NCBI GenBank assembly: GCA_019137195.1
Contig: JAGVSR010000111.1
Span: 1 to 64,000, forward strand
Direction: 5' to 3'
Source of the DNA: Alphaproteobacteria bacterium
GTDB lineage: Bacteria > Pseudomonadota > Alphaproteobacteria > Rhizobiales > Hyphomicrobiaceae
DNA: 64,000 nucleotides
In this document: positions 1 to 64,000 of the stretch, piece after piece
How the letters are laid out: each line of letters begins with the position of its first letter
How positions within the stretch are numbered: position 1 is the first letter of the stretch
The notes under the pieces: generated by a model
Told to the model about the DNA's origin: nothing
The model's database searches: none
What the model saw: the letters and a program-made list of their open reading frames with translations, nothing else
Program-made: the position numbers and the translations under genes

Positions 1-963
1 GTGGGCGTCGTGCTCATGATCGTCGTCTCGCTCATGGACCCGAGATCGGTGCGACGGCTTTCTCTGGCGGTCTTTGTTGCCTCGCTGGTCGGCCTCATAG
101 CCGTGCATCTCGTCGGCGCCGACATCAACGGCGCTCGCCGCTGGCTTTCGATCGGCGGACACTCGCTGCAGCCGTCCGAGTTCGCCAAGCCGGCCTTCGT
201 CGTGATCTCGGCGTGGCTACTCGCCGAGGCGCGAGACCGGCCCGATATGCCGGCGCAGCTGCTCGCAATCCTGGCGTTCGTGTCGTTCACGGGCCTCCTC
301 GTCACGGAGCCGGACGTCGGCCAGACCATGCTCGTCACCATGGTCTGGGGCGCTCTCTTCTTCGCCTCCGGCCAGCCGCTTCTCCGGGCCGCGATCATCG
401 CCATGGCCGGCGCCGTGACGCTTATCGTGGCGTACGCCTTCGTCCCCTACGTCCATGGCCGCGTCGACGCCTTCCTGAACCCGCAGCCCGGCGCCTGGAC
501 CCAGGCGCAAAAGGCCGTGCAGTCCTTCACTGCAGGCGGTCTCTTCGGCCGCGGCCCTGGCGAGGGCACCATCAAGCGCGTGCTGCCGGACGCCCATACG
601 GACTACATTTTCGCCGTTGTCGCCGAGGAGTATGGCGTCGTCACCTGCCTCCTCCTGGTCGCCCTGTTCGCGTTCGTGGTGCTGCGCGCGCTGCTCCGCG
701 TCGCGGAGGAGCCAGACGCGTCCGTCCGCCTCGCTGTCATCGGGCTCGCGCTCCTGTTCGGGCTCCAGGCCTTGATCAACATGGGCGTCAACGTCGGGCT
801 CCTGCCGGCCAAGGGCATGACGCTGCCCTTCATATCCGCCGGCGGCTCGTCGCTCCTGGGTGTGGCATTGACAGCCGGCATGATGCTTGCCTTGACGCGC
901 CGGCGGCCCGATGCTCTGCGCCTCAAAAAACCCCGATTGATTCCGACCATCGGGGACAGGTGA
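1..963 (+). CDS. ftsW: Peptidoglycan polymerase FtsW (5' end outside window)
   Basis: SEDS-family membrane glycosyltransferase that polymerises lipid II at the division septum, working with FtsI and regulated by FtsQLB. The 320 visible residues are hydrophobic with about eight membrane segments and carry SEDS hallmarks: GARRWLSIGG, LQPSEFAKP, a TEPDVGQTM motif and GMTLPFISAGGSS near the C-terminus. FtsW proteins are usually 370-400 residues, so roughly the first 50-70 residues lie left of the window; the GTG at base 1 is probably an internal valine codon. murG follows closely, as in other dcw clusters. Confidence 0.95.
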   Translation: MGVVLMIVVSLMDPRSVRRLSLAVFVASLVGLIAVHLVGADINGARRWLSIGGHSLQPSEFAKPAFVVISAWLLAEARDRPDMPAQLLAILAFVSFTGLLVTEPDVGQTMLVTMVWGALFFASGQPLLRAAIIAMAGAVTLIVAYAFVPYVHGRVDAFLNPQPGAWTQAQKAVQSFTAGGLFGRGPGEGTIKRVLPDAHTDYIFAVVAEEYGVVTCLLLVALFAFVVLRALLRVAEEPDASVRLAVIGLALLFGLQALINMGVNVGLLPAKGMTLPFISAGGSSLLGVALTAGMMLALTRRRPDALRLKKPRLIPTIGDR

Positions 964-1035
964 CGTGCGGGCATGACCTTGCCGGGACGGCAGGAGGTGA
1001 CCGGGCGCACCACGGCCCGGGGGTATGGGAGCGAC

Positions 1036-2133
1036 ATGAGCAACGAGCGACTGGTTCTCCTGGCCGCGGGCGGCACGGGTGGACACCTGTTTCCGGCCTA
1101 CGCCCTCGCCGAGGAGTTGGCGCGCCGCGGGATCGCCGTCGAGCTCGCGACCGACATGCGCGGCGACCGCTACGGCACCGGCTTTCCCGCCCGCGCTATC
1201 CACCGCATTCCGTCTGCAACGCTCACCAGCAAGTCGCCGCTCGACGTGGCGAGAACCGGCCTCACGCTGTCGAAGGGCGTCCTCGCCGCCCGCAAGCTGA
1301 TCAAGGACGTCAAGCCCTCGGTGGTCGTCGGCTTCGGCGGCTATCCGAGCTTTCCGCCCATCGTTGCAGCGAGATTGGCCGGCATCCCGACCATCCTGCA
1401 CGAGCAGAACGCCGTCCTCGGGCGCGCGAACAAGATGCTGGCCAAGCGTGTCGATGCGGTCGCCACCTCGTTCGAGCACGTCAAGTTCCTAGACGGCCCG
1501 CTTGCCGCCAAGGCGCGTTTCACAGGCAACCCGGTGCGCGACGCGGTCATCGCCGAGGCTGCGAAGCCCTACCCGGTGCCGTCTGCCGCCGGACCGTTCT
1601 CGCTCCTCGTGTTCGGCGGAAGTCAAGGCGCCAGGTATTTCTCGGACACCGTGCCGGCCGCCCTCGTCCTCCTGCCTCTGGACCTGCGCGCGCGGCTGAG
1701 AGTTGTTCAGCAGGCACGCGAGGAGGATCTCGACCGCGTCCGCGGCGCCTATGCCGCTGCCGCCATCGCCGCCGAGGTCTCGCCGTTCTTCAAGGATCTG
1801 CCGGCCCGCATGGCGGCAAGCCACCTCGTCATCGCGCGGGCCGGAGCGTCCTCGGTGGCCGAGCTGACCGTGCTAGGACGGCCGTCGATCCTGGTTCCAT
1901 TGCCCCATGCTCTTGACAACGATCAGCTTCACAATGCTACTCGATTGGCCGAATCGGGCGGGGGCTGGTGTATCGAGCAGAAGGTGCTGTCGCCGGAACG
2001 TCTGGCGGGGGAGATCGCGCGCCTCGCGGCTGACCCGGCATTGCTCGAACGAGCGGCGGCGGCGGCCAAGGCATCCGGGCGCCCGGACGCCGTAAAGCGG
2101 TTGGCCGATCTGGCCGCGAGTCTGATGATCTGA
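1036..2133 (+). CDS. murG: UDP-GlcNAc:lipid I N-acetylglucosaminyltransferase MurG
   Basis: Peripheral inner-membrane GT28 glycosyltransferase that adds GlcNAc to lipid I to make lipid II. The protein (365 aa, usual length) opens with LAAGGTGGHLFPAYALA, the glycine-rich acceptor-binding loop. It has FGGYPSFPP, LHEQNAVLGRANK and FGGSQGARYFS in the middle, and a UDP-binding end with ARAGASSVAELTVLGRPSILVPLPHALDNDQ. The ATG at 1036 is chosen over 973 because GGGAG lies just upstream and the protein then starts right before the conserved loop. It sits 72 bp after ftsW. Confidence 0.96.
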   Translation: MSNERLVLLAAGGTGGHLFPAYALAEELARRGIAVELATDMRGDRYGTGFPARAIHRIPSATLTSKSPLDVARTGLTLSKGVLAARKLIKDVKPSVVVGFGGYPSFPPIVAARLAGIPTILHEQNAVLGRANKMLAKRVDAVATSFEHVKFLDGPLAAKARFTGNPVRDAVIAEAAKPYPVPSAAGPFSLLVFGGSQGARYFSDTVPAALVLLPLDLRARLRVVQQAREEDLDRVRGAYAAAAIAAEVSPFFKDLPARMAASHLVIARAGASSVAELTVLGRPSILVPLPHALDNDQLHNATRLAESGGGWCIEQKVLSPERLAGEIARLAADPALLERAAAAAKASGRPDAVKRLADLAASLMI

Positions 2134-2162
2134 AGTAGCATTCTGCGTGCGGCAGTGTCTGG

Positions 2163-2242
2163 CTAGTGTGGCGTCTTGCAATTGTCGACCAACATCGAGA
2201 CCGGCGGGCGGTCGGCAATTGCGACAGGAACGCCACACTAAG
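2163..2242. repeat. Palindromic element A (murG-murC gap)
   Basis: An imperfect 80-bp inverted repeat. The left arm (2163-2190) opens with CTAGTGTGGCGT and the right arm (2210-2242) ends with ACGCCACACTAAG. Inner parts of the arms (GCAATTG, CGACC) also pair, with a short bulge. It shares its outer TAGTGT/ACACTA ends with element B directly downstream. It could fold as a long hairpin in RNA or be a remnant of a small non-autonomous mobile repeat. Confidence 0.75.
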
Positions 2243-2254
2243 CTAATGATAATT

Positions 2255-2329
2255 CTAGTGTCCCTTATGCACCGCAAATGCCATGGAGCCTGCCACGACC
2301 GGGTCGGCATTTGCGGTGCGGGACACTAG
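2255..2329. repeat. Palindromic element B (murG-murC gap)
   Basis: A near-perfect 75-bp inverted repeat. The arms are 2255-2282 (CTAGTGTCCC, a 4-base TTAT bulge, then GCACCGCAAATGCC) and 2306-2329 (the complement without the bulge), separated by a 23-base loop. The ends CTAGTGT/ACACTAG match element A, but the interior is different sequence. It ends 22 bp before murC. Confidence 0.8.
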
Positions 2330-2351
2330 AGAGCTGAAGGGTTGAACCAAC

Positions 2352-3791
2352 ATGCAGATGCCCCGCGACACAGGAACGTTCCACATCATCGGCATTGGCG
2401 GCATCGGTATGAGCGCCATCGCCGAGATCCTGCTCGCCAAGGGCTTTACCGTCCAGGGCAGCGACCAGAAGGAAAGTGCCAACGTCCGCCGTCTGCGAAC
2501 CAAGGGCGTCCGCGTCTTCATCGGTCACGACTCGATCAACCTCGCCGGCGCCCGCTATGTCGTCATCTCGACCGCAGTGAAACGCGGCAACCCCGAGCTC
2601 GAGGCTGCGCGCCAGAAGGGCCTCCCCATCATTCGCCGTGCAGAGATGCTGGCCGAGCTGATGCGTCTCTACTCCACCGTCTCCGTCACCGGCACCCACG
2701 GCAAGACGACCACCACCTCGCTCATCTCGACCGTGTTCGAGAAGGCGCTCGCCGATCCGACGGTCATCACCGGCGGCATCATCAACGCCTGGGGCTCGAA
2801 CGCCCGTCTCGGCCAGGGCCGCTGGATGATCGTCGAGGCCGACGAGAGTGACGGCACCTTCGCCCGCATCCCGACCGAGATCGGCGTCGTCACCAACATC
2901 GACCCGGAGCATCTCGATTACTTCAAGACGGTCGAGAACATGCACCGCGAGTTCGAGATGTTCTATCGCGGCATCCCCTTCTATGGCTGCGCCGTCACCT
3001 GCATCGATCACCCCGTCGTGCGCGAGATGGTCGAGCGGCTCGAGCTGCGCCGCGACGGCCGCCGGCTCCTGACCTACGGCACGCGTGAGGACGCCGACTT
3101 GCGGCTCACCAATATCCGTTTCGACGGCTTCACGACGGTTTTCGACACGAACCTCAACGAGCGCGTAAAGGGCGGGGCCAGGACGCTCGCCGGCTGGTCG
3201 ATTCCGATCCCGGGCAAGCACAATGCGCTGAACGCGCTCGCCGCCATTGCGGTCGCCACCGAGGCGGGCATCCCGGACGACGTGATCCGAGCTGGCCTGC
3301 AGGGCTTTTCCGGCGTCAAGCGCCGTTTCCAGCCGGCCGGTCAATGGAACGGCATCGCCATCTACGACGACTACGGCCACCACCCGGCCGAGATCGCGGC
3401 CGTGCTCGCCGCAGCGCGTGCAGGAGCCAAGGGTCGCGTCATCGCCGTCGCCGAGCCGCACCGCTTTACCCGCGTGCGCGACCTTTTCGGCGAGTTCTGC
3501 GCCTGTTTCCGCGATGCCGACAGCGTCATCGTCGCGCCGCTCTATACCGCGGGAGAGACACCTATCGAGGGTATCGACCAGCACGCCCTCGCTGCCGGCA
3601 TCCGCTCCAAGGGACACGCTGCCGTCACCTCTATCAACCGGGCCGAGGACGTGGTCCCGCTCGTTCGCCGCTATTGCCGCCCTGGCGACATGATCGTGTT
3701 CCTCGGCGCGGGCAACTCGACCGAATGGGCCCAGAACTTGGCTGACTGGCTTGCCATCGAGGAGCCCCGCCGCGCCGGAGCGGGGATGTGA
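2352..3791 (+). CDS. murC: UDP-N-acetylmuramate--L-alanine ligase MurC
   Basis: ATP-dependent cytoplasmic ligase adding L-Ala to UDP-MurNAc, the first step of the stem peptide. The protein is 479 aa, normal for the family. It has an N-terminal Rossmann motif GIGGIGMSAIAEI (about residues 15-27), the Mur-ligase P-loop GTHGKTTTT (about 114-122), the central EADESDGTF and NIDPEHLDYF segments, PGKHNALNALAAI, and a C-terminal domain with DDYGHHPAEI and AEPHRFTR. Two hairpin repeats separate it from murG, so it may have its own transcription or processing signals. Confidence 0.97.
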   Translation: MQMPRDTGTFHIIGIGGIGMSAIAEILLAKGFTVQGSDQKESANVRRLRTKGVRVFIGHDSINLAGARYVVISTAVKRGNPELEAARQKGLPIIRRAEMLAELMRLYSTVSVTGTHGKTTTTSLISTVFEKALADPTVITGGIINAWGSNARLGQGRWMIVEADESDGTFARIPTEIGVVTNIDPEHLDYFKTVENMHREFEMFYRGIPFYGCAVTCIDHPVVREMVERLELRRDGRRLLTYGTREDADLRLTNIRFDGFTTVFDTNLNERVKGGARTLAGWSIPIPGKHNALNALAAIAVATEAGIPDDVIRAGLQGFSGVKRRFQPAGQWNGIAIYDDYGHHPAEIAAVLAAARAGAKGRVIAVAEPHRFTRVRDLFGEFCACFRDADSVIVAPLYTAGETPIEGIDQHALAAGIRSKGHAAVTSINRAEDVVPLVRRYCRPGDMIVFLGAGNSTEWAQNLADWLAIEEPRRAGAGM

Positions 3792-3812
3792 CCGGGGGCA
3801 TGTGATGCAATT

Positions 3813-3909
3813 CCCCTCTCCCTGCGCGGGAAGGGGTTAGGGGGGTGGGGACCCCTGATTGTCAACTCCGGGCTTCACCCCATCCCCGACCACTCCCCGT
3901 CAAGGGGAG
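3813..3909. repeat. Two short G/C-box palindromes (murC-murB gap)
   Basis: Two small hairpins lie in the murC-murB gap: 3813-3836 (CCCCT..CCC paired with GGG.AGGGG) and 3893-3909 (CTCCCC, 5-base loop, GGGGAG). Similar CTCCC/GGGAG palindromes recur in several gaps of this window, suggesting a dispersed repeat family. Confidence 0.6.
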
Positions 3910-3943
3910 GGGAGCCGCGCATCTCGTATTGGAAACGGGCTGA

Positions 3944-4897
3944 ATGACCTTTCCCGACATCACCGCCGATTTGAAGGCCCGCCTGCCGGAGCTGCGCGGA
4001 CGTCTCACCGCCAATGCGCTGCTCGCCGACGTCACCTGGTTCCGCGTCGGCGGTCCCGCGCAGGTGCTCTTCTCGCCCGCGGACGAGGCCGACCTCGCCT
4101 ACTTTCTGAAGCACGTCGGCCGCGATACGCCTATCTTTGTCATCGGCCTCGGCTCGAACCTGCTTGTCCGCGACGGCGGCGTACCGGGCGTCGTCATCCG
4201 CCTCGCGCGCGGCTTCGGCGACATCAAGGTCGAGCCGGAGAATCGCCTTCGCGTCGGCGCGGCGGTGCCGGACGTGAAGGCCGCTCGCGCAGCGGCCGAA
4301 GCCGGCATCGCGGGCCTTGCCTTCTATCGCGGCATACCGGGCTCCATTGGCGGCGCCTTGCGCATGAACGCAGGCGCCCACGGCCGCGAAACCAAGGACG
4401 CCCTTGTCGAAGCCCGCGCCGTCGATCGCGACGGCAACATCCACGTGCTCTCGAACAAGGACATGGGCTTCACCTATCGCCACTGCTCCGTGCCCGACGA
4501 CTGGATCTTCACCGAGGCCGTCTATGAGGGACCGCCCGGCGACCCGGACGAGATCGCCAAGGAGATGGAGCACGTCGCCGAGTACCGCGAGAAGAACCAG
4601 CCCATCAAAGAGCGCACTGGAGGCTCGACCTTCAAGAACCCGCCCGGCCACTCCGCCTGGAAGCTCGTCGACGCCGCAGGTCTCCGTGGCCATCGCGTCG
4701 GCGGCGCCAAGGTGTCCGAGATGCACTGCAACTTCCTCATCAACGACCAGAAGGCATCAGGCGAGGACATCGAGCGCCTGGGCGAGACCGTCCGCGCCCG
4801 CGTCAAGGCCACGTCCGGCATCAGCCTCGACTGGGAGATCATTCGCCTCGGCGAGCCGCTGCCGGGGCATGCGACCGGCGAGAAGCTGGTCGGGTGA
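3944..4897 (+). CDS. murB: UDP-N-acetylenolpyruvoylglucosamine reductase MurB
   Basis: FAD- and NADPH-dependent cytoplasmic enzyme that reduces UDP-GlcNAc-enolpyruvate to UDP-MurNAc. The protein (317 aa) shows the FAD-binding motif [12 protein letters not shown], the loop [20 protein letters not shown], the catalytic-serine motif GGSTFKNP, and the C-terminal pieces MHCNFLIND and WEIIRLG. Its stop overlaps a possible GTG for ddl, but a palindrome lies in the extension, so ddl probably starts later. Confidence 0.97.
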
Positions 4898-4914
4898 GTA
4901 GCCAGGCCGTAGGT

Positions 4915-4938
4915 CCCTCCCCATCGAGGGGCGGGGAG
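4915..4938. repeat. G/C-box palindrome at murB-ddl junction
   Basis: CTCCCC (4917-4922) pairs with GGGGAG (4933-4938), with GAGGGG in the interior giving an alternative pairing. It belongs to the same dispersed CTCCC/GGGAG family as 3813-3909, 12689-12708, 15667-15688 and 49996-50113. Confidence 0.55.
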
Positions 4939-4971
4939 CCGCACAGTATCTGCACCGAACGGAACGAAGCG

Positions 4972-5931
4972 ATGACCCCCTCGAAGCTCGGCACTGTCCC
5001 ACCTCGCACCAGGAGCCACGTCGCCGTCCTCATGGGCGGCCTCTCGGCCGAGCGCGAAGTGAGCCTCAGGTCAGGTGCTGCCGTTGCCGACGCGCTAGAA
5101 GGTGAGGGCTATCGCGTGACCAGGGTCGACGTCGGCCGCGACGTCGCCCAGCATCTCTACGAGCTGAAGCCCGACGCCTGCTTCAACGCGCTGCACGGCA
5201 AGTACGGCGAGGACGGCTGTGTGCAGGGTATTCTCGAGACGCTCGCCATCCCTTACACTCATTCGGGCGTGCTTGCGTCTGCTCTCGCCATGCACAAGGA
5301 GCGCGCCAAGGAGGTCATGGCCGCAGCCGGCGTGCCCGTCGCCGAGGCAAGGGTCGTCACCCGCGCCGAGGCTTTGAAGGCCCACGTCATCCCCGCGCCC
5401 TATGTGGTGAAGCCCGTGGACGAGGGCTCCTCGGTCGGCGTCGTCATCGTGCCGTCGGGTCTCGACAGGCCGCCGAACTCGATCGCCGCCGGTGGCCCTC
5501 TCGATCAGGAGGTGATGGTCGAGCGCTATATCGCCGGCCGCGAGCTCACCTGCGCCGTCATCGGCGGCTTCGTCACCGACGTCATCGAGATCGTGCCCTT
5601 GAAGGGCCTCGCCTTCTACGACTTCGAGGCCAAGTACGCCGATGGCGGCTCCAAGCACGAGCTTCCGGCTGAGATTTTACCGGATGTTTACCAATTGGTC
5701 CGTCAATACACTCTTAAGGCTCATCAGGCGCTGGGCTGCCGCGGCGTGTCACGTGCCGACTTCCGATGGGACGACACGGCTGGCGGCACCGGTGAGCTGA
5801 TCTGCCTCGAGGTCAACACTCAGCCAGGCATGACGGGTACGTCCCTGGTGCCCGAGCTGGCAGCTTACGCGGGCTGGTCATTCGGCCAGCTCGTCCGATG
5901 GATCGTCGAGGACGCGAGTTGCTCGAGATAG
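4972..5931 (+). CDS. ddl: D-alanine--D-alanine ligase Ddl
   Basis: ATP-grasp cytoplasmic ligase making the D-Ala-D-Ala dipeptide for the UDP-MurNAc-pentapeptide. The 319-aa product has VLMGGLSAEREVSLRSG at the N-terminus, ALHGKYGEDGCVQGILE, the ATP-binding KPVDEGSSVGV, and the Mg2+/dipeptide-binding LEVNTQPGMTGTSLVPE. The ATG at 4972 is preferred. An in-frame GTG at 4894 would overlap the murB stop but would add 26 residues encoded by the palindromic spacer, with no family resemblance. Confidence 0.96.
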   Translation: MTPSKLGTVPPRTRSHVAVLMGGLSAEREVSLRSGAAVADALEGEGYRVTRVDVGRDVAQHLYELKPDACFNALHGKYGEDGCVQGILETLAIPYTHSGVLASALAMHKERAKEVMAAAGVPVAEARVVTRAEALKAHVIPAPYVVKPVDEGSSVGVVIVPSGLDRPPNSIAAGGPLDQEVMVERYIAGRELTCAVIGGFVTDVIEIVPLKGLAFYDFEAKYADGGSKHELPAEILPDVYQLVRQYTLKAHQALGCRGVSRADFRWDDTAGGTGELICLEVNTQPGMTGTSLVPELAAYAGWSFGQLVRWIVEDASCSR

Positions 5932-6899
5932 CAGAGAGCCGCTACCCTTCCGAGCGAGCGCATCCCGCGCCGTCGCAACGACAACCCGCAACCGATCCTG
6001 GCCGGCCTCGTCCGCACCCACCCTACCGGCCTCACGGCACGCCGCACATCTACCTTGCCGTCGAGCCGGAGCTCAGGGCGTCTCCCGCGCCCGTACACCC
6101 ACGAAGAGCTTCCAGCCGGGTCGCTTCGCGCTTGCGCCGCGCTGCCCTGCTCACCGCCAGTCTGGCAGTCGCCTCGGCCGCAGCGGCTGCCGCAGTGGTC
6201 GGCCTGCGCGGCACCAGTGTCGGCGCGATCGCCGGCGCCCGCGTCGACGAGCTATTTCAGGCTCTGGGCTTCGGCCTCGACGAGATCGTGCTGACCGGCC
6301 ACCGTAACACGCCCGACACGGCCATATTCGACGCCCTCGACCTCGAGCACGCCCGGTCTCTGGCCTCGATCGACATGGACGCGGTCCGCCGCCGGCTCGA
6401 GGAGCTGCCCTGGATTGCGGGCGCCGAGCTGACCCGCGTCTACCCCGGCCGCCTCGACGTTCGGGTGCGAGAGAGAAAGCCGTTCGCGGTGTGGCAGAAC
6501 GACGGGCGCGAGGTTCTGGTGGACGAGGCCGGGCGCACGCTGGGCGAGGTGCATCGGTCGACCGGTCTCGGCCTTCCCGTTCTGACCGGCCCGGGAGCCC
6601 CCGCCGAGGCCGCGACACTGATGGCCGCGCTTCGCGGCCATCCGGCCATCGCTCGCCTCGTCGCCGAGGCCGAACGCGTCGGCGCCCGCCGCTGGACGCT
6701 ACACCTCACCGGCAATGTCGATCTCCTCCTACCGGCCGACCGCGAGGCCGAGGCACTTGCCGAGGTCGCCGCCGACCCGCGCCTCGTGAAGCTGATTGAG
6801 GCGGGCGGCTCCGTCGTAGACCTGCGCGTCCCGGGTCGCGTCGCGGTCCGGCCGCTGGTTCCTGCGCTCACGGGCGCACGGACAGGAGCAGGCACGTGA
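5898..6899 (+). CDS. ftsQ: Cell division protein FtsQ
   Basis: Bitopic inner-membrane divisome protein bridging early and late division proteins. The 333-aa product has a long Pro/Arg-rich cytoplasmic N-terminus (to about residue 80) and one membrane segment (about 84-105, Ala/Val-rich). It has a POTRA-like domain (FGLDEIVLTGHRNTP... LPWIAGAELTRVYPGRLDV) and the FtsQ domain with RKPFAVWQ and DEAGRTL. The ATG at 5898 overlaps the end of ddl by 34 bases; a start further inside is possible because the N-terminus is low-complexity. Confidence 0.9.
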   Translation: MDRRGRELLEIAESRYPSERAHPAPSQRQPATDPGRPRPHPPYRPHGTPHIYLAVEPELRASPAPVHPRRASSRVASRLRRAALLTASLAVASAAAAAAVVGLRGTSVGAIAGARVDELFQALGFGLDEIVLTGHRNTPDTAIFDALDLEHARSLASIDMDAVRRRLEELPWIAGAELTRVYPGRLDVRVRERKPFAVWQNDGREVLVDEAGRTLGEVHRSTGLGLPVLTGPGAPAEAATLMAALRGHPAIARLVAEAERVGARRWTLHLTGNVDLLLPADREAEALAEVAADPRLVKLIEAGGSVVDLRVPGRVAVRPLVPALTGARTGAGT

Positions 6900-6941
6900 C
6901 CTCACCGCGCACCATTGCCGACCTCTGCGCCATGCATCCAC

Positions 6942-7012
6942 GCGCGGGGTTGGCGGGGCGGCCGCGCGCGAGCGAAGCATCCTGCGCGGGGTTGGCGGGG
7001 CGGCCGCGCGCG
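6942..7012. repeat. 29-bp direct repeat in ftsQ-ftsA gap
   Basis: Bases 6942-6970 and 6984-7012 are identical 29-mers (start GCGCGGGGTTGG, end GGCCGCGCGCG), set 42 bp apart. They occupy most of the 136-bp gap between ftsQ and ftsA, just ahead of the ftsA ribosome-binding site. The sequence is extremely GC-rich and self-complementary in part (GGCCGCGCGCG). Confidence 0.8.
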
Positions 7013-7035
7013 TCCGCGAGCTGTTGGAGTTCGTC

Positions 7036-8295
7036 ATGAGTGCCTCACGCAAGCAGCTGTCCCGCAAGCCCGGCATCGTCGGCGTGCTCGACGTCGGCAC
7101 CAGCAAGGTCGCCTGTCTTGTCGCCGGGCTCGATCGCGACCCGGCGCGAAACCGCGTCCTGGGGTTTGCCTCTCAGAGGGCCATGGGCGTGAAGTCCGGT
7201 GTGGTCGTCGACCTCGCGAGGGCAGAGGAGGCCGTCCGGGCCGCCATCGCCCGAGCCGAGCACGAGGCTGGCGTCACCCTTTCCGAGCTTGCACTCTCGA
7301 TCACCTGCGGCAGGCTGGGCTCGGCGACCTTCACGGCCAACGCCGACGCAGCAGGTTCTGTCGTGGCGAGCGGCGACATCGATCGCTTGTTCGACGGCGC
7401 CCGTGCCTATGCCGAGCGCAGCAATCGCGTCCTTTTGCACGTCTCGAGCCTCGGCTGGCGCCTCGACGGCGCGCCATGCCCCATCGAGCCGGTCGGATTG
7501 CCGGGGCGGCGCATTTCGGCCGACCTCGCCGCCGTGACGGCCGACGAGCCCGCCGTCAGGAACCTCGCCGTGCTCGCCGAGGGAAGTTTCGCGCCGGCCG
7601 GCCTATTCGTTGCTGCGCCCTTGGCCAGCGCGCTTTCGGTGACGAGCGAGGAGGAGCGGCGCCTCGGTGTCACGGTCGTCGACATCGGTGCTGGCACCAT
7701 GACCTTCGCCGCCTTCGCCGACGGTGAGCTCGTGTGGGTCGATGCGCTGTCAGTCGGCGGCGGACTCGTCACCAGCGACATCGCCGGGGCGTTGCATACG
7801 CCTCTCGAACGGGCCGAGCGAATCAAAACGGTTTATGGCACACTGATCGTTGCACCTTCGGACGCGCACGAGGAATTTTCATATCCGCTCGCCGGGCATG
7901 ACGAGACCGACCTGAGGCGGACGACAAAGGCGCATCTGGCGAGCGTCGTGCGCCAGCGCATGGCGCACCTGCTCGATCTGGTTGCCGAGCGGCTCGCGCG
8001 CGCCCCGTCTTGGGGTCGTCCGCCAAGCCCTCTGGTGATCACCGGTGGTGCCAGCCAGATGACGGGGATGGAGAGCTTTGCCGCTCTCCATCTGGGCATG
8101 CCGGCTCGGTTGGGGCGGCCGCAGTCTTGGCCCGGACTGCCGGCGGCGGCCATGGAGCCGAAGTTCGCGACTGTGACCGGCGTGCTCGAGGCGGCGTCGT
8201 CCGGCGTGGTCGCAGCGGCTGTCGGCCGACGGAGATCGGCTGGCGGAGCGGGCTATTTCGAGCGTGTCGGTGAGTGGTTGCGAACCGGATTCTAG
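7036..8295 (+). CDS. ftsA: Cell division protein FtsA
   Basis: Actin-like ATPase that tethers FtsZ to the membrane. The protein (419 aa) begins its fold with VGVLDVGTSKVACLVAG (phosphate 1), has ALSITCGRLGS in the 1C region, TVVDIGAGTMTFAAF (phosphate 2) and VITGGASQMTGM (adenosine motif). The C-terminus ends with a short basic/hydrophobic stretch (FERVGEWLRTGF) that fits the membrane-targeting helix. The ATG at 7036 follows TTGGAG at good spacing; a TTG at 7024 is less likely. Confidence 0.96.
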   Translation: MSASRKQLSRKPGIVGVLDVGTSKVACLVAGLDRDPARNRVLGFASQRAMGVKSGVVVDLARAEEAVRAAIARAEHEAGVTLSELALSITCGRLGSATFTANADAAGSVVASGDIDRLFDGARAYAERSNRVLLHVSSLGWRLDGAPCPIEPVGLPGRRISADLAAVTADEPAVRNLAVLAEGSFAPAGLFVAAPLASALSVTSEEERRLGVTVVDIGAGTMTFAAFADGELVWVDALSVGGGLVTSDIAGALHTPLERAERIKTVYGTLIVAPSDAHEEFSYPLAGHDETDLRRTTKAHLASVVRQRMAHLLDLVAERLARAPSWGRPPSPLVITGGASQMTGMESFAALHLGMPARLGRPQSWPGLPAAAMEPKFATVTGVLEAASSGVVAAAVGRRRSAGGAGYFERVGEWLRTGF

Positions 8296-8394
8296 CCGGA
8301 TTGCCGTGAGGCGCGTCGAGTGCTGCCTGAGCGGCGTGGAGTCGGTGGATCGAACGGACGCCGCAGGGGCGGCGGGCGGAGCGAAGAGGGCGCG

Positions 8395-10191
8395 ATGAGC
8401 ACCAGGGCTGGACAGTCGGTTGTCAGCGATTTGAGGCCACGCATCACCGTCATCGGTGTCGGCGGAGCCGGATGCAACGCCGTCAACAACATGATCAGCG
8501 CCGGGCTTTCCGGCGTCGAATTCATCGTCGCCAACACCGACGCCCAGGCGCTGCTGGCCTCCACGGCCGCCCGTCGCCTGCAACTCGGCACCAAGCTGAC
8601 CGAGGGGCTCGGGGCGGGCTCCAAACCCGAGATCGGCAGGGCCGCGGCCGAGGAGGCGTTCGAGGAGATCCGCTCGATCATCGAAGGCTCACACATGGTC
8701 TTCGTCGCCGCCGGCATGGGCGGCGGAACCGGCACCGGCGCGGCTGCCGTGATCGCCCGCTGCGCCAGGGAGCTGGGGATTCTGACGGTCGGCGTCGTCA
8801 CCAAGCCGTTCCTGTTCGAGGGCGCGCGCCGCATGCGCATCGCCGAGGCCGGCATCGCCGAGCTGAAGGGCGAGGTCGATACCCTCATCGTCATTCCGAA
8901 TCAGAACCTGTTCCGGGTCGCCAACGAGAAGACGACCTTTGAGGAGGCCTTCGTCCTCGCCGACCAGGTGCTCTACTCGGGCGTTGCCTGCATCGTCGAC
9001 TTGATCGTCAAGGGTGGCATCATCAATCTCGACTTCGCCGATGTCCGCACGGTCATGAGCGGCATGGGTGCCGCGATGCTCGGCACCGGCGAGGCCACCG
9101 GCGAGCGCCGCGCCACCCGCGCGGCCGAGGACGCGATCGCCAATCCGTTGCTGGACGACATCTCGCTGAAGGGGGCCAAGGGCCTGCTGCTCTCGATCAC
9201 GGGCAGCCACAACCTGACACTGTTCGAGGTCTACGAGGCGGCCAACCGGGTCAAGGAGGAGATCGACCCCGAGGCCAACATCATTTTTGGCGCCACCCTC
9301 GACGAGACGCTGGGCGATCGCGTCCGCGTGTCGATCGTCGCCTCTGGTCTGAACACCGCCGCGGCGGCCGAGCCCCGTCCGGTTACGGCGGTTCCGGCTC
9401 CGGCAAAGTCGTCGGCATCGGTCCCCGCCGCCGCGACCCCGCCCGCCGCGAGCCCGTTTATGGTGCCGGCGGCCGCCAAGGAGTCTGCTACTCCTGTGCC
9501 GCCGAGCCTGTCGCCGCCGCCGCTGCCTGCAGGCGTGTCGTCGGACGGCGACGACGATCTCCATCGGAGGTTGTCCGAGGTCTTGCAGCAGGTCACGTCC
9601 GGCGCGTCGTCGGATGGCGGCTCCCGCGCGGCCGAGGCCTCGTTCGCCAGCCCGCCCGCCGGGGAGCAGTGGACGGCGCCAGGCGGCGTGACCATCGAGG
9701 CCGGGCCTCCGCCGGGCCACGCTGCCCCGCTGGCGAAGCCGTCGTCGCTGGTGCCGGACTTCCAGTCTGAACCCGCCGCCGGCTCCGGCTTTATGCCCGC
9801 GCCGGCCATCGAGATTCGCCGCGGCGGGCGCCGCATCCCCGGCATCGACGAGTTCCCGCCGGTCGGCCAGCGCGACTACCACGCGAAGCGCCCGGGCCCT
9901 GCTGTGCCACCCGCGCCGGCTGCCGTTGCGGCCCCTGCACCGGCTCCCACGCGCCGTCCCGGGCTGCTCGAGCGAATCACGGGCCGCGTGCGTGGCGACA
10001 CTGATTCGCGCTTGACAGATTCGGATCAGTCTACGGCGAATCGTACTCTTGATCACAGTCAAACGCTTCCGCGGCAAAGCGATCCGATTACGCCGTCGAA
10101 GGGACGCGCAGACGATCGCGACAGGCAGCATACACACAATCAAGATGTGCCCGAATTACCGGTATTTTTTGGAGGTCGCCGTCGTTCCTGA
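8395..10191 (+). CDS. ftsZ: Cell division GTPase FtsZ with long C-terminal linker
   Basis: Tubulin-like GTPase that builds the Z-ring. The core (about residues 10-325) has [14 protein letters not shown], the tubulin signature [17 protein letters not shown] and the T7 loop [11 protein letters not shown]. The total is 598 aa, long for FtsZ (often 320-500). The excess is a Pro/Ala/Ser-rich linker of about 250 residues ending in [15 protein letters not shown], the presumed FtsA-binding C-terminal peptide plus basic tail. The ATG at 8395 has a purine-rich site (GAAGAGGG) upstream and starts just before the family N-terminus. Confidence 0.97.
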
Positions 10192-10267
10192 CGGATGAAT
10201 TTGCGGCTGCAAGTGGCCCGTTCTTTGTGGCCGCCGCGACACGTAACAGAATGTAAGAAAGCGTGAT

Positions 10268-10296
10268 TTGTTCCTGCCTGGGTCGAAAGCTATCGT
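10268..10296 (+). promoter_or_regulatory. Possible sigma70-type promoter before lpxC
   Basis: TTGTTC (10268-10273), a 17-bp spacer, then TATCGT (10291-10296), in the 274-bp ftsZ-lpxC gap. It matches the consensus moderately at correct spacing. No other signal stands out in this gap. Confidence 0.3.
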
Positions 10297-10465
10297 TTCC
10301 GACATGAGCCACGGGATGAGTGCTTCGAGTGCCCGCTAATCGCGCCGACTGAAGAGCGCGTCGAGGCAAAACGAACAAGAAGCAAGGCCCGGGTGGTTCG
10401 GGGGGGCAGACGAGAGCGGAACAGGCTCTAGTCTGCCTGAAACGGGATCGAGGGACGGCGCGAGA

Positions 10466-11401
10466 ATGTCGAATCGATTCATTGGTGCTCGCCAAACGAC
10501 GGTTGCTCGTGAGATCGAGCTGCAGGGGACGGGAGTGCATAGCGGGGCGCCGGTAGCGGTCGTTCTGCACCCGGCCGAGGAAGACACCGGCATCCGCTTC
10601 GTTGTCACCAAGCGTGGCCGACTGCTCGCCGACATTCCTGCCAAAGTCGACTACGTAAAGAACCTCACGCTTTGTACGGTCATCGGCGACGCCGCCGGCA
10701 CCACGGTCAGCACAGTAGAGCATCTTCTCGCCGCCCTTCGCGGTCTTTCAATCGATAATTGCATCGTCGAGATCGACAGCAAAGAAGTTCCGATCATGGA
10801 CGGCAGCTCTGAGCCGTTCGTCGAGGCCATCGATGAGGCCGGTGTTCGCGAGCTCGCCGCTCCCCGCAAGTTCATCAAGGTGTTGAAGCCGATCCGGGTC
10901 GAGGACGGCGCCTGCTGGGGCGAGTTGGTTCCGCATTCCGGCTTCCACCTCGACGTCGAGATCGATTTCGATAGTCCCGTCGTGGGCCGCCAACGCCTTG
11001 CGCTCGAGATGAGCCCCAACGTCTTCCGCCGTGAGCTGTGCCGCGCCCGCACCTTCGGCTTCATGAGCGACGTCGAGCGCCTGTGGAAGGCCGGTCTCGC
11101 ACTCGGCGCCAACCTTACCAACACCATTGCCATCGGCGACGGCCGCGTGATGAACCGCGAAGGCCTGCGTGACCCTCTAGAGTTCGTGCGCCACAAGATG
11201 CTCGACGCCGTTGGCGATCTGTCGCTCTCGGGCTTGCCGCTGTTGGCGGCCTACCGCTCCGTGCGTGGCGGCCACCGCCTCAACTCCAACGTGCTGCAGG
11301 CGCTATTCGCCGATTCGTCCGCGTGGACCATCGTTCAGGCTCCCCGCGTTCGCGAGCTGGTGCCGTCGGGCTTCAGCTTGGCTGCCGCTGCCTGCGAGTA
11401 G
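10466..11401 (+). CDS. lpxC: UDP-3-O-acyl-GlcNAc deacetylase LpxC
   Basis: Zinc-dependent deacetylase, the committed step of lipid A synthesis. The product (311 aa, usual about 300-315) begins with RQTTVAREIELQGTGVHSG, has TVEHLLAALRGLSIDN (zinc histidine), EVPIMDGSS, RARTFGFM and the HKMLDAVGDLSLSG block with the second zinc His and Asp (about residues 242-250), and GGHRLNSN near the end. It follows ftsZ as in many proteobacteria and shows that the organism makes lipid A. Confidence 0.97.
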   Translation: MSNRFIGARQTTVAREIELQGTGVHSGAPVAVVLHPAEEDTGIRFVVTKRGRLLADIPAKVDYVKNLTLCTVIGDAAGTTVSTVEHLLAALRGLSIDNCIVEIDSKEVPIMDGSSEPFVEAIDEAGVRELAAPRKFIKVLKPIRVEDGACWGELVPHSGFHLDVEIDFDSPVVGRQRLALEMSPNVFRRELCRARTFGFMSDVERLWKAGLALGANLTNTIAIGDGRVMNREGLRDPLEFVRHKMLDAVGDLSLSGLPLLAAYRSVRGGHRLNSNVLQALFADSSAWTIVQAPRVRELVPSGFSLAAAACE

Positions 11402-11694
11402 GCCTTGTTGGAGGGCGCTGCCGGGCCGTCCCGAGATTGCTCGCGTCGCGTCGTGGCACAAAGCCCAAGGTTGGCAGCAGCAGTGACATCCGGCTCTGGG
11501 TGTGCGTTTTCGACCGTCGATTGCGGCGTGAAGTCAACATAATGCCGAATTAGCTTCATAAGTGTGAGGCGAGCAGCGCCCCGGTCGGTCCCTCGACTCG
11601 CGCGGCGACGCTTTTGGTGTTACGGGGACGGCTGGGTGCCCGGGGGAATCGGCTCGAGTGTGGGCCTGCTGTCGGCTCGAGAAGGCTGGAGAAC

Positions 11695-12549
11695 ATGCGC
11701 GACATGCGCCGCGTCTTGGGGAAGCTCGTCGGCCTGGCCGCCGTGATCGGCGCGTCGGCGCTCGCCGGCTGCGCGTCCAACGATCTAACGACGGCCATCA
11801 ACACCGACCCGCCCGAGAAGATGTACGCCGAGGCCGACGCGGCCATGTCGGCCGGCAAGTTCGAGGATGCGGCCAAGAAGTTCGAGGATCTCGACCGCTC
11901 GCATCCCTACTCGCCAGAGGCGCGTCGCGCCATCGTCCTGGCCGCCTACTCGTACTATAAGGCCGGCAAGACACCGGAGGCGGTCGCGTCCGCCGAGCGC
12001 TACACGGTCATGCATCCGGGCACCAAGGACGCCGCGCTGGCCCACCACATCATCGCCTCGTCCTACTTTGACGACATCAAGGGACCGAATCGCGACCAGA
12101 CCGCCACCAAGAAGGCACTCGAGCAGCTGAAGATCATCCAGGCGCGCTACCCCGACAGCGAATACGCCAAGACCGCCGAGAACCGCATCCGGATCTGCGA
12201 GGACACGCTCGCAGCGCAGGAGATGGAGGTCGGCCGCTATTACCTGAAGCAGAGCAACTATGCCGGCGCCATCAACCGCTTCAAGACCGTCGTTTCAGAC
12301 TATCAGACCACTGCCCACGTCGAGGAGGCGTTGATGCGCCTGACCGAGAGCTACATGGCCCTCGGCGTCGTCAACGAGGCACAGACGGCGGCGGCTGTGC
12401 TCGGCCACAACTTCCCCGAGAGCAAATGGTACAAGCAGGCCTACGCTCTCTTGCAGGACGGCGGCGTCGCCCCCCGCGAGGACGGCGAGAGCTGGATTTC
12501 CAAGGCCTGGAAGTCGATGCCCAAGCTCGGCCTTGGCGGACCGCTCTGA
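11695..12549 (+). CDS. bamD: Outer-membrane assembly lipoprotein BamD
   Basis: Essential lipoprotein of the BAM complex that inserts beta-barrel proteins. The signal peptide ends in the lipobox LAGC with the lipidated Cys at about residue 26. It is followed by TPR-type helical repeats (MYAEADAAMSAGKFEDAAKK; SPEARRAIVLAAYSYYKAGK) and the ComL core with YPDSEYAKTAENRI and EMEVGRYYLKQSNYAGAINRF. The length is 284 aa. The ATG at 11695 sits behind CTGGAG; an upstream in-frame start at 11614 would bury the signal peptide. In many Rhizobiales recN follows, but here ligA is next. Confidence 0.95.
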   Translation: MRDMRRVLGKLVGLAAVIGASALAGCASNDLTTAINTDPPEKMYAEADAAMSAGKFEDAAKKFEDLDRSHPYSPEARRAIVLAAYSYYKAGKTPEAVASAERYTVMHPGTKDAALAHHIIASSYFDDIKGPNRDQTATKKALEQLKIIQARYPDSEYAKTAENRIRICEDTLAAQEMEVGRYYLKQSNYAGAINRFKTVVSDYQTTAHVEEALMRLTESYMALGVVNEAQTAAAVLGHNFPESKWYKQAYALLQDGGVAPREDGESWISKAWKSMPKLGLGGPL

Positions 12550-12688
12550 TCCCCGGCTCCGGCCCGCGCTGCCCCTTCATTGTCCACGGTGCCCGTCGCC
12601 TCCTCGCTACGCCATGCCTTGGCGCTCCGCGGTGCAGACGCTATGTCTCACGGGCGACCTGATGTCGTCTCGATCCTATTCGCGCACC

Positions 12689-12708
12689 CCTCTCCCTGAT
12701 TGGAGAGG
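12689..12708. repeat. G/C-box palindrome (bamD-ligA gap)
   Basis: CCTCTCC (12689-12695) pairs with GGAGAGG (12702-12708) across a 6-base loop. It is a member of the dispersed CTCCC/GGGAG repeat family and lies in a 274-bp gap that holds no gene. Confidence 0.5.
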
Positions 12709-12820
12709 ACGCGCGATCGCTGCTCGCTGCAACGGCTCGGTCTGGCACGGAGTGCCCGTCCGAAATCCTCTCGCTCTGGCGAGAAGGCTAGGGTGAAGGG
12801 GAACTCTTCTCAGACTTTGA

Positions 12821-15190
<2,370 letters not shown>

Positions 15191-15307
15191 TAGGGCGTGT
15201 CCCTGCGACGCAGCACCCCACCCACAATCCTTGATCTCTTGACCTCCCTCAAGTCATTCCCCGCCGTCCTTGCTGACGATCATTCGATCCCGAAGGAGGC
15301 CGCCCCC

Positions 15308-15535
15308 ATGCTTCACTCCACGGATCCACGCTATCTCTATTGTTGCCGCGTTGATCGCCCCGTCCGCGTATGCCGGTCGGAAGCCGAATGCCGTGCCGAG
15401 TTCGGCTGCAGCAAACCAAACTGCCCGCTCGAAGGCAAATTCGACCTCGCCGCTTACGATGCACGCATGAAAGCCTTCGCCACCGAATACGACCTCTGGC
15501 CCGTCGCCCAGCCGACTGTCGCCTCGGACTCGTGA
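15308..15535 (+). CDS. Small Cys-rich protein of unknown function
   Basis: A 75-residue protein I do not recognise. It contains six cysteines in the first 40 residues (YLYCCRVDRPVRVC, ECRAEFGC, PNC), a pattern that could bind metal or form disulfides, and then an amphipathic Ala/Tyr-rich tail. No signal peptide or membrane segment is visible. AAGGAGG at 15293-15299 lies 8 bases before the ATG at 15308, one of the best Shine-Dalgarno sequences in the window, which supports translation from here and not from an in-frame GTG at 15197. It is 117 bp after ligA, same strand. Confidence 0.65.
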   Translation: MLHSTDPRYLYCCRVDRPVRVCRSEAECRAEFGCSKPNCPLEGKFDLAAYDARMKAFATEYDLWPVAQPTVASDS

Positions 15536-15666
15536 TACGCTACAGACTTGACACACAAGACGAGGCGTCGCCGTGGTCGGCACGCATCGCCGTTCCCTGC
15601 AAGAGGCAGGGTCAGGATGCGGGTGAAAGCCTGATGATCAGCTCCGGGCGTCACCCCAGCTCCGCA

Positions 15667-15688
15667 CCCTCCCCGCCGAGGGGAAGGG
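15667..15688. repeat. G/C-box palindrome between convergent genes
   Basis: CCCTCCCC (15667-15674) and GGGGAAGGG (15680-15688) form an imperfect hairpin between the small Cys-rich gene and the convergent recF stop. It may help terminate transcription, but it has no T-tract. Confidence 0.45.
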
Positions 15689-15695
15689 CATCTCG

Positions 15696-16856
15696 CTAAC
15701 GTCCCCGCACGCCTCCCTCGGTTACCTCGAGCATCGTCGCCTTGCCGCCGAGGGCCGAGAACGCTGCGCGGTCGGTGCCGGTCATCCAGGCTTGCGAGCC
15801 GAGGTGCAGAAGTTCGGCGAAGAGCGCCGCACGCCTGTGCTCGTCGAGGTGTGCCGTCACCTCGTCGAGGAGCAGGATGGGCGCGAGACCGTCCTGCCGT
15901 TCGGCAATTAGCTCCGCGTGGGCGAGCACGAGGCCGAGCAGGAGAGACTTCTGCTCGCCCGTCGAGCACAGCTTGGCCGCCATATCCTTCGGCCCGTGCG
16001 CGACCACGAGGTCGGTGCGGTGCGGGCCTTCGAGGGTTCTCGCCGCCGCCCGGTCGCGCTCGCGCATTTGGATCAGCGCTCGCGCATACTGGTCCTCGAC
16101 ATCGACCGCCGCCGTCGTCGCAAGACCTGACTCCAGCGTTCCAGCGAGCGCGATCCGGCTCCACGGGAACGGCGAGCAGGGATCGCGCGCGTGGCGGCGC
16201 GCGATCACGCCCTCGAGCGCAGCGATGGCCTCGTTGCGGGCGGCCGCGATGGCGACTCCCGTTTCCGCCATGATGCGTTCGAAGCCTTCGAGCTGCGCGT
16301 GATCGCGGCTGCCATCGGCGAGGAGGCGATTGCGGCTCTGCATCGCGCGCTCGTAGCGGCCCGAAAGCTTGGCGTGCGCTGTGTCGAAGCAGAGAATGAG
16401 CCGGTCGAGAAAGCGGCGGCGCTCGGAGGCCGGTCCCGTGAACAGGCCGTCGGAGGCGGGCGTCAGCCACACCATCTCCACGTAGTCGGCGAGCGCCCCC
16501 GACCCCGATTGGTTGACCCCGTCGATCCGGACGATGCGCCCCGTGCGGTCGGTGTTCGATGGTGACGCCACGAGCCCCGTTCCGGCATCGATGCTGCCGA
16601 GTGCAGTGTGGATCTTGGCGGCCACCGACCACCCGCCGTCGCCGCCCGCCCGCGCGAGATCCGGGAACGGCGACCGCCGCAACCCCTGTCCGGGCGCGAG
16701 CAGCGACACGGCCTCCAAGAGGTTCGTCTTGCCCGACCCGTTCGGCCCCGTCAGCACCACCGGCTCGTGCGAGAGCGAGAGCACGAGATCGGCGTAGTTG
16801 CGGAAATTCTTGAGCTGAATCCGCTCGACCCAGAGGCGGTGCGATGAGGTGGGCAT
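15696..16856 (-). CDS. recF: DNA replication/repair protein RecF
   Basis: SMC-like ATPase that helps load RecA at gapped DNA. The 386-aa protein has RIQLKNFRNY at the N-terminus, Walker A GPNGSGKTNLLEA, a signature-like STGEQKSLLLGLVLAHAEL and Walker B PILLLDEVTAHLDEHRR. It lies downstream of dnaN on the same strand, the classical dnaA-dnaN-recF order, although a 165-bp inverted-repeat element separates it from dnaN. Confidence 0.96.
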   Translation of the reverse strand: MPTSSHRLWVERIQLKNFRNYADLVLSLSHEPVVLTGPNGSGKTNLLEAVSLLAPGQGLRRSPFPDLARAGGDGGWSVAAKIHTALGSIDAGTGLVASPSNTDRTGRIVRIDGVNQSGSGALADYVEMVWLTPASDGLFTGPASERRRFLDRLILCFDTAHAKLSGRYERAMQSRNRLLADGSRDHAQLEGFERIMAETGVAIAAARNEAIAALEGVIARRHARDPCSPFPWSRIALAGTLESGLATTAAVDVEDQYARALIQMRERDRAAARTLEGPHRTDLVVAHGPKDMAAKLCSTGEQKSLLLGLVLAHAELIAERQDGLAPILLLDEVTAHLDEHRRAALFAELLHLGSQAWMTGTDRAAFSALGGKATMLEVTEGGVRGR

Positions 16857-16867
16857 ATGAGAGACAA

Positions 16868-17007
16868 CCCGTCATCCCGCGCGCGATGCGGCACCACTAC
16901 GTGCTGCATCGCAGACGCGGGATCTTTTGGACCGATGCGAAGGACGTGACAGATCCCGTGTCTGCCGCGCACCGTGAAGAACGCTGCGCCGCGCACGGGA
17001 TGACGGG
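16868..17007. repeat. Long inverted-repeat element between dnaN and recF
   Basis: The outer 12-mers CCCGTCATCCCG (16868-16879) and CGGGATGACGGG (16996-17007) are perfect reverse complements. Inside, CGGGATC and GATCCCG segments pair again. The 140-bp unit fills nearly the whole dnaN-recF gap. It looks like an intergenic repetitive element that would form a large hairpin if transcribed. Terminal CCCGTCATCCCG/CGGGATGACGGG ends are of the sort seen in dispersed repeats of other Rhizobiales, which is recollection and not a search result. Confidence 0.7.
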
Positions 17008-17021
17008 TACATGAGGTTTCC

Positions 17022-18140
17022 TCACACCCGCATGGGCATGAGGACGTAGAGCGAGGCCTCGTCGCCGTCGTCCTTGATCATGGTCGGCGAGCCGGCATCC
17101 GCGAGCAGAAAGGTCGCGTTCTCGCCCTCGAGCTGGCCCGCGATGTCCAGGAGGTAGCGGGCGTTGAATCCAATCTCGAGGGGCGAGGCCCCATAGTCGA
17201 CTCCGAGCTCTTCCGTTGCGCTGCCGCCCTCCGGGTTGTTGACCGAGAGCACGAGCTTGCCGCCCGAAAGATTGAGTTTCACCGCGCGCCCGCGCTCGGA
17301 GGCGATCGTCGACACACGGTCGACGGCACTCATGAACTCGCCGTTTCCGACCTTGAGCACTTTGTCGTTGTTCTGTGGGATGACGCGCCCGTAGTCGGGG
17401 AAGGTCCCGTCGATGAGCTTCGAGGTCAGCGTTACGGTGCCGATCTCGAACCGCATCTTGGCCTGGTTCACGGACACCTTGACCTTGCCGGGGCTGGCTT
17501 CGATCAGCCGGTGCAACTCGTGTACGGTCTTCCTCGGCACAATCACGCCTGGCATGCCCTGCGCGCCCTTGGGCAACGGCAGGTCGGCGAGCGCGAGCCG
17601 GTGTCCGTCGGTGGCGACGGCACGCAGCGCCGGCTTTTTGTTGGCCTCCGCCGGGTGGAAGTAGATGCCGTTGAGATAGTAGCGCGTCTCCTCGGTCGAG
17701 ATCGCGAACCGCGTCTTGTCGATGAGCCGCTTCAATTCCTGCGCCTCGAGCTCGAACGAGTGTCCGAGGTCGCCGGCGTTGAGATCTGGAAAATCCTCGG
17801 CGCCGATGGTCTGCAACGCGAAGCGGGCCTGCCCCGCCGAGATGGTGAGACGCTCCTTCTCTGCGTCGCGGCGGATGTCGATGCGGCTTCCCTCCGGGAG
17901 CTTGCGCACGATGTCGTGCAGCATGTGCGCCGGCACGGTGACGGCTCCTGCCTGCGCGACGCTCGCGGGACACTCCTCGATCACCTCGCGCTCGAGGTCG
18001 GTCGCCTTGAGCTCCAAGGTCTCGCCCGTCGCCTTGAGCAGCACGTTGGAGAGAATGGGAATGGTCGTGCGCCGCTCGACGACGCTCGTAACGTGGCCGA
18101 GCCCCCTCAGGAGCTCGCTTTTCTCAATGACAAGCCGCAT
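17022..18140 (-). CDS. dnaN: DNA polymerase III beta sliding clamp DnaN
   Basis: Processivity clamp encircling DNA for Pol III. The 372-aa product begins MRLVIEKSELLRGLGHVTSVVE and has the three repeated clamp domains, with RRTTIPILSNVLL, ATDGHRLAL and the C-terminal VLMPMRV that fits the clamp ending (MPMR). The ATG at 18140 has GAGGCGAG upstream. A longer frame to 18449 adds over 100 residues without clamp character and would cross the dnaA terminator. Confidence 0.97.
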   Translation of the reverse strand: MRLVIEKSELLRGLGHVTSVVERRTTIPILSNVLLKATGETLELKATDLEREVIEECPASVAQAGAVTVPAHMLHDIVRKLPEGSRIDIRRDAEKERLTISAGQARFALQTIGAEDFPDLNAGDLGHSFELEAQELKRLIDKTRFAISTEETRYYLNGIYFHPAEANKKPALRAVATDGHRLALADLPLPKGAQGMPGVIVPRKTVHELHRLIEASPGKVKVSVNQAKMRFEIGTVTLTSKLIDGTFPDYGRVIPQNNDKVLKVGNGEFMSAVDRVSTIASERGRAVKLNLSGGKLVLSVNNPEGGSATEELGVDYGASPLEIGFNARYLLDIAGQLEGENATFLLADAGSPTMIKDDGDEASLYVLMPMRV

Positions 18141-18520
18141 GTCTCGCCTCGGCGGTTCGCGTTGCTTGTGCGGATGAAGCCGCGCCGCGGCTCGCGTAAG
18201 CGACCACCCCTCCGGCTCGGAGCCCACTCCGGCATGATTGTGGTGGAGATTCGCACAAGGAACGGCAAATTGAGCCGATACCGGCTGCATTTGCAAGGAA
18301 AAGAGCGCCGCTGGCGCCGGATCGGGAGCTGCCCAACCCTGTGTGGTGCCGTTCGGAAGCCCGCACACAGACGAACATCTTGCGCCCGGGTTCGGTCGGT
18401 GCATCGGCGGGGCAGAATAACAAAAACAGGGAGCGGCGCTCGAAGGCACCGCTCCCTCCCCGCACGCGACGGCGGCCCCGTCCCTCGGGTCGCCGTCACG
18501 GTGTCCTTTTGCCGTAAACC
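18141..18520 (-). other. dnaA-dnaN intergenic region, 380 bp
   Basis: No gene. On the - strand it begins just after the dnaA stop, contains the strong dnaA terminator (18415-18456) and then about 270 bp leading into dnaN. dnaN therefore probably has its own promoter here, though I see no convincing -35/-10 pair. Confidence 0.6.
18415..18456 (-). terminator. Rho-independent terminator of dnaA
   Basis: Read on the - strand, GGGAGCGG (18456-18449) pairs with CCGCTCCC (18436-18429), and the strand then continues TGTTTTTGTTATT. This is a GC-rich hairpin followed by a U-tract, 65 bases past the dnaA stop. Confidence 0.8.
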
Positions 18521-20065
18521 TTAGTGGCTAAGCAGTTTTTTGAGTTCCTCGAGCTCGTCGCGCAGCCGCGTGTCCCCGTTGATCTGGCTCTCGATCTTGC
18601 GGATGGCGTGCAGCACCGTGGTGTGGTCGCGGTTGCCGAACCGCCGCCCGATCTCGGGCAGACTGCGGGCCGTCAGTTGCTTGGCGAGGTACATGCCGAT
18701 CTGCCGCGGCCACACCACCGAGCGGTGGCGGCGCTGCGAGAGCAGGTCGCCCTTGGACACGCCGTAGTGACGCGACACGACCCTCAGGATGTCCTCGATC
18801 TTGATGCGTCGCGGCTCGAGCCCCTGTACGAGATCGCGGATCACCGTCTCGGCGATGTCGAGCGACAGCGGCGCCCGCATGTGCTGCCAGGTGAGGAACA
18901 GCCGGTTGACGGCGCCCTCGAGCTCACGTCCGCTTTCCGTCAGCCGGTTGGCCAGGAGATCGAGCACCTCGGTCGAGAGATCGAAGCTGGCGGAGATGGC
19001 CTTCTTTTCCGCGAGACGCCGCTCGAGAACCTTTAGCCTGAGCTCGTAGTCGAACGAGCCGAGCTCGGTGACGAGCCCGCGCTGCAGCCGCGAGCGCATG
19101 CGCTCGTTGAGCCGCTCGATCTGCGACGGTGCCCGGGCCGAGGCGACCACGACCTGCCGGCCGCCGTCGAGCAGCGCGTTGATGATGTGGTCGAACTCCT
19201 GCTCGGTCTTCTCACCCTGCATGAACTCGAGGTCGTCGATGAGGAGCGTGTGTACCGACCGGAACTTCTCCTTGAACGCCAGCGGATCCGAGCTGCGAAT
19301 CGCCTCGACGAACTGGTAGCGGAAGCGCTCAGCCGTGAGATAGAGCACCTGTGCGTTCGGCGCGTTGCGCTTTACCGCCCAGGCGATGGCGTGCAGGAGA
19401 TGCGTCTTGCCGAGCCCGACCGAGGAATGGATGAAGAGCGGATTGAACGCTGGCGCGCTCTGCCCCACGGTCTCTGCAACCTGTATCGCTGCTGCGTGCG
19501 CCATGCGGTTCGAGGCACCGACGACGAAGTTCTCGAACGTGTGGGCGGGATCGAGCGGCGAGCCCTCGAAGCCGCCAGCGGTCGTGCGGCCCGGCAGCGC
19601 GACGGAGACGGGACGCGGCAGCGTCGGCCGCACCTGGCTGGCATCGCCCGAGAGCGGATTGGGGCGGATGTCGTCGTCGTTCCGTGCCTGTGGCACAGGC
19701 ACGGGGCGTGCCGCAGCCCCGCCAGGATTGCGCAGGACGACGTCCACACGCTCGGCCGTCTTGAACTCGGCCCGGCAGCAGGTGAGCAGGTCGTCGCTGT
19801 AATGCGACTGGATCCAGTTCCGGAGGAACTTCACCGGCACCGACACGCGCACGACCTTGCCGTCGAACGCCTCGAACTCGAGGGCATTGAACCAGGAGGA
19901 ATAGATGTCGTCTCCGAGCCGAGCACGCAGGAGCGCCCTGACCTTAGCGCCACCGGCGTCACCGACGGGTGCCGCCGCCACCTCCACCACCGCCGCGCTG
20001 GTTGCGGTCCTGATCGCGGTTCCCTCGTTGGCGAGAGACGGCACCGACTGGATGATCGTGTTCAT
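18521..20065 (-). CDS. dnaA: Chromosomal replication initiator DnaA
   Basis: AAA+ ATPase that opens the origin. The 514-aa product has an N-terminal domain I (VRALLRARLGDDIYSSWFNALEFE), a variable Pro-rich linker, the AAA+ domain with NPLFIHSSVGLGKTHLLHA (Walker A, about residue 218) and LLIDDLEFMQGEKTEQEF (Walker B), and domain IV with the DnaA-box signature GNRDHTTVLHAIRKI. It lies with dnaN and recF downstream and rpsT upstream. The 1.2-kb gap upstream is a likely origin. Confidence 0.97.
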   Translation of the reverse strand: MNTIIQSVPSLANEGTAIRTATSAAVVEVAAAPVGDAGGAKVRALLRARLGDDIYSSWFNALEFEAFDGKVVRVSVPVKFLRNWIQSHYSDDLLTCCRAEFKTAERVDVVLRNPGGAAARPVPVPQARNDDDIRPNPLSGDASQVRPTLPRPVSVALPGRTTAGGFEGSPLDPAHTFENFVVGASNRMAHAAAIQVAETVGQSAPAFNPLFIHSSVGLGKTHLLHAIAWAVKRNAPNAQVLYLTAERFRYQFVEAIRSSDPLAFKEKFRSVHTLLIDDLEFMQGEKTEQEFDHIINALLDGGRQVVVASARAPSQIERLNERMRSRLQRGLVTELGSFDYELRLKVLERRLAEKKAISASFDLSTEVLDLLANRLTESGRELEGAVNRLFLTWQHMRAPLSLDIAETVIRDLVQGLEPRRIKIEDILRVVSRHYGVSKGDLLSQRRHRSVVWPRQIGMYLAKQLTARSLPEIGRRFGNRDHTTVLHAIRKIESQINGDTRLRDELEELKKLLSH

Positions 20066-21276
20066 ATCTTAAACCCCGCACTTGATGTTTCGATCGTTTC
20101 AGCCGATCGGCAACAACTCCCCGTTGCCGCGCGCCCTCTAAGAGCGCGGCGCCGGTCGCACCGATCGGGTCGTGACGGGTGCCTGTTAACTCGGCACCCT
20201 GGAGCTTCGAGCGGATGCCCGGTCCGCTAGACGCTCCCGTTTGTGGAGGATCAGAGCCGCAATGGCTCGCCCTCCGGTCGTCAGGATCAGCCCTTTTTCC
20301 GCTGCTGCCCTGGCTGCCGCAGCCCGGGTTCCAGGAACCCCCGGCTGCCCCGTCCCGCCGGACCATAGGGATCGAGGTCCGCCCCTCGCTTCCCTTTGGC
20401 CTCGTCGAGACCAGTGACCCGGACCACCCAAAAAGCCGGCCGATGAGCCGCCGGCGCATGTGGTCCGAACCCCGTGTCGGCTCCCCTCGTTGGGTCTGAG
20501 GAGAGCCATCGAATTCGGTAATGCGGCCCGCCCGTCCCACCGCCCGCCTGCCGCAGCATCCGGGCTCAAGGACTGCCGTTCCACACCTGCCGCGAAAAGA
20601 CGCCTCTCGGGTCGACGTCCGCGCGGCACGCCTTGATCTCCACTCTGACTAGCCGTCTCGGAATAGCTCACGTGGCCCTGTGAGAGGCCCGGTCACGATC
20701 TCGACGGACATACTGATGACGACGCCCACAGCCGTACGCGACAACAAACTTGGAAACGCACGTACTCGGCACTCACGCAAACACATACGCCACGCCGGAC
20801 AGCTACACGCCCGTACCTGGCACTATTGGCGGCCGGATTACGCAAATACTCCGAAGGTCGTAACCCTCGGCCCGGCGCCGTTGGACAATCGATCTATTAA
20901 CCCTTTGTTGACACCCGTGCAAGTCCGCCCTGCGAACGGTCAAGAATTTGAAATAATTGACAAAAAAAGAAATTCGCGAGCGCGAAATCTGTCCACAGCG
21001 TTGTGGAGAATCCCTTTGAGACTCCGGGAGAAAACCCCCATCTTGAACAAGCATTACAAACGAAAACGGCGACCACTGATGGGGTCGCCGCGGAATGTCG
21101 GATTTTTTCTCCCTGACCCTGCGCCCACATGACCGATGGGTGACGTTCAGGATCGAGGGCGGGGGGTGGGGTGCAGACGAATCCGAAGCTTAGATGCGTT
21201 CAGGCGAGTCTGTCCCACAGCCCGGCCGAGTGGTGCATTGTTGCCCATGAACCACAGCCGCCGGCAAATGACGAGG
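20066..21276. other. dnaA-rpsT gap, 1211 bp; candidate replication origin
   Basis: The largest gene-free stretch in the window. The left half (about 20100-20680) is GC-rich with local dyads, such as GGGTTCC-A-GGAACCC near 20327; small open frames exist on both strands, but none resembles a known protein. The right half (20830-21130) is strikingly AT-rich for this genome. It includes the palindrome TTCGCGAGCGCGAA (20973-20986), a poly-A run, and two opposed DnaA-box-like sites: CTGTCCACA (20989-20997) and TTCTCCACA on the complementary strand (21002-21010). GANTC sites occur nearby (21008, 21020, 21179). Position beside dnaA and rpsT fits an alphaproteobacterial oriC. Confidence 0.5.
20989..21010. 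promoter_or_regulatory. Inverted pair of DnaA-box-like sites
   Basis: CTGTCCACA at 20989-20997 on + and TTCTCCACA at 21002-21010 on - face each other across 4 bases. Against TTATCCACA they have two mismatches and one mismatch respectively. They adjoin an AT-rich tract at 20940-20972 that could serve as an unwinding element. Confidence 0.45.
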
Positions 21277-21543
21277 TCAGTCGGCCATCGCCTTCACACG
21301 CTGGGTCAGGCGCGAGACTTTGCGGCTGGCGGTCTTGGGATGGATGATGCCCTTCTGGCCCGTGCGCGCAAGAACCGGCTCGACGGCCTTCAGTGCGGCG
21401 ACGGCATCCGCCTTCTTGCCCGACTTGATGGCCTCCTCGACCGAGCGCACGCTGCTGCGCATGGCCGAGCGGCGGCTCTTGTTGACCTCGGTGCGGCGAA
21501 GCATCTGGCGGGCGGCCTTTTTCGCCGACGACGTATTTGCCAT
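21277..21543 (-). CDS. rpsT: 30S ribosomal protein S20
   Basis: Small-subunit protein binding the 5' domain of 16S rRNA. The 88-aa basic protein begins [20 protein letters not shown] and has the family pieces [39 protein letters not shown] good sigma70-type promoter lies about 110 bp upstream. Its position upstream of dnaA is common in Alphaproteobacteria. Confidence 0.97.
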
Positions 21544-21650
21544 GGATTGGTTTTCCCTTCTGGATCAGGTCTTTACTGCGGCGCCGGTAGCGGCGCTGCC
21601 AAAATGCATCAACCGCCCGGAACGGATGTCCCGAGCGGCACTTGGCGGCT

Positions 21651-21679
21651 GCTATAGCTCTGGGCTTGTCAAGGGTCAA
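21651..21679 (-). promoter_or_regulatory. Sigma70-type promoter of rpsT
   Basis: On the - strand TTGACC (21679-21674), exactly 17 bp, then TATAGC (21656-21651). This is close to consensus at ideal spacing, with the -10 box 108 bp before the rpsT ATG. Confidence 0.6.
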
Positions 21680-21720
21680 CGTCGATCCGGCCGCACGGCG
21701 CGACAGCGGCCGCGAAAAAG

Positions 21721-22593
21721 TCAGGCGATCCTGACTGTGATGACGGTCGTGTTGTCCTGGTGCGGATCGCGAACGGCCTCCACGCCGCGGACGAGTGCGT
21801 TGGCGACCGCCCCCGGACCGTCTGCGGCATAGGCGGCGACGATGCGCTGGATCTCGACCGCGTCGAGCGTTTGTAGCCCGTCGCTGGCGAGGATCACGTA
21901 GTCGCCGCGCGCGAGACGGAGCGGCTTGCCCGAGATGTCGACGAGGTCGATCTCGTCGCCGGTCACGGCCGACCGCAGCATGTGCCGGCGCGGGTCACGG
22001 CGCGCCTCGTCCTCGGTCATGAAGCCTTCGGCGGCCAGCCGGTCGAGCTCGGGCGCCAGCGAATGGTCTTCGTTCAAAACGGCGATCTCGCCGTCGCGGT
22101 AAAGAAAAAGCGGGCTGTCGCCGACGCTGACCCACTCTGCGCCGTCGGGGCCGAACATCACTCCGACCAGCGTCGAGCCCATGCCGGAGAGGACCGGGTT
22201 CTCGTCGACGATGGCCGCGATCTTGGCGTTCGCAGCCTCCAGTCCGGCCATGAGACGCTCGCGGTTCGGACCCGCGCAGCCGGTCGCGCGCTCGAGGAAG
22301 GCCTCGCACGCCTTGCGGCTGGCAATGGCGCCGCCCGCGTGCCCGCCCATGCCGTCGGCCAGCACGGCCACGACCTCGGAGCCGTTCGCGACGGCCGGCA
22401 GGGCGTCGACGCGGAACGGACCGGGCCCCGGCCAGATCACGGCTGTGTCCTCCTGGTAGCTGCGCGACCCTTTGATGCTGCGGGTCGCAAACTCGAATGC
22501 GGGCATCGATCGTTCCTGCCGTCGCCGCGCCCCGGTCGGCCCCGTGGGCCCGGTCGGTACGCTCACCTCGTCCGGGGGCGCTATATCGCTCAT
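21721..22593 (-). CDS. PP2C-family Ser/Thr protein phosphatase
   Basis: Metal-dependent phosphatase expected to reverse Ser/Thr phosphorylation. The 290-aa protein has the PP2C metal-binding motifs SRSYQEDTAV, VLADGMGGHAGGAIAS, GSTLVGVMF, WVSVGDSPLFLYRDG, VILASDGLQTL and a C-terminal QDNTTVITV, with all key aspartates present. No membrane segment is visible. The first 29 residues (PTGPTGPTGARR) are low-complexity, and an alternative start MPAFEFATRS lies at residue 30. It is the last gene of a - strand set with two FHA genes, divergent from a kinase, so it probably dephosphorylates that kinase or its targets. Confidence 0.92.
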   Translation of the reverse strand: MSDIAPPDEVSVPTGPTGPTGARRRQERSMPAFEFATRSIKGSRSYQEDTAVIWPGPGPFRVDALPAVANGSEVVAVLADGMGGHAGGAIASRKACEAFLERATGCAGPNRERLMAGLEAANAKIAAIVDENPVLSGMGSTLVGVMFGPDGAEWVSVGDSPLFLYRDGEIAVLNEDHSLAPELDRLAAEGFMTEDEARRDPRRHMLRSAVTGDEIDLVDISGKPLRLARGDYVILASDGLQTLDAVEIQRIVAAYAADGPGAVANALVRGVEAVRDPHQDNTTVITVRIA

Positions 22594-22688
22594 GTCCGAT
22601 CACTCATACGCCACATTGCGCGGGGCCGACAGACCGTCCACGGATGCTCGTCCGCGGACGCCTGTCTGGTTGCGGTCCTCGTTGCCAT

Positions 22689-23468
22689 TCAATCGCGATC
22701 GCCCGAGATCGCCGACCAGTCGAACTCCGCGCTGCAGAACGGCACGAAGGCGAGCTGCGTATGCCCCATGGTGATGACGTCCATGGGCTGCAGCTCAACC
22801 GCGCCCGTCGGCCGCTTGTCGTTGACCGAGACCACGTTGGTCTTGGCGAGGTTGGGGACGAACAGGAAGCTCCGCTCCGCCGAGTCGTAGCGGATATAGG
22901 CCTGCTCCTCGGTCGAGATGCTTTCGTCGCCGAACGCGAGCGGCACGCGGTTGGCGGGCCCGCGCCCGATGGTGTTGTTGCCCTCGAAGATTGGGCGGAA
23001 CTGACCGATGCCGGGTCCGCCGACGACGACCAGCCAGCCGGCCACGGGATCGGCCTCGAACGCGCCTCGCTTCACCTGCACTTTGCCGCGCACGAGCTGC
23101 GTGCGCGGCGCCGCCTCGGGAGCCTTCGCCGAGGGTCCTCTCATAACGCGCGTGGTCGGGGGTGCATCGGGTTCGGTCGGACGGCTTGCCAGTGAGGCCG
23201 CGGGACCGCGCGCCTCACGGGCAGCTTCCGCTGCCGATGGCACGCCGTCGCGTCGGGCGTTGGCATCGGGCTCGCCAGCGGCAGCGTCGGCATCGGCGGG
23301 CTTGGCAGCCTGAGGCAGAGGTGGCGGCGAAGATGGGCTCTGCGGCTGCGCGGCTGCTGCCTTGGGCGGGTTGAGGGTGTCGTCGCGGCTCGCGGCCGCG
23401 AGCGCATCCTTGAGCGAGCCGAGAAAGCTCGCGCGCGGGGCTTGTGGGGAAGCCGACCCTGCTGACAT
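22689..23468 (-). CDS. FHA-domain protein, soluble, diverged binding loop
   Basis: A 259-aa protein with a Pro/Ala-rich N-terminal half (about residues 1-145) and a C-terminal forkhead-associated domain (about 150-255). FHA features: FEGNNTIGRGPANRVPLAF and a late beta sandwich ending VITMGHTQLAFVPF. The residues after the usual GR motif read ESISTEEQAYI. The histidine normally found in the SxxH motif is absent, so classic phosphothreonine binding is uncertain. It lies between the PP2C and second FHA genes on the same strand, which suggests an adaptor in the same phosphosignalling system. Confidence 0.85.
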   Translation of the reverse strand: MSAGSASPQAPRASFLGSLKDALAAASRDDTLNPPKAAAAQPQSPSSPPPLPQAAKPADADAAAGEPDANARRDGVPSAAEAAREARGPAASLASRPTEPDAPPTTRVMRGPSAKAPEAAPRTQLVRGKVQVKRGAFEADPVAGWLVVVGGPGIGQFRPIFEGNNTIGRGPANRVPLAFGDESISTEEQAYIRYDSAERSFLFVPNLAKTNVVSVNDKRPTGAVELQPMDVITMGHTQLAFVPFCSAEFDWSAISGDRD

Positions 23469-23565
23469 GACCTGTTGCTCCTTTGCCTAGATCGCCTGTC
23501 TCTGTATCTGTCTCTGTCCGGTTTCGATCGCCGCCCGGCCTGGGCCGGTTGCCGGTCTCTCGACC

Positions 23566-24294
23566 TCAGTTCGTGTACGTAAGCCTCTGCTCGCCGAGCT
23601 CGATGACGTCGCCCGCCTGGAGCGCCCGGCTGGTGACCCGGGATCCGTTGACGAGCACGCCGTTGCCTTGCGATCCCGACAGGTCGGTCACGACCGTGTG
23701 CGAGCCGTCGGGCCGATGTATGGCGGCGTGGTAGCGATGCACTGTTCGGTCATCGAGCACGATGTCGTTGTCGGGCTCGCGTCCGACGCGAACGAGCTCG
23801 CGTGTGAGAACGAGCCGCCGCGCTCCTCCGCTGGCGTCGCTCCACTCGAGCGCTCCGCCATGAGACCGTGCTGCCGTTCTCCCGAGGGTCGTCGTGCCAA
23901 AGCCCGCGGCGGTACCCTTGCGTCGCATCAGCACCGTCCGCGCGTCGCCCTCGGACGAGCCGAGCCGGGTGATGAGCCAGCCGACGACGGCCACAACGGG
24001 GACCGCCCCGAGTGCGCCGAGACCGAGCACCAGGGCAGGCGCCCGCTCGTAGGCGCTCCGCGTCGCGTCGACGACGGCCTGAGCGAGGTCTGCGGCCGAT
24101 GCGGCCGTGGTGAGTGCCGAGAGCGTGGCCAGCTGCATGAATGTTCCACCTGCCGCCGGCACGTCGCGCACCCCCGCCGCCAACGCCAGGGCCGCCAGCG
24201 ACGGCATCGCCGAATTTGGCCAGATTGCATCCATGATGCCCATCGCGATGCTCGTCGAGCGCGAATCTCCTGGGCGAGAGTCGGCGCGCCTCAA
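23566..24294 (-). CDS. Membrane-anchored FHA-domain protein
   Basis: A 242-aa protein with an N-terminal hydrophobic/Ala-rich part (LAALALAAG and LATLSALTTAASAA, possibly a signal peptide), a clear membrane segment (APALVLGLGALGAVPVVAVV, about residues 90-112) and a C-terminal FHA domain (about 163-240) with LVRVGREPDNDIVLDD, VHRYHAAIH and GNGVLVNG. The conserved Arg, His and Asn of the phosphopeptide site are present. The start is uncertain; several ATGs (residues 1, 18, 21) are usable. It is the first gene of the - strand trio, 192 bp from the divergent kinase. Confidence 0.87.
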   Translation of the reverse strand: MRRADSRPGDSRSTSIAMGIMDAIWPNSAMPSLAALALAAGVRDVPAAGGTFMQLATLSALTTAASAADLAQAVVDATRSAYERAPALVLGLGALGAVPVVAVVGWLITRLGSSEGDARTVLMRRKGTAAGFGTTTLGRTAARSHGGALEWSDASGGARRLVLTRELVRVGREPDNDIVLDDRTVHRYHAAIHRPDGSHTVVTDLSGSQGNGVLVNGSRVTSRALQAGDVIELGEQRLTYTN

Positions 24295-24486
24295 GGCAGC
24301 AACATGGCCGGAAAGCGCCGAAGCGGAGATTTGTTCATCGTGGGTTCATCGGCCTCTATCCGCCACATTCGAGGATCAAAGGAGGGCGAAGCGGAGGTGA
24401 TTTGCAGACCTCGGGCCGGCGGAAAAGTGCCAGCGTCGAACGCCGATGCCGGAGCTTTTGCAGGGCGCGGGGGATGAGCGGGTGAG

Positions 24487-26868
24487 ATGGCGAACCTGAT
24501 TGCGCTGGACGGCGGCACTGTGCTCGCCGACGACTACAGGATCGAGCGCGTCCTCGGCGCGGGCGGCTTTGGCGTGACCTATCTCGCCCAGGAAATCGCC
24601 TTGAACCGCTACGTCACCATCAAGGAGTATTTTCCCGCCGACTTTGCCGCCCGTGCCGACGGCCGCAACGCCGAGCCGCGCTCGGAGCACTGCGTCTCCG
24701 ACTACAAGTGGGGGCTCGAGCGCTTCATCGAGGAGGCGCAGACGCTCGCACGATTCAATCATCCCAATATCGTCCGCGTCTACCGCTACTTCCGCGCCAA
24801 CAACACCGGCTACATGGTGCTGCATTTCGAGGAGGGCCAGAGCCTCAAGGCATGGCTCAAGGGCCTCGGCCGCGCTCCGCGCCAGAAGGAGCTCGATGCC
24901 ATCGTCGCGCCGCTGCTCGACGCGCTCGAGGTCATCCACAAGGCCGATTTCCTGCACCGTGACATCGCGCCTGACAACATCATCATCCGGAAGGACGGCT
25001 CACCCGTCCTGATCGACTTCGGCTCCGCCCGCGGAGAGATCGCCGCCCACTCGAAGACCGTCTCCGCGCTCGTCAAGCCCGGCTACAGCCCCTACGAGCA
25101 GTACGCCGAGACGAGCCGTCAGCAGGGTCCATGGACCGACGTCTATGCGTTGGGCGCTACCCTCTATCATGCCGTTGCCGGCAAGCGCCCTCCCGACAGC
25201 CCGTCGCGCATGGTGAAGGACGAGATCGTGCCGGCCCGCGAGGCCGCCCTCGCCGCCTATCGCGCCGGATTTCTGAAGGCCATCGACAAGGCGCTGGTCC
25301 TCGGCATCGATGCGCGGCCGCAGTCGGTGGCACAATGGCGCGCCGAGCTTCTCGCCCCCGATCCTCCGAAGCAGAGCTGGCTTTCACGGACCTCAGGCCG
25401 CAAGGCCGCGCATGCCGCCGAGCCGCTCGAGCAAGTGGCGGCTGCCGTGGCCGTTGCTGCCGCCGAGCCGGCTCCTCCGCCGGCCGCCACCCCGAAAGCA
25501 GCCGGGCCCAACGCCTCGCCGCAGCCGGATGCGCCGGGCCCCCGGGGCGGCCTCCTCGATTTCATGGAAGGCCTGCGGCGCAAGTCGGCTGCCGCCGAGG
25601 CAGGGCCGGCTAGCCCGGCCCCGGCAGGTCAGCCCGCGAAAGCCAAGGACACGAAGGCCGTCCCGCAAGCGAAGGAGCCGAAGGCCGCTGCGTCCGAGGC
25701 CCGGAGGAAGTCCGCGGACAAGGATGTGGGCAAGGAGCTCGTCCCCGTCGCCTCGCCGTCGAGGTCCAAGGCCCCCCGTCCGAACCCGGTCAGCTCGAAA
25801 TCGCCGAAGAGCTGGCGGCCGCTGATGTGGAAGCTCCTGATCGGTGTCGGTGTGGCGAGCGCGGCCGTCGCGATGCAGGACCGCTTCCCTCACATGGGTG
25901 CCAAGACGCCGGTGGCGGCCGCTGTCGGAACCAAGCGCAGCTCGGCCGCTGCGCCGCAGCCGGAAGCTTTGCCGGTCGCCGAGGTCAAGGCGCACGATGG
26001 CGGCGTCACTAGCCTCGCCTATGGCGGCGACGGTCGCGTCCTCGTCACGGTCGGCAAGGATGGCCGCCTCAAGGTTTGGGACGCCTCGAGCGCCGCGCTG
26101 AAACGCACGATTGAGCTCGGCGACGGACCGGCGACGTCGCTCGCCGTCTTCGGCACGCGCGCCGTGACCGGTCACGCCAACGGCAACACGGTTCTGTGGG
26201 ACGTCGACAAGGGCGACCGGATCGGCGCGTACAAGAGGAACGACGCCGAGATCTGGGCCGTCACCTTCCTCGGCCGCCAGGATCGCTTCGCCACCGCCAG
26301 CCACGACTGGAAGGTGACGTTGTGGGACGAGGCCTCCTCGTCGCCGGCCCACGTCATCGACGGTCACCAGAACGCTGTCCAGGCGGCGGCCTTCGCCATG
26401 TCGCCGAAAGGGCCGCTCCTCGCCACCGCCGGAGCCGACAGGACGGCCCGCATCTGGAACGTCGACAACCTCGAGCAGACACGCCGCTACACCGGCCACA
26501 GCGACTTCGTCACGACGCTCGCCTTCGCGCCCGATGCCCGTGCTGTCGCCTCGGCCGGGCTCGACGGCGGCATCCGCCTCTGGTCCGCGACCTCGCGTTC
26601 CACCCTGCGCCGTCTCTACGGCCACAAAGGGCGTGTCGGCGGACTGGCCTTTGCGCCCAAGGGAGACGTCCTCGTCTCGGCCGGCGAGGACGGCAAGGTG
26701 CGGGTATGGGACCTGAAGCGCGGGCGGGCCGCACGCGTGCTGCCGGGCACCTTCGTGCCCCAGCAAGCCATCGCCGTGTCGCCCGACGGCAGCCGCATCG
26801 CCGCCGCCGGCGACGATGGCATCCTGCGCATTTGGGCGAACCCGCTCGACCGCTCGCTGACCAACTGA
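24487..26868 (+). CDS. Ser/Thr protein kinase with WD40 propeller
   Basis: A 793-aa membrane-bound Hanks-type kinase. The kinase domain spans residues 15-290: P-loop VLGAGGFGVTYLA, ATP lysine K46 in TIKEYFP, catalytic loop HRDIAPDN at 157-164, DFG at 177-179. The usual catalytic-loop lysine is replaced by alanine. A long Ala/Pro/Lys-rich linker (about 290-440) leads to one membrane segment (about 446-465). A C-terminal seven-blade WD40 propeller follows (about 499-790), with blades ending in VWD, LWD, LWD, IWN, LWS, VWD and IWA. The propeller would lie on the opposite side of the membrane from the kinase, as an external sensor. It is divergent from the FHA/FHA/PP2C genes. Confidence 0.93.
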   Translation: MANLIALDGGTVLADDYRIERVLGAGGFGVTYLAQEIALNRYVTIKEYFPADFAARADGRNAEPRSEHCVSDYKWGLERFIEEAQTLARFNHPNIVRVYRYFRANNTGYMVLHFEEGQSLKAWLKGLGRAPRQKELDAIVAPLLDALEVIHKADFLHRDIAPDNIIIRKDGSPVLIDFGSARGEIAAHSKTVSALVKPGYSPYEQYAETSRQQGPWTDVYALGATLYHAVAGKRPPDSPSRMVKDEIVPAREAALAAYRAGFLKAIDKALVLGIDARPQSVAQWRAELLAPDPPKQSWLSRTSGRKAAHAAEPLEQVAAAVAVAAAEPAPPPAATPKAAGPNASPQPDAPGPRGGLLDFMEGLRRKSAAAEAGPASPAPAGQPAKAKDTKAVPQAKEPKAAASEARRKSADKDVGKELVPVASPSRSKAPRPNPVSSKSPKSWRPLMWKLLIGVGVASAAVAMQDRFPHMGAKTPVAAAVGTKRSSAAAPQPEALPVAEVKAHDGGVTSLAYGGDGRVLVTVGKDGRLKVWDASSAALKRTIELGDGPATSLAVFGTRAVTGHANGNTVLWDVDKGDRIGAYKRNDAEIWAVTFLGRQDRFATASHDWKVTLWDEASSSPAHVIDGHQNAVQAAAFAMSPKGPLLATAGADRTARIWNVDNLEQTRRYTGHSDFVTTLAFAPDARAVASAGLDGGIRLWSATSRSTLRRLYGHKGRVGGLAFAPKGDVLVSAGEDGKVRVWDLKRGRAARVLPGTFVPQQAIAVSPDGSRIAAAGDDGILRIWANPLDRSLTN

Positions 26869-27251
26869 AGCTCCATGCGAAATCGGTCCCGGATTGTCTC
26901 GCGTGGGCCGCCCGTGCGGGATCGGTAGAGACCGCCGCGCAGGCGCCACGGAGACTGCAGCCCGGCCGGCAAGCGACCCATTGACCGGAGTGCCTCGGCC
27001 GGACGGCAGGCACACGCGCCGGCGCGCGTCGCGCGTGTACCGACCGCTTCAAATCCTTAACCTGGATTTGATACTTGCCCTTTTCCGGGCCGCCGTGCTG
27101 TCGGGCCTGCGCGTGATCGCCAGGCCGTGCCTTTACCGTGCGGCTCATTGCAGCTTGACCGCTAGAGTATTGTCCTGACTGTCGATCTCAGAGCGACTAC
27201 GACTTCCGAACGGCGTCCCGACAGGCCGTCGTTCGTCGAGAGGATCCCTAC
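26869..27251. other. Intergenic gap, 383 bp
   Basis: Lies between the kinase and the carbamoyltransferase, both on +. No reading frame, hairpin or promoter stands out. A purine-rich GAGAGG just before 27252 serves as the ribosome-binding site of the next gene. Confidence 0.6.
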
Positions 27252-29009
27252 GTGAACATTCTCGGCCTCGTCACCAAGAGCCACGATACCGGCATCGCGC
27301 TTCTCAAGGACGGCATCCCCGAATTCGTGCTCGAGGAGGAGCGCTTCAGCCGTCAGAAGCACTCGATGGAGTTCCCGGAAATGGCGCTCGACGCCATGTT
27401 CGGGAAGGATGGCGCCTACGACTTTCGCGAGGTCGACGCCGTCACCACGCCCTGGGATATGAAGCGGCTCCGCCCCACGTACCTGAAGTGCGTATTCGGC
27501 GAGATGCCGGCGAGCTTGAACCTGCTCTGGCCCTCGGCTCACAAGACCCAGGCCACCGCCATCTTCAATCTGCCGATGCGCCTTTGGCTCGGGCTCGGCA
27601 AACGCTACGGCTTTCATCGTGTGCCCAAGATCGTCCAGGTTGGCCACCACGACAGCCACGCCGCGATCTTTTTCGTCTCCCCATTCGAGGAGGCGACCGT
27701 TCTCGTCATGGACGGCTACGGCGACGAGACCGCGACCTCGGCCTACTACGGGCGCGGCAACCATCTCGAGCGCACCTGGGCAGACGGCTTCTTCGACAGC
27801 CTCGGCATGCTCTACAGCCTCGTCACCGAGCACATCGGCTTCAAGGTGTTCGAGGAAGGCACCGTGATGGCGCTAGCCGCCTGCGGCAAGCCGAGCTACG
27901 CGGCCCAGTTCGCGGACGTCATCAAGCTTCTGCCCGGCGGTCGCTTCGCCATCAACCGCGACTATACGAGCTACCAGACTCACGGCTTCAACCGCCCGTT
28001 CAAGCGCAAATTCTACGAGATCTTCGGTCCCGCGCGTAAGCCCGGCGAGCCCCTGACCGACCGCCACCGCGACATCGCCTATGCGCTGCAGCACACGGTC
28101 GAGGAGGCGATCCTCCACGTCGTGCGCGAGCTCTATAACCAGCACAAGAGCAAGAACCTCGTCATCTCGGGCGGCGTAGCGTTGAACTGTGTCGCCAACG
28201 CCCGCATTCTACGCGACACCAGGTTCGAACGCGTCTGGGTGCCGCCCTGCGCCTCGGACACCGGCGCCCCCATCGGCAGCACCCTGTTCCATTATCACGC
28301 CACCCTCGGCAAGCCGCGCGAGTTCGTGCTCAATCACGCCTTCTACGGCAAGGAGTACAGCGAGGCCGAGATGGTGGCGGCCCTGGAGGCGGCAGGCCTC
28401 ACCTTCGAGCGTTTCGAGGAGGCCGAGCTCTTGAACAAGGTCGCGCTCGACCTCGCCGAGCAGAAGATCGTCGGCTGGTTCCAAGGTCGCGCCGAGATGG
28501 GTCCGCGCGCGCTCGGCAACCGCTCGATCCTGTCCGATGCGCGCTCGAACGCCATGAAGGATCTGATCAACGCCCGCATCAAGCACCGCGAGGCGTTCCG
28601 TCCGTTCGCACCCGTCGTGCTCTATGATCGCATGCAGGAGTTCTTCGAGTTCTCGCAGCCCGACCCGTTCATGACCATGGCGCCGAGGATCCGGCCCGAC
28701 AAGGTCCACCTCATCCCGGCTGCCGCGCACGTCGATGGCACCGGGCGCATCCAGACGATCGAGCGCGAGCAGAACCGGCGCTACTACGGCGTCATCGAGG
28801 CCTACGCGAAGCTCACCGGCATTCCCGTGATCCTGAACACGAGCTTCAACCGTCAGGAACCGGTCGTGAACGCACCGGAGCACGCGATCTCGTGCTATCT
28901 GCGGACCGACATGGACGTGCTGGTCCTCGGCAACCTCTACACCCGCGACCGCAATCCGGACGCCATCCGCCGCGCCACAGAAGCCTTCGCCAACCGCGCG
29001 AAGAAATAG
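27252..29009 (+). CDS. Carbamoyltransferase (NodU/CmcH family)
   Basis: Transfers a carbamoyl group from carbamoyl phosphate to a hydroxyl of a sugar or natural product. The 585-aa protein begins MNILGLVTKSHDTGIALL and has the Kae1-like N-terminal domain with the metal-binding VGHHDSHAAIFF, VLVMDGYGDET and SGGVALNCVANARI. The C-terminal YrdC-like part has GWFQGRAEMGPRALGNRSIL and ILNTSFNRQEPVV. It starts at a GTG with GAGAGG upstream. No nodulation, antibiotic or glycosylation genes are next to it, so the substrate is unknown; a cell-surface glycan or lipid is one possibility. Confidence 0.92.
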   Translation: MNILGLVTKSHDTGIALLKDGIPEFVLEEERFSRQKHSMEFPEMALDAMFGKDGAYDFREVDAVTTPWDMKRLRPTYLKCVFGEMPASLNLLWPSAHKTQATAIFNLPMRLWLGLGKRYGFHRVPKIVQVGHHDSHAAIFFVSPFEEATVLVMDGYGDETATSAYYGRGNHLERTWADGFFDSLGMLYSLVTEHIGFKVFEEGTVMALAACGKPSYAAQFADVIKLLPGGRFAINRDYTSYQTHGFNRPFKRKFYEIFGPARKPGEPLTDRHRDIAYALQHTVEEAILHVVRELYNQHKSKNLVISGGVALNCVANARILRDTRFERVWVPPCASDTGAPIGSTLFHYHATLGKPREFVLNHAFYGKEYSEAEMVAALEAAGLTFERFEEAELLNKVALDLAEQKIVGWFQGRAEMGPRALGNRSILSDARSNAMKDLINARIKHREAFRPFAPVVLYDRMQEFFEFSQPDPFMTMAPRIRPDKVHLIPAAAHVDGTGRIQTIEREQNRRYYGVIEAYAKLTGIPVILNTSFNRQEPVVNAPEHAISCYLRTDMDVLVLGNLYTRDRNPDAIRRATEAFANRAKK

Positions 29010-29112
29010 GCGGCAGCGGCGTTGCCGCGCGCTACACCCATGGACGTGTCTACAGAGGCAGAACCTCCTGAGGCGGGCTGGCGTGACACGGCAAGACCCT
29101 GCATCAGCAGGT

Positions 29113-30027
29113 CTATTCCGCTGGCTTCAGGCGCTCGAGCGCCGTCTTGCGGAACGGGCTCGCCGGATAGGTTCCGAGAAGGCGCAGCTCGCTCGAGAAG
29201 TAGGCGAGCTCGTCGAGCGCCCGGTGCAGCGCCGGATCGGACGGATGCCCCTCGACGTCGGCATAGAACATGGTAGCCAGAAACGTTCCCTCGGTCTGGT
29301 AGCTCTCGAGCTTCGTCATGTTGACGCCATTGGTGGCGAAGCCGCCGAGCGCCTTGTATAGCGCCGCCGGCACGTTGCGGACGCGGAAGATGAAGGTCGT
29401 CATGACAGGCCCGTTGCCTGGCCCCGCATTCTCCTTCTCGGGCCCGAGCACGACGAACCGGGTCGTGTTGTGCGCCTCGTCCTCGACGTTCTCCGCGAGG
29501 ATGTCGAGGCCGTAGAGCTTGGCCGCGAGCATCGGCGCCAGCGCAGCCTTCGACGTGTCGCCCCACTCGGCCACCTGCCGCGCCGCGCCCGCCGTATCGC
29601 CCGCAGTGTGCCCGGTTGCGCCGAGCTTCTTGAGAATCTTTCGGCACTGTCCGAGCGCATGCACGTGGCTGTAGACGTCTCTGATGCCGCCGATCTTGGC
29701 GCCCCTGGGCGCCATCAGCTGGAAATGGATCGGCATGAAATGCTCGCCGACGATGAATAGCCCGGCGTCGGGGAGCAGATGGTGGATGTCCGCGACGCGC
29801 CCTGCGAGCGAGTTCTCGATTGGGATCATGGCGTAGTGCGCCTCGCCCGACTTGACGGCCGCGAGCGCGTCCTCGAACGTCGCGCAGGCAACGGCCTCGT
29901 GATCGGGATAGGCCTCGTTGATGGCGATGTGGGAGTTGGCGCCGGGCTCGCCTTGATACGCAATGCGTCTCGGCGCCGGGCTCTTGCCGGGTCCTGAAGT
30001 CTTGGTCGATGGAGTGGGCTTTGCCAT
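29113..30027 (-). CDS. pheA: Prephenate dehydratase PheA (monofunctional)
   Basis: Converts prephenate to phenylpyruvate for phenylalanine synthesis. The 304-aa product has RIAYQGEPGANSHIA at the start of the catalytic domain, MIPIENSLAGRV, the catalytic NTTRFVVL, and a C-terminal ACT domain with ALGGFATNGVNMTKLESYQ for Phe feedback. There is no chorismate mutase domain, which is usual for alphaproteobacteria. It lies downstream of kdsB on the same strand with a 201-bp gap holding a small G/C-box hairpin-like stretch (30080-30105). Confidence 0.95.
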   Translation of the reverse strand: MAKPTPSTKTSGPGKSPAPRRIAYQGEPGANSHIAINEAYPDHEAVACATFEDALAAVKSGEAHYAMIPIENSLAGRVADIHHLLPDAGLFIVGEHFMPIHFQLMAPRGAKIGGIRDVYSHVHALGQCRKILKKLGATGHTAGDTAGAARQVAEWGDTSKAALAPMLAAKLYGLDILAENVEDEAHNTTRFVVLGPEKENAGPGNGPVMTTFIFRVRNVPAALYKALGGFATNGVNMTKLESYQTEGTFLATMFYADVEGHPSDPALHRALDELAYFSSELRLLGTYPASPFRKTALERLKPAE

Positions 30028-30228
30028 GTGTCTGTCGATCTGTTCCGTGCGTCCCGGTGGCGTCTCTGGCCCTTGAGCCTAGCCCCCTCCTCATGGGCGA
30101 GGGAATACGTCTGGGCTCGTTGGCGAAGCGCGCTCCTGAATGAGCGCCGCCCCCTCCCCAGTCCCGTAGAGTGCGCGCTGGAGCGAGGAGCTACGCTTTC
30201 GAGCTGTCGGATGGAATCGCCACAAGGG

Positions 30229-30966
30229 TCACGTGGCCTTCGCCAAGTGGCGCCGTGCCTTGTCGAGGTCGGCCGGAGTATCGACACCGAGCGGAACCGT
30301 GTCAACGAGGCTGACATCGATGCGCATTCCGGTCTCGAGTGCCCTCAGCTGCTCGAGCTTCTCGCGCAATTCGAGCGTCGTCGGCCGCATGGACACGAAA
30401 CGCTCGAGTGCCGGACGCCGATACGCGTAGATCCCGATGTGATGATAGAGGGGACCGTCCCCGTGGGGTGCCGTGGCGCGAGTGAAATAGAGCGCCCTGA
30501 GCCGCGACGGAGCGATGGGCGTGCCCACGACCTTGACCACGTTCGGGTTCGTACGCTCCTCCTGGTCCTTGATCTCGGCAGCAAGAGTGGCGATGTCGGG
30601 TCCGGGCGTGAGCAGCGGCGCGACGCAGTCGGTGACGAGCCGCGGCTCGAGGGTCGGAAGGTCACCCTGCAGGTTGACGACGATGCCGGCGTTACCGTCC
30701 GGGTCGACCCGGTTCAGAGCCTCGTAGATGCGATCAGAGCCCGACGCGTGGTCGGCGCGCGTCATCACCGCCTCGCCGCCCGCCGCCTCGACCGCGTCCG
30801 CAATCGCTTGCGTGTCGGTCGCCACGACCACGCGCCCGGCCTCTGCCTCACGGGCACGCCGCCAGACGTGAACGATCATGGCTTCGCCCCGTATCTCGGC
30901 AAGTGGCTTGTCCGGCAGGCGGGTCGCCTTGAGCCTGGCTGGAATGAGGATGATCGTTTGCTTCAT
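30229..30966 (-). CDS. kdsB: CMP-KDO synthetase KdsB
   Basis: 3-deoxy-manno-octulosonate cytidylyltransferase; activates KDO with CTP for the LPS inner core. The 245-aa product has [34 protein letters not shown], the metal-binding [19 protein letters not shown] and [16 protein letters not shown]. It is divergent from the cytochrome c gene and upstream of pheA, an arrangement typical of Rhizobiales. Confidence 0.96.
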
Positions 30967-31053
30967 GGGCGACCTTGGGACTCGGGTTGCTCGGCTCCGG
31001 CACGGGTGACAATGTGCCTCCCGGGCCAGGGCCCGAAATAGACGGAAGCTCGG

Positions 31054-31081
31054 TTGTAAGCCAAGCGCTTGCTCCTATACA
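31054..31081 (+). promoter_or_regulatory. Sigma70-type promoter of cytochrome c gene
   Basis: TTGTAA (31054-31059), a 16-bp spacer, then TATACA (31076-31081), 70 bp before the chosen ATG and within the kdsB/cytochrome c divergent region. Confidence 0.5.
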
Positions 31082-31151
31082 AAGTGGTCGGATGGCGCCC
31101 CCGGACGAAGCCGGTCCGGCGCCCGGTGGTCTACTGACGCGGAAACGGGAC

Positions 31152-31811
31152 ATGCAAGACACATCCTCTTTGATTAAGGCGCTGGGCGCGCTCGTCGCTG
31201 CCGTCGTCTGCGTACTCGTTCTCAATGCGGCGATCGGCTCGCAGGCTCCGGAGAACGTTTCCGGCGGCTACAACCTGGCCAAGGCCGTGGGAGTCGACGC
31301 GGCCAAGGACGCCAAGCCCGCCACCGCGCCGAAGGCCGCCGAGCCGGCAAAGGCCGAGGCACCGAAAGCTGAAGCACCGAAGGCCGAGGCACCGAAAGCC
31401 GAGGCGAAGCCCGCCGCCAAGACCGAGGCAGCGGCTGCTCCAGCCAGCGCCTCCGCAACCGAGTTCGATGCCGCCGCCGTGGCCAAGGCGGTGGCGACCG
31501 CCAGCGCCGAAAACGGTGCCGGCGTTTGGAAGAAATGCACTGCCTGTCACGTCGCCAAGGCAGATGGGCCGAGCACCGTCGGTCCGAACCTCTGGGGTAT
31601 CGTCGGCCGTAATGTGGCTGCCCGCGAGGACTACGCCGCGAAGTACTCCGAGCCTCTCAAGGCCAAAGGTGGCACCTGGGGCCTTCCCGAGCTGGCCGCC
31701 TTCCTCCACAACCCGGGCAGCGCCGTCACCGGCACCAAGATGAGCTTCCCGGGTATCAAGGATCCGAAGGACCTGGCTGACCTGCTCGCCTACCTGAGCG
31801 CACAGAAGTGA
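31152..31811 (+). CDS. Membrane-anchored class I cytochrome c
   Basis: A 219-aa electron carrier resembling CycM-type cytochromes of Rhizobiales. It has an N-terminal membrane segment (ALGALVAAVVCVLVLNAAIG) and then a periplasmic Ala/Lys/Pro linker built on about four EAPKA repeats. The haem domain (about residues 110-219) has the haem-binding CTACH, GPNLWGIVGR and the likely axial methionine in GTKMSFPGI. The ATG at 31152 is preferred to one at 30975, because the longer form would put 59 non-hydrophobic residues before the membrane segment and start upstream of the promoter. Confidence 0.93.
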   Translation: MQDTSSLIKALGALVAAVVCVLVLNAAIGSQAPENVSGGYNLAKAVGVDAAKDAKPATAPKAAEPAKAEAPKAEAPKAEAPKAEAKPAAKTEAAAAPASASATEFDAAAVAKAVATASAENGAGVWKKCTACHVAKADGPSTVGPNLWGIVGRNVAAREDYAAKYSEPLKAKGGTWGLPELAAFLHNPGSAVTGTKMSFPGIKDPKDLADLLAYLSAQK

Positions 31812-31854
31812 GGGGCGGGCGGTAAACGCCGAGTGTTTTCATTGAGTTGCCTTG

Positions 31855-31884
31855 GGAGCCCCGTCGGCGTGCCGACGGGGCTCC
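31855..31884. terminator. Perfect 30-bp palindrome after cytochrome c
   Basis: GGAGCCCCGTCGGC (31855-31868) and its exact reverse complement (31871-31884) are separated by GT. It lies 44 bp past the cytochrome c stop. It would form a very stable hairpin, but only a weak T-rich tail follows (GTCGTTG), so the call as a terminator is likely and not certain. Confidence 0.55.
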
Positions 31885-32042
31885 GTCGTTGCGAAGCTCG
31901 CTGCCTGAGGCCCTTGCCGGCGCGGGGGATTGCCGATGTTTAATCAGGCACGGCGCGTCATCCATGTTAGAGACGGGAAGCTCGAGAGGGCCGAGCCCGA
32001 TGGCGGCTGCCCCGAGGTCGAGACGGGAGAAGAGAGCGCACG

Positions 32043-34070
32043 ATGGCAACCGGACGACGATCGACGGCGATCCTGCCCCTTTCCATCACCCTCGGCACTC
32101 TCGGAATACTCTCCCTGGCGCCGGCATTTGCCGGGCAGGACTCCACCGCGGCCCCGGCCGTGGCCGAGCCCGCCGCGGCCCTGTCTGCCGCGCCGGCGGC
32201 ACAGCCGGATGCCGCCGCGCCAAAGCGCCACCACGCCCTCTCGCTTCTCGGCGAGCCGAAGTTCGGCCCCGATTTCAAGCACTTCGACTGGGTCAATCCG
32301 AACGCCCCCAAGGGCGGCATGATCCGGCTCGCAGCTCTGGGCGGTTTCGACAGCCTGAACCCGTTCTCCATCCAGGGCAACGCGGCGGCCGGGCTCACCA
32401 TGCTTTACGACACGCTGATGGCCTCGAGCCCGGATGAGCCCTCGTCCGAGTACGGCCTCGTCGCCGCCTGGGTGTCGTTCCCCGACGACTTCTCGAGCGC
32501 TACGTTCGGCCTGCGCCCGGAGGCGCGTTTCCAGGACGGCAAGCCCGTGACCCCGGAGGATGTCGTATTCAGCCTCGAGGCGCTGAAGAAAGCTCACCCC
32601 TACTTCAACGGCTACTACCGCAACGTCGTAAAGGCCGAGAAGACCGGCGACCAGGAGGTGACCTTCACCTTCGACAAGGCGGGTAACCGCGAGCTGCCGC
32701 ACATCGTCGGCCAGCTCACCGTGCTGCCGAAGCACTTCTGGGAGGAAAAGAACGCCGCGGGCAACCCGCGGGATCTGTCGAAGTCCACGCTCGAGGTCCC
32801 GCTCGGGTCGGGCCCCTACAAGGTGAAGTCCTTCGAGCCCAACCGGCACATCTACTACGAGCGCAACCCGGACTACTGGGCCAAGAATTTGCCGGTCACC
32901 TCCGGCCAGAACAATTTTGGTGAGTACCGGTACATCTACTTCCGCGACCAGGTACCCGCGTTCGAGGCCTTCAAGGCCGGCAGCATCGATTTCTGGGTCG
33001 AGAGCCGGGCCTCGGCCTGGGCCAGCCAATACGAATTCGACGCCGTCAAAGAGGGCCGCATCAAGAAGGAGCTCTTGTCGCACAAGCGCGTGGCGTCCAT
33101 GCAGGCGTTCGTGTTCAACACCAGGCGCCCGAAGCTTGAGGACCCGCACGTGCGCGAGGCCTTCGGCTACGCCTTCAACTTCGAGGACGCCAACAAGAAC
33201 CTGTTCTACGGTGCTTACGTCAGGACCAAGAGCTTTTTCGACAACTCGGAGCTGGCGTCGTCGGGTCTACCGCAAGGGCGTGAGCTCGAGATACTGACGG
33301 AGCTCAAGAGCGAGCTGCCGCCCGCGGTGTTCACGACCGAGTACAAGAACCCCGTCAACGCCACCCAGGCAGACTTCCGCAACAACATGCTCGCCGCCAC
33401 CAGGCTTCTCGACGAGGCCGGCTGGAAGGTGCGCGAGGAGACGGTCGACGACCCGGATTGCGGCTTCTTCTGCAACCTCATGAAGAAGATTGGCCTCGGC
33501 TCCGACAAGCGTGAGCGAGTGCTCCGCAACGCGAAGGGCGAGACGCTCGACGTCGAGTTCCTGATCACGGAGCCCACCTTCGAGCGCATCGTGCTCCCCT
33601 TCGTCGGCAATCTCCAGCGCCTCGGCGTGAAGGCGAGCCTGCGCACCGTCGACGAGGCCCAGTACGAAGGCCGCATCAAGCGCTTCGACTACGACGTCAT
33701 CATCGACAGCTTCGGCCAGTCGCACTCGCCTGGCAACGAGCAGCGGAGCTACTGGGGCTCGACGATGGCCGACCAGGAGGGCTCGCGCAACACCATCGGC
33801 GTCAAGAGCGCCGCCGTCGACAAGCTCATCGATCGCATCGTATTCGCCAAGGACCGGGAGGAACTGGTCGCCGCCACGCGCGCACTCGATCGCGTTCTGC
33901 TCATGAGCCATTACGTGGTGCCGCAATGGTACTACCCGTACGACCGCGTAGCCATGTGGGACGTCTTCGGCCGGCCCGAGATGTTGCCGTCGCAGGCCCC
34001 GACCAACCTCGACGCTTGGTGGATTGACGAGGTCAAGGCCAAAGCGCTCGACGCTCAGCGCAAGATGTGA
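32043..34070 (+). CDS. yejA: Peptide ABC transporter substrate-binding protein YejA, first copy
   Basis: Periplasmic SBP-bac-5 family protein that delivers oligopeptides to the YejBEF permease. It has an N-terminal signal peptide (LSITLGTLGILSLAPAFAG), DWVNPNAPKGGMIRLAALGG, the family segment FGLRPEARFQDGKPVTPEDVVFS, EVPLGSGPYKV and NRHIYYERNPDYWAKNLPV. The length is 675 aa. Residues 469-480 carry a two-cysteine insertion (DPDCGFFC, Cys473 and Cys477) also found in the second copy. It is the first gene of the yej operon; its stop overlaps the next ATG (ATGA). Confidence 0.93.
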   Translation: MATGRRSTAILPLSITLGTLGILSLAPAFAGQDSTAAPAVAEPAAALSAAPAAQPDAAAPKRHHALSLLGEPKFGPDFKHFDWVNPNAPKGGMIRLAALGGFDSLNPFSIQGNAAAGLTMLYDTLMASSPDEPSSEYGLVAAWVSFPDDFSSATFGLRPEARFQDGKPVTPEDVVFSLEALKKAHPYFNGYYRNVVKAEKTGDQEVTFTFDKAGNRELPHIVGQLTVLPKHFWEEKNAAGNPRDLSKSTLEVPLGSGPYKVKSFEPNRHIYYERNPDYWAKNLPVTSGQNNFGEYRYIYFRDQVPAFEAFKAGSIDFWVESRASAWASQYEFDAVKEGRIKKELLSHKRVASMQAFVFNTRRPKLEDPHVREAFGYAFNFEDANKNLFYGAYVRTKSFFDNSELASSGLPQGRELEILTELKSELPPAVFTTEYKNPVNATQADFRNNMLAATRLLDEAGWKVREETVDDPDCGFFCNLMKKIGLGSDKRERVLRNAKGETLDVEFLITEPTFERIVLPFVGNLQRLGVKASLRTVDEAQYEGRIKRFDYDVIIDSFGQSHSPGNEQRSYWGSTMADQEGSRNTIGVKSAAVDKLIDRIVFAKDREELVAATRALDRVLLMSHYVVPQWYYPYDRVAMWDVFGRPEMLPSQAPTNLDAWWIDEVKAKALDAQRKM

Positions 34071-36052
34071 GCGGAGCAATGGTCGGCATGTTCCGCAATC
34101 TCGTTGGCAACGGCCGTGGCATCCGCACCTTTCGATACTCCTCCTTGCCGCGCGAGGGTCGCTGCCTCGCATGGCTTGCGGGTCTGCTCGGTCTCCTCCT
34201 CGCCGCTCTGCCCGCAGCCGCCGAGCAGCGTCACGGTCTCTCGATCTTCGGCGGCCTGAAGTATCCGGTCGGCTTTACGCATTTCGACTATGTGAACCCC
34301 GACGCACCCAAGGGCGGCAAGGTCTCCCAGATCGGCTCCGGCGGAGTCATCACCTACGACAGCTTCAATCCCTTCATCCTGAAAGGTGACCCGGCGCAGG
34401 GCCTCGAGCTCCTGTTCGACACGCTGATGGTGCGCGCCCTCGACGAGCCCGACGCCGTCTATGGTCTCGTCGCCGAGACGGCTGACGTTGCCCCCGACGG
34501 CATGTCGGTCACTTTCACGCTACGCCCCGAGGCGAGGTTCTCGGATGGCACGCCCGTCACCGCCGAGGATGTCGTGTTCTCGTTCGAGACGCTGAAGGCA
34601 AAGGCCCACCCCTTCATCGCCATGCCGCTGCGCGACGTCGCCAGGGCCGAGGCGCTCGACGGGCACACTGTGCGCTTCTCCTTCTCCGGCACGCTTATCC
34701 GCGACCTTCCGGCGGTCGTCGCGCAGATCACGGTGCTGTCGAAGGCCTATTTCACCGCTCACGAGTTCGACAGCTCGAGCCTCGACGTGCCGCTCGGCTC
34801 GGGCCCCTACAAGCTCACCACCTTCAAGCCCGGAACCTTCGTCACCTACGAGCGGCGCGCCGACTACTGGGCCAAGGATCTGCCGGTGAGCCGCGGGCTG
34901 TGGAATTTCGACGAGGTCCGCTACGAGTACTTCCGCGACAGAAAGATCGAGCTCGAGAACCTGTTCAACGGTACCATCGATTTCCGCGAGGAGTTCACCT
35001 CCATCGACTGGGCGACCGGGTACGACAAGGACGTCGTCAGGAACGGCAAGGTCAAGCGTCTCACCATTCCCGACGAGAGCCCGTCCGGCGCCCAGGGATT
35101 CTTCATCAACACGCGGCTCGACAAGTTCAAGAACCCCCGCGTGAGGAAGGCGCTCGGCCTCGTGTTCGACTTCGAGTGGAGCAACAAGAACCTCTTTTAC
35201 GACCTCTACACCCGTACCACGAGCTACTTCGAGAACTCGGACATGAAAGCGACGGGCAGGCCCGGACCCGAGGAGCTGAAGCTGCTCGAGCCATTTCGAG
35301 ACAAGCTCCCGCCCGAGGTTTTCGAGGAGGCCTATGTTCCGCCCGTCACCGACGGCAGCGGCAATAACCGCGACAACTTGAGAAGAGCGGGCGAGCTCCT
35401 GGCCGAGGCCGGCTGGACCCTGCGCCTCGAGGAGCAGGAGGACCCGGACTGCGGCTGGCTCTGCCGGGCGAAAATCGCCGTCGGCCTCGGATCGAAGCCC
35501 GTCGCCAATGTCGTGCGCAACGCCAACGGCGAGAAGCTCGAGATCGAGATCCTGCTCAACTCCGAGGCATTCCAGAGGATTGTCGGCCCCTACGTCAGGA
35601 ACCTCCGCCAGATCGGCGTCGATGCCACCATCAGAGTGGTCGATCCGGCGCAATACGAGCGCCGGGTCAAGTCGTTCGACTTCGACCTCGCGGTCCAGCG
35701 CTATTCCATGTCGCTGACGCCGGGGCTCGAGCTCAAGAGCTACTGGGGCTCCGAGTCGGCCAGGACCGAGGGCAGCCGCAATCTGGCCGGCATCGCCGAG
35801 CCCGTGGTCGATGCGCTGGCCGAGAAGGTGATGGCCGCGAGGTCGCGTGCCGAGCTCGTGGCCGCAACCAGGGCCGTGGACAGGGTGCTGCGCGCCGGGC
35901 ATTACTGGGTGCCGCACTGGTACAAAGCCGCCCACAACCTGGCGTTCTGGGACAAGTTCGGCTGGCCGGCTGTGAAGCCCAAGTACGACCGTGGCGCTCT
36001 CGCGACGTGGTGGTACGACCCGGGCAGGTCCTCCAGGCTCGAGGCGAACTGA
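34067..36052 (+). CDS. yejA: Peptide ABC transporter substrate-binding protein YejA, second copy
   Basis: Paralogue of the preceding protein (661 aa), same family and architecture. It has a signal sequence (GLLGLLLAALPAAAEQ), HFDYVNPDAPKGGKVSQIGSGG, FTLRPEARFSDGTPVTAEDVVFS, DVPLGSGPYKLTTF and the insertion DPDCGWLC (Cys462, Cys466). It overlaps the first copy by 4 bases, so the pair is translationally coupled. The start could be a few residues later, since ATGs follow at residues 5 and 8. Two SBPs may widen the peptide range of one permease. Confidence 0.93.
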   Translation: MSGAMVGMFRNLVGNGRGIRTFRYSSLPREGRCLAWLAGLLGLLLAALPAAAEQRHGLSIFGGLKYPVGFTHFDYVNPDAPKGGKVSQIGSGGVITYDSFNPFILKGDPAQGLELLFDTLMVRALDEPDAVYGLVAETADVAPDGMSVTFTLRPEARFSDGTPVTAEDVVFSFETLKAKAHPFIAMPLRDVARAEALDGHTVRFSFSGTLIRDLPAVVAQITVLSKAYFTAHEFDSSSLDVPLGSGPYKLTTFKPGTFVTYERRADYWAKDLPVSRGLWNFDEVRYEYFRDRKIELENLFNGTIDFREEFTSIDWATGYDKDVVRNGKVKRLTIPDESPSGAQGFFINTRLDKFKNPRVRKALGLVFDFEWSNKNLFYDLYTRTTSYFENSDMKATGRPGPEELKLLEPFRDKLPPEVFEEAYVPPVTDGSGNNRDNLRRAGELLAEAGWTLRLEEQEDPDCGWLCRAKIAVGLGSKPVANVVRNANGEKLEIEILLNSEAFQRIVGPYVRNLRQIGVDATIRVVDPAQYERRVKSFDFDLAVQRYSMSLTPGLELKSYWGSESARTEGSRNLAGIAEPVVDALAEKVMAARSRAELVAATRAVDRVLRAGHYWVPHWYKAAHNLAFWDKFGWPAVKPKYDRGALATWWYDPGRSSRLEAN

Positions 36053-36069
36053 GGGAGATTGAGAACGCG

Positions 36070-37191
36070 ATGGCCGCTTACCTCCTGAAGCGCTTCTTGC
36101 TCATCATCCCGACCATGATCGGGATCATGGCGATCAGCTTCGTCATCGTTCAGTTCGCGCCGGGCGGCCCCGTGGAGCAGGTGATTGCCAAGCTCACCGG
36201 CACCGCGACCTCCATGTCGGACCGCATCGGCGGAGGTGGCGGCGACGCTATCGGCGGCGGAGCGAACCAGTCGACCTTGGGCCAGAGCGCGGCCGAGAGC
36301 ATCAACTCGAAATACCGCGGCGCCCAGGGTCTCGACCCCGAGTTCATCAAGAGTCTCGAGAAGCAGTTCGGCTTCGACAAGCCGGCCCACGAGCGCTTCC
36401 TCCTGATGATGAAGAGCTATCTCACCTTCGATTTCGGCAAGAGCTATTTCCGCGACACCTCCGTCATCGACCTCGTCAAGGAGAAGCTGCCGGTCTCGAT
36501 CTCGCTCGGCCTCTGGATGACGCTCATCACCTATGCGCTCTCCATTCCGCTCGGCATCAGGAAGGCCGTCAAGGACGGCACACCGTTCGACGCCTGGACC
36601 TCGGGCGCGCTCGTCGTCGGCTATGCCGTGCCGGGCTTCCTCGTCGCCGTGTTCCTGCTCGTCATGTTCGCCGGCGCCTCGTTCTTCCAGTGGTTTCCGT
36701 CGCGCGGTCTGACCTCCGACAACTGGGATCAGCTCTCGCTGCTCGGCAAGATCGGCGACTACTTCTGGCATTTGACGTTGCCGATGATCGCCATGGCCTT
36801 GGGCTCCTTCACCACCATGGCGTTCCTGACCAAGAACACCTTCCTCGACGAGATCAGGAAGCAGTATGTCATCACCGCCCGCTCGAAGGGCCTGGACGAG
36901 CGCAGCGTCCTCTACGGCCACGTGTTCCGCAACGCCATGCTCTTGATCATCGCCGGCTTCCCGGGCGCCTTCATACGCTCGTTCTTCGCCGGCGCGCTGC
37001 TGATCGAGACCATCTTCTCTCTCGACGGCCTCGGTCTCCTCGGCTTCGAGAGCGTCATCAAGCGCGACTACCCGGTCGTGTTCGCGACCCTCTACATTTT
37101 CTCGCTCATGGGTCTCGTCGTGAACATCATCACCGACTTCATCTATACTCTCGTCGATCCTCGCATCGACTTCGAGACGCGGGAGGTCTGA
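36070..37191 (+). CDS. yejB: Peptide ABC transporter permease YejB
   Basis: Inner-membrane permease (373 aa, six predicted membrane segments) of the BPD-transp-1 family. It begins MAAYLLKRFLLIIPTMIGIM and has the YejB-typical FAPGGPVEQ, a Gly-rich loop at about residues 54-66 and the EAA-like motif VITARSKGLDERSVLYGHVFRN. The ATG at 36070 has GGGAG upstream; an in-frame start at 36007 inside yejA2 is unlikely. Only 17 bp after yejA2. Confidence 0.95.
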   Translation: MAAYLLKRFLLIIPTMIGIMAISFVIVQFAPGGPVEQVIAKLTGTATSMSDRIGGGGGDAIGGGANQSTLGQSAAESINSKYRGAQGLDPEFIKSLEKQFGFDKPAHERFLLMMKSYLTFDFGKSYFRDTSVIDLVKEKLPVSISLGLWMTLITYALSIPLGIRKAVKDGTPFDAWTSGALVVGYAVPGFLVAVFLLVMFAGASFFQWFPSRGLTSDNWDQLSLLGKIGDYFWHLTLPMIAMALGSFTTMAFLTKNTFLDEIRKQYVITARSKGLDERSVLYGHVFRNAMLLIIAGFPGAFIRSFFAGALLIETIFSLDGLGLLGFESVIKRDYPVVFATLYIFSLMGLVVNIITDFIYTLVDPRIDFETREV

Positions 37192-37195
37192 GGCG

Positions 37196-38392
37196 ATGGG
37201 GATGGCGTGCAGGATCTTCGGCAGGATCCCCGGAGCAGGGGTGTTGTGCGGCCTGAGGGCCCGCTTGACGAGGCGTTTCCGTCTGTCGCCCATCAACGAG
37301 CGGCGCTGGGAAAGCTTCAAGATGAACCGTCGCGGCTATTGGAGCCTGTGGCTGTTCCTCGGACTGTTCGGCCTGTCACTGTTCGCCGAGCTCATCGCCA
37401 ACGACCGCCCGCTTGTCGCCTACTACAAGGGCGAGGTCCTGTTCCCGGTGCTGGTCGACTACCCGGAGGAGAAGTTCGGCGGCTTCCTAGCCATCACCGA
37501 CTACAAGGACCCGGTCATTCTCGACGAGATCGAGGCCAACGGCTGGGCCCTGTGGCCACCCATCCGCTATTCGTATGACAGCATCAACAAGGACTACCCG
37601 CGCAGCAAGAACGCCGACGGCATCTGCCTCGGCTACCCGGCGCCCCCGCAGTGGGCCTCCTCCGCCGAGCTTTGCGAAGCCCCCCCTGACCAGATCGCCC
37701 GCTACCAGGCGTGGGGCAACACCAACTGGCTCGGTCTCGACGACCAGGGCCGCGACGTGCTCGCCCGCGTCATCTACGGTTTCCGCATCTCGGTTCTGTT
37801 CGGCCTGATCCTCACCATCCTGTCGAGCCTCGTCGGCATCGCGGTCGGTGCCGCGCAGGGCTACTACGGCGGCTGGCTCGACCTGCTGATGCAGCGCTTT
37901 CTCGAGATCTGGGGCAATATCCCGGAGCTCTACGTTCTCATCATCATCGCCGCCGTCCTGGTGCCGGGATTCTGGACGCTTCTGCTCGTGCTCCTCGCCT
38001 TCAGCTGGACCGCCCTCGTCGGCCTCGTGCGCGCCGAGTTTCTGCGCGCCAGGAACTTCGAGTACGTGCGCGCCGCCCGGGCGCTCGGGCTGTCGGACAC
38101 GACCATCATGAGAAAGCACGTATTGCCGAACGCGACCGTGGCGACGCTCACCTTCCTGCCCTTCGTGCTCTCGGGCTCGATCACGACCTTGACGTCGCTC
38201 GACTTCCTGGGACTCGGACTGCCGCCCGGGTCGCCGTCGCTGGGCGAGCTCTTGTTGCAGGGCAAGAAGTATCTCGAGGCGCCGTGGCTCGGCATCACGG
38301 GCTTCCTTTCCATCGCGGTCACGCTCTCGCTTCTGATCTTCGTCTTCGAAGGCGTCCGCGATGCCCTCGATCCGAGAAAGACCTTCCGGTGA
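37196..38392 (+). CDS. yejE: Peptide ABC transporter permease YejE
   Basis: Second permease of the Yej importer (398 aa). It has the YejE N-terminus RLSPINERRWESFKMNRRGYW, a large periplasmic loop between the first two membrane segments (about residues 70-165), GLDDQGRDVLARVIYG and the EAA loop RARNFEYVRAARALGLSDTT. The start at 37196 keeps the conserved N-terminus, but the first 25 residues are unusual and 37202 is equally possible. It follows yejB by 4 bp. Confidence 0.94.
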   Translation: MGMACRIFGRIPGAGVLCGLRARLTRRFRLSPINERRWESFKMNRRGYWSLWLFLGLFGLSLFAELIANDRPLVAYYKGEVLFPVLVDYPEEKFGGFLAITDYKDPVILDEIEANGWALWPPIRYSYDSINKDYPRSKNADGICLGYPAPPQWASSAELCEAPPDQIARYQAWGNTNWLGLDDQGRDVLARVIYGFRISVLFGLILTILSSLVGIAVGAAQGYYGGWLDLLMQRFLEIWGNIPELYVLIIIAAVLVPGFWTLLLVLLAFSWTALVGLVRAEFLRARNFEYVRAARALGLSDTTIMRKHVLPNATVATLTFLPFVLSGSITTLTSLDFLGLGLPPGSPSLGELLLQGKKYLEAPWLGITGFLSIAVTLSLLIFVFEGVRDALDPRKTFR

Positions 38393-38546
38393 GGTGCGGG
38401 ATGATGTTGAGCTCTGGCAGGTTCCCCGCCCGTTTGCGGCAAGGCGTTCGAGGTGCGGGAGGCCCCAGAGTGCCGCCTACTGGCGCCCCCCGCTCCTGGG
38501 CCCTGCCGTACGGTGAGACAGGGGCCCCCAATCGCGAGAGCCGCCG

Positions 38547-40184
38547 ATGAGCACCAGGACCCCACTCGTCGACGTCAGGAACCTCTCGGTGAGCTTTCGC
38601 TCCGGGCAGCGCGACAACCTCGCCGTCAAGGGCGTGTCGTTCGCGATCGGCAAGGGCGAGACCGTGGCGCTCGTCGGCGAATCTGGCTCGGGAAAATCGG
38701 TGTCGGCGCTCTCCATCATGCGCCTCCTGCCCTACCCGGCAGCCTCGCATCCCTCGGGCAAGATCCTGATCGACGGCCGCGATCTTCTCCAAGCCTCCGA
38801 GGACGAGATGCAGACCGTGCGCGGCAAGCGCATCTCCATGATCTTCCAGGAGCCGATGACGTCGCTGAACCCGCTGCACACCATCGAGCAGCAGGTCGGC
38901 GAGATGCTCGTGCTCCACGGCGGCAGTCGTGGCACGAGCGTGCGCGAGCGCGTGCTGGAGCTGCTGGTGAAGGTCGGCATCGCCGAGCCCGAGAAGCGGC
39001 TCGACTCCTATCCACACCAGCTGTCGGGCGGCCAGCGCCAGCGCGTGATGATCGCCATGGCGCTCGCCAACGAGCCCGATCTCCTCATTGCCGACGAGCC
39101 GACGACCGCGCTCGATGTGACGATTCAGGCGCAGATCCTCGAGCTTCTGAAGGAGCTGCAGAAGGAGCTCGGCATGGCCATGCTCCTCATCACCCACGAC
39201 CTCGGCATCGTGCGCCGCATGGCCGAGCGCGTCTACGTCATGCAGGCGGGCGAGATCGTCGAGGACGGCGAGACGCAGAAGCTCTTTGCCGCGCAGCAGC
39301 ACCCCTACACGCGACACCTGCTCGCCGCCGAGCCCAAGGGACGGCCGCCGGCCTACGATCCCGGGGCGCCGGTCGTTGTCGAGACCGACGACCTCAAGGT
39401 CTGGTTCCCTGTGAAGCGCGGCTTCTTCCAGAAGACGGTCGATCATATCAAGGCGGTCGACGGCGTGTCCCTGACGCTGCGCGAGGGGCAGACGCTAGGA
39501 GTCGTCGGCGAATCGGGCTCCGGCAAGACGACACTCGGGCTCGCCATCCTGCGCCTCATCTCGTCCAAGGGGCCGATCCTCTACCTGGGCCGCGACATCT
39601 CTGGCTTCCGTTCGAAGGAGATGCGCCCGCTGCGGCGCGAGATGCAGATCGTGTTCCAGGACCCCTACGGCTCGCTGTCACCTCGCCTCTCCGTGTTCGA
39701 GATTGTCGAGGAAGGCCTCGCCATCCAGAATCCCGGGATGACCTGGGACGAGCGCCGCGCCCGCGTCGCCAGGGCATTGGCCGAGGTCGGCTTGCCCGAC
39801 CCCGGCCATCTCGACCGCTATCCGCACGAGTTCTCCGGTGGCCAGCGTCAGCGCATCGCCATTGCCCGCGCCATGGTCCTGGAGCCGCGCTTTGTCATGC
39901 TCGACGAGCCGACCAGCGCCCTCGACATGAGCGTGCAGGCGCAGATTGTCGACCTTTTGCGCGAGTTGCAGGCGAAGCGGAGGCTCACGTACCTGTTCAT
40001 CAGCCACGACCTCAAGGTTGTGCGCGCCTTGAGCAATTATGTGCTCGTGATGCGCCACGGCAAGGTGGTGGAGGAAGGGCCGTCCGAGGAGATCTTCACA
40101 GCAGCCCGTCAGGACTACACCCGGGCGCTTCTGGCCGCCGCCCTCGACCACCGGGTTGCCCACAAGGGGGCCGTTGCCGGCTGA
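38547..40184 (+). CDS. yejF: Peptide ABC transporter dual ATPase YejF
   Basis: Two fused ABC ATPase domains (545 aa) that power the Yej importer. The first half has Walker [13 protein letters not shown], signature [16 protein letters not shown] and Walker [14 protein letters not shown]. The second has [30 protein letters not shown] and [13 protein letters not shown]. It is the last gene of the yej operon, 154 bp after yejE. In other bacteria the Yej system takes up microcin C-like and other peptides; the substrate here is inferred. Confidence 0.96.
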
Positions 40185-40293
40185 TCGGCCGCCGGCACGC
40201 GGATGGGGACGGAACCCGCAACGATGTTGCGCTTTCCGCGCGATTGAAGGACTTATACCACGCTCCTGTCTCAAACACGCGGATTCTGCGGCC

Positions 40294-40758
40294 ATGATCT
40301 CAGACGACGTGTTCCGCTCGCGCCTCGAAACCACGATTGCGTCGCTCCGCTACTGGGTGCCGCAGATCGCGGACGCGGCACGTATTGAGGAAAGCCAGGG
40401 CCCCGGCTTCTGGAAGATCAAGGTCACGCCGCATACTGCGGGAGCCTGCCCCTTCGAGCTGATGCTGAGGACCAGCCAGCACTATGACGTCGTCGTCGGC
40501 CACGAGACCTACGAGGACCGGCCGGTCGAGAGCCTCGAGCTTTTTGTGCCGCTCGCCGAGGCTATTTCAAACGGCCGGATCATCCAGCGCCGGCTCCTCA
40601 GCATGGCGACCGGAGAGGTCGCTGAGACACAGACACTCGTCGACCTCGGTCAGGGCAGCGAGTGGCGTGCGAGCCATCGTTCGAAGGCATTCAAGGATCT
40701 TGCGTCGCTCGGCGGCTGCCACCATCGCGACCAGCACTTCCTGCCGTATCATCGGTGA
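40294..40758 (+). CDS. Conserved-looking hypothetical protein, 154 aa
   Basis: I do not recognise this protein. It is soluble, with no signal or membrane segment, and mixes alpha/beta character: WKIKVTPHTAGACPFELML, YDVVVGHETYEDRPVESLELFVPLAEAI, SMATGEVAETQTLV. The ATG at 40294 starts a coherent composition; an earlier start at 40156 would overlap yejF and give a non-protein-like N-terminus. Codon use matches neighbours. It is 109 bp after yejF on the same strand and convergent with the NlpC/P60 gene. Confidence 0.75.
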   Translation: MISDDVFRSRLETTIASLRYWVPQIADAARIEESQGPGFWKIKVTPHTAGACPFELMLRTSQHYDVVVGHETYEDRPVESLELFVPLAEAISNGRIIQRRLLSMATGEVAETQTLVDLGQGSEWRASHRSKAFKDLASLGGCHHRDQHFLPYHR

Positions 40759-40839
40759 GATCGTAGCCACTCACGCCAGCCGTCTCCCGATAGGAGTGGG
40801 CCCGCGCGAGACGTTGCGAGACCGAGACGTATCTCGCTC

Positions 40840-41730
40840 TCAAGCCCCGATACCTGCGAGCCGCCGCACCGCCACGATCTCGGAGCCCGTCCGCGCGATG
40901 CGCTCGGCGGCCTCGGGCAGCGTCTCGGAGAGCGTGGCCATGTGGTGCGCGTTCGCGTGAACCATCATCACGCCGTCGCTCATGATGCCGACGTGCCCCT
41001 TCCAGAACACGAGGTCGCCGCGCAGGAGTCCCTCGAGCGACCGTGGTACCAGCACGTCCTCGCCGAGCTCGGCCTGCTGCATGTCGCTGTCACGGGGGCA
41101 CTTGATCCCGGCCGATGTCAGCGCGGTCTGCACGAGTCCCGAGCAGTCGATGCCGATCCGTGTTTTCCCGCCCCACAGGTACGGCGTGCCGATGAGGCTT
41201 TCGGCAACCGACACGAAGTCGCGCTGAAAGCGGTTGAGCTCGGTAATGTGCCGCGTCACAACGAAGCCGCCTGTCGCGAGCCGGCACATGCGCTCACCCG
41301 TTTCCGCGATGGCGACGAGTGAGTTGATGGAGAGGTGCATCAGCGGCGGCGTCTTGATATCGGCCGTGGGGTAGACGAACGTTCCTGTTGCCCGCACCCG
41401 GTGCGTGGCCTCGACGGTCTCGCGCGAGAGCGCGCCCGCTGGCACGTATCCCACGTAGCGGTCGCCATCGAGCTGCACCCAGGCCCAGCCGTTCGCCTCC
41501 TCGTAGACCGTCACCGTCTCGCCGAACAGAACCTCGGTGTCGAGGCTCGCCGACGGCACCGGAACGCGCCGGAGCGGGATCGCCGGATGCATCACCTGAC
41601 GCTTCTCGCCGGCAACGAAGCGCTCGGCCGTCACCCGCCCCTCGAGGCTCTCGGCCGCGAGGTCGCTGCGATAGGCATTCCGGCGCGGATCGGGCGCGCT
41701 CACGTCGGGCGGACGTCGTTGGGCGTTCAA
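40840..41730 (-). CDS. NlpC/P60 family peptidase with SH3 domains
   Basis: Cell-wall or cell-wall-peptide hydrolase cleaving near D-Glu/DAP. Of 296 aa, about residues 35-160 are SH3-like (ETVTVYEEANGWAWVQLDGDRYVGYVP). The C-terminal NlpC/P60 domain carries the catalytic Cys in RIGIDCSGLVQTAL, His in KGHVGIMSDG and a third polar residue in HANAHHMA. No signal peptide is visible, typical for the YkfC-like cytosolic or recycling group. The TTG at 41730 overlaps the aminopeptidase stop (TTGA) and has AGGAG upstream; a GTG at 41703 is an alternative. Coupled with the upstream peptidase, it may act in murein-peptide recycling. Confidence 0.9.
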   Translation of the reverse strand: MNAQRRPPDVSAPDPRRNAYRSDLAAESLEGRVTAERFVAGEKRQVMHPAIPLRRVPVPSASLDTEVLFGETVTVYEEANGWAWVQLDGDRYVGYVPAGALSRETVEATHRVRATGTFVYPTADIKTPPLMHLSINSLVAIAETGERMCRLATGGFVVTRHITELNRFQRDFVSVAESLIGTPYLWGGKTRIGIDCSGLVQTALTSAGIKCPRDSDMQQAELGEDVLVPRSLEGLLRGDLVFWKGHVGIMSDGVMMVHANAHHMATLSETLPEAAERIARTGSEIVAVRRLAGIGA

Positions 41731-43175
41731 GTGGAAAGCTCCTGCTTCAGGGTCTCGAAGACTGCGCGGGCGGTCTGCGGCTCGCCGCCTTTGGGGCCGA
41801 GTGGCCGCGCTGCCGGACGCCAGCCGTAGAGGTCGATGTGCGCGAAGCGCTTGGCCTTCCTGACGAAGCGCTTGAGGAACAGCGCCGCCGTGATGGCGCC
41901 GGCGAACGGGCTTTCCCACACGTTGTTCATGTCCGCGATGTCGCTGTCTAGGTTCTTCTCGTAGCCGGGCCACAACGGCAGCCGCCACATCGGATCGCCG
42001 ATCCTCAGGCCGGTGGCCACCAGCGAGGACGCGAACGCGTCGTCATCGGAGAAGAGCGCCGGCAGCTCCGGCCCGAGGGCGCTGCGTGCCGCACCCGTCA
42101 GTGTCGCGAACACGACGATCGTGCCGGGCTCCTCCTCGTCGGCGAGGTCGAGCGCGTCCGCGAGCACGAGGCGGCCCTCGGCGTCCGTGTTGCCGATCTC
42201 GACCGTCCGCCCCGACCGGCTGACCAGGATGTCGCTCGGACGGAACGCGTCGCCGGAGACCGAATTCTCCGCCGAGGGGATCAGAATCCTGAGCCGCACG
42301 TCGAGACCCTGACCCATGATCATGTGACCGGTCGCGAGTGCAGTCGCGGCGCCTCCCATGTCCTTCTTCATGAGCAGCATCGCCGACGCCGGTTTGATGT
42401 CGAGACCGCCCGTGTCGAAGGTGATGCCCTTGCCGACGAGCGTGACGAGCGGTGCGCCGCGGCGCCCGCCCTTCTTCTTCCACGTGATGTCGATGAGCCG
42501 CGGCGGGCGTGGGCTCGCCCGGCCGACGGCATGGATCATCGGGAAGTTCTCGTCGAGGAGCGCGTCGCCGACGATGGAGGTCACCTTGGCGCCGTGGCGG
42601 TCAGCGAGCATGCGCGCCGCCTCCTCGAGCTCGGCCGGTCCCATGTCCGACGCCGGCGTATTGATGAGGTCGCGCCCGAGCCACACCGCCTCGACCGTGT
42701 TGAGGACGCCGTCGCGATCGACGTTTGCCGGCATCTCGAGCCGGGGTGGCGCATCGCTGCTCGTGCTCTTGTAGCGGCGGAAGCGGTACGCGCCGAGGCC
42801 CCACGCTGTGGCGGCGAGAGCCGCATGCTCGAGCTCGCTTGCGATCCGGTAATCGCCGGGCGCGAGGCTCTGCGCCAGTTGCCCGACGAGGAGCTCCGAA
42901 GGTCCTGACGGCTCGCCGGCATGTCCGTTGCCGAGCCCGAGTGCCACGCCGGCGAGACTGCCGTCCTTGGCCGGGATCGAGGCCTGCTTGCGGGCCGCTG
43001 CCGAGAAGCGCACTGCCTCGAGCCAGCGCCGCTGCTCGGGGGAGAGGCCGGCCTCGTTGCCGATCGGCGCGCTGTCCGAGGCGAGCCACACGGGGGCCGC
43101 GGCGCCCTCGCTGCCGGGCGCCGTAAAGACATGGGAGGTATCGAGTAGCTGATTGATAGTGCTCTGTTTTTTCAT
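41727..43175 (-). CDS. Leucyl aminopeptidase family protein (M17)
   Basis: Cytosolic dinuclear-metal aminopeptidase that removes N-terminal residues from peptides. The 482-aa protein has the M17 metal/active-site segments LVGKGITFDTGGLDIKPASA, LLMKKDMGGAA and NTDAEGRLVLADALDLA. The N-terminal third is divergent, as in the PepB/PepA-like proteins of Rhizobiales. It is translationally coupled to the NlpC/P60 gene downstream, which fits a peptide degradation or recycling pair. Confidence 0.93.
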   Translation of the reverse strand: MKKQSTINQLLDTSHVFTAPGSEGAAAPVWLASDSAPIGNEAGLSPEQRRWLEAVRFSAAARKQASIPAKDGSLAGVALGLGNGHAGEPSGPSELLVGQLAQSLAPGDYRIASELEHAALAATAWGLGAYRFRRYKSTSSDAPPRLEMPANVDRDGVLNTVEAVWLGRDLINTPASDMGPAELEEAARMLADRHGAKVTSIVGDALLDENFPMIHAVGRASPRPPRLIDITWKKKGGRRGAPLVTLVGKGITFDTGGLDIKPASAMLLMKKDMGGAATALATGHMIMGQGLDVRLRILIPSAENSVSGDAFRPSDILVSRSGRTVEIGNTDAEGRLVLADALDLADEEEPGTIVVFATLTGAARSALGPELPALFSDDDAFASSLVATGLRIGDPMWRLPLWPGYEKNLDSDIADMNNVWESPFAGAITAALFLKRFVRKAKRFAHIDLYGWRPAARPLGPKGGEPQTARAVFETLKQELST

Positions 43176-43275
43176 CGTATCGTTCGCGGGGCGTAGGGCC
43201 GAATGGCCGCTTGGACGGATAGGTTCGATTCCGGCATTATCGCCCGCTAATGAACCGGAGTGGAGAGGCTAAAGC

Positions 43276-43941
43276 ATGTCGGCGGCACAAGCGCCCTATC
43301 GTCTCATCATCGGCAACAAGGTCTGGTCGAGCTGGAGCCTGCGCCCCTGGCTGATGTTGAAGAAGACCGGACTCGCGTTCGATGAGGTCCACGTTGCCCT
43401 CCGCCAGGCCGATACTAAGACGCAGATCCTCGCCCTCTCCCCCGCCGGCAAGGTGCCGGCGCTCGAGGTGGGCGGGCTCGTCGTCTGGGACAGCCTCGCC
43501 ATCATTGAGTACTTGGCCGACCGGCATCCTGAGCTCGGCATCTGGCCGCAGAACGTCGAGGCCCGCGCCATCGCCCGCGCCGTCGCGGCCGAGATGCACT
43601 CCGGCTTCCAGGCGCTACGCGAGCACTGTCCCATGGACTTTCTCGCATCGAAGCCTATGCAACAGGTGCCCGATGCGGTCGAGCTCAACATCCGGCGCAT
43701 CGTGGCGAGCTGGCTCGACACCATGACCCGCTTCGGACAGTCCGGCCCGTTCCTGTTCGGAGCCTTCTCGGCCGCCGACGCAATGTACGCTCCCGTGTGC
43801 TCGCGCTTCCGCACCTACATCCCCGACCTCGGCCGCTACGGCGATGACGGCCGCGCGCAAGCCTACGTTGACGCCGTGTTCGCGCTTCCGGAGATGGCGC
43901 TGTGGGCCGAGGGCGCGCGCGCCGAGGTCGCGGGTGCCTAA
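43276..43941 (+). CDS. Glutathione S-transferase family protein
   Basis: A 221-aa cytosolic GST. The thioredoxin-fold N-terminal domain has NKVWSSWSLRPWLMLKKTGL (with the candidate catalytic serine) and the glutathione-binding GKVPALEVGGLVVWDSLAIIEYLA. The all-helical C-terminal half includes FGAFSAADAMYAPV. The substrate is not deducible. It is divergent from the aminopeptidase with a 100-bp gap. Confidence 0.92.
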   Translation: MSAAQAPYRLIIGNKVWSSWSLRPWLMLKKTGLAFDEVHVALRQADTKTQILALSPAGKVPALEVGGLVVWDSLAIIEYLADRHPELGIWPQNVEARAIARAVAAEMHSGFQALREHCPMDFLASKPMQQVPDAVELNIRRIVASWLDTMTRFGQSGPFLFGAFSAADAMYAPVCSRFRTYIPDLGRYGDDGRAQAYVDAVFALPEMALWAEGARAEVAGA

Positions 43942-44071
43942 CCATCCGCCCGTTCGCGAGGCTGATCTCGTTCCGGCACACGACTTAAGAATTTGTTGAC
44001 CCCCGGCCCCGACACTGACGGCAGCAGGCGCCTGATTCGCGCCCATTCCGTTGGTTTGCGGGGAGAGCACC

Positions 44072-45181
44072 ATGTTTCGCGCCGTGGCAAAGTACGACCG
44101 GTCGACCGGGCTCAGAGGCGCCGGGCTACTGCCGGTCATACTGCTGGGTCTGCTCTCGGGCGGCTGCTCTAGCCTCGGCGATGCGATGCCGGATCTCCTC
44201 ACCTCGTCCACGCAGTCCGGAACCCAACAGGCCGCTGACGGCGGCGAGCCCGCTGTCGCCCAGGACGATCTCCAGAAAGCGACCGAGTACTGGCGCAACG
44301 AGTACGAGAAAAAGCCGGCGGAGCTAGATCCGGCGCTGAACTATGCCAAGAACCTGAAGGCCCTCGGCCAGAAGGGTGCGGCGCTGCAGGTGCTGCAGCA
44401 GGCTTCATTGATGCACGGCGCCGACAAGAAGCTCGCCTCCGAGTACGGCCGTCTCGCTCTCGAGATGGACCAGGTCGCGCTCGCCGGCCAGTTGCTCGCC
44501 GTCGCCGACGATCCTGCTATCCCCGACTGGCGCGTGATCTCTGCACGCGGCACCGTGCTCTCCAAGCAGGGCAAGTACGCCGAGGCTATTCCATTTTACG
44601 AGAAGGCGCTGAAGCTGTCCGACGGCAGGCCATCGGTTCTCAATAACCTCGCCCTTGCCCACGCCATGAACGGCGATGCCGGAACGTCCGAGGAGCTCTT
44701 GCGCCAGGCCATCGACAAGGGTGGCGACACGGCCAAGACGCGCCAGAACCTCGCCCTCGTGCTCGGGCTTCAAGGCAAGTACGACGAGGCGACGCGGATC
44801 GCCTCGGCCGACCTGCCGGCGGGCACCGCTGCGGCCAACACGGCCATGGTTCGCAAGATGGTCAAGCTCGAGCCGAAGTCGGCGCCACAAGGCGGCGTCG
44901 TCGCCGCGCCATCCGCGCTGGCGAGTGCAGCCCCGAGCGCGCCAGCCCCGGCTTTCAACGGCTGGTCCACCAAGATCGCCTCTGCCGCGCCGGCTCGTGC
45001 AAAGCCCGCCCCCGCCGCCGCGGTAGCCGCACCCGTCGCGGCAGCATCCGCTGCCGCGGCTCCGGTCGTGTCGGCTCCCGCTGTGGCAACGGCTGCGCTC
45101 GACACCACGGACGCCTTGGACTTGGCGGATACCATGCCGCTCGGTCCAGGTTCGCCCCTCTTCAAGCCGTCGGCCCGCTGA
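44072..45181 (+). CDS. TPR-repeat lipoprotein (TadD-like)
   Basis: A 369-aa exported lipoprotein. The signal peptide ends in LSGGC (lipidated Cys at about residue 32). Several tetratricopeptide repeats follow (DPALNYAKNLKALGQKGAAL, GKYAEAIPFYEKALKLSDG, PSVLNNLALAHAMNGD, ARQ-type repeats to about residue 260), then an Ala/Pro-rich tail. It resembles TadD of Flp-pilus systems, but no tad genes are nearby, so only the fold is sure. The ATG at 44072 has GGGGAG upstream. Confidence 0.85.
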   Translation: MFRAVAKYDRSTGLRGAGLLPVILLGLLSGGCSSLGDAMPDLLTSSTQSGTQQAADGGEPAVAQDDLQKATEYWRNEYEKKPAELDPALNYAKNLKALGQKGAALQVLQQASLMHGADKKLASEYGRLALEMDQVALAGQLLAVADDPAIPDWRVISARGTVLSKQGKYAEAIPFYEKALKLSDGRPSVLNNLALAHAMNGDAGTSEELLRQAIDKGGDTAKTRQNLALVLGLQGKYDEATRIASADLPAGTAAANTAMVRKMVKLEPKSAPQGGVVAAPSALASAAPSAPAPAFNGWSTKIASAAPARAKPAPAAAVAAPVAAASAAAAPVVSAPAVATAALDTTDALDLADTMPLGPGSPLFKPSAR

Positions 45182-45243
45182 GCGCCGTCGCCGCCGCGAT
45201 CCTCTCGTCAGCGGCTCCGCGCCACACCCGGCCCGTAGCGCAG

Positions 45244-45319
45244 GTGAGAGGCTGAGAAGTGAGACGCTGAGAAGTGAGAGGCTGAGAAAGTGAGAGGCTG
45301 AGAAGTGAGACGCTGAGAA
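45244..45319. repeat. 15-bp minisatellite, five copies
   Basis: Five tandem copies of GTGAGAGGCTGAGAA or GTGAGACGCTGAGAA (third copy 16 bp), at 45244, 45259, 45274, 45290 and 45305. The G/C variant alternates between copies. It lies in the gap between the convergent stops of the TPR lipoprotein and the SulP transporter. Copy number may vary by slippage. Confidence 0.9.
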
Positions 45320-45338
45320 GGCGGGCGACGTCTGCAGG

Positions 45339-46898
45339 TCAGGCCCCGCCGCTGCGTCCCGCCTGCGCTGCCTTGAAGTTCGCTGCCCCCGAGCGCGCCT
45401 TGTACTTGTTGGCCAGGCCTTCCCACTCGATCTCGAGCGAGCCACCCGTCGCCTTGTGCTGCTTGTCCCAGGAGGACAGGAGGTCGATGCAGGCGTGGTC
45501 GATGTAGTCGAGATGCTCGACATGCACCTTGATGTGCGACGACGGCCTCATGGTCTCGAGCTCGGCCGCGAGCAAGGGCAGCCGGATCAGCGTGGCCGAC
45601 CCGTAGAGGTACATGTCGACGCGGTTGTCGGAGCCTTCCTCCTTGCGGATCTCGAGGTGCGAGAACGAGTAGAGGAGCTTGGCCAGTGACAGCCCGAGAC
45701 CTGTGAGCACGCCCGTGAGCAGGTCCGTCAGCACGATCGTGACGATGGTCGCGACATAGATGAAGACCTCGCTCCTGCCGAACTTCAAGAGCGTAGGCAC
45801 CACCTTCGGGTAGGCGAGCTTGTAGCCCGTGAACACCAGCACCGCTGCGAGCGCCGAGAGCGGAATATAGCTCAAGGTCCACGGCAACACGGCGACGAAC
45901 AGGAGGAGCCAGACGCCGTGCAGGATGGCGGAGAGGCGTGTCTGTGCTCCGGCTTCGACGTTGGCACCCGAGCGCACGATGACGCCCGTCATCGGCAGGG
46001 CGCCCAAGACGCCACAGATGGCGTTGCCGATGCCCTGGGCCCTCAGCTCTTGATCGTACTTGGTGCGCGGGCCGGAGTGCATCTGGTCGACGGCGGTGGC
46101 GCAGAGCAGCGTCTCTGCCGAGGCGATGAAGGCGACCGAGATGGCGCCGACGAGAATGTGCGGATCGAGGATCTTGAGCAGCGTATCGGCCCCCGGCAGC
46201 TTCAACCCCGCGAGCACGTTGGCGTCGACGTTGACGTACTTGATGTCCGAAACGTGAAAGGCCGCCGCGGCGATCATCGCCACGGCGACGCCGACCAGCG
46301 GGGCAGGGATCATGTGCAGGCTCTTGGGCACGAACGCGCTCCAAAGCGCGATGGTGGCGATCGTGAGCAGGCCGATCTCGCCGGCCGTCAGATGCGAGTC
46401 GCCGGCGCTTATGGCCGACATCAGCGAATTGGGAATGCCGAGAAGATTCTGTACGCCGGTGCCGATCGGCCTGAAGTCCAGCATGACGTGGAACTGCGAA
46501 ACGAAGATGAGGACGCCGATGCCGGCCAGCATGCCGTGGATGACGGCCGGAGACACGGCGCGGAACCACTGTCCGAGCTTGAAGATGCCGGCGACGAGCT
46601 GGATGATGCCGGCGAACAGAACGATGACGCCGAGCGTCTCTGGGCCGTGCTTCTCGACAAGCTGCCACACGAGAACGGCGAGGCCCGCCGCCGGGCCGCT
46701 CACCTGCAGCGGCGATCCGGCGAGGAAGCCGACCACGAGGCCGCCGACGATGCCGGTTACGAGGCCGGCGGCGGGCGGCATGCCTGAAGCGATGGCGATA
46801 CCCATGCACAACGGCAAGGCCACCAGAAACACGACCACGGAGGCCATGATGTCCTTGCCCAGGGTGGAGCCCTGAGCCGCGCTGCTGGTGATCGCCAT
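45339..46898 (-). CDS. SulP family anion transporter with STAS domain (first copy)
   Basis: SLC26/SulP inner-membrane anion carrier (519 aa from the chosen start) with about ten to twelve membrane segments. It has VVFLVALPLCMGIAIASGMP, GLVTGIVGGLVVGFLAGS and PLQVSGPAAGL, SVAFIASAETLLCATAVDQM and a C-terminal STAS domain (GSATLIRLPLLAAELE, VEHLDYIDHACIDLL). The ATG at 46898 has GAGGGGGA upstream; 46985 and a TTG at 47078 are in-frame alternatives. The substrate could be bicarbonate or sulfate. It is convergent with the TPR lipoprotein gene. Confidence 0.9.
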   Translation of the reverse strand: MAITSSAAQGSTLGKDIMASVVVFLVALPLCMGIAIASGMPPAAGLVTGIVGGLVVGFLAGSPLQVSGPAAGLAVLVWQLVEKHGPETLGVIVLFAGIIQLVAGIFKLGQWFRAVSPAVIHGMLAGIGVLIFVSQFHVMLDFRPIGTGVQNLLGIPNSLMSAISAGDSHLTAGEIGLLTIATIALWSAFVPKSLHMIPAPLVGVAVAMIAAAAFHVSDIKYVNVDANVLAGLKLPGADTLLKILDPHILVGAISVAFIASAETLLCATAVDQMHSGPRTKYDQELRAQGIGNAICGVLGALPMTGVIVRSGANVEAGAQTRLSAILHGVWLLLFVAVLPWTLSYIPLSALAAVLVFTGYKLAYPKVVPTLLKFGRSEVFIYVATIVTIVLTDLLTGVLTGLGLSLAKLLYSFSHLEIRKEEGSDNRVDMYLYGSATLIRLPLLAAELETMRPSSHIKVHVEHLDYIDHACIDLLSSWDKQHKATGGSLEIEWEGLANKYKARSGAANFKAAQAGRSGGA

Positions 46899-47347
46899 GA
46901 TTGTCTTGTCCCCCTCGGGCGCACCAAAGTCGGGTGCGACATTTTGTAAATTTGGGGCCGGACCATAGTGATAGTGCTCCGACATCGCAATGGGTAGAGA
47001 CGCCCGGCCGCACCTGACGAGCAGCCTGGATGCGGGAGCCGACAGACGAGCGAGCGGCAAAGCAAAAAGCCGGGTCAACGCTCACGCGCCGCCCTGCTCT
47101 TGACCGATGCCAAGGTCATAGCTTGGCGCGCGTCTCCAGGTCCTCACTGGGTCTTGGCTCACCGTCGCCGAAGGCGCGGTTACTTTGGCCCAGAGGTTCG
47201 TCGCAAGGACTTGCAGACCGAACAGGTTTGCGGCGCACTTGCTTCTTGATAGGCAGGCTTCTCAATAGGCAGGCAAAATCCCTCGCGTCTACGAGCCATC
47301 CCAATTGAGGGCACGGCCTGGCTCTGAAGGGATCTCCGGACGAGCGT
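46899..47347. other. Intergenic gap, 449 bp
   Basis: Lies between the SulP gene and the phasin-like gene, both on -. A short direct repeat ATAGGCAGGC occurs twice (about 47249 and 47264), and a small dyad GCCAAG/CTTGGC lies near 47110. No coding region is supported, though the first 90-180 bases could belong to SulP if an upstream start is used. Confidence 0.55.
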
Positions 47348-47893
47348 TCAGCGCCGGTCGTCGGACCCGCGCGTCGCTTGGTCCATGACGTTCTGCTGCA
47401 TCTCCATCCAAGAGGCGAGCGCCTTCTGGCAGCTGTCCTGCCACATGCTGGCGGCCTGCATCCAGAACTGCATCGGATTGGCGGGCATGTTGCTCATGTC
47501 GAATCCGGGCATCGAGGGCATGGCGCCGGCGCCGGGCCACGACGAGGGCGCGAATGGATTGGCGCCGCCCTTGAACATGTTGGGCATGTTGATCGCAGAA
47601 CCGGGCGCCTTCATCTGCTGCTCCCAGATGTCCATGACCTGGTCCATCATCTGCAGCTGGAGGCGTGACGCCTGCTGCATCTGATCGCGCGTCATGTCGA
47701 CGAAGTCCGCCGGCCATCCGAGCGCTTTGGCAGCGGCACCCATTTTGTCGAAGACAGCCGAAGAGTTGCGCTCCGTGGCCGAGGCGAGGTCGTTCCGCCA
47801 CGTGGACAGGGCGTCGAACGCCGAGTTGAGGGCCTTGCGCGCCTCGTCGGAGAGACCCATGGCCGCCGGTCCGGACTTTCTCGATGATGACAT
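47348..47893 (-). CDS. Phasin-like Met-rich protein (tentative)
   Basis: A 181-aa protein. It starts MSSSRKSGPAAMGLSDEARK, has a helical amphipathic centre (FDALSTWRNDLASATERN; RDQMQQASRLQLQMMDQVMD) and a Met/Pro/Asn-rich segment (MPNMFKGG, AMPSMPGFDMSNMPANPMQF), then a final helix. The helix pattern and WMEMQQNVMDQA resemble phasins or PhaE-like polyhydroxyalkanoate-associated proteins, but no PHA synthase is near and I cannot confirm the family. The ATG at 47893 follows GGAG; an upstream ATG at 47959 is less likely. Confidence 0.7.
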   Translation of the reverse strand: MSSSRKSGPAAMGLSDEARKALNSAFDALSTWRNDLASATERNSSAVFDKMGAAAKALGWPADFVDMTRDQMQQASRLQLQMMDQVMDIWEQQMKAPGSAINMPNMFKGGANPFAPSSWPGAGAMPSMPGFDMSNMPANPMQFWMQAASMWQDSCQKALASWMEMQQNVMDQATRGSDDRR

Positions 47894-48229
47894 CAGGGAT
47901 GCTCCATGACTGAATGCGGTCTCGACCTTCGCACATAGAGAGATCGTCGGCCAGCGCAAATCGAGCTATCGCTCTGCCGGCGAAAAGGAAAAGCGGCGTG
48001 CCGTCGGGCAGGGCCCCGAACCTCCAGATCTGTCGCGGCAATCGGGCGGACCTCGCAAACGGCCGGGGCGCCGGCCCGTTGCCCAAAAGAGCCTTTCGTG
48101 ACTTGAGTTTCTGCTCCCGCGTCACAAATAAGCTTTGGATACGCCCCGATAATCGGGCTTGAGGTGCGAGCCGCCGGGCTCGATAGTGCGGCTCGCCTCG
48201 TCGTAACGCCCTCCGGCTCGACCCGACTG
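47894..48229. other. Divergent intergenic region, 336 bp
   Basis: Separates the phasin-like gene (-) from proline iminopeptidase (+). It contains a 13-bp dyad CCCGAT-A-ATCGGG (48145-48157), operator-like in shape. Upstream of that lies a weak TTGAGT-N17-AAATAA promoter candidate near 48103-48131. No gene is supported. Confidence 0.45.
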
Positions 48230-49192
48230 ATGTCACAACGTAAACGCCTGTCGCTCTACGCTACGCTCGAGCCCTACAACCGGGGCTGGCTGCCTGTCGG
48301 TAGCGGGCACCAGGTGTACTTCGAAGAGTGCGGCAACCCCGCGGGCAAGCCGGTGCTCGTCGTTCACGGCGGACCGGGCGGCGGTTCCAACCCGACCATG
48401 CGCCGCTTCCATGATCCGCGCCTCCATCGCATCGTTCTCTTCGATCAAAGGGGATGCGGTCACTCGACTCCGCACGCCTCGCTGGAGGACAACACGACCT
48501 GGCACCTCGTGGCCGACATGGAGGCGCTGCGCCGTCATCTCCGCATCGAGCGCTGGCAGCTGATGGGCGGCTCCTGGGGCTCGACTCTCGCCCTCGCCTA
48601 CGCCGAGCTCCACCCCGACCGAGTTTGCGAAATGATCCTGCGTGGCATCTTCCTGCTGCGGAGGGCCGAGCTCGAGTGGTTCTACGGCGGCGGCGCGGCC
48701 TGGCTCTTTCCTGACGCATACGAAGCCTTCTCCCGCCCCATCCCGCCCGCCGAGCGCGGTGACATCATCGGCGCCTACTACCGGCGTCTGACCAGTTCCG
48801 ACCGGGCGGAGCAACTCGCCGCGGCCAAGGCCTGGAGCATCTGGGAGGGATCGACGCTGGCGCTGCTCCCCGACCCCGACCGTGTGCGCCAGTTTGGCAT
48901 GGACCTTTACGCGCTGGCCTTCGCCCGCATCGAGAGTCACTACTTCGTCAATCGCGGCTTCTTCGACGTGGACGGCCAGCTGCTGCTCGATGCCGCCCGT
49001 ATCCGCGACATTCCGGGTGTCATCGTCCACGGCCGCTACGACGTGGTGACGCCGGTCATGAACGCCTTCGACTTGAAGAAGGTCTGGCAGAAAGCCGAGC
49101 TGCGCGTCGTGCCCGACGCCGGCCACGCCATGAGCGAGCCCGGCATCGTCCACGAGCTCATCATGGCCACGCGCCAGTTTCAGCGCTATTGA
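48230..49192 (+). CDS. pip: Proline iminopeptidase
   Basis: Alpha/beta-hydrolase (peptidase S33, 320 aa) that removes N-terminal proline. Family blocks: LPVGSGHQVYFEECGNPAGK, oxyanion VHGGPGGGSNP, FDQRGCGHSTPH, nucleophile serine in GGSWGSTLALAYAELHP, the acid in HGRYDVVTP, and the catalytic His in DAGHAMSEP. The ATG at 48230 begins 6 residues before the conserved N-terminus; an upstream GTG at 48164 adds 22 residues without family character. Confidence 0.95.
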   Translation: MSQRKRLSLYATLEPYNRGWLPVGSGHQVYFEECGNPAGKPVLVVHGGPGGGSNPTMRRFHDPRLHRIVLFDQRGCGHSTPHASLEDNTTWHLVADMEALRRHLRIERWQLMGGSWGSTLALAYAELHPDRVCEMILRGIFLLRRAELEWFYGGGAAWLFPDAYEAFSRPIPPAERGDIIGAYYRRLTSSDRAEQLAAAKAWSIWEGSTLALLPDPDRVRQFGMDLYALAFARIESHYFVNRGFFDVDGQLLLDAARIRDIPGVIVHGRYDVVTPVMNAFDLKKVWQKAELRVVPDAGHAMSEPGIVHELIMATRQFQRY

Positions 49193-49317
49193 AGCTGCCC
49201 GAAGCGCCGGGACCGGCCCTTGGCCCGTCGTTTCTCTCGATCCCGCAGCGGGCTCACCGAAGTCCTTTTCCCGGCGGCGAGTGACAGGGCGAGGGGCAAT
49301 ATTGCTGAAGGAGCGCC

Positions 49318-49992
49318 ATGAGCGCGGTGAAGGTCAAGATCTGTGGGTTGAGAACGGAGGAGACGCTCGACGCCGCCATCGAGGGCGGGGCCGACTTTGT
49401 CGGCCTCGTATTCTTCCCCAAGAGCCCGCGCAACGTCGATCTCGCGACTGCTGCCTGCCTCGCTCGGCGTGCCCACGAGCGAAGCCCGAGCAAGGTCGTC
49501 GCCCTCGTCGTCGATGCCGACGACCGGCTCCTCGATGCCATCGCCGGAGAGGTCCTTCCCGACATCCTGCAGCTCCACGGACTGGAGACGCCCGAGCGCG
49601 TGGCCGCCATCCGCTCGCGCCTCGGCCTGCCATTGTGGAAGGCCGTACCGGTCGCCAAGGCCGCCGACGTCGAGGCGGGCCTCGCTTACATGGCAGAAGG
49701 ACGTCTCGCCGATCTCGTCCTCTTCGACGCCAAGCCGCCGGACGACCCGGCGTCGCTTCCCGGCGGCAACGGCCTCGCCTTCGACTGGCGTATTCTCGAC
49801 GGTCTCGCCGGGCGCCATCCCTTTGTGCTGGCGGGCGGGCTGACCCCCGACAACGTCGCCGCTGCAGTCGAGCTGACCCGCCCGGCGGTTGTCGACGTTT
49901 CGTCCGGAGTTGAAAGCGCCCCCGGCCTCAAGGATACGGCGCTGATCCGCCGCTTTATTCGCGCGGCAAAGACAGCTAAGCAGCACGCATGA
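49318..49992 (+). CDS. trpF: Phosphoribosylanthranilate isomerase TrpF
   Basis: TIM-barrel isomerase of tryptophan synthesis (224 aa). Features: KICGLRTEETLDAAIEGGAD with the catalytic cysteine, LVFFPKSPRNV, LQLHGLE, FDAKPP, VLAGGLTPDNVAAAV and VDVSSGVESAPGLKD. GAAGGAG lies just before the ATG. It heads a trpF-trpB-trpA set in the order typical of Rhizobiales, but two hairpin repeats sit between trpF and trpB. Confidence 0.97.
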   Translation: MSAVKVKICGLRTEETLDAAIEGGADFVGLVFFPKSPRNVDLATAACLARRAHERSPSKVVALVVDADDRLLDAIAGEVLPDILQLHGLETPERVAAIRSRLGLPLWKAVPVAKAADVEAGLAYMAEGRLADLVLFDAKPPDDPASLPGGNGLAFDWRILDGLAGRHPFVLAGGLTPDNVAAAVELTRPAVVDVSSGVESAPGLKDTALIRRFIRAAKTAKQHA

Positions 49993-49995
49993 ATT

Positions 49996-50113
49996 CCCTC
50001 TCCCCGCCTGCTGGGAGAGGGTCTGGGCGAGGGGCAGCAACGCGCACCGGAGTCTGGGGTTGCCCCTAACCCCGTCCCACTCTCCATTTCGGCCGCAGGC
50101 CGGATTGGGAGAG
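49996..50113. repeat. Two G/C-box palindromes between trpF and trpB
   Basis: First hairpin: CCCTCTCC (49996-50003) with GGAGAGGG (50014-50021). Second hairpin: CTCTCC (50080-50085) with GGAGAG (50108-50113), enclosing an inner CGGCC-GCA-GGCCG stem (50090-50102). Both belong to the dispersed CTCCC/GGGAG repeat family. They fill most of the 146-bp gap and could modulate read-through into trpB. Confidence 0.65.
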
Positions 50114-50138
50114 GGGGAGCAATCTCGCGAGGACCATC

Positions 50139-51380
<1,242 letters not shown>

Positions 51381-51405
51381 TCATCCTATCGAGACCTCCA
51401 CGCCC

Positions 51406-52233
51406 ATGACGCACTCGACCCGCATCGACAAGACCTTTGCCAGCCTGAAGGCCAAGGGCCGCTCGGCCCTCGTCACCTTCATCACCGCTGGCGACCCGGA
51501 TCTCGAGACCTCGAAGAAGATCCTCGACGGCCTGCCCGCCGCCGGTGCCGACGTCATCGAGCTCGGCATGCCGTTCTCGGACCCCATGGCCGATGGCCCT
51601 GCCATCCAGGCCTCGAGCCTGCGCGCCTTGAACGCCGGCCAGTGCATGAAGAAGACGCTGGCCATGGTCGCGGAGTTCCGGAAAAGGAATCCCGATACCC
51701 CGATCGTTCTCATGGGCTACTACAACCCGATCTACGTTTACCCCGCCGGCAAGTTCCTGGACGACGCGGTCAAAGCCGGCGTGGACGGCCTCATTGTCGT
51801 CGACGTGCCACCTGAAGCTGACGACGAGCTCTGCCTCCCGGCCCGCGATCGGGGGCTGAACTTCATCCGTCTCGCGACCCCGACGACCGACGACAAGCGC
51901 CTGCCGGCCGTCCTCACCAACACCTCTGGGTTCCTCTACTACGTCTCGATTACCGGCATCACCGGCGCCGCCGCTCCGGAAGTAAACAGTGTTCATTCGC
52001 AAATTGCGCGGATAAAGAAGGCGACCAAGCTTCCCGTTGCGGTGGGTTTTGGAGTAAAAACACCTGAGCAGGTCGGTGCATTGGCCAAGGGTGCCGACGG
52101 CGTCGTGGTCGGCTCTGCGCTTGTGACCGCGATCAAGGAATCCCTGGACGCAGACGGCCGCGCCACTGGTAAGACCGTGCCGGCCGTCTTAGATCTTGTA
52201 AAGTGCCTGAGTGCCCCGCTGCGCACGGTCTGA
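51406..52233 (+). CDS. trpA: Tryptophan synthase alpha subunit TrpA
   Basis: TIM-barrel subunit that cleaves indole-3-glycerol phosphate (275 aa). Motifs: [30 protein letters not shown] with the catalytic Glu and Asp, [38 protein letters not shown] and the phosphate-binding [12 protein letters not shown]. It is 25 bp after trpB. Confidence 0.98.
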
Positions 52234-52372
52234 CTTGCAGCGCGGGGCGAGGGCCAGGATCGAGGCAGAAGGGCCCCGCGGCAACCATGACCTGCCGTCC
52301 GGAGGCGACAGCGCGGTCCGTGGCGGGTATGCTTTTAGAGGGGCTTCGAGGCCCACGAGGAGCTCTGACAGC

Positions 52373-53440
52373 GTGAACTGGATCAACAACGTCGTCCGTC
52401 CGAAGATCCGTAGCTTCCTGACCACCAAGCGGGAGGTTCCGGACAACCTGTGGGTCAAATGCCCGGAGTCCGGGCAGATGGTCTTCTATAAGGAGCTCGA
52501 GGCCAACCAGTTCGTCGTTCCCGGCTCCAACTACCATATGAAGATCGGCGCCAAGGCACGCCTCGCCCACCTTTTCGATGGCGGCATCTACGACAAGGTG
52601 CCGGTGCCCACCGTCCCGCAAGACCCGCTGAAGTTCCGCGATGGCCGCCGCTACACCGATCGCTTGAAGGACGCCAAGGCCAAGACCGAGCTCGACGACG
52701 CGGTGCTCGTCGCCGAGGGCCTCTTGGACGGCCAGATGATCGTCGCCGCAGTGCAGGATTTCGAGTTCATGGCCGGCTCGCTCGGCATGGCCGCTGGCGA
52801 GGCCGTTCTGACCGGTATGCTGCGCGCGGTCGAGCACCGCTCGCCCTTCATCCTTTTTGCCGCTTCGGGCGGTGCGCGCATGCAGGAAGGCATCCTGTCT
52901 CTGATGCAGATGCCGCGTACTACGATTGCGGTGCAGCGCCTGCGCGAGGCGCGCCTTCCCTACATTGTCGTGCTGACCGATCCCACGACCGGCGGCGTGA
53001 CCGCGTCGTATGCGATGCTCGGCGACGTTCATATCGCCGAGCCCGGCGCCCTCATCTGCTTTGCCGGCCCGCGCGTCATCCAGCAGACCATCCGCGAGCA
53101 GCTGCCGGAGGGCTTCCAGCGCGCCGAGTACCTGCTCGATCACGGCATGATCGACATGGTCGTGCATCGTCACCAGATGCGCGAGACGCTGTCGCGCCTC
53201 TGCCGCCTCCTGATGGGCGGGGCCGAGCTCACACGCACCAAGGGCCGCCGCGTTAACGGCCGTCCCTACGTCAATGGCGCCTCGGTTGACGGACGCCTCA
53301 TCGAGACCGCCGCCCGCGACGCGACAGGCGAGGTCATCGATGCTGCATCCGCCCCCGTCGCGACCCGCACAGATCCGCCGAAGGGAAAGAGAGATCCGGA
53401 CGCTTCCCTACCGAAGCCGGAAGCGAAAGAGCCGGGTTGA
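52373..53440 (+). CDS. accD: Acetyl-CoA carboxylase carboxyltransferase beta subunit AccD
   Basis: Carboxyltransferase partner of AccA, forming malonyl-CoA for fatty-acid synthesis (355 aa). The crotonase-like core is normal ([77 protein letters not shown]). The N-terminal zinc ribbon is degenerate: where four cysteines are expected it reads [20 protein letters not shown] and on to VVPGSNYHM, with only one Cys. This is familiar from Rhizobiales. The GTG at 52373 has GAGGAG upstream. It lies between trpA and folC as in relatives. Confidence 0.96.
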
Positions 53441-53528
53441 GCCGGGCCGAGCCGGTGTTGACGCCGCCCGAGGAACGTCGTTCTGTGCCTTCGGGCAACT
53501 TGCCCCGACCCGCTGAAAAGGCCGGCTC

Positions 53529-54860
53529 ATGCCGAAGAGCGACAAGCTCCTCGCCGATCTGAAGCTGCTTCATCCGAAGCTGATCGACCTGTCGCTCGGC
53601 CGCGTCGAGCGGCTGTTGGCGAAGCTCGGCAGCCCGCACGAGCGGCTTCCGCCCGTCATTCACGTCGCCGGTACGAATGGCAAGGGGTCCGTCACAGCGT
53701 ATCTGAAGGCGATGCTCGAAGCTGCGGGTCGCCGCGTTCACGTCTACACGTCCCCGCATCTCGTACGTTTCCACGAGCGCATCGAGCTAGCTGGTGCCGA
53801 CGGCAAGGCGCGCCCCATCGGCGAGGACGCCCTCGTCGATGTGCTCTCCCGCACGCAGGCAGTCAACGACGGCGACGACATCACCCAGTTCGAGATCACG
53901 ACTGCGGCTGCCTTCCTCGCGTTTGCCGAGCATCCGGCCGATGCCGTCCTGCTCGAGGTCGGCCTCGGCGGAAGGCTCGACGCTACCAACGTCATCGCGC
54001 GCCCGGCCCTGACCGTCATCACCCCGATCTCCATGGATCACGCCGAGAAGCTCGGCGCCACGCTCGCCAGGATCGCCTCCGAGAAGGCCGGGATCTTGAA
54101 GCGCGGCACGACCTCGATCGTCTCCGAGCAGGAGGACGAGTGTCTGGAGGTCATCCGCGCTGAGGCCGATCGCGTCGGCGCGTCGCTCAAGATCTGGGGC
54201 CAGGACTTTGAGGCTTTCGAGCAGCGCGGGCGATTGACCGTGCAGACGGAGGACCGCCTTCTCGACTTGCCGATGCCGGCCCTCGTCGGCCGCCACCAGG
54301 TCATAAACGCCGGCACTGCCGTCGTCGCCGCCCTCGAGGCGAAGAAGCTCGACATCGGCGAGAAGGCGATCGAGCAGGGCCTCGTTGCCGCGCGCTGGCC
54401 GGCGCGCATGCAGCGCCTGTCGTCCGGCCCGCTGCCGGCGCTCTTGAGCGAAGGTTGCGAGCTCTGGCTCGACGGCGGCCACAACCCCGCCGCCGGCCGC
54501 TTCCTGGCGCAAACCCTTGCCGATCTAGAGGACCGCGCGCCGAAGCCGCTCTATCTCGTCGTCGGTATGATGGGCTTGAAGGACGCTGCGGGCTTTCTTG
54601 GCCACTTCCGCGGCCTCGTGAAGGGCGTCGTCACCGTTCCCATCCCCGGCGCCCACGAAGCGCCGTTCGCGCCCGAGGCCTTGGCCGACGTTGCCCGCTC
54701 TCTCGGCTTCACCGCCGAGCCCGCAGCCGACATCGACATCGCGTTGCGCCAGGTCGAGGCCGCGTCCCCCGGAGCCAAGCGCATCCTGATCGCTGGCTCC
54801 CTCTACCTCGCCGGCCACGTGCTGGCGATGCAGGAAGGTGTCGTCGCACAGGGGAATTGA
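53529..54860 (+). CDS. folC: Dihydrofolate/folylpolyglutamate synthase FolC
   Basis: Mur-ligase-fold ATPase that adds Glu to dihydropteroate and folates. The 443-aa product has the P-loop HVAGTNGKGSVTAYLKAML, YTSPHLVRFHERI, LLEVGLGGRLDATNV, ISMDHAEKLGATLARIASEKA, and the C-terminal LDGGHNPAAGR. It follows accD by 88 bp. In many relatives trxA follows, but here a SulP transporter does. Confidence 0.96.
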   Translation: MPKSDKLLADLKLLHPKLIDLSLGRVERLLAKLGSPHERLPPVIHVAGTNGKGSVTAYLKAMLEAAGRRVHVYTSPHLVRFHERIELAGADGKARPIGEDALVDVLSRTQAVNDGDDITQFEITTAAAFLAFAEHPADAVLLEVGLGGRLDATNVIARPALTVITPISMDHAEKLGATLARIASEKAGILKRGTTSIVSEQEDECLEVIRAEADRVGASLKIWGQDFEAFEQRGRLTVQTEDRLLDLPMPALVGRHQVINAGTAVVAALEAKKLDIGEKAIEQGLVAARWPARMQRLSSGPLPALLSEGCELWLDGGHNPAAGRFLAQTLADLEDRAPKPLYLVVGMMGLKDAAGFLGHFRGLVKGVVTVPIPGAHEAPFAPEALADVARSLGFTAEPAADIDIALRQVEAASPGAKRILIAGSLYLAGHVLAMQEGVVAQGN

Positions 54861-54976
54861 GGGCAGCAGGTTGCAGGCCGTGTTGCTCCGGTATTGTCGG
54901 TTCGGTGCGGTAGGACCGGCGGCTGTGGCGCGCCCTGTGCCGCTCCAGCCTCACGTGGACGTTGAGCTCGAAGACG

Positions 54977-56761
54977 ATGGACAAGGGACAGACTGGCAGA
55001 GACGAGCGATCCTTCCTCAGCTCGATCCGGAGCTACGACTGGGCGACGTACCGGCGGCTACTGACGCCGAAGCTCGTGACGGCGCTGAGGGAAGGCTACA
55101 CCGCCGACACCTTGCGCCATGATGCGATCGCAGGGCTGACCGTCGCCATCCTCGCGCTGCCGCTGTCGATGGCGATCGCCATCGGATGCGGCGCAACCCC
55201 CGACCGCGGCCTCGTCACGGCCGTCGTCGCCGGAGCGCTCATCTCGGTCCTCGGCGGCAGTCGGTTCCAGATCGGCGGGCCGGCAGCAGCCTTCATCGTC
55301 ATCGTGGCGCAGGTGGCCGCGGACCACGGCGACGCCGGCCTCCTCGCGGCGACCTTTCTGGCCGGCATCGTGCTCGTTGTGGCCGGGCTCGTCCAGCTCG
55401 GCGGGTACATCAAGTACGTCCCTGGACCGGTCATCCTAGGCTTTACGAGCGGCATCGGCGCCATCATTGCCGTCGGCCAGGTCAAGGACTTCTTCGGACT
55501 GTCGGGCACGGTGCCGGCCGAGTTCGCCGAAAAGGTCACGGCACTCTGGCACATGCGCGACACCTTCAACCCGTCAGCGTTCGTCGTCGGAGCTGCAGCT
55601 CTTGCCTGCATTTTTGGCTTGAAGGCATGGCGGCCGAACTGGCCGGGCCTTCTGATCGCGGTCGTCGCGGCCTCGGCCGCCGTGCAGCTCCTGCACCTTC
55701 CCGTCGAGACCATCGGCAGCCGCTTCGGCGGCATCCCGTCGTCGCTGCCGGCCCCGGCTATGCCCGACCTGTCGTGGGCCACCGTGAAGGCAGTCCTGCC
55801 GTCCTCCTTCACCATTGCCTTCCTGATCGGCGTCGAGAGCCTCCTGTCCGCGGTGGCGGCCGACACCATGGCGCGAACGCGCCACCGCTCCAACATGGAG
55901 ATCGTCGCCCAAGGCGCGGCGAACATGGGCTCGGCGCTGTTCGGCGGTCTGCCGGCGACGGGTGTGATCGCCCGTACCGGCACCAACATTCAGGCAGGCG
56001 CCAAAACGCCGGTGGCCGGCGTGCTGCACGCGCTGTTCGTGCTGATGTTCATGCTATTGCTCGCCCCGCTCGCCGCCTACCTCGCCCTGCCGTGCCTCGC
56101 GGCCGTGCTCCTCGCCACCGCCTGGCGGCTCTTGGAGATCGAGCATGTCGCCCACTTTCTGTCGCGAGCACCGTGGGACGACCGTGTCGTGCTCCTGGTG
56201 ACACTCGTCCTCACCGTCGCCGTCGATCTGTCGGTGGCGATCGCGGTCGGAGTCGTGCTCGCCTCGATCCTGTTCATGCATCGCATGGCCGAGGCCCAGA
56301 CGCTCGACATGGCAGGCGGCCATATGGTCCTCGACGACGTCGCCGATGGCAGCGAGATTCGCTCGGTCATCATGACCCAGGCGCTGCCTGACGGCATTCG
56401 CGTCTTCGAGCTGCGTGGGCCGCTATTCTTTGGCGCCACCGCGCGCCTCGGCGTTGCGCTCGCGGGGCTGGCCAAATGGCCGACGGTCATCATCTTGCGC
56501 ATGCGCGACGTGCCGCTCGTCGATGCCACCGGTATCGACGCCCTCGACGAGTTTCTGGCGATGGCTGACGGCCACGGCTCGCGCGTCGTCGTCTCGGGCC
56601 TGCAGAAGCAGCCGCGCGAGGCGATGCATCGTTACGGCCTCTTCCGCAAGCACGGCATCGTGCCGGCGTCCAACAGCTACGTGGCCCTCGAGAAGGCGAA
56701 GGATCTGCTTCACGACGCGGCCGGTGCGAGGGCGGCATCGAGGTCCGGAAAGACGCCATGA
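54977..56761 (+). CDS. SulP family anion transporter with STAS domain (second copy)
   Basis: A 594-aa SLC26/SulP permease with a longer soluble N-terminus than the copy at 45339. It has DAIAGLTVAILALPLSMAIA, SRFQIGGPAAAFIVIVAQ, IAFLIGVESLLSAVAADTM and a C-terminal STAS domain (about 475-590) with IRVFELRGPLFFGATARL and PLVDATGIDALDEFL, which contains the usual phospho-acceptor-like region (DATG). A TTG at 54962 is an alternative start. The transported anion is unknown. Confidence 0.92.
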   Translation: MDKGQTGRDERSFLSSIRSYDWATYRRLLTPKLVTALREGYTADTLRHDAIAGLTVAILALPLSMAIAIGCGATPDRGLVTAVVAGALISVLGGSRFQIGGPAAAFIVIVAQVAADHGDAGLLAATFLAGIVLVVAGLVQLGGYIKYVPGPVILGFTSGIGAIIAVGQVKDFFGLSGTVPAEFAEKVTALWHMRDTFNPSAFVVGAAALACIFGLKAWRPNWPGLLIAVVAASAAVQLLHLPVETIGSRFGGIPSSLPAPAMPDLSWATVKAVLPSSFTIAFLIGVESLLSAVAADTMARTRHRSNMEIVAQGAANMGSALFGGLPATGVIARTGTNIQAGAKTPVAGVLHALFVLMFMLLLAPLAAYLALPCLAAVLLATAWRLLEIEHVAHFLSRAPWDDRVVLLVTLVLTVAVDLSVAIAVGVVLASILFMHRMAEAQTLDMAGGHMVLDDVADGSEIRSVIMTQALPDGIRVFELRGPLFFGATARLGVALAGLAKWPTVIILRMRDVPLVDATGIDALDEFLAMADGHGSRVVVSGLQKQPREAMHRYGLFRKHGIVPASNSYVALEKAKDLLHDAAGARAASRSGKTP

Positions 56762-57083
56762 GCGTAACGCGCATGCGTCGGACGCGCTGGGCATGAGCCG
56801 CATTGCACGGCGAGAACCACGACAGTGGGACCATCTCCGTCGCGGCCGCTTTCGTAACGATTGCGACCGTTGCCGGCGCCGACAATGGATTGGCCCCACG
56901 TGATGGGCGGTTTGCCGCTCGCGCTCTTCGTCGTCTCGATCAGCGCCAGAGCATCGGCCTGCTTGCCCGCCGTCTCTACGCCATCGCGGAAAGTCGCGAT
57001 GCTGGTCGCTCTGGAACTCGGTCCTGTTGGCGGTCATGTCGTCCCCGGTCGCCTGTATCGGCCTCGCTCCGGTCGGGCCGCCC
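56762..57083. other. Intergenic gap, 322 bp
   Basis: Lies between the convergent ends of the SulP gene (+) and the methyltransferase gene (-). I see no gene, tRNA or clear terminator hairpin in it. Confidence 0.6.
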
Positions 57084-57809
57084 CTACTCGCCCGTCTCCC
57101 GTCTCACCGTCACCAGTTCCGTCAGCGCGCGTGCCTTGGCCGGCTTGCCGAGTGGTGCAACGAGCTCCTTCTTCGCCTCGACCAGGATGACGCCGCCGAA
57201 GCGGGACGTGAAGCGGGAGCCGGCACGCTCGATTGCCGTCGCCGAGCGCACCAGCATCGGTTTGTCGATGGGCGGGAAGAAGAGCGCCCCGCTCCACGCC
57301 GTCGGTGTGAAGAGGGACTGCACCAGTAGCTGCTCGAGTTGCCATCGGCTGTAGGGGCGACCCTGGCCGAATGGTGTGCTGTCTATTCGCGCCCATAAGC
57401 CGCGCCGGCTCGGCACCACGGTCAGCAGACGTCCCTCCGGTGCGAGCACCCGCCACAGCTCGCGCAGCAACGGCACAGGATGCCCTGCAACCTCGAGACA
57501 GTGCATCACGAGCAGACGGTCGACCGAGTTGTCGGGCAGCGGCAGCCGCTCCTCCTCGACCAGCACCGAATGCACCGGCCCCGTCCGCGGCCACACGAGT
57601 GCGCCCTGCGTTTCCGGCATGAGCGCCCCGATGCGGGTCACCTCGTTGCGGTAGGAGGCGAGATAGGGCGTCGCGAAGCCGAGCCCCATCAAGGTCTGCA
57701 CCTTTCCCCCGCGCCAGTACGAGCGGATGCTCTGCGCGAGCACGCGCCGTGCGACCTGGCCGAGGGGCGTCGCGTAGAAATCGTTGAGCTGGGCGACGTC
57801 GAGCTGCAT
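57084..57809 (-). CDS. SAM-dependent methyltransferase, class I (substrate unknown)
   Basis: A 241-aa methyltransferase of the type-11 fold. The SAM-binding region is diverged but keeps the post-motif LPLPDNSVDRLLVMHCLEV and LLRELWRVLAPEGRLLTVVPSR. The N-terminal MQLDVAQLNDFYATPLGQVA with YWRGGKVQTLMGLGFATPYL is typical of a group found next to gloB in Rhizobiales. The substrate is unknown. The ATG at 57809 lies before the conserved N-terminus; the frame upstream to 57950 is low-complexity. Divergent from gloB. Confidence 0.88.
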   Translation of the reverse strand: MQLDVAQLNDFYATPLGQVARRVLAQSIRSYWRGGKVQTLMGLGFATPYLASYRNEVTRIGALMPETQGALVWPRTGPVHSVLVEEERLPLPDNSVDRLLVMHCLEVAGHPVPLLRELWRVLAPEGRLLTVVPSRRGLWARIDSTPFGQGRPYSRWQLEQLLVQSLFTPTAWSGALFFPPIDKPMLVRSATAIERAGSRFTSRFGGVILVEAKKELVAPLGKPAKARALTELVTVRRETGE

Positions 57810-58073
57810 CGCTTCAAGGATACCCTTGCACGGCGTTTTCCGGCAACAGCTATGCCATGCCGCAGGGAGCAGGTCGCTCGTCCCTTGCGATGGCGGCGGC
57901 CGGCGGGAGGGAGCGCCGCACGGGCTTGGCGCGCCGCCGGGCCGAAACACGACGTTAATCCTCGCCTCTGCGACACAGAGCAGCCGTTTCGTACCGACGC
58001 GTGTTGAAAAGGCGAATGGAGGCGGCTAGCATCGCACCAGCGCGCTCGGAAGCGCCCGAAGATCCCATCGCTC

Positions 58074-58844
58074 ATGCCGTCTATCGAAATTCACCAGTTC
58101 CCCTGTCTCAAAGACAACTACGGCGTGCTCGTCCACGATCGAGTATCGGGGGCAACGGCCTCGATCGACGCACCGGACCCGGCCGCCGTGAGTGCTGCCG
58201 CCGCCGACAAGGGCTGGCGCATCTCGCATATTCTCGTCACCCACCATCACGCCGACCACACCGGCGGCATCACGGCATTGAAGGCCGCGTTCGGCTCGAC
58301 CGTTTACGGTCCCCGGATCGAGGCCGCACGCATCCCCGGCCTGGACGTGGCGGTCGGGGAGGGCGACAAGATCCGCCTCGGCGACCATGAGATCACCGTT
58401 CTGGAGACTCCGGGCCACACCGTTGGCCACGTAAGCTATTGGATGCCCAAGGACCGCGTCGTGTTCGTCGGCGACACGCTGTTCGCCATGGGCTGTGGCC
58501 GGGTGCTCGAGGGCAGTCACGAGATGATGTGGGCCTCGCTGTCGCGCATTGCCGGCCTTCCGCGCGACACCGCAATCTATTGCGGCCACGAGTACACCGA
58601 GGCCAACGCCCGCTTCGCCTTGACCATCGAGCCCGAGAACGTCGCGCTGAGTAAGCGCGCGCACGAGGTGGAGATGGCGCGTGCCGTCGGCCTTGCGACC
58701 CTACCGACAACCGTGCAGCAGGAGCTCGACACCAACGTCTTCCTGCGCCCCCACAGCTTTTCGATCAGAAACCGGCTCGGCATGCGCGCGGAGGCCGACT
58801 GGCGCGTGTTCGGCGAGATTCGCACCCGAAAGAACAAGGCGTGA
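58074..58844 (+). CDS. gloB: Hydroxyacylglutathione hydrolase GloB
   Basis: Glyoxalase II: hydrolyses S-lactoylglutathione in methylglyoxal detoxification. The 256-aa metallo-beta-lactamase-fold protein has the metal site THHHADHTGG, the loop TPGHTVGHVSYW, FVGDTLFAMGCGRV, YCGHEYTEANARF and the C-terminal glutathione region RPHSFSIRNRLG. It is divergent from a methyltransferase and overlaps the downstream cupin gene by 4 bases (GTGA). Confidence 0.96.
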   Translation: MPSIEIHQFPCLKDNYGVLVHDRVSGATASIDAPDPAAVSAAAADKGWRISHILVTHHHADHTGGITALKAAFGSTVYGPRIEAARIPGLDVAVGEGDKIRLGDHEITVLETPGHTVGHVSYWMPKDRVVFVGDTLFAMGCGRVLEGSHEMMWASLSRIAGLPRDTAIYCGHEYTEANARFALTIEPENVALSKRAHEVEMARAVGLATLPTTVQQELDTNVFLRPHSFSIRNRLGMRAEADWRVFGEIRTRKNKA

Positions 58845-59296
58845 CGCGATTGCCCGCCTCTCTTTCGGCCGACGACGTCATCGCGCTGCTTGGCCTCGCG
58901 CCTCATCCCGAGGGCGGCCATTTCCGCGAGACGTTTCGCGATGATCGCCTGGACGCAACGGCCGGGAACCGCGCGGCCTCGACCGCTATTTACTACCTGC
59001 TCAAGGCCGGCGAGGTCTCACGCTGGCACCGTGTCGACGCGGCGGAGGTCTGGCACTGGTATGCTGGCGCGCCGCTGGCGCTCGGCATTGCGCGTCCCGC
59101 TGGACCCGAGGAGGCCGTTCGCCTGGGGTCCGATCTCGTTGCTGGCGAGCGGCCCCAGGCCGTCGTGCCGGCCGGTCATTGGCAACAGGCGAGAAGCCTC
59201 GGAGCATGGACGCTCGTCGGTTGCACCGTCGCGCCGGGTTTCACATTTTCTGGCTTCGAGATGGCACCTGTGGACTTTGCCCCGGGCAAGCCATAG
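58841..59296 (+). CDS. Cupin-fold DUF985 protein
   Basis: A 151-aa single-domain cupin of the DUF985 family. It has LGLAPHPEGGHFRETFRD, AIYYLLKAGEVSRWHRVDAAEVWHWYAG with the cupin histidines, LVAGERPQAVVPAGHWQQAR and VAPGFTFSGFEMA. Its biochemical role is not established. It starts at a GTG coupled to the gloB stop, so the two are co-translated; a role in sugar or glyoxal metabolism is only suggested by that neighbour. Confidence 0.9.
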   Translation: MTRLPASLSADDVIALLGLAPHPEGGHFRETFRDDRLDATAGNRAASTAIYYLLKAGEVSRWHRVDAAEVWHWYAGAPLALGIARPAGPEEAVRLGSDLVAGERPQAVVPAGHWQQARSLGAWTLVGCTVAPGFTFSGFEMAPVDFAPGKP

Positions 59297-59513
59297 TTCG
59301 GGCACGGCAACTGTTGCCGATCGGTGCCGCGCCAGTCTGAATCGCGGGTTTGTCCACAGTCGCCCGACGCCTCTCAGTTGGCGCATTCCTCCAAAATCGG
59401 AAGGGCTTACCTGTTTGTAAGGTGGATGAACGAGGCCCTGGCCTTGCCGCTCCAACGCGACTCACCGAAAAGTGGCCCCAATTCAATTTGCCGGCTGACG
59501 GGGGTTGCCCAAC

Positions 59514-61454
59514 ATGAAGGCCCAGTCCACGGGACCAGTTCTATCGGCGGTGTTCGTCGACTACGACAACATCTATCTGTCTCTCAAGCGTAAGAGCGAG
59601 GACGCGGCCAGGCGCTTCGCCAAGGACGCTGGCCTATGGCTGAAGGAAATCGAGAGCGGACGGCTCTTTACGCCGACCAACTCCTTCGCCCAGCCGGTCG
59701 AGCGCCGCATCGTGCTGAATCGCTGCTACGGCAACCCGGTCCCGCGCCGCAACGCGTCCGACAACTCGACCGACATGAACTCGTTTCCGTTCGTGCGCCA
59801 TCACTTCCTGCGCGCCGGCTTCGAGGTCATCGACTGCCCACCGTTGACCGCCCAGCTCAAGAACTCGGCCGACATCCGCATGGTCATGGACGTGCGCGAC
59901 ATGCTGAGCCACGAGACTCGATTCGAGGAGTTCATCCTCTTGTCGGGCGACGCCGACTTCACGCCGCTCCTGCATCGGCTGCGCGCGCACGCCCGCCGCA
60001 CGGTCGTCTACGCCAACGATCACACCGCCGCCCCGTACACCGCCATCAGCGATGGCGAGGTGCGCGAAGCCGATCTTCTCACGCTGCTGCTCGAGGGCAA
60101 GAGCGCCGCTGAGCGCGACACGGCAATCGCCGGCACGGGGCTCGCCGCGATCGGCGCCCAGCCGGACATCGAGCAGATCCGCCGCGAGATCATGGCCGAG
60201 GTGCTGGGCGCCGTCCGCGCTTCGAGCCACCCGGTGCCCCTCGAGGCGCTCGCCGACCGGGCCGTACGTCTGCTTGGCCACGACAAGACGATCGGCTCGG
60301 CTTGGGGCGGCGCCGGCAGCTTCCGCGATCTCCTCGCCAAGTCTCTGCCGATGGACGTGCGTCTGTCGGAGCAGGCGCCCTTCTTCGTTTTCGATACCAG
60401 CCGCCATCTCGCGTCGCAGCGTGCCGAGAAGCGCATCACCGCTCGTTCCGACGCTCAGGCTGAGCCGCCGCGCGCCGAGCCGCGTCTCGAGGCACGACCC
60501 GAGTTGCGCCCGGAGGCACGCCCGGAGCCGCGCTATGAGCCGACCCGCGACTCGCGGCTCGATCAGCGCCCGGCGGCGGCCCCCATCACCACAGGACCCG
60601 CGGCAGCCACGGCACCCAAGCAGCCGTCGCGTTTCGCCGATCAAAGCTACGCGGCGCCTGCCGCGCGCGCTCCTGCGCCTACCCCGGCGGCTCCTGCGCC
60701 GGCTGCCCCTCAGGCAGGCTATGCACCGCCTGCTGCCGCGTATGCACCGCCGCCGGTCCCGCGAGCCGCCACGCCCGCCACTCCTGCCACCCCTGCCTTG
60801 GCACCGGCGGCGCCACAGGCACCCGCGGCTCAGCGCGCCAGCGAGCCTAATGCAGCGATCCGCAATTCGATCGCGCGCATTCACGAGGCCTGCCAGGCGC
60901 CGCCGCTGGCGCCGCCCGAGTATCGCGCGCTATTCGAGGTCATGGCCGATGAAATCACGTCCAACGGACTCGCCGGCGCACAGACGCTTGTCAACATCAT
61001 GAATCGCGCCCGTGAGCTTGGGGTCGAGCTGCGCCGTGACGACATCCGTTTCGTGCTCGAGGTCGTGAGCGAGCCCGATCCTTGGTTCGAGCAGGGCGCC
61101 TCGGCGAACCTCTTCGCCAGTCGCTTCCGCAACTTCGTGGTTGCGCGCTGCCGCAGTCAGAGCCTCAACCTGTCGTCGGACGAGCTCGACCTCATCGACG
61201 CCTGGTTCGGCGGCTCGCCTGCGGCCCGCCCGGTGCAGCCGAGCGCGATGCGACAGCCCGCCGCCCCGCAGGCGGCACCCGCGCCCGCCTACCAGGCGCC
61301 GCCGCCGCAGGCCGCTGCTGCGCCGGCCGGCGACCGCTGGTGGAGCCTCGATGAAGGCCGCAACCAGGCTGCCGATGTGCGAGCGGCCGCTGTCGAGGGT
61401 CTCGGACCAGAGGACGAGTTCCCACGCATTATCCGCTCGCGGCTCCGCGGCTGA
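59514..61454 (+). CDS. NYN-domain putative RNase with LOTUS-like domain
   Basis: A 646-aa protein. Residues 10-165 form a NYN (PIN-like, LabA/DUF88) nuclease domain: SAVFVDYDNIYLSLKRK, KNSADIRMVMDVRDML and FILLSGDADFTPLLHRLRAH hold the acidic catalytic residues. Residues 217-295 resemble an OST-HTH/LOTUS winged helix (IRREIMAEVLGAVRASSHPV, LEALADRAVRLLGHD, FRDLLAKSL and FFVFD). A Pro/Ala/Arg linker with repeats such as RLEARPELRPEARPE (300-445) follows, then a conserved-looking helical domain (450-567). The ATG at 59514 is three codons after a TTG. A role in RNA turnover is inferred from domains only. Confidence 0.85.
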   Translation: MKAQSTGPVLSAVFVDYDNIYLSLKRKSEDAARRFAKDAGLWLKEIESGRLFTPTNSFAQPVERRIVLNRCYGNPVPRRNASDNSTDMNSFPFVRHHFLRAGFEVIDCPPLTAQLKNSADIRMVMDVRDMLSHETRFEEFILLSGDADFTPLLHRLRAHARRTVVYANDHTAAPYTAISDGEVREADLLTLLLEGKSAAERDTAIAGTGLAAIGAQPDIEQIRREIMAEVLGAVRASSHPVPLEALADRAVRLLGHDKTIGSAWGGAGSFRDLLAKSLPMDVRLSEQAPFFVFDTSRHLASQRAEKRITARSDAQAEPPRAEPRLEARPELRPEARPEPRYEPTRDSRLDQRPAAAPITTGPAAATAPKQPSRFADQSYAAPAARAPAPTPAAPAPAAPQAGYAPPAAAYAPPPVPRAATPATPATPALAPAAPQAPAAQRASEPNAAIRNSIARIHEACQAPPLAPPEYRALFEVMADEITSNGLAGAQTLVNIMNRARELGVELRRDDIRFVLEVVSEPDPWFEQGASANLFASRFRNFVVARCRSQSLNLSSDELDLIDAWFGGSPAARPVQPSAMRQPAAPQAAPAPAYQAPPPQAAAAPAGDRWWSLDEGRNQAADVRAAAVEGLGPEDEFPRIIRSRLRG

Positions 61455-61480
61455 TCTCAGCGCAACTTGAGACAGACTGC

Positions 61481-61513
61481 GCCCCGGCCGGGTCTCCTGG
61501 CCGGGGCTTTCCC
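61481..61513 (+). terminator. Rho-independent terminator after NYN gene
   Basis: GCCCCGGCC (61481-61489) pairs perfectly with GGCCGGGGC (61499-61507) over a 9-base loop and is followed by TTTCCC. It lies 27 bp past the NYN stop. Confidence 0.7.
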
Positions 61514-61702
61514 GTGCCTTCGGCAAGCTCCGCACTACGTTCTGGGAGCGCTGCGGAGGTCGTGCCGGTGCCCATGACGTTCGGGCCGGAGACAGGCCAA
61601 GACGTTGGTGACCCTAATCGGTCAAATCGTAAATCGGAGGTTGAGTCCGTGGCGACGGCCGCCTACGACTGCACAGATTCACGACGTCACGACCTCACGC
61701 TC

Positions 61703-62443
61703 ATGCGCAAACGTCTCGATCAGGCTCTCGTCGAGCGCGGCTTGGCCGAAACGCGTGCCCGCGCTCGCGGCCTGATCCTGCGCGGCCATGTGCGCGTCGG
61801 CGGCGTGACGGCCACGAAGCCCGCTCAGCCGGTTGCGGACGTTGCCGCGATCGAGGTCGCCGAGAAGGCGCAGCGCCACGTCTCCTTCGGCGCCTGGAAG
61901 CTCGCCGCCGCTCTCGACCGCTTCGGACCGGCCTTCGATCCTGCCGGCCGCGTCGCCCTCGACATCGGCGCCTCGACCGGCGGCTTTACCGGCGTGCTTC
62001 TCGAGCGCGGCGCGACACGCGTCTACGCGGTCGATGTCGGCCGCGACCAGCTCCATGAGACGCTCCGCACCGATCCGCGCGTCGTCTCGCTGGAAAGCAC
62101 CGACGCGCGCGACCTCGACGCCACGCTCATACCCGGCCCCATCACCGCCATCGGCATCGACGTGAGCTTCATCTCGCTCTTGAAGGTGCTGCCGGCCGTA
62201 CTGCCGCTCGCGGCACCTGGCGCCTGGCTCGTAGCGCTCGTCAAGCCGCAATTCGAGGTCGGACGCGAAGCGGTGGGTAAGGGCGGCATCGTCCGCGACG
62301 CGGCGGCACGCGCCGCCGCCGTATCGTCCGTTCGATCGTGGCTCGCGGCTGAGCCCGGCTGGCGTGTGCTTGACGTGATCGTGGCGCCGGGGTTGGAAGG
62401 GGCCAACGAGGAGTATCTGATCGGAGCCGAGCGTGCCGCCTGA
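61703..62443 (+). CDS. tlyA: TlyA family rRNA methyltransferase/hemolysin-like protein
   Basis: A 246-aa protein with an N-terminal S4 RNA-binding domain (RKRLDQALVERGLAETRARA, then LRGHVRVGGVTATKPAQPV) and a C-terminal FtsJ-like Rossmann methyltransferase domain (RVALDIGASTGGFTGVLLERGA, YAVDVGRDQL, KPQFEVGREAVGKGGIVRD). TlyA proteins 2'-O-methylate rRNA cytidines. The ATG at 61703 begins the S4 domain; the frame upstream to 61514 looks non-coding. Its stop overlaps the next gene by 11 bases. Confidence 0.94.
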   Translation: MRKRLDQALVERGLAETRARARGLILRGHVRVGGVTATKPAQPVADVAAIEVAEKAQRHVSFGAWKLAAALDRFGPAFDPAGRVALDIGASTGGFTGVLLERGATRVYAVDVGRDQLHETLRTDPRVVSLESTDARDLDATLIPGPITAIGIDVSFISLLKVLPAVLPLAAPGAWLVALVKPQFEVGREAVGKGGIVRDAAARAAAVSSVRSWLAAEPGWRVLDVIVAPGLEGANEEYLIGAERAA

Positions 62444-63665
62444 GAGACAAGAGGTCGAGATCGTGCGCATCGGGGCAGGAGGCGACGGCGTTGCCGAGAC
62501 CGGGCGCGGGCCGGTCTTTGTGCCCCTTGCGCTGCCCGGCGAGCGCTGGGCCATTGACGCCGCGGGTGGCGCGGCCGAGCTCGTCTCGGAGGGGCAGCCG
62601 CGTGCGACTCCACCCTGCCGACACTTCGGCCAATGCGGCGGCTGCATCGCCCAGCACATGCCGGATGACGTCTACGTCGGATGGAAGCGGGCCCTCGTGG
62701 TCGACGCCTTCGCCCACCGCGGCATCGCCGCCGACGTGACGCCCGTCGTGCGCGTGCCGCTCCGGTCACGCCGGCGCGCCTTCCTCGGCGTCGAGCGCCG
62801 CGGCCAGAACGTCACCATCGGCTTCCGCGAGGAGGGACGCCACAAGCTGGTCGCCATGGCGGAGTGCCCGGTTCTGGACGACACCATCACCGCGGCACTC
62901 CCGCATCTCTGCGATATGGCGCGCATCGCCATGCCGGACGCCGAGGGAGGCCGCCTCATCGTCACGAAAACCGACGACGGCCTCGACGTCTCCTTCGACA
63001 ATGGCTCGAAGGGCCTTCCCGCCGCGGCCCGCGCCGCATTGGCCTCGCTCGCCGAGCGTGCGCGCCTCGTGCGCTTGACGGTCCGCGGCGAGCCAATCGT
63101 CGAGCGCGGACGCGCCATCGTCACCATCGACGGCGTCGCCGTGGAGGCGCCGCAGAGCATCTTCCTGCAGGCCGTCGCCGAGGCCGAGCGGCAGCTGATC
63201 TCGCTCGTGATGGCCGCTGTTCCGAAGAAGGCAAAGCGCGCAGCGGATCTCTTCTCGGGTCTCGGCACCTTCGCTCTGCCGGTCGCCCGCCGCCTCGCCG
63301 TCACCGCCTTCGACAGTGACAAGCGGGCGATCAGTGCTTTGACCAATGCCGCGAAAGGTGCCCAGGGTCTGAAGCCCATCGACGCTCGCGTGCGCGATCT
63401 ATTCCGCGAGCCGCTGTCGGTCCGCGAGCTGGACGCGTTCGACCTCGTCGTCTTCGATCCGCCCCGCGCCGGTGCTGCCGAGCAGGCCGAGCGTCTCGCC
63501 AAGAGCAGGGTGCCGGTCGTTGTTGCTGTGTCTTGCGCCCCCGCCACCCTCGCTCGCGACGCTCGCACCCTGCTCGACGGCGGCTACCGCATGGGCCGCG
63601 TCACACCCATCGACCAGTTCCTCTTCTCCGCCCACGTCGAGGCGGTAGCGGTGTTCGCGAGGTAG
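62433..63665 (+). CDS. RumA/TrmA-type 23S rRNA (uracil-5) methyltransferase
   Basis: A 410-aa SAM-dependent RNA methyltransferase. It has an N-terminal TRAM-like start, an iron-sulfur cysteine cluster in CRHFGQCGGCIAQH, AERQLISLVMAA and the Rossmann part AADLFSGLGTFALPVARRLA. The PPRAGA motif follows (DLVVFDPPRAGA), then the catalytic-cysteine region VSCAPATLARDAR. It resembles RlmD/RlmC, but the exact uridine is not predictable. It begins at a GTG overlapping tlyA, the tlyA-rumA pairing common in Alphaproteobacteria. Confidence 0.92.
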   Translation: MPPERQEVEIVRIGAGGDGVAETGRGPVFVPLALPGERWAIDAAGGAAELVSEGQPRATPPCRHFGQCGGCIAQHMPDDVYVGWKRALVVDAFAHRGIAADVTPVVRVPLRSRRRAFLGVERRGQNVTIGFREEGRHKLVAMAECPVLDDTITAALPHLCDMARIAMPDAEGGRLIVTKTDDGLDVSFDNGSKGLPAAARAALASLAERARLVRLTVRGEPIVERGRAIVTIDGVAVEAPQSIFLQAVAEAERQLISLVMAAVPKKAKRAADLFSGLGTFALPVARRLAVTAFDSDKRAISALTNAAKGAQGLKPIDARVRDLFREPLSVRELDAFDLVVFDPPRAGAAEQAERLAKSRVPVVVAVSCAPATLARDARTLLDGGYRMGRVTPIDQFLFSAHVEAVAVFAR

Positions 63666-63849
63666 CGGGGCCCCAAGCTCGAAGGCCGCCGTCGCTCGGG
63701 AGACGCGATGGGCCAGAAGCGACCCATGCGAGACACGGACGATCAGTTGCGGTTTGCTTTCCACGCGCTTCGGGGCAGTGTATCGTTTGTCCCAAAAGTC
63801 AGCCGTGTTCGCCATAAGCGCTGGATGGCTTGCGATCAGGGGCGGGGCG

Positions 63850-64000
63850 GTGGTGGACGAGAAGGTTGGAACGGTAGCAGCGCACGAGGTTTACGCATTT
63901 CTTTGCGCGACTATCGCGGCGACCTTCTTTATCGGGATGACGTTCGGTCTTGGCTATCCGCTCGCAGCATTGACGTTCGAGGCGTGGGGGCAGCCGAGCT
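63850..64000 (+). CDS. Probable MFS transporter, N-terminus only (cut by window end)
   Basis: The last 151 bases encode about 50 residues with a hydrophobic first membrane segment followed by FFIGMTFGLGYPLAALTFEA, which is typical of major-facilitator N-termini. AGGGG lies just upstream of tandem GTG codons at 63850 and 63853; a GTG at 63805 is also in frame. The rest of the gene is outside the window, so the family is only a reading of the start. Confidence 0.6.
   Translation, partial: MVDEKVGTVAAHEVYAFLCATIAATFFIGMTFGLGYPLAALTFEAWGQPS

Follow-up and report, generated by a model that had tools for sequence, protein, structure and literature searches.

A Conserved Kinase-WD40/FHA/PP2C Gene Set in Hyphomicrobiaceae Set Apart from Type VI Secretion, with Predicted Phosphothreonine Motifs in the Tail of FHA1

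Eukaryote-like Ser/Thr signalling in Gram-negative bacteria is best known from the control of type VI secretion systems (T6SS). In Actinobacteria, the phosphorylated tail of OdhI/GarA, small soluble FHA proteins belonging to the PknG/PknB-PstP system, was reportedly found by Nott et al. in 2009 to be recognised by the protein's own FHA domain. Phosphorylation of OdhI/GarA takes place at the conserved ETTS motif (ETTSVFR), which lies in the N-terminal region (PMC8546545), and GarA has been described as unique to Actinobacteria (PMC12321487). The FHA domain of Bdellovibrio DgcB recognises the protein's own phosphorylated N-terminal tail (PMC6733907). In PkwA-type proteins of Thermomonospora, cyanobacteria and Planctomycetes, a single chain comprises both a kinase and a seven-bladed WD40 propeller. 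The T6SS threonine phosphorylation pathway (PpkA-Fha-PppA/TssL) co-encodes a PpkA-like membrane kinase domain, an FHA partner and a PP2C eraser, and the kinase/FHA/PP2C logic of the Agrobacterium T6SS is the same as that of the gene set analysed in this study (PMC3953482).

This set is located in the window, i.e., the whole analysed stretch of 64,000 nucleotides. All four open reading frames, encoding PP2C, FHA1, FHA2 and the kinase-TM-WD40 protein, were found to be intact; their coordinates and strands matched those given in the sequence-only reading, and Pfam domains were detected in each of the four proteins. The features are as follows:

21721..22593, minus strand: PP2C phosphatase with intact metal-site motifs, PstP-type proteins being its nearest solved relatives
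22689..23468, minus strand: FHA1, 259 aa, soluble, comprising an N-terminal helix, a disordered linker, an FHA domain at the C-terminus and the CGxxFDW tail
22740..23045, minus strand: FHA domain of FHA1, residues 142-243, best Foldseek matches OdhI/GarA
23100..23102, minus strand: T123 codon of FHA1 in RTQLVRG, second predicted phosphothreonine, nearly invariant
23151..23153, minus strand: T106 codon of FHA1 in PPTTRVMR, first predicted phosphothreonine
23566..24294, minus strand: FHA2, FHA protein anchored by a TM segment, with an uncertain start at TTG 24294, ATG 24243 or ATG 24138
23593..23793, minus strand: FHA domain of FHA2, HRYH replacing SxxH, closest solved sequences GarA/OdhI
23968..24033, minus strand: TM segment of FHA2 predicted from sequence, followed by ARTVLMRR with T120
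24295..24486, no strand: divergent intergenic region, 192 bp, extending to as much as 348 bp with the FHA2 start at 24138
24487..26868, plus strand: Ser/Thr kinase, 793 aa, PpkA-like in its catalytic domain, with a single TM helix and a WD40 propeller at the C-terminus
24487..25356, plus strand: kinase domain, cytoplasmic, residues 1-290, from profile and identity comparison
25816..25878, plus strand: predicted TM helix, residues 444-464, from the AlphaFold single helix and the positive-inside rule
25978..26838, plus strand: WD40 propeller of seven blades, residues 498-784, a predicted sensor in the periplasm

The kinase gene is divergent from the minus-strand genes, which follow each other in the order FHA2-FHA1-PP2C with intergenic gaps of 97 and 95 bp. 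A shared promoter region of 192 bp had been proposed between them; the divergent gap itself was verified, whereas its length depends on the TTG start of FHA2 at 24294. Since the ATG at 24138, with GGTGGA upstream, fits the N-termini of the orthologues better, the gap may in fact comprise 348 bp. A promoter scan, which is weak evidence, detected no credible sigma-70-like site in the gap. Directly 3' of the kinase gene, a carbamoyltransferase gene of the NodU/CmcH type was identified (27252-29009), a homologue of which also occurs near the set in locus L140.

Pfam analysis placed Pkinase (1.9e-30) and WD40 (3e-49) within one chain, in which the kinase domain is followed by a low-complexity linker, the TM helix and the propeller. 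The AlphaFold model of the latter features 28 strands, corresponding to seven blades, with a pLDDT of about 95, and the WD40 domain of PkwA was among its best structure matches. In contrast to the PkwA-type proteins, the kinase domain is PpkA-like and is encoded in a family-wide conserved four-gene locus together with FHA and PP2C genes. Because basic residues precede the TM helix, the positive-inside rule suggests that the kinase faces inward and the propeller outward; the protein is thus probably a membrane kinase with a periplasmic propeller, in agreement with the external-facing WD40 domain assumed previously. Among the family orthologues, mean identity to the window protein amounted to 80% for the kinase domain, 49% for the propeller and 34% for the linker, with K46, HRD and DFG invariant or nearly so. 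As judged from these alignments, the kinase is a fixed catalytic core with a predicted sensor that changes faster. The PknB/PASTA kinase model NF033483 yielded 122.9 bits against a cut-off of 450 bits, the match being confined to residues 10-292, and no conserved T-x-[VIL]-[VILMF]-[RK] site was detected in the kinase itself. Within the otherwise divergent cytoplasmic linker, the stretch DAPGPxGGxLDF (residues about 348-361; 25528-25569) is conserved and may represent a docking site. A role as a defence kinase was rejected: the PADLOC matches PD-T4-6 and MAD6 are generic kinase-domain matches, FHA1, FHA2 and PP2C gave none, and the set is a family-wide core locus. Likewise, a phage origin was dismissed, the PHROGs matches being generic kinases only.

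FHA1 begins with a conserved N-terminal helix (FLGSLKDALAAASRDDT). Comparison of its sequence with the PDB gave no match at E 0.01, whereas structure comparison of its FHA domain by Foldseek returned OdhI (4qcj) and GarA as best matches (listed as 4qcj/7rj3), and the tail was left unplaced by AlphaFold, with low confidence or disorder. FHA1 shares with OdhI/GarA the closest fold, the small soluble format and a flexible tail before the FHA domain bearing a TTxVxR Thr motif, a predicted phosphosite in FHA1, and the PP2C of the set is of PstP type. It differs from them by an extra N-terminus of 100 residues, the CGxxFDW tail, an altered phosphothreonine pocket, a second site (RTQLVRG) and its occurrence in Proteobacteria. 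The OdhI model NF041660 matched FHA2 with 55 bits against a cut-off of 200 bits and gave no match for FHA1. The GGDEF output domain that DgcB carries in the same chain as its FHA domain is missing from FHA1. Almost all FHA1 relatives in the class retain the CGxxFDW sequence after the FHA domain (22689-22740), which is a possible partner-binding tail.

The two conserved Thr motifs of FHA1, TTRVxR and RTQLVRG, are located 20-35 residues N-terminal to the FHA domain. Among 70 distinct FHA1 linkers, TTR[VILA] within the PPTTRVxR motif was present in 53 and an RTxLVRG-like motif in 64. The pattern T-x-[VIL]-[VILMF]-[RK] occurred 1.65 times per linker compared to 0.027 in shuffled linkers, a count that is inflated by shared ancestry. 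As the motifs are conserved inside a linker that elsewhere diverges freely, they are regarded as signal, and T106 and T123 are predicted as candidate phosphosites. Most relatives outside the family retained one such Thr (KTRLLGF, KTKVFGG). These conserved OdhI/GarA-like Thr motifs before the FHA domain are new here. FHA1 and OdhI/GarA have T-T-x-V-x-R in common and place it at a similar distance from the FHA domain, which suggests that they follow a common logic; the resemblance of TTxVxR between FHA1 and GarA is short and could also reflect convergence or chance.

Pfam recognised the FHA domain in both FHA proteins (8.1e-5 and 1.3e-15), and GarA/OdhI were nearest to that of FHA2 by sequence. 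A Thr just after the TM segment of FHA2 (RTVLMRR, DATRxYRP) resembles the FHA1 motif. Both proteins depart from the canonical pocket GR/SxxH/NG: FHA1 carries GR..SxEEQ..N without the G, and FHA2 carries GR..HRYH..NG, in which the canonical Ser is replaced by His (40 of the 54 scorable sequences have HRYH). The Arg and Asn pocket positions are retained in both, making phosphothreonine binding plausible. For the phosphatase, a PP2C_2 match (1.6e-12) was obtained, and its metal-site motifs were invariant or nearly so among the orthologues. The sequence-only reading had described the locus as a writer-reader-eraser set. Writer and eraser stood up, with their catalytic residues kept, while the reader has to be qualified as putative, as both FHA domains depart from SxxH.

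The prevalence of the genes was evaluated in 103 genomes of the family, in which the kinase was detected in 102, FHA1 in 97, PP2C in 98 and FHA2 in 85; more reliance can be placed on FHA1 and PP2C, because the kinase counts at that threshold take in paralogous kinases. Relatives retrieved by name largely represented Hyphomicrobium, Filomicrobium and other Hyphomicrobiaceae. A total of 53 named loci exceeded 11 kb; all of them contained FHA1, which was the query, and PP2C, the kinase was present in 49, FHA2 in 38 and rpsT/dnaA in 6. The kinase was divergent from FHA1 in all 66 named loci holding both. The proposal that the four genes belong together was therefore upheld by the survey of co-occurrence in relatives, a comparison that the sequence-only reading had itself named as a possible refutation. 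Since the flanks vary between genera, the set behaves as one unit, whether it moves or stays in place. In genera g5, g7, g21 and g24, the FHA2-FHA1-PP2C part lies apart from the kinase, a statement limited by draft contigs. FHA2 gave no match in genera g12, g14, g22 and g25, save one trace match, and judging from these profiles it is dispensable, as it is absent from some genera while FHA1 and PP2C persist.

Outside the family, FHA1 was detected in about 20 of roughly 280 remaining genomes sampled from the order, and a sample covering the phylum added 14 genomes from a single other family of the class and one genome from another. FHA1 and PP2C were adjacent in 20 of the 20 outside loci sampled, mostly with a kinase in the fetched stretch; the more distant kinases are shorter or differ in their sensor regions (L286 gave a weak PDZ match). 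Dynamin-family GTPase genes occur near the kinase-FHA1-PP2C trio in another alphaproteobacterial family (L284:3140-5341, L286:11281-14621). An SNase-like protein with hydrophobic segments is encoded beside the kinase in 18 of the 53 named loci (e.g., L140:4015-5613, L122:4500-6000), sometimes accompanied by a TPR protein, and not beside the kinase in the window. Some relatives (L151, L152, L153, L154, L158 and L159) carry a second, paralogous kinase/FHA/FHA/PP2C set, featuring a kinase with no apparent WD40 domain and an FHA2-like protein of about 480-530 aa with a long N-terminal region; this second set is absent from the window's own genome. In that genome (4.04 Mb, 175 contigs, estimated 100% complete), PF00069 and PP2C_2 each gave a single match, and a single FHA, namely FHA2, exceeded the cut-off. 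Beyond the set itself, the profile scan thus detected neither a Hanks kinase nor a PP2C_2 phosphatase nor an FHA protein; since FHA1 was missed, the sensitivity of the scan to divergent FHA domains is limited. An earlier description of the four-gene set was not found in the open-licence literature.

The likeness to kinase/FHA/phosphatase trios of T6SS, which had been pointed out before, is supported by descent, because the closest solved relative of the kinase domain is T6SS PpkA (5hnv, E 1.8e-61), followed by PknA (1.5e-23). Together with the logic shared with Agrobacterium, this would suit a relic or a stand-alone regulator of the PpkA-Fha-PppA pathway. Such an origin is nevertheless highly improbable: the type VI sheath gene tssC was detected in 1 of the 103 family genomes and not in the window's own, in accordance with the absence of secretion genes noted earlier; among the carriers outside the family, 5 of 29 have tssC, never near the trio; the TagH/Fha-type model TIGR03354 scored 31.9 bits for FHA2 against a cut-off of 120.25 bits, with no match for FHA1; and PP2C is closer to PstP than to PppA. 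T6SS regulation was thus largely refuted by the tssC survey, and despite its PpkA-like kinase domain the set is not the known pathway, from which it differs by the WD40 sensor, an FHA1 that is not TagH and a predicted phospho-target in FHA1's own tail instead of TssL. On sequence grounds, it is a PpkA-like kinase/FHA/PP2C trio with a WD40 sensor kept across the family independently of T6SS. Control of replication or division proteins encoded beside the set was also considered, as dnaA, dnaN and rpsT adjoin it in the window and, in genus g7 (L142, L144, L156), the kinase alone lies beside dnaN-recF, with the FHA/PP2C genes elsewhere. This target is very unlikely, and the neighbourhood, previously taken as a hint, looks incidental, because dnaA/rpsT flank the set in only 6 of the 53 long named loci; in most genera it occurs without them. 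A scan for DnaA boxes and skew near dnaA gave no signal.

What the comparisons establish is that the four genes are kept together, with a divergent kinase, intact catalytic residues and conserved Thr motifs in the FHA1 tail. We lean, with some reserve, towards a vertically kept, T6SS-independent Ser/Thr phosphorylation module with a proposed FHA1-tail switch. The predicted periplasmic propeller would bind an envelope ligand or partner and thereby set the activity of the cytoplasmic PpkA-like kinase, which would phosphorylate T123 and/or T106 of FHA1 as well as T120 of FHA2. The phosphorylated FHA1 tail might then engage an FHA domain, either FHA1's own, as in OdhI/GarA, or that of FHA2 at the membrane, toggling FHA1 between a state that binds a partner in the cytosol and one that is closed or docked at the membrane, and PP2C would reset the switch by dephosphorylating the tail. 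FHA2, lost in some genera, may serve as a membrane dock tuning the switch. Hyphomicrobium and Filomicrobium, which largely make up the named carriers, are prosthecate budding bacteria. This fact, the membrane anchor of FHA2, the predicted periplasmic position of the sensor and the adjacent SNase-like gene with its hydrophobic segments would also fit FHA proteins that are plain scaffolds, FHA2 joining the kinase and mainly envelope or polar-growth substrates at the membrane and the FHA1 tail forming no switch. We regard such scaffolding as rather unlikely, given that FHA2 is lost in several genera where FHA1 and PP2C remain, and that the tail motif of FHA1 is the more strongly conserved feature.

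Under the tail-switch reading, it is conceivable, albeit tentative, that FHA1 is an OdhI/GarA-like switch of Alphaproteobacteria at the centre of a stand-alone kinase/PP2C module, the sole Hanks-type circuit of the cell, coupling an envelope signal to a core process, for instance polar growth or central metabolism. The set is compact, and the predicted sites T106 and T123 render the switch hypothesis directly testable. Here, a circuit that is complete, apparently sole and free of T6SS occurs almost throughout one alphaproteobacterial family. Where a genome encodes a single kinase, a single phosphatase and two FHA proteins, every Hanks-dependent phosphosite is expected to lead back to the same switch, so that the logic from kinase to output can be worked out cleanly.
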